A stretch of 25,269 nucleotides of DNA from a virus. The position numbers were made by a program, and so were the translations under genes. Numbering within the stretch: the stretch's first letter is position 1; every line of letters begins with the position of its first letter. Below are positions 1-25,269 of this stretch, in pieces. The notes below the pieces were generated by a model. That model had not been told where the DNA came from, made no database searches, and saw nothing but the letters and a program-made list of their open reading frames with translations. The stretch is taken from positions 1 through 25,269 of IMG/VR virus record IMGVR_UViG_3300048672_000710; one strand, written 5' to 3'.

Positions 1-313
1 AATTATATTTGCGCAGTAAATCTGGCCTACTCTCTACCAAACGGTCTAAAGCTCCGTCTGGGTCTTCTATGTCAATAGCTAAACATTGCAAGTGATATGA
101 TTTTTTAGCTACAGAAACTGCGCTATTAGCTGCAGTAGTTCTAAAACCGGAGCTTATTCTCAGAGCTTTGTTAACGCCTAATTCTGCCATAAAAGCATTT
201 ACGTTTTTTATCAATTCTGCGGCATTATTTAGCTTTTCTGGTGTTAATTCCGGGCTAGTGGCCCTTTGCGGATATTTGCCGGAACTAGTAAGTAAATCAT
301 TTATAGTAAACAT
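1..313 (-). CDS. M15-type D-Ala-D-Ala peptidase (endolysin-like), 3' end outside window
   Basis: Only the first 104 residues are inside the window. The visible part has the M15 peptidase signature: SGFR at residues 55-58, then S-Y-H-L-Q-C-L-A-I-D at 72-81, which corresponds to the family motif SxHxxGxAxD with His74 and Asp81 as zinc ligands. The usual Gly is Cys77. Family knowledge: phage M15_3 proteins cut peptidoglycan peptides and act as endolysins or virion-associated lysins. The ATG overlaps the stop of the upstream small gene (TAATG), and that gene's last codons supply the Shine-Dalgarno. Position at the end of a block of membrane and envelope genes fits a lysis role. I infer the function and cannot see the C-terminal zinc ligand. 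Confidence 0.8.
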   Translation of the reverse strand, partial: MFTINDLLTSSGKYPQRATSPELTPEKLNNAAELIKNVNAFMAELGVNKALRISSGFRTTAANSAVSVAKKSYHLQCLAIDIEDPDGALDRLVESRPDLLRKYN

Positions 314-441
314 TATAATTCTCCTAATTTAACCGTATCATAAAGTTTTGTAACGTCTTTAAGCAAATAAAAACATTCTATGTCGCTAAACTCAGACTCA
401 AATATAAGGTCCAGTTCGGGTATGTAGTAAATGTAGGCCAT
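313..441 (-). CDS. 42-residue protein, YYIPEL family copy 1
   Basis: Short protein beginning MAYIYYIPELDLIFESEF and ending KLGEL. It clearly resembles the 44-residue product at 1130-1264, sharing YYIPELD near the start and LGEL at the end. The ATG at 441 was chosen over a TTG at 501 because it is preceded by AAGGAAAA and lies two bases after the stop of the upstream gene. The final codons TTA GGA GAA TTA form the ribosome binding site of the M15 peptidase gene, so the two are probably translationally coupled. Function unknown: mostly beta-prone, acidic, with no membrane segment. Confidence 0.65.
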   Translation of the reverse strand: MAYIYYIPELDLIFESEFSDIECFYLLKDVTKLYDTVKLGEL

Positions 442-442
442 A

Positions 443-568
443 TTATTTTCCTTTTTTGTTACGCACAGCTTCATATAAATCTGCCATGATAAGGCCTGCA
501 ATTGTTAGTGAAAAAGCTCCAGAAAAAATGATTAGTGCTATTGTTATTGTGCTTATGATTGCGGTCAT
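443..568 (-). CDS. 41-residue single-pass membrane protein
   Basis: Begins MTAIISTITIALIIFSGAFS, with a continuous hydrophobic stretch over about residues 3-28 and a basic tail (RNKKGK). GAGG lies four bases before the ATG. The stop precedes the next ATG by one base, so the gene is embedded in the leftward operon ending in the M15 peptidase. Size, topology and position next to a peptidoglycan hydrolase would suit a holin-like protein, but nothing in the sequence proves this. It could equally be any small inner-membrane phage protein. Confidence 0.55.
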   Translation of the reverse strand: MTAIISTITIALIIFSGAFSLTIAGLIMADLYEAVRNKKGK

Positions 569-581
569 ATTGCCTCTTTTT

Positions 582-595
582 GCCGTTATTACGGC
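582..595. repeat. Perfect inverted repeat GCCGTTATTACGGC
   Basis: A 14-base near-palindrome with 5-bp arms in the short gap between two leftward small genes. The same sequence on the opposite strand occurs at 12905-12918 in the divergent promoter region. It belongs to a wider set of CCGG/GCCG plus TAATA or CATTAA motifs in this window. Confidence 0.5.
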
Positions 596-618
596 TGTTA
601 TAGCCAGAGAACTGGCAT

Positions 619-843
619 TTACTCGTTATCCGAACCAGTATAACGGGTTTTTGTCTCTAAATCAAGCGTTATTTCCGCCCCTAAAGAATTCAATTCATCT
701 ACAACAGCCTGCATCCAGCTTGATGCAACATTAGCCTCGCTATTATGGCCGTCATAAACAAAAGGTTTATTTACATAGTAGTAGTGGGCCCGTTCTTTTG
801 CTGATATGAGTTCGGTTTTGGTAATTTTTATAGTTTTTTTCAT
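619..843 (-). CDS. 74-residue hypothetical protein
   Basis: Begins MKKTIKITKTELISAKERAHYYY. No signal peptide or membrane segment; lysine-rich start, mixed alpha/beta character, acidic C-terminus (TGSDNE). The ATG overlaps the stop of the upstream gene by ATGA and has GGAG about ten bases upstream. It is part of the leftward string of tightly overlapping small genes. I do not recognise the family. Confidence 0.75.
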   Translation of the reverse strand: MKKTIKITKTELISAKERAHYYYVNKPFVYDGHNSEANVASSWMQAVVDELNSLGAEITLDLETKTRYTGSDNE

Positions 844-1133
844 TTCACTTTCTCCAATGCTTCATAGCTTAAAGCTGCTGATTTGCTATATCCACCGCCA
901 GGCCTTTGTGAATTAAGTTCTTCATCGTTTATCTGTTTCAAAGCCTCACGCATGATTCGATTCTCTTCGCGGAGCTTGGTTACTTCGGATGATTGAAGGG
1001 CTGTATTCCAACCTGCTTTATATCCGTGTACCAAACAATCTTTACCTGACAAGCGTGGTGCGTCGTCATTCATATAATATGTTTCATAGAGTCTTGGATA
1101 ATCTTCAGCCTTCAAATCTCTTTCGCTGCTCAT
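840..1133 (-). CDS. 97-residue protein with GYKAGWNTAL motif and coiled coil
   Basis: Residues around 38-47 read GYKAGWNTAL, a motif often seen in small accessory proteins of tailed phages. A charged coiled-coil stretch follows (LREENRIMREALKQI). The ATG overlaps the stop of the upstream YYIPEL-family gene (ATGA), whose codons GGT GAA TTA provide the ribosome binding site. Likely a soluble, possibly oligomeric protein. Function unknown. Confidence 0.75.
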   Translation of the reverse strand: MSSERDLKAEDYPRLYETYYMNDDAPRLSGKDCLVHGYKAGWNTALQSSEVTKLREENRIMREALKQINDEELNSQRPGGGYSKSAALSYEALEKVK

Positions 1134-1264
1134 AATTCACCTAACAATACACATTCATAAAAATGATTATAATTTCCTGTGATAGAATAAAATATTTTTG
1201 TATTTTCTGAATCAAATTCAATCAGCATATCTAGCTCTGGAATATAATAGACGTATGTTTTCAT
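1130..1264 (-). CDS. 44-residue protein, YYIPEL family copy 2
   Basis: Begins MKTYVYYIPELDMLIEF and ends VLLGEL. It is a clear relative of the product at 313-441: YYIPELD aligns with YYIPELD, and both end LGEL. The ATG lies directly after the stop of the Ala-rich gene. The terminal LGEL codons again contain the downstream gene's Shine-Dalgarno, so two separate gene borders in this operon use the same arrangement. No membrane segment or known domain; function unknown. Confidence 0.65.
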   Translation of the reverse strand: MKTYVYYIPELDMLIEFDSENTKIFYSITGNYNHFYECVLLGEL

Positions 1265-1819
1265 CTATCCCTCCGCATCCTTATAAATTTCTATCAAATA
1301 TTTTAGATTAAGTTCTTTTTGGGCGCTCATTGCAGCATACTCAGCAGCATAAGCAGCATACTCAGCAGCATAAGCAGCATAAGCAGCAGCATAAGCATAA
1401 GCAGCATAAGCAGCAGCATAAGCATACTCAGCAGCATAAGCAGCATAAGCAGCAGCATAAGCAGCAGCAGCAGCAGCATAAGCAGCATTTTTACATTTTC
1501 TCTTATTTTCTTCTGTGGGGTTCTGTAAATAATTATCAACGGCTTCTAATGCTAATCTTGGTCGTTTGTCTTCGGGATATCTATCTTCAAAAATATTCAA
1601 TACAGATTGAGCACACTTTAATCCAAATTTAACTGCTTCATTTTTTGTTGCAAACTTTTTCCAAACCCAGATTTTATCTTCATATGTGATATTATCTAGC
1701 TGTAGGAATTCGCTAATAGATAAATCTGTATCTTTGTAGTGGAGTAAATAGTTTTCATATCTATCTTTACATGGCCCTAAACTTGCAATGTATTCGTTTG
1801 TTATTCTTAGTTTGTTCAT
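1265..1819 (-). CDS. 184-residue protein with Ala/Tyr-rich tandem repeat
   Basis: Residues 1-108 are an ordinary globular sequence, with WVWKKFATKNEAVKFGLKCA and LALEAVDNYLQNPTEENKR in the middle. A low-complexity tract follows at about 112-167, built from AAYAA and AAEYA units, and then a normal 17-residue tail. In DNA the tract (about 1320-1485) is an imperfect repeat of GCAGCATAA-like units. The ALEAV...NPTEENKR-then-alanine pattern resembles Imm5-like immunity-protein domains found in phages and bacteria, a recollection I rate as moderate. ATG at 1819 follows GGGGGAG. The repeat is prone to length change by slippage. Confidence 0.75.
   Translation of the reverse strand: MNKLRITNEYIASLGPCKDRYENYLLHYKDTDLSISEFLQLDNITYEDKIWVWKKFATKNEAVKFGLKCAQSVLNIFEDRYPEDKRPRLALEAVDNYLQNPTEENKRKCKNAAYAAAAAAYAAAYAAYAAEYAYAAAYAAYAYAAAYAAYAAEYAAYAAEYAAMSAQKELNLKYLIEIYKDAEG
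1320..1485. repeat. Imperfect short tandem repeat encoding AAYAA units
   Basis: Runs of CAGCATAAG and CAGCATACT with 3-, 6-, 9- and 15-base periodicity. The repeat is open in several frames on both strands, which explains spurious reading frames here. It codes for the Ala/Tyr tract of the leftward gene. Confidence 0.8.
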
Positions 1820-2017
1820 CTACTCCCCCTCAAGCTTAGTCTTGTTAAAGCACTTTTTAGCTGCTTCAGGCCCTACTTCCGCCTTTGCGTCTATTGCACA
1901 GTTTAAAACCTGTTCTAAGCAGCTTTCTTTTTTCTCCCTTGGCCAGTTCCAATTAGGACTAGACTGCTTAATTCCGCAATGCATTACAATAGCTGATATT
2001 AGCATACTAATTGTCAT
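1820..2017 (-). CDS. 65-residue Cys-containing protein with hydrophobic N-terminus
   Basis: Begins MTISMLISAIVMHCG, a short hydrophobic stretch without much basic charge, followed by a polar region. Four cysteines (about residues 14, 33, 40 and 56) could form two disulfides if the protein is exported. ATG at 2017 has GGAGGA seven bases upstream and overlaps the end of the upstream gene by 11 bases. Its stop is directly followed by the Ala-rich gene's ATG. Export is an inference; function unknown. Confidence 0.6.
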   Translation of the reverse strand: MTISMLISAIVMHCGIKQSSPNWNWPREKKESCLEQVLNCAIDAKAEVGPEAAKKCFNKTKLEGE

Positions 2018-2213
2018 TTTCGTCCTCCGTTAAATTAGGCTCTTCTACAAGCTCTAAATTACCTTCAAAATAGAATCCAGACCCCCTTAAAAAATGCTCA
2101 AACTCTTGCAAAATTTCAGGCAAAGACACAGCAGAAGTCACTACAATATTTTTGCTAATTAAATTACCTCTTTCATCTTCTGTAACTCTTATAAATTTAA
2201 ATAATTGATTCAT
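2007..2213 (-). CDS. 68-residue hypothetical protein
   Basis: Begins MNQLFKFIRVTEDERGNLIS and ends in an acidic tail (LTEDENDN). I use the ATG at 2213, which has GGGAG five bases upstream, rather than a TTG at 2225. Predicted soluble, mixed alpha/beta. It sits between a membrane protein gene and a Cys-containing protein gene in the leftward small-gene operon. Unrecognised family. Confidence 0.65.
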   Translation of the reverse strand: MNQLFKFIRVTEDERGNLISKNIVVTSAVSLPEILQEFEHFLRGSGFYFEGNLELVEEPNLTEDENDN

Positions 2214-2215
2214 AA

Positions 2216-2533
2216 TTACTCCCAATGAGCAGCTCCGTTAGAAGCTACTGTTAGATTAAGTTGTTTTTGTTTGTTTGAAGCTTTCTTAGAGCCGGCATCA
2301 TGGTGATAATACCACTGATATAGGCCTTTTTTACCTATTGTCTCCTTTTCGAAGCTATTTATATAGCTAAAAAGCTCTGATTGACTGCAATGAAACTGTT
2401 GTTTTTGACATTCTACAGACTCTTCTATTCTTTCTGCTCTAAAAGACATTTCTAAGCCGTAAGATAATGCTACAAATAATCCTATAAACAGAAGTATTAC
2501 AATCAGTAGTAAGTTTTTATATTCTTTGCTCAT
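2216..2533 (-). CDS. 105-residue membrane-anchored protein
   Basis: One strong membrane helix at about residues 8-26 (LLLIVILLFIGLFVALSYG) followed by a polar domain with two cysteines in CQKQQFHC, so it is probably a bitopic inner-membrane protein with the C-terminus in the periplasm. ATG at 2533 follows AGGAG; an in-frame TTG at 2578 lies inside the promoter -35 and is not a likely start. It has its own promoter (2550-2578). Next to a lipoprotein gene it could be one half of a spanin-like pair, but the C-terminal domain lacks the usual long coiled coil, so I leave function open. Confidence 0.65.
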   Translation of the reverse strand: MSKEYKNLLLIVILLFIGLFVALSYGLEMSFRAERIEESVECQKQQFHCSQSELFSYINSFEKETIGKKGLYQWYYHHDAGSKKASNKQKQLNLTVASNGAAHWE

Positions 2534-2549
2534 ATAATCTCCTGTGTTT

Positions 2550-2578
2550 AGTATACTACAACTTATATAATACCGCAA
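2550..2578 (-). promoter_or_regulatory. Sigma70-type promoter for 2216-2533 and downstream genes
   Basis: On the minus strand, -35 TTGCGG (2573-2578), 17-base spacer, -10 TATACT (2550-2555). It lies 17 bases upstream of the ATG at 2533 and just after the end of the lipoprotein gene. Confidence 0.6.
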
Positions 2579-2616
2579 TATGAGGTATCAAAATGAGCCA
2601 TCCTTGGCCCTGATTA

Positions 2617-3117
2617 TTAGTAATGTTGATTTGTTACCGCTCCAGAATTAGAAATAGTAAATTTGCAATGAGTTCCGTCAGTAGTCTCGTAGTTTCCTGG
2701 AGATAATACTGCTAAATGTCTTTTATCGTCGTTTCCTTCAAAATAAGCCACAATTTGCCCTGAGACCAGCTTCAAACCTACTTCGTCCAATTTACCTGGA
2801 TAGTCTCCACAAAAATCAATTATAGCTATAGCAGATTGTTGGCTTGCTAATTGTGCGGTTTGTACCATTAATGCGTTTATTTGAACTTGTAGGAACTCAT
2901 CGTCATTTAATAGCATGATATCCATAGCCTCTAAATTAGCATTCAATTGGTCTTGTATTTGAGACATTCTTTTATCTTGTTCCTTATTTTTACTGCCAAA
3001 TAACGCCGCACATACATGGCCTAAGTCTCCGCCACATTGGTCAGCTAACTCTTCAGCAGCTCCGCAGCCAGTCAGCAACGCTAAACTAATAGCTATTAAT
3101 AATAATTTCAATTTCAT
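2617..3117 (-). CDS. Lipoprotein, 166 residues
   Basis: Classic lipoprotein signal peptide: MKLKLLLIAISLALLTGC, with lipobox LTGC at residues 15-18 and Cys18 as the acylation site. After a Cys- and Gly-rich stretch there is a coiled-coil-like segment (about 46-95) and a C-terminal beta domain containing FCGDYPGKLDEVGLKL and NYETTDGTHCKF. The last two segments feel familiar from other phage and bacterial surface proteins, but I cannot name the family. ATG at 3117 has AGGAG eight bases upstream. Likely exported by Sec and anchored to a membrane; possible roles are superinfection exclusion or envelope disruption. Confidence 0.75.
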   Translation of the reverse strand: MKLKLLLIAISLALLTGCGAAEELADQCGGDLGHVCAALFGSKNKEQDKRMSQIQDQLNANLEAMDIMLLNDDEFLQVQINALMVQTAQLASQQSAIAIIDFCGDYPGKLDEVGLKLVSGQIVAYFEGNDDKRHLAVLSPGNYETTDGTHCKFTISNSGAVTNQHY

Positions 3118-3126
3118 AAAATACTC

Positions 3127-3345
3127 CTATATTGGTGTTACTGTTATTTCTCCGCTGGCATCACAAACAACGTCAAGCGGCATTTCTTTTAAACTCTTAG
3201 TACAGTTACTTAAATTTCCGGAAATTGTTACCGGAGTGTTGGCTCTTATATGTACTTTACCTCCGGCAATAGGCTTAACCTCTACTATTACAGGAACTAC
3301 TATAGTCACTATTATAGTGGCGCTAGATGCTAGTATTCTAAGCAT
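3127..3345 (-). CDS. 72-residue exported or membrane-anchored small protein
   Basis: Hydrophobic N-terminus (about residues 2-22, LRILASSATIIVTIVVPVIV) followed by a beta-rich domain with two cysteines (SNCTKS and VVCDAS) that could form a disulfide. The ATG overlaps the stop of the upstream gene (TAATG) and has no clear Shine-Dalgarno, suggesting translational coupling. Directly upstream of the lipoprotein gene. Function unknown. Confidence 0.6.
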   Translation of the reverse strand: MLRILASSATIIVTIVVPVIVEVKPIAGGKVHIRANTPVTISGNLSNCTKSLKEMPLDVVCDASGEITVTPI

Positions 3346-3572
3346 TAGTGAGCCAAGTACATTTTTTGAATTTCACTTACAAACTTATTAAAATCTGTTT
3401 CATATCCAGTTCCTTCTGGCACGTCTATGGTTCCGTCATTAAAAATTACAAAACCATCTTTTAGCTCTTTGGTTACAGAATTATAATCTACCTCAAAAGC
3501 CGCGTGCGCAGTATAATACGAAAATCTAGTTATATAAGGTTTACCGTAAACTTCTTTTGTTGTGATTTTCAT
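3345..3572 (-). CDS. 75-residue hypothetical protein, first gene of small-gene operon
   Basis: Begins MKITTKEVYGKPYITRFSYY; soluble, no recognised domain. ATG has an excellent ribosome binding site (AAGGAGAT, six bases away) and is the first gene after the promoter at 3594-3622, so it should be the most strongly translated gene of this leftward operon. Its stop overlaps the next start. Function unknown. Confidence 0.7.
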   Translation of the reverse strand: MKITTKEVYGKPYITRFSYYTAHAAFEVDYNSVTKELKDGFVIFNDGTIDVPEGTGYETDFNKFVSEIQKMYLAH

Positions 3573-3593
3573 TTTTATCTCCTTGTTATAGCT

Positions 3594-3622
3594 AGTATCA
3601 CATGGCTATTTTAAAGAGTCAA
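3594..3622 (-). promoter_or_regulatory. Sigma70-type promoter of the leftward small-gene operon
   Basis: On the minus strand, -35 TTGACT (3617-3622), 17-base spacer, -10 GATACT (3594-3599) preceded by TGT as an extended -10. It sits between the terminator at 3625-3650 and the first small gene. Confidence 0.7.
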
Positions 3623-3624
3623 AT

Positions 3625-3650
3625 AAAAAAACCCAGTTTTTTAGACTGGG
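3625..3650 (-). terminator. Rho-independent terminator after the replication block
   Basis: On the minus strand, stem CCCAGT, loop CTAAAAA, stem ACTGGG, followed by seven T. It lies about 60 bases downstream of the SSB-like gene stop and just before a new promoter, separating two leftward transcription units. Confidence 0.9.
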
Positions 3651-3708
3651 CCAAAATAGGACATTTTGTAAGATTGGTTATATGATTGGATTGTTTAGAC
3701 TAAAGATA

Positions 3709-4122
3709 TTAGTCTTGGGCACTTTTAGCAGTATCAATTTGAAACAAATGAGCCATTTTACCTTTAGCAGGTCCTTTAGTCATTTTATTCTGTCCTTTGT
3801 AACTAACTCGGACTAGTTCTCCTGGCTGTACTCCGGCCATTCCCTTTTTGATAGAACCGCATGAGTTTAGGATGTATAAAGTATCGGAGCTGCCACGAAA
3901 CTTGTAGTCTGGGCTTTCTGGATTTAAGTTATTTGGTAACGTTCCTTCGTATCTTCCAATAAAAATCTCTCCAGTAGTACCGCTTTCTGCCAATTCTTTT
4001 GGCTTAATGCGGATAATACTTCCGCGCTCTTCGCTATTACTAAATACTACTCCTTCTGCGCTCAACGAATTTTGTTTTGCTAGCTCTAAGTTCGTTGTGC
4101 TTGTTACTTCTTTTTTTGCCAT
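3709..4122 (-). CDS. Probable single-stranded DNA-binding protein (OB-fold-like)
   Basis: A 137-residue soluble protein. After a disordered N-terminus, residues about 22-130 alternate beta-prone segments: GEIFIGRYEGTLPN, DTLYILNSCGSIKKGM, PGELVRVSYKGQNKM and GKMAHLFQID. The order (a value-naming strand, then G-x-L-n..., then pGdlVrv.Y.G, then a closing hFqI strand) is typical of small phage OB-fold SSB-like proteins in replication clusters. Unlike E. coli SSB there is no acidic tip, although the last residues are short and polar. ATG follows GGAGG. It is the last gene of the replication block, behind its own strong promoter. Assignment rests on pattern and context. Confidence 0.55.
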   Translation of the reverse strand: MAKKEVTSTTNLELAKQNSLSAEGVVFSNSEERGSIIRIKPKELAESGTTGEIFIGRYEGTLPNNLNPESPDYKFRGSSDTLYILNSCGSIKKGMAGVQPGELVRVSYKGQNKMTKGPAKGKMAHLFQIDTAKSAQD

Positions 4123-4181
4123 GATGGCCTCCGTATTCTACCCTTTCGGGCTTTATAGCGGCTTAATTACCGCATATATTT

Positions 4182-4210
4182 TTTATAATATTATTTATCC
4201 TTCTTGTCAA
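4182..4210 (-). promoter_or_regulatory. Near-consensus sigma70 promoter for the SSB-like gene
   Basis: On the minus strand, TTGACA (4205-4210), 17-base spacer, TATAAA (4182-4187): one of the strongest promoters in the window. The -35 lies inside the 3' end of the upstream gene. The roughly 50-base leader contains CCC-GAAA-GGG, which could form a tetraloop hairpin before the GGAGG site. Confidence 0.75.
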
Positions 4211-4520
4211 TAGTAAAGCGATTATCTACCAAAGTTCCAAGCTGTTGTTGCCGGAGTAGCATTGCTATCGATGCTATCGCAGCTCCTAAATGTGGTTGTC
4301 CGTCTACCGGGTCATTTTCTTCTCCATCATTCCACGCAGTTAAATGGCGAAGTGTGGCAGCAACAAGTTGCGAAGCTTTGTGTCCCTTGCAATAGTTATA
4401 TCTGCCGTATTTATGCTCTCCAACCATTAAAGCTTTTGCAGCAGCTATTAATGCAACTTGTGGTATCAGGCTTAGGTCGGCTTTTTCTTTGTCATTTTTA
4501 GATGCTTTTTTACTGCTCAT
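4191..4520 (-). CDS. dATP/dGTP diphosphohydrolase-like protein (DUF5664 type)
   Basis: A 109-residue all-alpha protein with the DUF5664 signature: KADLSLIP at 13-20, GEHKYGRYNY at 34-43, AATLRHLTAWNDGEENDP at 54-71 and HLGAAIASIAMLL at 77-89. The HL...W..GEE.D and HL.AA elements are the expected metal-binding residues of the MazG-like all-alpha NTP pyrophosphohydrolase fold. Family knowledge: such phage enzymes hydrolyse dATP or dGTP and shift the nucleotide pool, in some phages to favour modified bases. No base-modification gene is visible here. ATG is preceded by AGGAGGG. The gene lies between a nuclease/coiled-coil pair and the SSB-like gene. Confidence 0.75.
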   Translation of the reverse strand: MSSKKASKNDKEKADLSLIPQVALIAAAKALMVGEHKYGRYNYCKGHKASQLVAATLRHLTAWNDGEENDPVDGQPHLGAAIASIAMLLRQQQLGTLVDNRFTIDKKDK

Positions 4521-4528
4521 TAGCCCTC

Positions 4529-4837
4529 CTACTTATATTTAACTTGTAAAAGCACTCTTCGTGCATGTTTTAATTGCGTCATCTCTCTTTTGTATGTTCT
4601 TAAAGCATCCATCAAAACTTCATCTTTGGCCCACTGTCCTTGCAGGAGCTTTGAAGTAGTTTTAAAAGCAGATTCTAAGCTTCCCAGCCTTTCATCTAGC
4701 AGCCCTAAAGTTCTTGCAAGCTCTTTCTTGTCTTTCATTTCAAAATAGCTTCTAAGTTCTGGAGGGTTATTTACGACTTGTCCGTCTATAACCTTTATCA
4801 TCCTTATTACCGGGGCAAATCTGCTTAAAGTTTCCAT
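4529..4837 (-). CDS. 102-residue coiled-coil-prone hypothetical protein
   Basis: Begins METLSRFAPVIRMIKVIDGQ; residues about 35-98 are charged and helical with heptad-like hydrophobics (LARTLGLLDERLGSLESAF and later LMDALRTYKREMTQLKHAR). Start chosen at 4837: ATG lies one base after the nuclease stop and GAGG is seven bases upstream. A longer reading frame reaching 5098 would overlap the nuclease gene by 260 bases and is not credible. Possibly a partner of the upstream nuclease, by position only. Confidence 0.65.
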   Translation of the reverse strand: METLSRFAPVIRMIKVIDGQVVNNPPELRSYFEMKDKKELARTLGLLDERLGSLESAFKTTSKLLQGQWAKDEVLMDALRTYKREMTQLKHARRVLLQVKYK

Positions 4838-4838
4838 A

Positions 4839-5690
4839 TTAGACCTCGAGGACTTCATAATCTGAGAGTTCTGAAGCCTTAGATATGCTACTGTCGGACC
4901 AGATTCCGGATGCTGCGGCGGCTTTAAATTTGGAAGTGGCCTTAAGTATGTCTCTCTTTGCTGCATTGAATGAGTCCACGCCCAGCTTGTAAACTTGACA
5001 ATCAGGCTGCTGCTTACTAGTAAAAATAAAATAAAAATCAAAAGGTTTACCATAATATTGACTAAATGCCTCCATATATAGAGCTGCGGACAAATCATAT
5101 CTAAAATCTTTTACAGTTTGTTTAACGCTTTCATGGTCTACGTCATAGCCAGAAGTTTTTACATCTAATATAATACCTCTTTCAGCATCTATTTTATCCG
5201 CTCTGACTTTGATTGGTACATCATGTAATATCGTAGCGAGTGTCTGTTCGCTAACGCCGCTTGAGAGTAGGTCAAGCGCATGTTTGTTTTTTTGAACTGC
5301 CCGTACCATGTTATTAACTCTTTCCAATTGGGGGACTGATATAATGGTTTTGCCAGGATTTGCGGCTTTAAAACTTTCATATTCTTCTCCCTGTTTTCTC
5401 CAACCAGTATAAAAAGCAAATTCACTAGCCGTTACTTCCGGCTCTAATAGCATTGAATGTACTAATGAACCCTCTGAGAAGTTTGACAACGTTCTTTCGG
5501 AATGTTCTTTTTTGTTGCCTAGTATGTATTCGTCATGATACTGGTCTAATGATTTTAATACAGTTTTAATAACACTTGAGCTTAAGAAAACTCTATCTGC
5601 GTGATACACTGCATTTGATACGTTATTAAGTCCAAGTTTTAGTGGTGATTGTTCTATAGTTCTGCCTAGTGGTAATATTAGATTAGACAC
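4839..5690 (-). CDS. PD-(D/E)XK exonuclease-like protein (DUF3799/RecE-like)
   Basis: A 283-residue protein with the pattern of phage RecB/RecE-like nucleases: GSLVHSMLLEPE at 74-85 (conserved His78), VRADKI with Asp165, LDVKTS at 175-180 supplying Asp176 and Lys178, and YDLSAALY at 198-205 as the helical motif after the catalytic core. Length matches the family. GTG start with GGGGCGGA upstream, overlapping the stop of the small membrane protein gene. Family role: 5'-3' resection for recombination or replication, usually paired with an SSB or annealing protein; an SSB-like gene lies downstream. No obvious annealase was found. Confidence 0.75.
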   Translation of the reverse strand: MSNLILPLGRTIEQSPLKLGLNNVSNAVYHADRVFLSSSVIKTVLKSLDQYHDEYILGNKKEHSERTLSNFSEGSLVHSMLLEPEVTASEFAFYTGWRKQGEEYESFKAANPGKTIISVPQLERVNNMVRAVQKNKHALDLLSSGVSEQTLATILHDVPIKVRADKIDAERGIILDVKTSGYDVDHESVKQTVKDFRYDLSAALYMEAFSQYYGKPFDFYFIFTSKQQPDCQVYKLGVDSFNAAKRDILKATSKFKAAAASGIWSDSSISKASELSDYEVLEV

Positions 5691-5862
5691 TTCCGCCCCT
5701 TAGTAATAGTATTAAGTTAATTGTCCATATATAAAACAAGTCTATTGCAATTCTCAGATACATTCCTATGAGTTGTAGCAATAAGGAGACTTTATACGGT
5801 AAAAAAATCCCAGTAATAACCAACACAATCCATAATAAAAATAAAAAACGTAATAGTCTCAT
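5683..5862 (-). CDS. 59-residue small membrane protein
   Basis: Begins MRLLRFLFLLWIVLVITGIF with two hydrophobic stretches (about 3-21 and 25-53) and a short basic end. It overlaps the nuclease start by eight bases. No Shine-Dalgarno is visible, and the promoter at 5869-5897 would start transcription at or beside the ATG, so the message may be leaderless. It is an odd membrane protein inside a replication operon. The alternative is that this stretch is merely the leader of the nuclease gene. Confidence 0.45.
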   Translation of the reverse strand: MRLLRFLFLLWIVLVITGIFLPYKVSLLLQLIGMYLRIAIDLFYIWTINLILLLRGGSV

Positions 5863-5868
5863 GCTTAT

Positions 5869-5897
5869 ATAGTACCATTTTGAGACAAATTTGTCAA
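5869..5897 (-). promoter_or_regulatory. Sigma70-type promoter for the nuclease unit
   Basis: On the minus strand, TTGACA (5892-5897), 17-base spacer, TACTAT (5869-5874). The -35 lies at the stop end of the helicase gene. Confidence 0.75.
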
Positions 5898-5898
5898 T

Positions 5899-7329
5899 CT
5901 ATTCTTCATCTAAAGTTTCGAATTGGAAGCTTTGTCTAGAAGTTTGCATGCTAGCCGGTAAAAACTTGAATACCATAGGACCTTGTGAGCCATCTTCGTT
6001 AGTGGAGCTAGCTGTTAAAAAAATTCCTGGGTATCTATTTTTTAAATCTATCAAAGAACGGCGAGTAAAATTTACTTTGTTAGTGTTTAATTCATTATTA
6101 AGACGCTCGTTTATATCAGCTACTTTAAGTTTTTGGCCTGCAACCTTTTTAGCAAAACTAAATAAAAAATACTCTTCATGGTCTTTTAAGCTTTCATTGC
6201 GCATAGCCGCAATCTTACTAGAACTTTTAAAAGACTCTTTCATGTTCCCACATGTCGGCAATACTTCACGTAATAGATAAGCCCCTAAATCTGCAATATT
6301 CTCATCTAATAATAAAGCTTTTATATTAATATCAAAATCAGCTCCCCAATGTTCAAGGAGCTTCTTTTTAGTTAGCGTAACAATACTATATCTTCGCTCT
6401 GTGGCTGCATTTTTAAATCCGGTTATTTCATTAGAACTTAGCATTACATTTAAATAATTAGGAACTATCTTAGAGTCTACCCCTTTACTCTCAACTTCTA
6501 AATGCTCATTAACCAACATTTTAAACTTTTCTTCATCTTGTGAGTTTTTTAAAGTAGCTTCGTCTAAATAAAACATTGTTTTTGTCCCTAAAGAAGCATT
6601 AAACCTAGTAGTAAAGTATAAAGCTCCTAACTGAGACATGTAGTTTTTTGGCCCGTGTAACTTAGATAAAATCTGGCCCAATATTCCTTTACCAGCTCCG
6701 CCTTCTCCTACTGTAAATAAATAGGTATAATTACGACTTACTAAACTATTAGCAATCCACTTCATAACATATTCATATGACTCTTTATCTGCATCGAATA
6801 AGTGAGTAAAAAAGTCGATATATATTGCTGGTATAGGTTTAGCCTTTAACTTAGAGAGCTCATAAAACTCATTAAAATACCATAAAGCAGGAGTATATAT
6901 ATTAAACATATTTCCTTCTTCTGATTCTCTGAAAGCTTTATTTGACCTTGGATTATATTCTTCTGACACTACTTTGCAGTTATCTCTAGTATATTTAGGA
7001 TTTAAAAACACATCCAAGCTAGATTTTGCAATTGGTCTAGTTGTTTTTGAAGTGTCGTCAAACAAAAAATATCTATCATTTTCATATTGCTTATATATAC
7101 CGTTATTAATAACTAATTCTATTAATTTATGATTCGGCATTTTTTCAATACGTTCTATAATTTCATCTTTATAGGCTTCTATCTCTTGTTCTCTATACGA
7201 ACCTAGGTCTTTAGTAAGTTTATTAATAATGGTTTGAGGGTCATCTCCCCATGCTCTCATACTTATTATTTCAGATTTAAGTATTTCTGGCGGTAGAATT
7301 ATTTTATATGATTTCTTGTCGTTACTCAT
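5899..7329 (-). CDS. SF3-type replicative helicase (DUF5906/P4-primase C-terminal type)
   Basis: A 476-residue ATPase. Walker A GEGGAGKG at 208-215, Walker B MFYLDEA at 252-258, and a sensor-like NVMLSSNE at 294-301 give the superfamily 3 order seen in phage D5/P4-type helicases. Residues 1-190 are a less conserved N-terminal region, and a helical C-terminal domain follows the core. Start set at 7329 (MSNDKKSYKI), which has GGAGG nine bases upstream; the frame continues upstream to 7380 but would overlap the primase further. It overlaps the primase stop, so primase and helicase are coupled as a two-gene primosome. Confidence 0.85.
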   Translation of the reverse strand: MSNDKKSYKIILPPEILKSEIISMRAWGDDPQTIINKLTKDLGSYREQEIEAYKDEIIERIEKMPNHKLIELVINNGIYKQYENDRYFLFDDTSKTTRPIAKSSLDVFLNPKYTRDNCKVVSEEYNPRSNKAFRESEEGNMFNIYTPALWYFNEFYELSKLKAKPIPAIYIDFFTHLFDADKESYEYVMKWIANSLVSRNYTYLFTVGEGGAGKGILGQILSKLHGPKNYMSQLGALYFTTRFNASLGTKTMFYLDEATLKNSQDEEKFKMLVNEHLEVESKGVDSKIVPNYLNVMLSSNEITGFKNAATERRYSIVTLTKKKLLEHWGADFDINIKALLLDENIADLGAYLLREVLPTCGNMKESFKSSSKIAAMRNESLKDHEEYFLFSFAKKVAGQKLKVADINERLNNELNTNKVNFTRRSLIDLKNRYPGIFLTASSTNEDGSQGPMVFKFLPASMQTSRQSFQFETLDEE

Positions 7330-8278
7330 TATTGCCTCCAGTGGCCATATAATTATAAGCTCCTTTAACTGCTGCGTCAACTCTATCAGCGGAGTAGTTT
7401 AGTGTAAGTAAGTGTGGAACTATAGTTTGCTGAATGTAAGAACTAAACTCTTGGTATGTAACTCCGGTAGCTTCTATTGCCCAGCAAGCAAGCTTAAATA
7501 TCTCTGGATGATTGCCGTTTTCAGCCGCCCATGATTTAGGATGGTTAAGCTTTCTATGTAAAGTTCCTAAAGATTTATTAGATTCCAATGTTTTAGCAAA
7601 TGTACTAGACTTAGATATGCCAATAAACACAGTTGATGCCGGAGTATACGGCTTATATTTACTGACAAACTCTATTAACTGTGCGCAAGATATAAGATTG
7701 CCAACGTCTACTAAACTTTGAGTTACTGCCGAGGTGTCTGGTTTTTTATAAAAATTATTAGTTCCGCCACCAAGCCTAGTAAAGCGAGATGCATTGCAAT
7801 TACTTGGGTCTATTAATGAAGTGCTGGTTATAATCTCTGTTACAAACGGCTTCAAATATGCCTCTGATGCCAAGCGAAGAGCTTTATGCATTGCTTTATA
7901 AGCTTCTATGCCTTGGTCAGTTCCTACAGCAAATCCTAAATCATCAATTAGACTTATTACCGCATGTATAGATTTATTACCGGAACTTACTACTGTTCTT
8001 ACCGGAATAACTTGCTTTAAGTGGTCAATAAGTGCTAATTGATGGGCAATAGACACGCCATCAAATTCCAGTAAGAAGCTTTTATATGCGGTAGCATTTT
8101 TGTCAATCTTTTGGCCCTTTATAGGGTTTATACAGATATAATCCGCACTCACTGCCGTTAATGCCGGGGAATATGGTCCACTATATATAATGTTTGAGGG
8201 ATGTCCTTTAGCAATGATAAGTCCGTCTCCAGGCTCAAATAGTGCGGCTAGATATTTGTGCTGCTGTTCTGCGTCCAT
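7322..8278 (-). CDS. AEP-type primase / primase-polymerase
   Basis: A 318-residue protein with archaeo-eukaryotic primase features: acidic motif LEFD at 70-73, SGNKSIHAVI at 99-108 (the sxH nucleotide-binding motif, typically SGNKSLHaw), and DPSNCNASRFTRLGG at 157-171 matching the usual D...nPsRltRlPG segment. The rest is helical and could include a small primase C-terminal domain. No zinc finger seen. It overlaps the helicase gene downstream. Since no DNA polymerase lies in the window, it may act as primase only or as a primase-polymerase; the sequence does not decide. ATG at 8278 has AAAGG nine bases upstream. Confidence 0.8.
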   Translation of the reverse strand: MDAEQQHKYLAALFEPGDGLIIAKGHPSNIIYSGPYSPALTAVSADYICINPIKGQKIDKNATAYKSFLLEFDGVSIAHQLALIDHLKQVIPVRTVVSSGNKSIHAVISLIDDLGFAVGTDQGIEAYKAMHKALRLASEAYLKPFVTEIITSTSLIDPSNCNASRFTRLGGGTNNFYKKPDTSAVTQSLVDVGNLISCAQLIEFVSKYKPYTPASTVFIGISKSSTFAKTLESNKSLGTLHRKLNHPKSWAAENGNHPEIFKLACWAIEATGVTYQEFSSYIQQTIVPHLLTLNYSADRVDAAVKGAYNYMATGGNNE

Positions 8279-8336
8279 ATTGCCTTTCTTAGCTCGGGAG
8301 TGCCAATTTTTGTCACCGTTAATGCGGGCGTTAATA

Positions 8337-8388
8337 GTTTACAATAGCTTACAATAGTAGATAGTAGTAAATAGTAGCTTACAACAGC
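8337..8388. repeat. TTACAAYAG repeats between transglycosylase and primase genes
   Basis: Three copies of TTACAATAG or TTACAACAG (at about 8339, 8349 and 8380), plus ATAGTAG repeats between them, in the 120-base gap 8279-8398. No clear gene, terminator or strong promoter is visible in this gap. A protein-binding or regulatory role is possible. Confidence 0.5.
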
Positions 8389-8398
8389 CAACAATACA

Positions 8399-9025
8399 CT
8401 AATTAGTTTTATAATGCAAGGCATTTAGATATTTAATGCAATTCTTAGCTTTATTACCAGTCATTGGCCCCGTACCAACATTATAGCGACAAAACCAGGT
8501 TTTAGGCTCTTTGCGTCCGTATCGGAGCTTCAAATATTTAAGCAGTTCGATAGCTGCGTCGGTATTATAGCGGCTATTAGTCTTTAGCTTAGCGGGGTTT
8601 AAACCTTTAGCTTTTGCATAATGAGGACTAATTTGAAAGCATCCCATGTCATTAGTCGGGCCTTCAGTAATAGAGCAGTTTCTACTTTCAGTCCACAATA
8701 TGGCTAATATTAGTTTGCCGTTAATGCCGGCGTTTCTGGCCTGAGAAACTGCATAAGATTGTATTGGTTCGCTTGTATAGCTGCTAATGGCTTGCTGGCT
8801 ATATTCCCAAGATTGGGCTGTAGTAGGTGTATAATCCTGTGATTGGGCTGTAGCGGGCGTATATTCCAACGCTCGTGCCATAGTGGGCATATAAAAAGCT
8901 ATTACGGCATATATAGCTATAAACCGGCCTAATAGAAATACGGTTTTTGTAGGCGTTATAAAGCTTACTATAGTTAATAAGCTGGACGTTAGTGTTCGAA
9001 TGATTCTGGCTAGTAAAGAGCACAT
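8399..9025 (-). CDS. Lytic transglycosylase (SLT/VirB1-like) with repeat linker
   Basis: A 208-residue protein. Residues about 84-205 form a lysozyme-like SLT domain: AILWTESRN with catalytic Glu113, MGCFQISPHYAKAKGL at 127-142, and CRYNVGTG near the end. Family reaction: cleavage of the MurNAc-GlcNAc bond with 1,6-anhydro product. The N-terminus has basic and hydrophobic segments (about 3-24 and 27-48), giving a membrane anchor or export signal. Residues 45-74 are three 10-residue repeats of the form Y-x-P-x-x-A-x-x-x-E/D, a flexible linker. ATG follows AGGAGGT. First leftward gene after the control region; may serve DNA entry or lysis. Confidence 0.85.
   Translation of the reverse strand: MCSLLARIIRTLTSSLLTIVSFITPTKTVFLLGRFIAIYAVIAFYMPTMARALEYTPATAQSQDYTPTTAQSWEYSQQAISSYTSEPIQSYAVSQARNAGINGKLILAILWTESRNCSITEGPTNDMGCFQISPHYAKAKGLNPAKLKTNSRYNTDAAIELLKYLKLRYGRKEPKTWFCRYNVGTGPMTGNKAKNCIKYLNALHYKTN
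8804..8893 (-). repeat. Three 30-base tandem repeats in the transglycosylase gene
   Basis: Each 30-base unit encodes ten residues beginning Tyr (YMPTMARALE, YTPATAQSQD, YTPTTAQSWE). The repeats form the linker between the membrane segment and the catalytic domain. Confidence 0.7.
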
Positions 9026-9110
9026 TGGGACCTCCTGTTATAGCCTACTATGGCTAAGCGTAAAAAGCTAGGAGAAATCCCAAAGAACAGTACGAAAAAA
9101 TCCCCAAAAT

Positions 9111-9212
9111 TCATGCCAGCTCCCCCGACTCGATAAACCCGAAAATGCCTCACATTGCCTTTTTCTTGCAAGATTCATGCCTTAGTATGGCTGTCTGTGC
9201 AAGATTCATGCC
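9111..9212. repeat. TGCAAGATTCATGCC direct repeats
   Basis: Two exact 15-base copies (9167-9181 and 9198-9212) and a third partial copy ending in TTCATGCC (9110-9117). Related TTGCAAGA and CTTGCAT pieces follow to about 9270. Spacing of the full copies is 31 bases, close to three helical turns. Confidence 0.6.
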
Positions 9213-9334
9213 ATATCATGCTTGGTACAAGGCTTGCAAGAGACTAAACATGGCCCAAGACTTGCATTATTGCACAAAGCGTGCCAACAAAACTACGCCA
9301 ACGGGGAGTATAGGCCACAGTTGGCATATGAAAG

Positions 9335-9351
9335 CTTTTAACAGGAACTTC
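9335..9351 (-). promoter_or_regulatory. GAAGTTCC element, copy A (minus strand)
   Basis: Minus strand reads GAAGTTCCTGTTAAAAG. It matches the elements at 10075-10090 and 12950-12965 with one inserted base, and points toward the leftward genes. Probable binding site for a shared regulator. Confidence 0.45.
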
Positions 9352-9380
9352 ACAATCAGGCCACAGGCCAACGCGAGTTT

Positions 9381-9440
9381 TTCTCGGAACCTTATTACGG
9401 CCTCACAGGCTGATTTAGGCCTTTCTCGGAAACTTATTAC
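9381..9440. repeat. TTCTCGGAACCTTATTAC direct repeat
   Basis: Two 18-base copies differing at one position (9381-9398 and 9423-9440), 42 bases apart, separated by GGCCTCACAGGC-like sequence. Non-coding; function unknown. Confidence 0.6.
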
Positions 9441-9575
9441 AGGTACTTAGAGCCGGCATTAACCTTATTGCGGGCGCTCACGGCCTATATGAAGCTTCAA
9501 ACAGCCAAGAAAGCCGCAAGAAGGGCTTATACCCGGATATGCGGCATTATAACCGCCCCATTTCCAGACACTCAG

Positions 9576-9622
9576 ATGCTGTATATTGCTCATTAAATTT
9601 CAAATGCTATATATTGCATCTG
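9576..9622. repeat. ATGCTRTATATTGC direct repeat with flanking inverted repeat
   Basis: Copies at 9576-9589 and 9604-9617 differ at one base. CAGATGC at the left and GCATCTG at the right edge form an inverted repeat around both, so the unit could be a dyad binding site near the AT-rich tract. Confidence 0.5.
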
Positions 9623-9710
9623 GCAAAAAATATCCAAATATCCGGGAAATTCGGTCCAAATTCATTGGCTATATATATGTATGGGTCTCTAGGTCTATGA
9701 CTTTATAAGG

Positions 9711-9764
9711 ATATAAGGATATATATAATAATAATAATAATAAGTAATATATAGTATATAAAAG
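9711..9764. other. AT-rich tract, candidate DNA unwinding element
   Basis: About 54 bases of almost pure A/T, including GGATATAAGGATATA and six consecutive ATA triplets. It lies about 150 bases left of the iteron-like array. Such a tract beside iterons is typical of the melting site of an origin, but could also be simply curved or flexible promoter-region DNA. Confidence 0.4.
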
Positions 9765-9916
9765 CTAATGAGTTATATTAGAAGTTTTTAATGGCCTCAA
9801 ATGCAACCAATTCGATTTGAGGATATCCAAGACAAAATTGGGTATTGCTGGATACATGGTGTTTATATCCAATATTTTTGGCCTCGTCAGTTTTTACAGC
9901 AGTTAGAAGCTTGTGT

Positions 9917-10066
9917 CTCCGGCATTAACTAGGTTTACAAAAGCTTGAACCCCTGGCATTAACTAGCATTAGACTCCGGTAATAACTGGGCTTGGGCGCT
10001 TGCAATAACTGGCATTAGACTCCGGCATTAACCGGGCTTGTAACCTGGCCATAAAAACAGGCTCCG
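9917..10066. repeat. Iteron-like array, 23-bp period, core CTCCGGCATTAACT
   Basis: Copies of a 14-base core start at 9917, 9951, 9974, 9997 and 10020, with a weak sixth at 10043. After the first step (34 bases) the spacing is exactly 23 bases, about two helical turns. Units at 9974 and 10020 resemble each other more (both followed by GGGCTTG), as do 9951 and 9997 (both followed by GCATTAGA), giving a 46-base higher-order repeat. Additional single cores occur at 9453-9464 and on the minus strand inside two leftward genes. Probable binding array of a replication initiator or repressor. Confidence 0.7.
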
Positions 10067-10074
10067 CCAACAAA

Positions 10075-10090
10075 GAAGTTCCATTAAAAG
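10075..10090 (+). promoter_or_regulatory. GAAGTTCC element, copy B
   Basis: GAAGTTCCATTAAAAG, 15 of 16 bases identical to copy C at 12950-12965. It ends one base before the -35 of the micro-ORF promoter, a position suited to an activator or repressor. Confidence 0.55.
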
Positions 10091-10091
10091 A

Positions 10092-10120
10092 TTGATTAGG
10101 CCAGCAACTTGTGATATAGT
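10092..10120 (+). promoter_or_regulatory. Strong promoter of the micro-ORF array
   Basis: -35 TTGATT (10092-10097), 17-base spacer, -10 TATAGT (10115-10120) preceded by TGA as extended -10. It is flanked by GAAGTTCC copies B and D. The first micro-ORF starts 51 bases downstream of the -10. Confidence 0.75.
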
Positions 10121-10124
10121 TTTT

Positions 10125-10141
10125 GAAGTTCTGGTCATAAG
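10125..10141 (+). promoter_or_regulatory. GAAGTTCC element, diverged copy D
   Basis: GAAGTTCTGGTCATAAG matches copy A at 13 of 17 positions. It lies over the expected transcription start, so a bound protein here would be expected to repress. Confidence 0.35.
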
Positions 10142-10171
10142 CCTATAAGCAGGAAACGAAAGGTTTAGTAC

Positions 10172-10333
10172 ATGAAGCCTCAATCAATATGCGATTGCAA
10201 TAATAAATCACATTCGATACATATATCGCATTATTTTCATATTAACATTCAGACGCGTCTACGTTTTATAGTACATTTGAAGAACAGGGTATTCAGACAG
10301 ATGACATATAGCAAAGAAGGATTTAGAATATGA
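10172..10333 (+). CDS. Micro-ORF 1 of the MKPQ array, 53 residues
   Basis: Begins MKPQSICDCNNKSHS and contains a basic alternating stretch RLRFIVHLKNRVFRQM near the C-terminus. AAAGG lies nine bases before the ATG. Its TGA overlaps the next ATG (ATGA). First member of the array behind the promoter at 10092-10120. Shares only MKPQ with its neighbours at the sequence level, plus a general pattern of a beta-type strand then a short helix in the second half. Function unknown. Confidence 0.55.
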   Translation: MKPQSICDCNNKSHSIHISHYFHINIQTRLRFIVHLKNRVFRQMTYSKEGFRI

Positions 10334-10482
10334 AGCCACAGAAAGACCTATACTTTGCATTATATATACCGTATAATAAAGCCGTAGTAATTGTTTCAAC
10401 GCCTCAAATATTGGAAATATCAGCAGACATTAGGCTTGAGATAAAACGATTAATGATACATAACTATGAGATTGCAATATGA
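10330..10482 (+). CDS. Micro-ORF 2 of the MKPQ array, 50 residues
   Basis: Begins MKPQKDLYFALYIPYNKAVV and ends NYEIAI. AAGGA lies ten bases upstream. It overlaps both neighbours by four bases (ATGA), so translation is probably coupled through the series. Less basic than the others; no known domain. Confidence 0.55.
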   Translation: MKPQKDLYFALYIPYNKAVVIVSTPQILEISADIRLEIKRLMIHNYEIAI

Positions 10483-10640
10483 AACCTCAATTAGATTATT
10501 CTTGGAGATTTAGGAAGTCTCTATACGTATCGGGAGATATAGGCCCAGAACGATGTTTACGTTTGTCGGTACATCTCAGGACTACAATATATTCATATCT
10601 TACTGAGTTTAAGACCCGCAACCATTGGAGAAAGGCTTAA
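10479..10640 (+). CDS. Micro-ORF 3 of the MKPQ array, 53 residues
   Basis: Begins MKPQLDYSWRFRKSLYVSGD; second half CLRLSVHLRTTIYSYL resembles the corresponding stretch of micro-ORF 1 in its alternating pattern. No clear Shine-Dalgarno, so it probably depends on coupling to micro-ORF 2. It ends WRKA, where AGAAAGGCTTAA is also the leader of the next unit. Very basic; function unknown. Confidence 0.55.
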   Translation: MKPQLDYSWRFRKSLYVSGDIGPERCLRLSVHLRTTIYSYLTEFKTRNHWRKA

Positions 10641-10643
10641 AAC

Positions 10644-10820
10644 ATGAGACCTCAGGAAGTTTTGCAATTATTTGAAGTTCAGATAAACCGACAATATCCA
10701 ATGGATATATTGAGCTATAATACTTATATATTTCGTACTATTAGTAATAAGGTGCACATTACATTGCAATTTAGTATTGGACTTGGTATTATGAAAAACT
10801 TTAATGGGCCTAAAACATGA
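10644..10820 (+). CDS. Micro-ORF 4 of the MKPQ array, 58 residues
   Basis: Begins MRPQEVLQLFEVQINRQYPM, with Lys2 replaced by Arg. The full leader AAAGGCTTAAAAC precedes its ATG. It ends GPKT with its TGA overlapping the ATG of a truncated unit. Alternating hydrophobic stretch KVHITLQFSI near residues 37-46. Function unknown. Confidence 0.55.
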   Translation: MRPQEVLQLFEVQINRQYPMDILSYNTYIFRTISNKVHITLQFSIGLGIMKNFNGPKT

Positions 10821-10849
10821 AACCTAAAAACAGGCAAAGAAAGGCTTAA
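10817..10849 (+). CDS. Micro-ORF 5, truncated unit of 10 residues
   Basis: Reads MKPKNRQRKA then TAA. It consists of a start module joined directly to an end module, with no body, and looks like the product of a deletion between repeated leaders. It may be a relic or simply a translation-coupling step to unit 6. Confidence 0.3.
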   Translation: MKPKNRQRKA

Positions 10850-10852
10850 AGC

Positions 10853-11017
10853 ATGAAACCGCAAAAAGTCTTAGATATAGTAAAGTATGATATGACGCAT
10901 AAATTATCCACGGACAGATGGTTTTTGATTGTATTCATACTAGAGACGACCTCAAACCGAGTAAGCAACGTGCTAGCATACTGCCTAAGATACGATGTAA
11001 GTGAAGGAACATTTTAA
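10853..11017 (+). CDS. Micro-ORF 6 of the MKPQ array, 54 residues
   Basis: Begins MKPQKVLDIVKYDMTHKLST, carrying the longest version of the conserved start (MKPQKVLD), shared with unit 8. Leader AAAGGCTTAAAGC precedes the ATG. Body includes WFLIVFILETTSNRV and a helical end. Function unknown. Confidence 0.6.
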   Translation: MKPQKVLDIVKYDMTHKLSTDRWFLIVFILETTSNRVSNVLAYCLRYDVSEGTF

Positions 11018-11045
11018 ACATATTTCCAAGAAAGAGGCTTAAGAC

Positions 11046-11207
11046 ATGAAACCACAAAAGATATTTTGCACAAAATACATAGAGCTAATAAACTGGGACC
11101 TACCTTGTGATATAACTAAAGGTTTAGCAGTCGCACAGCTTAAAATTAAACACGATGTTCGTAGGATGATGCGTAGCCGTTTTAGATATAATAGCCGTAA
11201 TAGCTAA
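11046..11207 (+). CDS. Micro-ORF 7 of the MKPQ array, 53 residues
   Basis: Begins MKPQKIFCTKYIELINWDLP; basic C-terminus (RRMMRSRFRYNSRNS). Leader GAGGCTTAAGAC precedes the ATG. Its last codons are the first copy of the 36-base tandem repeat that continues to about 11260, so the original 3' end may have been altered by that duplication. Confidence 0.55.
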   Translation: MKPQKIFCTKYIELINWDLPCDITKGLAVAQLKIKHDVRRMMRSRFRYNSRNS

Positions 11208-11306
11208 ATTGGCCGTTTTAGATATAATAGCCGTAATAGCTAAATTGGCCGTTTTAGCCATATTAGCTATTTTAGCCATATTAGCTATTTTAGCCATAAT
11301 AACTAA
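11176..11306. repeat. 36-base tandem duplication followed by 18-base repeats
   Basis: GCCGTTTTAGATATAATAGC-type unit at 11176-11211 repeated at 11212-11247, then a third partial copy at 11248 running into shorter copies of TTAGCCATATTAGCTATT. It is open in the + frame and encodes a hydrophobic Leu/Ala/Ile run fused in frame to micro-ORF 8. Looks like recent slippage or unequal recombination. Confidence 0.75.
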
Positions 11307-11331
11307 AATTTCACAAAAAGGTACTAAAAAC

Positions 11332-11487
11332 GTGAAACCGCAAAAAGTCTTAGATATGCTTAATGAATCTCAATTAACTGTATTTATGTTAAACCATGAC
11401 AGCATTTTTGATAATATATTTGATATGGTTGTAACCGTCAGAATAGAACATTTAGTACATAGGATTTTGGTCAGGAGAAAGGCTTAA
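11332..11487 (+). CDS. Micro-ORF 8 of the MKPQ array, 51 residues, GTG start
   Basis: Reads VKPQKVLDMLNESQLTVFML from a GTG where other units have ATG; AAAAAGG lies ten bases upstream. The same frame continues upstream to a TTG at 11209 through the tandem repeat, giving a 92-residue form with a repetitive hydrophobic N-terminus (AVLAILAILAIL). I prefer the GTG because it matches the array start. It ends VRRKA, like unit 3. Confidence 0.5.
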   Translation: MKPQKVLDMLNESQLTVFMLNHDSIFDNIFDMVVTVRIEHLVHRILVRRKA

Positions 11488-11514
11488 AACAAGGAACCCT
11501 CGGCAAAAGGCTTA
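11476..11514 (+). pseudogene. Degenerate leader of a lost micro-ORF
   Basis: AAAGGCTTAAAAC is followed by AAGGAACCC where other units have ATGAAACC, and then immediately by another AAAGGCTTAA leader. It reads as a decayed or recombined start module with no body. Confidence 0.45.
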
Positions 11515-11518
11515 AAAC

Positions 11519-11671
11519 ATGAAACCGCAAAAAGTATTTAATCAATCCGAATGGTATCAAATCCACAAGATGACCTCTGTGTTTAAGAGTGGAAGATACA
11601 ATAAAGCTCACGCAAAGCTTAAGCTTCATCTCTCTTTGTTTTTACATTACGGATGGGATTATGGCCGGTAA
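11519..11671 (+). CDS. Micro-ORF 9 of the MKPQ array, 50 residues
   Basis: Begins MKPQKVFNQSEWYQIHKMTS with a perfect leader AAAGGCTTAAAAC. Basic body AHAKLKLHLSLFLHYGW and end DYGR. After its stop, about 120 bases to 11790 lack a convincing gene; a 32-codon frame there (11673-11771) has no ribosome binding site. Confidence 0.55.
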   Translation: MKPQKVFNQSEWYQIHKMTSVFKSGRYNKAHAKLKLHLSLFLHYGWDYGR

Positions 11672-11790
11672 TATGGTACGAACAACCGGTAATAAGTCGC
11701 AAGCAGTTATAAGCCCGCAACCAGCCAAAAAACCCGGCAATAAGTACACAACCATGCAATATACCGCATAAGCTAAAAAAGGACCAATAT

Positions 11791-11970
11791 ATGAACCAAA
11801 TAATGCCACAAAAAAACGTATACCCTCTCTATAGCATGAGACATAATACAATTATGAAAATGACAATATCGGAAACTGGCCATCCATATGCCGTAGGAGG
11901 ATACGAGAGAGTTTCTTCGTTATTCAGAGGAATGCTTCTTATGCGATGGGTCAGTTTTAGCCGGCTGTAA
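11791..11970 (+). CDS. Micro-ORF 10 of the array, diverged start, 59 residues
   Basis: Begins MNQIMPQKNVYPLYS, so the conserved PQK follows a second Met at residue 5; either could be the start. AAAAAAGGA lies about ten bases upstream of the first ATG. Body includes GHPYAVGGYERVSS and ends SFSRL. Same length range and position logic as the other units, but more diverged. Confidence 0.5.
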   Translation: MNQIMPQKNVYPLYSMRHNTIMKMTISETGHPYAVGGYERVSSLFRGMLLMRWVSFSRL

Positions 11971-11983
11971 AGGAAGTTCCGAA

Positions 11984-12142
11984 ATGAAATCCCAGCAAAA
12001 ATATATCCTTGTGGCTAGATATAGGTATGCCTATTACAACTATCTGCGACACGATGCTAGTACTATAAGTAAACAATTAACCAGACACTCTCCGGTAAGA
12101 AGTACTATACGAATGTGGCTTTTTTATGTTCTTTACACGTAG
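11984..12142 (+). CDS. Micro-ORF 11 of the array, 52 residues
   Basis: Begins MKSQQKYILVARYRYAYYNY, a variant of MKPQK, and is very rich in Tyr and Arg. AAAGGAAG lies just upstream. It ends in a hydrophobic MWLFYVLYT. Function unknown. Confidence 0.5.
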   Translation: MKSQQKYILVARYRYAYYNYLRHDASTISKQLTRHSPVRSTIRMWLFYVLYT

Positions 12143-12160
12143 CTAAGAATCGGAGACTGA

Positions 12161-12337
12161 ATGGTCCCTCAAAAAACATTAAATATCTCAAATAGTGGGT
12201 TTAGCGTATCCATAAAACTTACCCTAATTAGCGAAGTTAATGGTGAAGATTCTATAAACACTTGTTGCGAACTACTATGCAATCTATGGAGCCAGCAATT
12301 GAGTTTGTACTACCTAATGCGAAACTTTCCCGCATAG
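12161..12337 (+). CDS. Micro-ORF 12, last unit of the array, 58 residues
   Basis: Begins MVPQKTLNISNSGFSVSIKL, with PQK kept; CGGAGA lies upstream. Body has a pair of cysteines (TCCELLC) and ends NFPA. It stops 12 bases from the end of the convergent gene at 12350-12841, with no terminator visible between them. Confidence 0.5.
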   Translation: MVPQKTLNISNSGFSVSIKLTLISEVNGEDSINTCCELLCNLWSQQLSLYYLMRNFPA

Positions 12338-12349
12338 CAGCAACAACGT

Positions 12350-12841
12350 CTACAAATCACTGCTCCAAAATAATCCTTCATGATGAGTCTTGTTCCACTT
12401 CATGCACATTTTCTCAAGCTCCTTACATATGCGGTAGTAATAATACTTATGCACCTTACCGCCCTTACACCGAATTCTTCCGTCTGAAAGCTTCTTTGTT
12501 TTTGATTTAAATCTTTTTGAATCTTCGGTTGGAATCTTTTTTATATAAGAGCCTATATCATATGACGGGACGCCACCGGCATGAATCTCCCATATTTGCC
12601 TTGCAAGCTCCCACGAACAGTTTGGAAGCTGTAGTGTGCGCCAGTCGTAGTGCCATAAAAAAGCAGATGCTGCCCGGTAATAAGTTAGAGTAGCTTCATC
12701 ATATCTTTCATGCCGTCTTAAAGCCTTATCTCGAAATAGGCCCTCATTCTTACCTTCGGGATATTCAATATCAACAAACCCACTTGCTTCCAGTTTTTTC
12801 CGCCATTTTTCCGCCAACTTCTTGTCTATATCTTGTTTCAT
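12350..12841 (-). CDS. 163-residue hypothetical protein, possible regulator
   Basis: Begins MKQDIDKKLAEKWRKKLEAS. Highly charged, helical, Trp-rich in the middle (FLWHYDWRTLQLPNCSWELA), with a segment RQIWEIHAGGVPSYDIGSYI around residues 81-100 whose spacing could be a helix-turn-helix (resembling GxSxxxIxxxL recognition helices), then a basic stretch (KRFKSKTKKL). It has its own divergent promoter region. A DNA-binding regulator of the adjacent divergent or array promoters is a reasonable guess, but I do not recognise the family. Confidence 0.65.
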   Translation of the reverse strand: MKQDIDKKLAEKWRKKLEASGFVDIEYPEGKNEGLFRDKALRRHERYDEATLTYYRAASAFLWHYDWRTLQLPNCSWELARQIWEIHAGGVPSYDIGSYIKKIPTEDSKRFKSKTKKLSDGRIRCKGGKVHKYYYYRICKELEKMCMKWNKTHHEGLFWSSDL

Positions 12842-12860
12842 AAATACCTCTAATTACTGG

Positions 12861-12889
12861 AGTGTATCATATTGGTACGTTTTGTGCAA
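12861..12889 (-). promoter_or_regulatory. Promoter of the leftward gene 12350-12841
   Basis: On the minus strand, TTGCAC (12884-12889), 17-base spacer, TACACT (12861-12866) with TGA just upstream as extended -10. The transcription start would be about 13 bases upstream of the gene's ATG. Confidence 0.6.
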
Positions 12890-12903
12890 GCTATTTGCTA
12901 TAG

Positions 12904-12939
12904 TAGCCGTAATAACGGCCCAAATTGGGCCTACGGCTA
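12904..12939. repeat. Nested inverted repeat in the divergent promoter region
   Basis: Outer arms TAGCCGTA and TACGGCTA enclose the near-palindrome GGCCCAAATTGGGCC, with a five-base asymmetry at 12912-12916. It lies between the leftward and rightward promoters and ends nine bases before the rightward -35, so an operator or an RNA hairpin are both possible. Confidence 0.6.
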
Positions 12940-12947
12940 AAAACTTT

Positions 12948-12976
12948 TTGAAGTTCCGTTAAAAGCATGAGATACT
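12948..12976 (+). promoter_or_regulatory. Promoter of the rightward block, overlapping GAAGTTCC copy C
   Basis: -35 TTGAAG (12948-12953), 17-base spacer, -10 GATACT (12971-12976) with TGA as extended -10. GAAGTTCCGTTAAAAG (12950-12965) overlaps the -35 and spacer, so the element may be the recognition site of a phage regulator. The first gene starts at 13004. Confidence 0.55.
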
Positions 12977-13003
12977 GATTTCAGGTTAAACAAGGAGCTA
13001 AAA

Positions 13004-13123
13004 ATGAAAAACCTAATATACGCAGGAATAATAGTAATAGGATTATCAAGTCTCTTCAGTTCGTCTTTACAGGGTATAAGCTCTATTCATAACAACGTTT
13101 TAAAAATAACTAAAACCCACTAA
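13004..13123 (+). CDS. 39-residue small membrane protein
   Basis: Begins MKNLIYAGIIVIGLSSLFSS, one hydrophobic segment over about residues 3-20, then a polar end (NNVLKITKTH). AAGGAG lies seven bases before the ATG. First gene of the rightward block after the promoter. Could be an exported peptide or a single-pass membrane protein; function unknown. Confidence 0.55.
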   Translation: MKNLIYAGIIVIGLSSLFSSSLQGISSIHNNVLKITKTH

Positions 13124-13134
13124 TAGGAGCCTAT

Positions 13135-13329
13135 ATGAAAACAGTAAGAAGCTTAGTTATACACTTTGATAAAATAGCCAAACAATATTGCGTTAGAGCC
13201 ACATACTCAGACTGCAGCGTAGAATATTTTGACCACGGAACTCTAAATTATGTAAAAATACAGCTAAAGTTTCATCAACAAGCTGCCGATAGTATGAATA
13301 AGCTAGTTGAGCAATATACTGAGCAATAA
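13135..13329 (+). CDS. 64-residue hypothetical protein
   Basis: Begins MKTVRSLVIHFDKIAKQYCV; a small mixed alpha/beta protein with SDCSVEYFDHGTLNYVK in the middle and a helical end. AGGAG is eight bases upstream of the ATG. Second gene of the rightward block. Unrecognised. Confidence 0.7.
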   Translation: MKTVRSLVIHFDKIAKQYCVRATYSDCSVEYFDHGTLNYVKIQLKFHQQAADSMNKLVEQYTEQ

Positions 13330-13393
13330 TTGCCCGCATTAAGTATTTATGGATGATATAAGAAAAACTTATGACTTTAACAAAGGAGAACAT

Positions 13394-13660
13394 ATGAAAA
13401 AAGACAACTTAGACTACCGACTTTTAGAATACAATAAGAAACTGGCCCTAAGCCCAGACGACGCACAGCTCACTATGCATTTTGATAACCTTAAAAGCTT
13501 TTACTCAAATGCACAGATAGCCGCCGGACTGCAGAGCGAAGCGCATAGCTTTATACTTGCCGCAACTATCTCAAACTTAAACCAATATTACGGCGCTAAG
13601 AAAGTAAGACAGTTTTGGAGCTCCATTGTGATTTCAAGCTACGGCAAGAAGGGTGCATAA
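13394..13660 (+). CDS. 88-residue helical hypothetical protein
   Basis: Begins MKKDNLDYRLLEYNKKLALS. The ATG at 13394 has AAAGGAG; an earlier in-frame ATG at 13349 has no ribosome binding site, so I prefer the later start. Helical throughout, with LAATISNLNQYYGAKKVRQF in the C-terminal half. Unknown function. Confidence 0.7.
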   Translation: MKKDNLDYRLLEYNKKLALSPDDAQLTMHFDNLKSFYSNAQIAAGLQSEAHSFILAATISNLNQYYGAKKVRQFWSSIVISSYGKKGA

Positions 13661-13661
13661 A

Positions 13662-14066
13662 ATGTCGGAGAAAAGGCAAAAATATCATTTTAAGAATTTA
13701 ATAGTCTTAGATTGTAACGGTGAAAAACTTCCGAAAATACATTCTGATAATATGTACGTCGAACCTTGTGATTTATATATGCTAAAAGATTTAGAAATAT
13801 TTACAAAAAACTTGCGTAAATCTGATATTCCATTTATCCTAGGTAAGTTTGAAACTTCGGACACTTCGGTAGTAGAAAGAGAAGGCGGAGTGTTGGCAAA
13901 AAAAGATATGGTTGTAATTTTCTGGACGCCTCCAAGAGGTAAAAAAGAAGATACTGAAACCACAGTAAAACTAAGTGGCCAAGAAGGCGATTTAGATTTT
14001 TATACTTCAGGGATAGAGTTCGGAGACATGAAATTTTTTAAAAACAAACAAGGAGAGAAAAAGTGA
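13662..14066 (+). CDS. 134-residue hypothetical protein upstream of the MoxR ATPase
   Basis: Begins MSEKRQKYHFKNLIVLDCNG. Mixed alpha/beta with VVIFWTPPRGKKEDTE around residues 90-105, no membrane segment. ATG at 13662 is preferred over an in-frame GTG nine bases earlier. Its TGA overlaps the GTG start of the MoxR-like gene (GTGA), so it is co-translated with that module and may be part of it. Confidence 0.7.
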   Translation: MSEKRQKYHFKNLIVLDCNGEKLPKIHSDNMYVEPCDLYMLKDLEIFTKNLRKSDIPFILGKFETSDTSVVEREGGVLAKKDMVVIFWTPPRGKKEDTETTVKLSGQEGDLDFYTSGIEFGDMKFFKNKQGEKK

Positions 14067-15154
14067 ATATCAATGATATAAAAAACTGCCTGCCAACATT
14101 ACTTAAAAATAATATAGTTCCGTATTTACATGGAGCTCAAGGGGTTGGCAAAACTCAAGTAGTTAGGCAAATTGCAAAAGATTTAAATATGGGCTTTGTA
14201 GCTTTATACTTATCAAATCTTGAGGTTGGAGACCTTATAGGTCTTTTAGACCGTAATGATAGCGGAGAGGTTTATCATATGCGACCGAACTGGTTTCCTA
14301 CCGGCGGCAAAGGTATAATTTTTCTTGACGAGTTTAATAGAGCACATCCAGACGTTCTGCAGGCTATGTTGCCGTTCGCACTAGATAAAACCCTCCACAC
14401 TCACAAACTGCCAGAGGGTTGGCACATAGTCGTAGCCGGTAATTACAATAATAATAATTTCAATGTTACCGACATTTCTGATGCAGCTCTTCTTAGCAGA
14501 TTCTGCCATATAGACTTTAGACCTTCTCCAGAAGAGTTTATTATCTATGCAGAAGCTAACGGAGCAGAGTCAGTTGCCAAGTTTATAAGACATAATAAAG
14601 AGCTTCTGGAAACTCCAGCATCAAGTTTTGATAATTCTATCGTAACTCCTGATAGACGTTCTTGGTTTGATATGATAGGAAAATTAGAAAAAGAAACTGC
14701 TATTGATGAGCAAAGATTTGAGCTTTATAGCGGTATAATCGGTCAAGTAGCGGCTGGTTCCTTTCTATCTTTTAAAAAAGAAGCACAAGAATCTTTAGAG
14801 CTATCTAAAATTTTAGATTCATATGATAAAGTTAGATTTAAGGTAACCGATACAGTAAAAGACCAAAAAGACGTTAGAATGGATTTTTTAAACCAACCAA
14901 TCGACGAGCTCTTAACCAAGCTTAAACAAGAACCGGAGTTACTGAGCCTAAGTCGTGTTGCAAATTTAAAAAAGTTCATTGTAGATATTCCGTTGGAATT
15001 GGCCGCAAAACTACTAAAAAATTTAAGCAGTATGTCATATTCTAATAGAGATTTATTAGTAAATGATGTAGAATTTTGTAAGATTATAGCATCTAAAATG
15101 GAAATAAACGTTATTCCCACAGATATAGAAACTACGGAGGCGGAAAATGAGTAA
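14063..15154 (+). CDS. MoxR-type AAA+ ATPase
   Basis: A 363-residue protein with Walker A GAQGVGKT at 24-31, Walker B IIFLDE at 85-90, a sensor-1-like stretch VVAGNYNNN and the following LLSRF segment. This is the AAA_5/MoxR order, with the helical domain C-terminal. Family knowledge: MoxR ATPases work with VWA-domain proteins, using ATP to remodel or activate target complexes and insert metals. A VWA/metallopeptidase gene lies two genes downstream, which supports a two-component machine here. GTG start preceded by AAGGAG, overlapping the upstream stop. It overlaps the next start by eight bases. Confidence 0.85.
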   Translation: MNINDIKNCLPTLLKNNIVPYLHGAQGVGKTQVVRQIAKDLNMGFVALYLSNLEVGDLIGLLDRNDSGEVYHMRPNWFPTGGKGIIFLDEFNRAHPDVLQAMLPFALDKTLHTHKLPEGWHIVVAGNYNNNNFNVTDISDAALLSRFCHIDFRPSPEEFIIYAEANGAESVAKFIRHNKELLETPASSFDNSIVTPDRRSWFDMIGKLEKETAIDEQRFELYSGIIGQVAAGSFLSFKKEAQESLELSKILDSYDKVRFKVTDTVKDQKDVRMDFLNQPIDELLTKLKQEPELLSLSRVANLKKFIVDIPLELAAKLLKNLSSMSYSNRDLLVNDVEFCKIIASKMEINVIPTDIETTEAENE

Positions 15155-15716
15155 GTTATCAGAATTACAAAAGCAATTATTACCAAAATACGCAGAAGAA
15201 TATAGGCAAATATCTTTATCAACAGAAAGATGTGATAGACAAAAGGCTGACCAAGCCTTTAAGGAACTTTATAAAATTAACAATATGCAAGAACCAACTA
15301 TTGAATGGTTTGACAGCCCATTACAAGCTCAAAAAAGAGCTGCACAGTTAAAAAAAGGTGATTTAGTAGTGACAGACGAAGAAATCAGAGACATAGCCTC
15401 TAGTGCTTCTTACGGAAGCTTAGACAGCTATTGGGTAGCATTTCACGCTATGAACTACGAAAACAATATAGGAAATAGTGACCCTGTTCATCCTATTTTA
15501 ATGGAATTATGTAAAAACAGCGGAGTATATTGGACTTTGGAAAATACCGTAGTAGCATCAGAGAAGCCTACTGCCATTCACATAGAAAACGATAACTTAC
15601 ATAATAATACAGGCCCAGCCTTAACTTATGCTAATGGCGATTCTTTATATTGCATAGAGGGGAAGCCATACGCATCTATGATGGACATAGTTTTAGCTAA
15701 AAACAAAAAGGACTAA
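15147..15716 (+). CDS. DUF6745-like protein between MoxR and VWA genes
   Basis: A 189-residue protein. The N-terminal half is helical; EWFDSPLQAQ at about 52-61 and YWTLENTVVASEKPTAIHIEN followed by LHNNTGPALTYANGDSLYCIEG match the pattern I recall for DUF6745 (a W-x-SP-x-A element, then RPT...H..D...LHN..GPA..Y.DG). No catalytic motif is known to me. Its position between ATPase and VWA genes suggests it is an adaptor or substrate of that module. ATG preceded by GGAGG. Confidence 0.7.
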   Translation: MSKLSELQKQLLPKYAEEYRQISLSTERCDRQKADQAFKELYKINNMQEPTIEWFDSPLQAQKRAAQLKKGDLVVTDEEIRDIASSASYGSLDSYWVAFHAMNYENNIGNSDPVHPILMELCKNSGVYWTLENTVVASEKPTAIHIENDNLHNNTGPALTYANGDSLYCIEGKPYASMMDIVLAKNKKD

Positions 15717-15720
15717 TAAC

Positions 15721-16833
15721 ATGAAAAAAATATCAACTGCTATAATAACGCTGCTAAGTCAAGAGCCATTTTATGCGCATTTTGCAATGAATAGCAGGAT
15801 AGTATTTGATAAGTTTGGAGTTCCAACTGCAGGCGCTGCGGTAATGTCAGGAGTTCCAGTATTAGTTTTTAATAGTACGTTCTTAGACAAACTTAGCGAT
15901 GAAGAAGTAGTGGCAATATTAAAGCATGAGATACTACATCTATTATTCCAACACACTAACAACAATATATATAATAGCAACAATAATGTAGAAAAAACTG
16001 TGTATAATATAGCGATGGACTGCTGTATTAACCAGTATATTGAGTATTTGCCGGAAGGATGTGTTACATTAGCGGTAGTATCCAAACATGTTGGCGAAGA
16101 GTTACCAGAGTTTGAAACAAGTCAATTTTATTATAACAAACTTGCAAAAAAGGGGGTTAAGACTATGACAATCAGTCCACATGATGACCACGATTTTGCA
16201 GACTCACAATCTTTATCAGATAAACAAACTTCTGCGGCAGCAGTAGAAAAAGCATCTAAAAATGCTTCTAAAGCATCAAAAGGTAATTTACCGTATGGAC
16301 TAGAAAACGTCATAAACGGCTTAAACAAATCCACCATAAACTGGAAACAGTTATTTAGGAACTTCATAGCAAATGCTGCAAATAGTAAAACAAAAAGTAC
16401 TAGAAAAAAAATAAATAGAAGATTTGGATTAGAACATCCAGGAAAGAAAAAGAAAAAAGAGTTAAGACTGGCCGTATGTTTAGATTCTAGTGGCTCTGTA
16501 GGGGACCAACAATTTGCGTCTTTTATAGCAGAAGTTATGGCAATTGTGCCCAATGTAACTTGTGTAGAGCTGATATATGCCGACAGCGAGGTACAACACC
16601 ACGAGACTATTACCGTAGTAAAAGACGTTCCAAAAATGAGATACGGTAACGGAGGCACTTGTTATCAACCTGCTATAGATAAATCTGTACAATTGAAAGT
16701 AGATGCTATAATATATTTTGGAGACTTTGATACGGCAGATACTCCTACTAATCCTGGCATACCATTTTTATGGGTAGGGGTAGGAGACCAGCCGGCTCCA
16801 GCTGACTTTGGACATGTTATAAGGATATCATGA
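15721..16833 (+). CDS. Metallopeptidase-like plus VWA domain protein (DUF2201 type)
   Basis: A 370-residue protein. Residues 1-150 are a putative metallopeptidase domain with HEILH at 69-73 (HExxH zinc motif) and a later helix NIAMDCCINQYIE. A charged, Lys/Ser-rich linker (about 155-245) leads to a VWA-like domain with MIDAS motif DSSGS at 255-259, GGTCYQPAID and YFGDFDTAD. This is the DUF2201 arrangement that pairs with MoxR ATPases. Whether it cleaves protein is unknown; in bacteria such pairs are linked to chaperone or stress functions. Same operon as the ATPase. Confidence 0.85.
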   Translation: MKKISTAIITLLSQEPFYAHFAMNSRIVFDKFGVPTAGAAVMSGVPVLVFNSTFLDKLSDEEVVAILKHEILHLLFQHTNNNIYNSNNNVEKTVYNIAMDCCINQYIEYLPEGCVTLAVVSKHVGEELPEFETSQFYYNKLAKKGVKTMTISPHDDHDFADSQSLSDKQTSAAAVEKASKNASKASKGNLPYGLENVINGLNKSTINWKQLFRNFIANAANSKTKSTRKKINRRFGLEHPGKKKKKELRLAVCLDSSGSVGDQQFASFIAEVMAIVPNVTCVELIYADSEVQHHETITVVKDVPKMRYGNGGTCYQPAIDKSVQLKVDAIIYFGDFDTADTPTNPGIPFLWVGVGDQPAPADFGHVIRIS

Positions 16834-16964
16834 AAGCTCAAAACACGGTAAAACTATGCAAAAGGGCTAGACTAATATGGGAAGCCAGTCCACTGTATAG
16901 AGATATTAAAAATGACAGTTTTATAGTATCAGTAGGTGTGGGTTACTTACTAATGAGGAGATAG
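16830..16964 (+). CDS. 44-residue hypothetical protein
   Basis: Begins MKAQNTVKLCKRARLIWEAS; basic first half, hydrophobic end (FIVSVGVGYLLMRR). The ATG overlaps the VWA gene stop (ATGA) and the stop lies two bases before the next ATG, so it fills an otherwise empty gap. Its terminal codons AGG AGA provide the next gene's ribosome binding site. Modest support; function unknown. Confidence 0.5.
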   Translation: MKAQNTVKLCKRARLIWEASPLYRDIKNDSFIVSVGVGYLLMRR

Positions 16965-16966
16965 AT

Positions 16967-17698
16967 ATGTTTGATTTAGGGCCTTTTTTATATAAAAATA
17001 TGATTGTCCAAGCTGACTACGACTCCGGAGATTCTAGCCAGAGAATGGGAACTTTTTGGGCAATGGGAAGATTAGCGCAGAACAGCACTGAAACATTGGA
17101 AGTTGATATTTCTCAAAGCTACGAAACCAGTATGAAAGCACATGAAGTATCACCAGGAGTATACAGACGTTCAAACGACGAGACGCATTGGGGATATAAT
17201 CCTAATAATTTTAGCCGTGACCAGTGGTCTATTCTGCAACTATCTTGGGCTATTAATAAAGATAAAAAAAGACTAAAAGAATCTATGATAGCTTTGGCTA
17301 AAAGAGGGTTTGTACACCAAAACATACATCCAGGAACAGACGCTTCTCCCAATTTTAGAAAGTTCCCTGATATAGCTCATCCAAGTCATTTTTCAGTCTT
17401 TATTAGAGGTATGGATTTATGGTATTTTTTACCCTTATTGTCAATACTAGACATCACACTTTTGGGAGATTTATTTACGCGAAAAAGCTCATGGGACTAT
17501 GACAATATGATGGCCCAGCATATACTATATGCAAATATAAAATACCCAACTTTCGCTTCAAAAATAGCTATGTTTTTCTATCTTAAAACTGATTTCATGC
17601 AGAAGATAGAGGTATATCACAGTCTACAAAATAATGGCATACCGCCTCTTGTAGAGTTATTTAAACAAGCATACAATAACTTTAGGAGGCAAAAATGA
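16967..17698 (+). CDS. 243-residue conserved phage protein of unknown function
   Basis: Begins MFDLGPFLYKNMIVQADYDS. Contains DSGDSSQRMGTFWAMGRL near residues 19-36, SPGVYRRSNDETHWGYNPNNFSRDQ around 62-86 and FPDIAHPSHFSVFIRGMDLWYF near 134-155. This combination (GDS.qR.G near the start, PGVYvR....W..NPN..SRDQ, then a hydrophobic region) recurs in unnamed tailed-phage proteins I have seen. The centre has two hydrophobic stretches that might be membrane-associated. AGGAG precedes the ATG. No function can be assigned. Confidence 0.75.
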   Translation: MFDLGPFLYKNMIVQADYDSGDSSQRMGTFWAMGRLAQNSTETLEVDISQSYETSMKAHEVSPGVYRRSNDETHWGYNPNNFSRDQWSILQLSWAINKDKKRLKESMIALAKRGFVHQNIHPGTDASPNFRKFPDIAHPSHFSVFIRGMDLWYFLPLLSILDITLLGDLFTRKSSWDYDNMMAQHILYANIKYPTFASKIAMFFYLKTDFMQKIEVYHSLQNNGIPPLVELFKQAYNNFRRQK

Positions 17699-17961
17699 TT
17701 TTAACTATATCTGTTAATGGGAATAATAATAAAGTTCTATACGAAATTTCTCGAAGGTTTAATCTGCCGGAACAAAGACAAGAAATGCTAGCCTTTTCAG
17801 CAACTTGGGGAGCCGCTATAAGCTACGATTTAGCTAATGACTTATGTAGACTTCCTCTAGATTTAAAAGTATCAGTTGACTATGGTTCTAGAGAAGGCTT
17901 AACAGAATTATTAGAATCTGAAACAGCTAGTATTGACCACTTACTTGGCTTAGTAATTTAA
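17695..17961 (+). CDS. 88-residue hypothetical protein
   Basis: Begins MILTISVNGNNNKVLYEISR; ATG overlaps the upstream stop (ATGA) and has AGGAGG upstream. Soluble, mixed alpha/beta, with SATWGAAISYDLANDLCRLP in the middle. Unrecognised; co-translated with both neighbours. Confidence 0.65.
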   Translation: MILTISVNGNNNKVLYEISRRFNLPEQRQEMLAFSATWGAAISYDLANDLCRLPLDLKVSVDYGSREGLTELLESETASIDHLLGLVI

Positions 17962-18215
17962 TGCTGCCGGAACTATTAGTCATATATTCTTGTGTAAATT
18001 CAATAGGCTGTCCAGAAACTGCGGCAGCTTATGGCTCTTATCATCCAGAAATAGAGACTATAAGTAAAGAAGTGTCAAAAGATTATCCAAAATTAGCTAT
18101 AATATCATCCTATATATCAGCCATATATCAAAAAAAAGCTAAAATAGGTATAAATTCTAATTTACAGCTACAATTGTCCGAAAAACCATCAATAATATAC
18201 ACAAAAAACTTTTAA
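17961..18215 (+). CDS. 84-residue hypothetical protein
   Basis: Begins MLPELLVIYSCVNSIGCPET. Start overlaps the upstream stop (TAATG) with no Shine-Dalgarno, indicating coupling. Helical N-terminal part and a polar tail. The YSCVNSIGCPETAAAYGSYHPEI segment has two cysteines. This is the last gene before the next transcription border at 18216-18269. Confidence 0.65.
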   Translation: MLPELLVIYSCVNSIGCPETAAAYGSYHPEIETISKEVSKDYPKLAIISSYISAIYQKKAKIGINSNLQLQLSEKPSIIYTKNF

Positions 18216-18226
18216 TTTAAGATAAA

Positions 18227-18263
18227 GGCCAGATAAAGCACACAAACATGCTATAAACTGGCC
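18227..18263. promoter_or_regulatory. GGCCAG...CTGGCC dyad around an extended -10
   Basis: GGCCAG (18227-18232) and CTGGCC (18258-18263) form an inverted repeat enclosing TGCTATAAA, an extended -10 at 18252-18257 without a clear -35. ATG of the next gene follows at 18270. It could be a regulated promoter for the packaging genes or a stem-loop over the start. Confidence 0.45.
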
Positions 18264-18269
18264 AATAAT

Positions 18270-18767
18270 ATGAGTGAGTCAGACAATAGAAATAATTTTA
18301 AGTTAGTGAAGAAGATTAATGACCGACAAAATGCGGAAATAATCAAACAAAAATCTCATTTAAAATCAGTTAAACGCGCCTCATACTCCCAAATAGAGGC
18401 AATCCATACAGTAGACCATATTCTAGAAGACGCAAAAAAGATTTTTGGCGTTCAAGTCCAGAGAATGAAAATAAAAGCAGCCCAAGGTTATGCACTTGAC
18501 CTTCAAGAGATGAAACAACTTGAGACTTGTGTGTCTAACATTTTAAAAATAAAAAAAGACGACAGAGAAGAAGCAGCACAAGAAAAATTAGCGGAAACTC
18601 TAGCTAATATGTCAAATGAAGAACTGCTTCAACACGCTACAGAAGTTTTATCTGCTGAAGCTGGCTTATCAAAAGATTTAACAGAGGATTTGAAAGCTGA
18701 GGTAGCTAAAGCAGCCGCAGAACAGCAAAAAGCTATGGACGATAGTGACGGTGTAAACAATGTCTAA
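18270..18767 (+). CDS. 165-residue helical protein, possible small terminase
   Basis: Begins MSESDNRNNFKLVKKINDRQ. Almost wholly helical and charged, with ILEDAKKIFGVQVQRMKIKA and a long C-terminal coiled-coil region rich in Ala/Glu. First gene of the packaging and head block, about 3 kb upstream of the large terminase. Size and helical nature would suit a terminase small subunit, but no HTH can be shown, so this is only a positional guess. Confidence 0.6.
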   Translation: MSESDNRNNFKLVKKINDRQNAEIIKQKSHLKSVKRASYSQIEAIHTVDHILEDAKKIFGVQVQRMKIKAAQGYALDLQEMKQLETCVSNILKIKKDDREEAAQEKLAETLANMSNEELLQHATEVLSAEAGLSKDLTEDLKAEVAKAAAEQQKAMDDSDGVNNV

Positions 18768-19014
18768 ACATGCGGCGGCCCATAGCGTATTAGAATATCT
18801 AATAACAAAAGCTACTTTAGATGGCGAGACTAGAGAAGCTACGGTAAAGATTCCATATTGGGAACTCGCGCATTCAATAGGTAAAGTAATAGAAAAAGCT
18901 GACTACGATGTCGTAGACCTACAGGTACAGATAAAAGTTACCTGGGAAGAAGGGGACGGCGGAGACACTAGTGTTCAAATGTCTGAGAAAGACGGGAGCG
19001 AATTTCATGAGTAA
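18760..19014 (+). CDS. 84-residue hypothetical protein
   Basis: Begins MSKHAAAHSVLEYLITKATL. Helix then a beta-rich half (VVDLQVQIKVTWEEGDG) and an acidic end. Overlaps both neighbours by eight bases. Unrecognised. Confidence 0.65.
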   Translation: MSKHAAAHSVLEYLITKATLDGETREATVKIPYWELAHSIGKVIEKADYDVVDLQVQIKVTWEEGDGGDTSVQMSEKDGSEFHE

Positions 19015-19618
19015 GAAAGAAGTAATAAATACACCAGAACAACCTGTTGTAAGAAAAACAAAAAAACAAAGGGCCGCAGAACTGCCAATAGCAGCCAGAG
19101 AAGCCTTGCCAGAAGATTTAAATTTTGTATTTAACAGTTGGCTAATAAGTTTTAAGCAGTCTAAAACACTGCAAAACGTAGAGGGTGCGTTCTATTATCA
19201 GGGACAGCACAATATTATTGAAAGATGTCTAAGACAATCTGAAACATTAATGCTTGTAGACGCTAATAAGACTGAAGATATTTACGGTTATATAGTATAT
19301 CAGCAAATTGATGGAATTTTCACACTGCATTTTGCTTATATAAAGCATATTTACAGAGGTTTAGGGCTATTTAGACACATGCTGTCATTGGTAAGAAGTG
19401 ACAATTCTGTGTTAGGACTATACACACATGATACCAAAGCCGCAAGACATGTTGGTGACAGATTTAACCTGTATTACAATCCATATGTTTTATTTGAAAG
19501 GTTAGAAAAGCTGCCAGAAAATGCTATTAAAGTTTCCCCACAAGAATTAGAGCGCCAAGCTGAGGCGCAAAGAATACATGAAAAGATTGAAGCTTCAATT
19601 GCTGACAAGGAAGGCTAA
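19007..19618 (+). CDS. GNAT-like (acyl-CoA N-acyltransferase fold) protein
   Basis: A 203-residue protein, start at 19007 (MSKKEVINTP) with GGGAG upstream rather than an earlier frame extension. REALPEDLNFVFNSWLISFK near residues 31-50, ETLMLVDANKTEDIYGYIVY and the IKHIYRGLGLFRHML segment match the GNAT-like proteins commonly found near phage terminase genes (typical RpAt.eDl.fI.nSWl.Sy, then hl..VY.....g.G..L). The acetyl-CoA P-loop (RxxGxG/A) is represented by YRGLGLF. Substrate unknown; may be a structural use of the fold. Confidence 0.65.
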   Translation: MSKKEVINTPEQPVVRKTKKQRAAELPIAAREALPEDLNFVFNSWLISFKQSKTLQNVEGAFYYQGQHNIIERCLRQSETLMLVDANKTEDIYGYIVYQQIDGIFTLHFAYIKHIYRGLGLFRHMLSLVRSDNSVLGLYTHDTKAARHVGDRFNLYYNPYVLFERLEKLPENAIKVSPQELERQAEAQRIHEKIEASIADKEG

Positions 19619-20191
19619 ATGTCAGACACTAAAGACCTAGCGGTTCAATTATTAGCTCTAAGAATGGATACTGCCTTAGAACACGGCATTGATACCAATT
19701 GCAGAGTTATTCAAATAGTGGGTCAAATAGACCAAGAAATGTTCAAAAGAGTTGATGCCGGGCTAACTATGTTAGAAGACGGCTCTAGAAAGTCTATTAT
19801 ACTTAGAATAAACTCTGAAGGCGGCAACCCAGAAGATGCACTAGCTATTATAGGCAGAATGCGAGGCTCTACGTGTAAGATTATTACAGAAGCATACGGA
19901 GATTGCTCTAGCGCCGCAACAATGGTGTTTGTAGCAGGCCACAAGCGCCGCATGAGCGAGTTTTGCAGGTTTATGACACATCAATCAAGCTATGAACTTG
20001 TAGGAACTCACGCACAGATAAGCTCTTACGTAGCTCAAGCTGAAAAAGAAGAAAAGATTTGGGCTTCTTTACTTGGAAGATTTACTAAATACCCAGCTGA
20101 ACATTGGTATGAACTACATAAAGCCGGTAAAGATATTTTTATTGTTCCGGACGATTGTACAAAATACGGAATAACCGACGAAGTTTTTTAA
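19619..20191 (+). CDS. ClpP-like serine protease (cytoplasmic)
   Basis: A 190-residue protein of the ClpP/crotonase fold. INSEGGNPEDALAI at 64-77 corresponds to the usual INSPGG loop, with Pro replaced by Glu. GDCSSAATMVFVAG at 94-107 places the nucleophile at Ser98 by alignment with GQAASMG, and FMTHQSS at 118-124 supplies His121, as in ClpP RVMIHQ. No signal peptide. The likely acid is in the C-terminal DDCTKYGITDEV. In tailed phages such proteases often mature the prohead. This one lies upstream of the terminase rather than downstream of the portal. ATG directly follows the upstream stop. Confidence 0.8.
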   Translation: MSDTKDLAVQLLALRMDTALEHGIDTNCRVIQIVGQIDQEMFKRVDAGLTMLEDGSRKSIILRINSEGGNPEDALAIIGRMRGSTCKIITEAYGDCSSAATMVFVAGHKRRMSEFCRFMTHQSSYELVGTHAQISSYVAQAEKEEKIWASLLGRFTKYPAEHWYELHKAGKDIFIVPDDCTKYGITDEVF

Positions 20192-20202
20192 AAGGAGACA
20201 AA

Positions 20203-20436
20203 ATGCAAGAGAGTTTTTCACAAACAAGTTTAAAAAGAATAGCTCGAATGTCAAAAAACGAGCTAATTACCATGGTTATATCAATTAGTAACTATGCCGA
20301 ACAACAAAAAGCTGCTTCATTACTTCTTTTAGGCCGATTGGAACAAGTAAACGCAATTTTAACAGAAGAACAAATTAAACAACTTGCCCCTGCGGCAAAT
20401 ACAGAGCCTCAAGAAGGGCAAAAGGAAGTAAAATGA
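20203..20436 (+). CDS. 77-residue helical protein between two ClpP-like genes
   Basis: Begins MQESFSQTSLKRIARMSKNE; ATG has AAAGGAG seven bases upstream, better than an extension to 20155 that overlaps the protease. Helical with a Lys/Gln-rich middle (ISNYAEQQKAASLLLLGRLE) and a flexible tail. The stop overlaps the second ClpP-like start (ATGA). Possibly a partner of one of the proteases. Confidence 0.65.
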   Translation: MQESFSQTSLKRIARMSKNELITMVISISNYAEQQKAASLLLLGRLEQVNAILTEEQIKQLAPAANTEPQEGQKEVK

Positions 20437-21221
20437 AATTATTAGCAATATTGGCGGCATTATTTAACGTATCTTATGCCCAATCAACAGCAATTATACC
20501 AAAATACTCTATAAATCTTAATGCTGATAACAATGTAGTGTTTAGAGGCGAAGTAAACCAGGCTAGTGTATCAAAAGCTGAAGCAGAAATTACAGCTTTG
20601 GTGGTAAAAAGAGGGAGTAAGAACTATCCAATATACCTTACTATAGATAGCCCCGGCGGAGAGATTGAGACTGGTTTAGATTTTATTCGATACGTCAAAC
20701 AGTATAAGAACATTGATACTATAACTATTTTTGCGGCATCAATGGCAAGCGCTATAGTGGAGGCGCTACCAGGCCGAAGATACGTAGTAGAAGACGGAGT
20801 TTTGATGTTTCATAGAGCTAGAGGCGGTTTTCAAGGACAATTTGAAGACGGAGAAGTTGAATCTAGGCTAAATCTTGCCAAATCTATGGTTAGAGGAATG
20901 GAAAAAGTTAATGCCAGTAGAATGGGAATTAGCTTAACAGAATATAAGTTCTTAGTAAAAGACGAACTCTGGATTCATGACGCCAAAAACGTAGAAATGA
21001 ACGCAGCGGACGCCATGGTAGAAGTTAAATGCTCGCCAGAATTAGTAGATAGTAAGGAAACTTTAGAAGTACAGTTTATGATTTTTACAATACAATTAGA
21101 ATTTTCAAAATGTCCCTTGTTAAGGGCTGGAAACGGTAAAAACAAAAAAGACAGCGCATTTATAATTAAAAATCAAAAAGAAATGAAAGAAAAATACCCA
21201 ACATTAAAGGAGTTACATTAA
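20433..21221 (+). CDS. ClpP/SppA-like serine protease with signal peptide
   Basis: A 262-residue protein with a clear Sec signal peptide, MKLLAILAALFNVSYA, cut near Ala16. The mature part has IDSPGGEIETGLDF (about 71-84), FAASMASAIVEALPG (100-114) with nucleophile Ser103, and MFHRARGG (125-132) with His127, all in the right ClpP order. Residues 186-200 (NVEMNAADAMVEVKC) complete the fold. A C-terminal region of about 60 residues is Lys-rich. An exported ClpP-type protease is unusual in the phage packaging block; it may act on periplasmic or outer-membrane targets. ATG overlaps the upstream stop. Confidence 0.8.
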   Translation: MKLLAILAALFNVSYAQSTAIIPKYSINLNADNNVVFRGEVNQASVSKAEAEITALVVKRGSKNYPIYLTIDSPGGEIETGLDFIRYVKQYKNIDTITIFAASMASAIVEALPGRRYVVEDGVLMFHRARGGFQGQFEDGEVESRLNLAKSMVRGMEKVNASRMGISLTEYKFLVKDELWIHDAKNVEMNAADAMVEVKCSPELVDSKETLEVQFMIFTIQLEFSKCPLLRAGNGKNKKDSAFIIKNQKEMKEKYPTLKELH

Positions 21222-21222
21222 T

Positions 21223-21474
21223 ATGGCACAAAAAATTAAAACTGTAAGATTTCATCAAGCGGTTCAAATAGGCTCTACTCCTATGACTTACTTGACACCA
21301 GATAGCTATAGAAGTACTCCTGGCGGCGTCCCATTCTCTAAAATAGAATTAGAAGGACAACTTGGAGTGCGTGTTAGCCTAGAAAAAGAAGACGTAATTA
21401 TTTCCTGGACCAATATTGCTTATTTAGTATTAGACAAAGAAGAAGAGCCTACTAAAAGCTCTAAAAAATCCTAA
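21223..21474 (+). CDS. 83-residue hypothetical protein upstream of terminase
   Basis: Begins MAQKIKTVRFHQAVQIGSTP; beta-rich centre (VRVSLEKEDVIISWTNIAYL) and a Lys/Ser tail. AAGGAG precedes its ATG. The ATG of the terminase directly follows its stop. Unrecognised. Confidence 0.65.
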   Translation: MAQKIKTVRFHQAVQIGSTPMTYLTPDSYRSTPGGVPFSKIELEGQLGVRVSLEKEDVIISWTNIAYLVLDKEEEPTKSSKKS

Positions 21475-22935
21475 ATGGCTATTAATCCAAAACTTTTAAA
21501 AGCAGAATTGGCTAAACGGGCGCAACAAGCGTCCGTTCCCAAATTTTCTTTAAGCGATTATTGCTTTAAAGAACAACTTGCTTTTGTTTTGGACGATTCG
21601 AGGTTTAAAACTGCCGTATGCTCACGTCGAGCCGGTAAAACAGAAGCTTGTGCCGCAGACTTATTCTACACTGCCATGAACTTTCCCGGAGACGTCGCAT
21701 ATATCACGCTAAACAGGATTTCAGCAAAAAGAATTATATGGCGCTCACTATTAAAGTTTAATACTCTTTATAATGCCAATGCACATATAGATAATCAAGA
21801 ACTTAGTTTGACGCTACCTAATGGGAACGTTATCTACGTATCTGGAGCCAAAGACGAGAGTGAAATAGAGAAGTTTCGGGGTTTAGCCCTGCGAAAAGTA
21901 TATATTGACGAGGCCCAAAGCTTTCGAAGTTATATAGAGGAGCTTGTAAATCAGGTTTTAACGCCAGCATTAACGGATTATAACGGCTCTTTGATACTAA
22001 TAGGCACTCCCGGACCTGTTCCTGCCGGATATTTTTATGTACAGTCTCATAATAAAGAATGGGCAAACCATAAATGGACTATGCACCATAATCCACATAT
22101 TCTGAAAAAGTCAGGAAAAACCCCAGAAAAAGCCATAGAAGACATATGCAAAATACGCGGAGTTACTATAACAGACCCATCTATTAGGCGAGAGTTCTTT
22201 GGAGAGTGGGAAAAAGATGAAAATTCTCTAGTATATAAATTTAATACCGCTCTAAATACGTACGAAACCATGCCAGAAGGGCGTTGGCAATATATATTTG
22301 GCATAGATATAGGCTGGAAAGATTCCGACGCCATTGCAGTGGTAGCTTATGACTTTAAACAAGATGTATGTTACTTAGTTGAAGAGCTTATTACAGAAAA
22401 ACAAGACATAACCAGTTTAGCTAATCAAATAAAAGAGTTACAGCAGCATTATAAACCTATAAAAATGGTAATGGATGCCGGCGCATTAGGTAAGAAAATA
22501 CAGGAAGAAATTAGATTTAGACACTCCTTACCTGTTGAAGCAGCTTCAAAAGAAAGAAAGCATGAGTTTATTAAGCTCTTAAACGGAGATTTGAGGACTG
22601 GAAGACTAAAAGCAAAGTCTGATAGCAGGTTTGCTCAAGATTGCGAGCTTGTAGTGTGGGATTGGGATGACCCAGCGAAACCAAAAGTATCGGACAGATA
22701 TCATACAGACATAGGTGACGCAGTTTTATACGCATGGCGAGAAGCTAAACACTATTTTGAAAAGGATGTCCAAGAAGTATACAGTAAAAATACTGACAAA
22801 TATATGGACAAATTAGAAGAAGAAGAGGCGGAGAGGCTTGAAGCGCAGTCTAAAGGTGATGATGGCCTAGGAGTCGATGCCGAAGATTTAGCTGACATAT
22901 ACACAAACGGATTAGAAGACGAAATAGACTATTAG
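21475..22935 (+). CDS. terL: Terminase large subunit
   Basis: A 486-residue packaging motor. ATPase domain: Walker A CSRRAGKT at 49-56, Walker B VYIDEA at 142-147, and the coupling segment LILIGTPG at 173-180. Nuclease domain of the RNase H type: GIDIGWKDSDAIAVV with Asp278, VMDAGALG with Asp334, and RYHTDIGDAVLYA with Asp412/Asp415. Function by family: ATP-driven DNA translocation into the prohead and cutting of the concatemer. Full length for the family, and all key acidic residues are visible. Confidence 0.95.
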   Translation: MAINPKLLKAELAKRAQQASVPKFSLSDYCFKEQLAFVLDDSRFKTAVCSRRAGKTEACAADLFYTAMNFPGDVAYITLNRISAKRIIWRSLLKFNTLYNANAHIDNQELSLTLPNGNVIYVSGAKDESEIEKFRGLALRKVYIDEAQSFRSYIEELVNQVLTPALTDYNGSLILIGTPGPVPAGYFYVQSHNKEWANHKWTMHHNPHILKKSGKTPEKAIEDICKIRGVTITDPSIRREFFGEWEKDENSLVYKFNTALNTYETMPEGRWQYIFGIDIGWKDSDAIAVVAYDFKQDVCYLVEELITEKQDITSLANQIKELQQHYKPIKMVMDAGALGKKIQEEIRFRHSLPVEAASKERKHEFIKLLNGDLRTGRLKAKSDSRFAQDCELVVWDWDDPAKPKVSDRYHTDIGDAVLYAWREAKHYFEKDVQEVYSKNTDKYMDKLEEEEAERLEAQSKGDDGLGVDAEDLADIYTNGLEDEIDY

Positions 22936-22943
22936 GAGATGAC

Positions 22944-23216
22944 ATGGAACTTGATATTAATGAGTTAATGGAGCTTATAGAGTGGTGCAAAAAGACCGGA
23001 GTAAAGCGCTTAAAGCTTGCTGACACAGAGTTTGAGATGTCAGACATGGCTTTAGCCGAGAAATACGCCGATGTCACTGAAGAAGCTACAAAAGAGCCTT
23101 TAAAGGACCGTGAATCGTCCTCTCTAAGCTCAAAAACCCTCGTAGATACCATAGACGCCAAAGAACTAGGTCAAGAGGATGAAGAACTACTTTACTGGTC
23201 ATCTCATGGCCGGTAA
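22944..23216 (+). CDS. 90-residue acidic hypothetical protein
   Basis: Begins MELDINELMELIEWCKKTGV, a helical start followed by KRLKLADTEFEMSDMAL and a long acidic, Ser-rich disordered tail. AGGAGATGAC precedes the ATG. Located between terminase and portal genes, where small head-assembly proteins are common, but the family is not recognised. Confidence 0.7.
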   Translation: MELDINELMELIEWCKKTGVKRLKLADTEFEMSDMALAEKYADVTEEATKEPLKDRESSSLSSKTLVDTIDAKELGQEDEELLYWSSHGR

Positions 23217-23225
23217 TAAGGCTAC

Positions 23226-23257
23226 AAACTTCAGAAAACAACCGTTTTTGTAAGTTT
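23226..23257. repeat. Imperfect long inverted repeat between terminase and portal units
   Basis: AAACTT-CAG-AAAAC pairs with GTTTT-TGT-AAGTTT around loop AACC, giving 11 paired bases interrupted by a 3x3 internal loop. A short element ACAACSGTTTTT is repeated at 23238 and 23285. May terminate or attenuate upstream transcription, or bind a protein. Confidence 0.5.
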
Positions 23258-23271
23258 AAAAATGTAACATA

Positions 23272-23301
23272 TTGATTTTGTTGTACAACGGTTTTTACAC
23301 T
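23272..23301 (+). promoter_or_regulatory. Promoter of the portal gene
   Basis: -35 TTGATT (23272-23277), 18-base spacer, -10 TACACT (23296-23301). The spacer contains the perfect palindrome GTTGTACAAC (23279-23288), a candidate operator. ATG of the portal follows at 23317. Confidence 0.55.
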
Positions 23302-23316
23302 AAAAAGGGCTAAATA

Positions 23317-23802
23317 ATGTTTAATGTATCTGATTATGAATGGTATAAAGGCTCAAATACCCACCAAAAGCTTTTTAATTATGTAAAATACCTTGATTTG
23401 CATCAAAATTACCGCCAAATGCAGAATCTACGATTTATGCGACTGTACGGCAACCTAGAGTTTACTGGCCTTACAATGCAAAACTTCTTCAGAACAGAAC
23501 CTAGCTATAATATTCAAAATCGAGTCACTTTAAACATAGTAGCTTCTATGGTTGATACTGCAACTAGCAAGATTACTGCCGCAAAACCTCGCCCATACTT
23601 CCTTACTTCCGGCGCAGACTGGTCTTTAAAACGCAAAGGAAAAAAGCTGACAAAATTTATTGATGGAGCTTTTTACGGCGCTAAGTTTTACGAAAAAGCT
23701 TCTCAGGCCTTTAAAGATGCGGCAATATTTGGAACTGGAGCCGTAAAAATATACAATGATAACGGCAAAATTAATTTTTATCGACGAAATTATGGTAGAT
23801 GA
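23317..23802 (+). CDS. Portal protein, N-terminal part (frame 1)
   Basis: 161 codons in this frame. Residues about 65-145 contain PSYNIQNRVTLNIVASMVDTATSKI, AAKPRPYFL and GADWSLKRKGKKLTKFIDGAFYGAKFYEKA, typical of a portal N-terminal domain. The protein then reads INFYRRNYGR and stops. The homologous continuation (FIDEIMVDDMETIYG...) is open in the +1 frame from 23756, so this looks like one gene broken at 23775-23779 or expressed by frameshifting. The portal forms the dodecameric channel at the head vertex. Confidence 0.75.
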   Translation: MFNVSDYEWYKGSNTHQKLFNYVKYLDLHQNYRQMQNLRFMRLYGNLEFTGLTMQNFFRTEPSYNIQNRVTLNIVASMVDTATSKITAAKPRPYFLTSGADWSLKRKGKKLTKFIDGAFYGAKFYEKASQAFKDAAIFGTGAVKIYNDNGKINFYRRNYGR

Positions 23803-25153
23803 TATGGAAACCATTTACGGGGAGCCACGTCAAATACACCAAAGAAAATGGATTCACAAAGAAACTTTAAAAGCTATGTTCCCCGGCTCCGCTGGAGCTA
23901 TTGACGCCGCTACTAATGATTTAGTCGATGGCGGTGTTCAAGAATATGCCACACGTAACGGCGATATGATGCTTGTGATAGAGTCTTGGAAGCTTCCAAA
24001 CGCAGACGGAAAGAACGGTAAACATTCTATCTGTATATCTAACGAAACCTTATTTGAAGAAAAATGGGACAAAGATTATTTTCCGTTTGTATTTTTTAAA
24101 TGGAACTCTAAACCTATCGGATTTTTTGGACAGGGAATTGCGGAGCAGCTTACAGGCCTTCAATTAGAGATTAACAAAATCATGAGAACTATCCAAGTTT
24201 CAATGCATTTGGTAAGCGTCCCTAAGATTTTTGTCGAAGCTTCCTCTAAGGTCGTTAGCGCCCACTTAAATAACAAGATTGGCGGCATTATCAAGTATGC
24301 GGGACAACCCCCAACAGAAGGCAAATTAGGCTCTATTCCTGCAGAATTATTTGCTCATTTAGACAGATTATATGAACGTGCCTATGAGATTGTAGGTATT
24401 AGCCAACTTTCGGCACAAAGTGAAAAGCCTGCAGGCCTAAATTCTGGTAAAGCTCTTAGAACTTATGCAAATATTGAGTCTGAAAGATTTCAAACTGTAG
24501 AAAAAGACTATCAAAATCAGTTTATTACCGCATCTAAAATAATGATTGACCTTATTAAAGACATCGCTAAAGATGACCCTGATTTTAAACTTAATGTTCC
24601 CGGCAAGAAGTTTTTAGAAACCATTAAATGGCAAGACGTAAGCATGGAAGATGACCAATACATGATGCAAATCTTTCCAACGAATAGCCTATCCGAAGAC
24701 CCATCTTCAAGACTTCAAGAAGTTCAAGAATTGCTACAAGCTGGTTTTATTGCTAAAGAAGACGGGCTTAAGTTGCTAGACTATCCGGATTTAGAAGGCT
24801 TCTACAATATGCAAAATGCAGGAGCAGAAGACATAGACCGTATGATAGAACTTATGGTAGAAAAAGGAGAGTATCAATCTCCAGAACCGTATCAAAATCT
24901 GCAATATGGCATTACCAAAATGCAACAAGCTTATTTAATGTATCGTCAAGACAGTGCTCCAGAAGAGATTTTAGACCTTTTTAGACGATGGATTGAAGAT
25001 GCTAAAGAGCTTATGGATAAAGCATCTGCGGAAGTACAGGCAATGCAGCAAGCGGCTCAGGCCCAAGCTGCTCAGCCACAAGCTAACCCAGCTCCTGCCC
25101 CTGTTTCTGATTTATTACCAAATGCCCCCGGTGCGGCACAAGCACCCCAATAA
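23756..25153 (+). CDS. Portal protein, C-terminal part (frame +1)
   Basis: About 465 codons are open in this frame; the useful sequence begins at FIDEIMVDD (about residue 8) and includes YGEPRQIHQRKWIHKE, GFFGQGIAEQLTGLQLEINK, GLNSGKALRTYANIE and a Gln/Ala/Pro-rich tail. GxGiaEql..lQ..iN is a conserved feature of portal proteins. No convincing ribosome binding site precedes the candidate internal starts, for example the ATG of MVDDMET at 23791. The fragment therefore probably depends on the upstream reading frame. See the frame-break finding. Confidence 0.85.
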   Translation: MITAKLIFIDEIMVDDMETIYGEPRQIHQRKWIHKETLKAMFPGSAGAIDAATNDLVDGGVQEYATRNGDMMLVIESWKLPNADGKNGKHSICISNETLFEEKWDKDYFPFVFFKWNSKPIGFFGQGIAEQLTGLQLEINKIMRTIQVSMHLVSVPKIFVEASSKVVSAHLNNKIGGIIKYAGQPPTEGKLGSIPAELFAHLDRLYERAYEIVGISQLSAQSEKPAGLNSGKALRTYANIESERFQTVEKDYQNQFITASKIMIDLIKDIAKDDPDFKLNVPGKKFLETIKWQDVSMEDDQYMMQIFPTNSLSEDPSSRLQEVQELLQAGFIAKEDGLKLLDYPDLEGFYNMQNAGAEDIDRMIELMVEKGEYQSPEPYQNLQYGITKMQQAYLMYRQDSAPEEILDLFRRWIEDAKELMDKASAEVQAMQQAAQAQAAQPQANPAPAPVSDLLPNAPGAAQAPQ

Positions 25154-25241
25154 AGCTAGAAAATAGCCGTATACAGACACAAAAGCAGCTACTAGCTGCA
25201 TAAAGTTAAAACCGCCTTTAAGGCGCAAAATTGGAGAGAAC
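25154..25241. other. Short spacer with two hairpins after the portal gene
   Basis: GCAGCT-ACT-AGCTGC (25185-25199) and CGCCTT-T-AAGGCG (25213-25225) can form hairpins. Neither is followed by a T-run, so they are unlikely to be rho-independent terminators; they could mark processing or regulatory sites before the next gene. Confidence 0.5.
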
Positions 25242-25269
25242 ATGTCAGAAGTAGAAGAGTCTTTAGTAC
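25242..25269 (+). CDS. Start of the next structural gene (partial)
   Basis: ATG preceded by GGAGAG begins MSEVEESLV, and the sequence ends after nine codons. In tailed phages a scaffolding or similar head protein often follows the portal, and an acidic start fits, but nine residues cannot identify it. Confidence 0.6.

What the first reader, a model, noticed from the sequence alone, without database searches (positions are those of the whole stretch)
10172..12337. Tandem array of about a dozen MKPQ micro-ORFs with a shared start module and divergent bodies
Seen: consecutive + strand frames of 50-59 codons starting at 10172, 10330, 10479, 10644, 10853, 11046, 11332 (GTG), 11519, 11791, 11984 and 12161, plus a 10-codon remnant at 10817 and a dead leader at 11476. 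Most begin MKPQ(K) or a one-step variant (MRPQ, MKSQQ, MVPQK, MPQK). The DNA leader AAAGGCTTAAAACATGAAAC recurs, and junctions often overlap by ATGA. The bodies differ almost completely, though many share an alternating hydrophobic/basic stretch in the second half. Inference: a modular, recombining family of microproteins, diversified behind a constant translation-start cassette, one promoter upstream. Possible roles are host takeover peptides, anti-defence peptides, or RNA-level functions. I know of no described system like it.
Basis: partly seen in the sequence, partly recalled or inferred. Interest (0 to 1): 0.88.

Follow-up and report, generated by a model that had tools for sequence, protein, structure and literature searches.

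The report
Phage array of diversified MKPQ microproteins
An uncultured phage carries eleven tiny genes in a row that all begin with nearly the same four amino acids (MKPQ) but then differ almost completely; statistics say they are real, selected proteins, yet no relative or function could be found, so they look like a private, fast-diversifying toolkit.

Summary
The array is real. Eleven + strand frames of 50-59 codons run head to tail from 10172 to 12337; dinucleotide shuffles never exceed a chain of 5. There are no stops in 547 in-frame codons, against 49 and 59 in the other two + frames. Ten of eleven units have a Shine-Dalgarno-like stretch, most 8 nt before the start. The constant part is conserved mainly as protein: Pro-Gln is kept while the four-fold site of the Pro codon is saturated. 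The bodies cannot be aligned with each other and their composition is near that of random translation. They do carry a strong beta-type hydrophobic alternation that appears in the coding frame only (z 5.6, other frames 0.9 or less). I therefore read it as a translated, tandemly duplicated, rapidly diverging family of small, mostly basic proteins, not a DNA or RNA repeat. No relative turned up in about 25 sister-phage records, many of them fragments, or in other collections. Function is inferred only; host-interaction effectors are my best guess. Side finding: clusters of sigma54-type promoter-like sites in this phage family.

The parts
10172..10333 (+). unit 1, 53 aa, MKPQS...
   Evidence: SD GAAAGG 8 nt upstream
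10330..10482 (+). unit 2, 50 aa, MKPQKD...; ATGA overlap with unit 1
   Evidence: SD AAGGA 8 nt upstream
10479..10640 (+). unit 3, 53 aa, MKPQLD...; ATGA overlap with unit 2; no clear SD, probably translationally coupled
10644..10820 (+). unit 4, 58 aa, MRPQEV...
10817..10849 (+). 10-codon remnant of a unit start (MKPKNRQRKA)
   Evidence: sequence; repeat family D3
10853..11017 (+). unit 5, 54 aa, MKPQKVLD...; 25 nt of coding start identical to unit 7
11046..11207 (+). unit 6, 53 aa, MKPQKI...
11176..11298 (+). tandem repeat grown from the 3' end of unit 6 (36-bp unit, 2.3 copies at 100%, then degenerate 9- and 18-bp units); signature of slippage or duplication
   Evidence: RNA fold z -2.4
11332..11487 (+). 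unit 7, 51 aa, GTG start, VKPQKVLD...
11477..11503 (+). dead leader copy, ATG replaced by AGG
   Evidence: sequence; start-region repeats
11519..11671 (+). unit 8, 50 aa, MKPQKVF...; the only complete 20-nt leader
11791..11970 (+). unit 9, 59 aa, MNQIMPQKN...
11984..12142 (+). unit 10, 52 aa, MKSQQK...
12161..12337 (+). unit 11, 58 aa, MVPQKT...
10092..10120 (+). candidate sigma70-type promoter for the array (TTGATT-17-TATAGT, extended -10); not above chance as a class
9167..9286 (.). cluster of sigma54-type (-24/-12) promoter-like sites in the divergent intergenic region; the best sites face left, one weaker site (9251) faces the array

Best explanation
The locus is a lineage-specific multigene family. 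Eleven short genes arose by tandem duplication, and each is translated from its own start site into a 50-59 aa, mostly basic protein with a conserved N-terminal (M)KPQ(K)[VI][LF] tag and a body diverged beyond alignment. What selection has kept in the bodies is an open frame, a length of about 53 residues and amphipathic beta-strand-like patterning. Shown statistically: reality of the array, frame openness, protein-level constraint on Pro-Gln, in-frame beta-type alternation, saturation between units. Inferred: the array lies in an accessory slot of a phage genome and is expressed as one operon, and the products are host-interaction effectors (takeover or counter-defence). In that reading the constant N-terminus serves a shared step (docking, stability or initiation), while the bodies diversify through tandem duplication, slippage and recombination under pressure to change targets or escape recognition.
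For: Chain of 11 ORFs against a null maximum of 5; 0 stops in 547 codons against 49 and 59 in the other + frames; narrow lengths. SD-like stretch at 5-10 nt for ten of eleven units. Pro-Gln codons: positions 1 and 2 at 0.82-1.0 mean identity, third position of Pro at 0.22, the level expected by chance. Beta-periodicity hydrophobic moment (170 degrees, window 12) z = 5.6 in frame, 0.9 or less in the other five frames; sets of pieces of ordinary genes of this phage average -1.1, maximum 0.6. Reduced-alphabet 18-residue motif in the bodies scores 84 against shuffles 61, sd 4, maximum 72. Ten of eleven products are net positive. Leader remnants and the 36-bp tandem duplication point to duplication or slippage. 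No RNA structure in unit windows. Slot: the homologue of the neighbouring gene 12350-12841 lies next to a sigma54-like cluster in relative G022 without the array.
Against: Codon and amino-acid usage of the bodies is close to random translation, and their mean codon score is below that of every other phage gene tested. Body-only leave-one-out profiles find no other member. Pairwise body similarity is not significant or marginal. Neither AlphaFold2 model supports a beta fold: one long helix (unit 7, pLDDT 79, pTM 0.42) and two helices (unit 2, pLDDT 69, pTM 0.37), from uninformative alignments. No relative of the array was found, so no dN/dS test was possible. No direct evidence bears on function or on a single operon.
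Confidence: 0.5

Rival explanations
1. Translated but functionally loose ORFs: a start module (SD plus ATG-KPQ) copied repeatedly into sequence that is otherwise little constrained, giving near-random, young peptides kept only for being translated, for example as a reservoir for new genes or to shield the mRNA.
For: Amino-acid composition near random translation and weak codon signal; bodies not alignable; duplicated start remnants.
Against: In-frame beta alternation, z 5.6, absent from the other frames; 0 stops in 547 codons and narrow lengths; Pro-Gln conserved at a divergence where synonymous sites are saturated.
Confidence: 0.2
2. Each unit is a different kind of small phage protein (for example anti-defence or RNA-polymerase inhibitors) that acquired a shared start sequence by recombination, so the bodies are not homologous at all.
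For: Similarity falls from about 0.7-0.8 to background within roughly 20 nt after the start; the 10853 and 11332 units share 25 nt and then nothing; start-associated sequences in Cluster K mycobacteriophages precede unrelated genes (PMC3203893).
Against: Uniform 50-59 codon length and a shared alternation pattern suggest one architecture; no body matches any Pfam, PHROGs, NCBIfam or PADLOC family.
Confidence: 0.2
3. A DNA or RNA repeat system (binding sites, origin, regulatory RNA) in which the frames are incidental.
For: Repeated leader DNA; nearby tandem repeats.
Against: Openness, length and in-frame signals; constraint follows codon positions; no RNA structure above shuffles in unit windows; no Rfam match.
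Confidence: 0.05

Closest known systems
Start-Associated Sequences (SAS/ESAS) of Cluster K mycobacteriophages (PMC3203893)
   Same: A short repeated sequence sits at the ribosome-binding site directly before start codons of many non-structural phage genes, sometimes containing the stop of the upstream gene; function unknown.
   Different: SAS is a 13-bp upstream DNA motif in 11-19 copies before genes of different families, spread over the right half of the genome; here conservation reaches into the protein (KPQK), the upstream part is weak, and all genes are 50-59 codons in one tandem array.
Mobile regulatory cassettes in T4-type phages (known to me from memory; only papers mentioning the phrase were found)
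   Same: Repeated regulatory cassettes that could mediate shuffling of small accessory genes.
   Different: Those are promoter plus stem-loop cassettes; no such stem-loop was found here and the constant part is largely coding.
Constant-leader, hypervariable-core peptide families such as prochlorosin RiPP precursors (from general knowledge)
   Same: Multigene families with a fixed N-terminus and fast-diversifying C-terminus.
   Different: The constant part is only about 4-8 residues, not a leader peptide; no modification enzyme was recognised in the window; bodies have no cysteine or serine core pattern by eye.
Phage early host-takeover or counter-defence small-gene clusters (from general knowledge)
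   Same: Tandem operon of small, mostly unrelated orphan genes with SDs in an accessory region.
   Different: Such clusters normally lack a shared N-terminal motif, a uniform length and a common residue pattern.

Membership tests
Start-Associated Sequences (Cluster K type) | conserved non-coding sequence occupying the RBS of many genes | tested here: inconclusive
   An AAAGGCTTAAAAC-like leader is clear in about half of the units; elsewhere only an SD remains.
Start-Associated Sequences (Cluster K type) | consensus GGGATAGGAGCCC | tested here: not met
   The leaders read AAAGGCTTAAAAC.
Start-Associated Sequences (Cluster K type) | associated genes belong to different families | tested here: inconclusive
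   Bodies are not alignable but share length and residue patterning.
Known protein family (Pfam, PHROGs, NCBIfam, PADLOC) | profile match at a usual threshold | tested here: not met
   No match for the units beyond chance-level scores; the 11791 unit was scanned only.
Phage host-takeover or counter-defence cluster | early expression and effect on the host or its defences | not testable with these tools
   Needs transcriptomics and expression assays.
RiPP precursor family | leader of about 15 or more residues and a neighbouring modification enzyme | tested here: inconclusive
   The conserved part is 4-8 residues, and none of the flanking genes scanned matched such an enzyme, but the window is a genome fragment.
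Regulatory RNA repeat | structure or Rfam match | tested here: not met
   Rfam 0 matches; five unit windows fold with z between -1.5 and +0.9.

The most novel reading that the evidence does not exclude
A phage-borne diversification locus: small proteins share a short constant N-terminal tag that docks them to one common partner or pathway, while hypervariable beta-patterned bodies are generated by tandem duplication and recombination behind it, giving the phage a repertoire of alternative effectors against changing hosts or defences.
Probability: 0.2. Interest if true: 0.88.

Novelty: new variant of a known kind. Interest (0 to 1): 0.6.

Why it matters
Lineage-specific arrays of tiny phage proteins are a likely source of takeover and counter-defence factors but are usually dismissed as spurious ORFs. 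This locus shows that such ORFs can be separated from noise without any homologue by three internal tests: openness and length, codon-position pattern of the constant tag, and frame-specific hydrophobic periodicity. If the diversified-effector reading holds, it would be a simple way for a phage to keep a repertoire of variable proteins behind one fixed tag.

Tried and rejected
Strict and loosened leader patterns in viral contigs and a loosened one in genome contigs: no array found. Of the loosened hits, L014-L019 give only short frames (9-30 codons) and are read as chance. A double-MKPQ pattern found one unrelated contig, L010, with two adjacent 55-aa MKPQK frames and 25/27 nt similarity to one leader; the bodies are unrelated, so it was left as possible coincidence. 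That pattern was too strict: it would not have matched this window's own spacing. Body homology was tested by pairwise protein, pairwise DNA and leave-one-out profiles: not significant, marginal (p 0.03-0.045) for ungapped 14-residue blocks only. Structure prediction: low-confidence helices, not interpreted and not sent to fold search. Units in about 25 related records: none by pattern, profile or chain search; one search had no positive control, and many records are fragments not covering the slot. blastn of the array in phages and plasmids and tblastn of units 1-8 joined in phages: nothing meaningful. Fragmented long repeat gene rejected: units lie in three different frames and nearly all have their own SD.

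Full report
What was checked. The window is a 25,269-base virus record with a terminase, a portal, a DUF5906 primase, a PDDEXK protein, an SLT transglycosylase and a MoxR-type AAA/VWA pair. It has no close relative in the annotated phage collection; the terminase reaches only about 24% identity there. The left half is coded on the - strand, the right half mostly on +. The array lies between the two, 10172-12337, on +.

A chain of eleven same-strand ORFs of 45-62 aa was compared with 1000 dinucleotide shuffles, whose longest chain was 5 (mean 0.9); the opposite strand gives 3. In 547 codons downstream of the tag there is no stop in frame, against 49 and 59 in the other two + frames. Ten of eleven units have an SD-like stretch at 5-10 nt, mostly exactly 8; unit 3 has none and overlaps its neighbour by ATGA.

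Protein or DNA? Three internal tests favour protein. First, openness and a length range of only 50-59 codons. Second, the tag: codon positions 1 and 2 of Pro-Gln have mean pairwise identity 0.82-1.0, while the third position of Pro is at 0.22, about the level of chance; the non-coding leader just upstream averages only about 0.5. A column-permutation test of this three-base pattern over codons 2-5 is borderline (p = 0.05, twelve columns), so the argument rests on the codons themselves. Third, residue patterning: the bodies have a far stronger beta-type (170 degree) hydrophobic moment than shuffles of themselves, z = 5.6, and the other five frames do not (0.9 or less); sets of equally long pieces of the phage's ordinary proteins average -1.1. 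A reduced-alphabet motif search agrees (84 against 61, sd 4). Units 1, 2, 3, 4 and 8 carry the signal most clearly; units 5, 7 and 9 do not show it alone.

What speaks against ordinary genes. Body amino-acid composition is close to random translation of this base composition, first-position G is not enriched, and the mean codon score (-0.10) is below that of every gene tested (lowest 0.04), though two units reach 0.07. Sequence similarity between bodies is absent at DNA level (p = 0.3) and at best marginal at protein level; body-only leave-one-out profiles never recover the missing member. The family is therefore old relative to its divergence rate, or the bodies are not homologous. The two AlphaFold2 models are helical with low confidence from alignments that carry almost no information; I draw no structural conclusion and note that they do not support the beta reading.

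How it may have formed. Two broken copies of the start region, a perfect 36-bp tandem duplication grown from the 3' end of unit 6, and 25 nt of identical coding start between units 5 and 7 followed by unrelated sequence point to duplication and slippage, possibly with recombination at the start. The sharp boundary between units 5 and 7 could also arise from selection on the first eight codons.

Relatives. A profile of three terminases found 29 loci, including records of 49-57 kb. Mapping of window genes shows that the neighbour gene 12350-12841 has counterparts in G015, G021 and G022; in G022 it lies close to a sigma54-like cluster without an array. No record has MKPQ tandem starts, a comparable chain of small ORFs (next best 4) or a convincing profile hit. 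The relatives are at most about 66% identical in the terminase, the closest (L001) is a 6.7-kb fragment that does not cover the slot, and one search had no positive control, so absence says little about close kin.

Function. Nothing is shown. Mostly basic, short, diversified proteins in an accessory slot fit host-interaction effectors best among known phage biology; that step is inference. Of the 0.5 confidence on the best explanation, most belongs to 'translated, selected, diversified family' (which alone I would put near 0.8) and much less to the role.

Comparison with known systems. The nearest described arrangement found is the Start-Associated Sequence of Cluster K mycobacteriophages (PMC3203893), which works like this at the level of a repeated start region but fails the membership test on its consensus and is non-coding. 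No protein family library matched.

Noticed in passing
window 9167-9286; L061:18981-19271 and L059:1-127 (G012); L072:575-905 (G022); L048:3431-3594 (G003); L052:8168-8299 (G004): Clusters of sigma54-type (-24/-12) promoter-like sites (TGGCAYG-N4-TTGCA), often on both strands; counts in these records exceed Markov-resampled sequence (window 7 against 1.4, L061 12 against 1.4, L072 13 against 2.4) and the reversed motif gives none. Two literature searches found no description of such clusters in phages.
   Followed up: partly
window 23317-23802 and 23756-25153: The portal gene is split into two overlapping frames, while relative L001 has one 607-aa frame: an assembly indel or a real frameshift.
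   Followed up: no
window 1265-1819 (-): 184-aa protein with a long Ala-Ala-Tyr-rich repeat (AAYAAEYAAY...) encoded by 9- and 21-bp tandem repeats.
   Followed up: no
window 9907-10044: Degenerate 23-bp repeats (CTGGCATTAACTAGCATTAGACTCC) just upstream of the array, with related CCGGTAATAA motifs at 11686-11745.
   Followed up: no
L010:5863-6194: Unrelated contig with two adjacent 55-aa frames both starting MKPQK, overlapping by ATGA; the second start region matches the window leader at 25 of 27 nt.
   Followed up: partly
window 19619-20191 and 20433-21221: Two proteins that I read as ClpP/SppA-like lie in tandem before the terminase; counterparts of one or both occur in many relatives.
   Followed up: no
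L057:6363-7427 (G011): A relative of this phage carries an integrase-like (tyrosine recombinase) gene in the divergent region (my reading of the sequence, not searched), so some members may be temperate.
   Followed up: no
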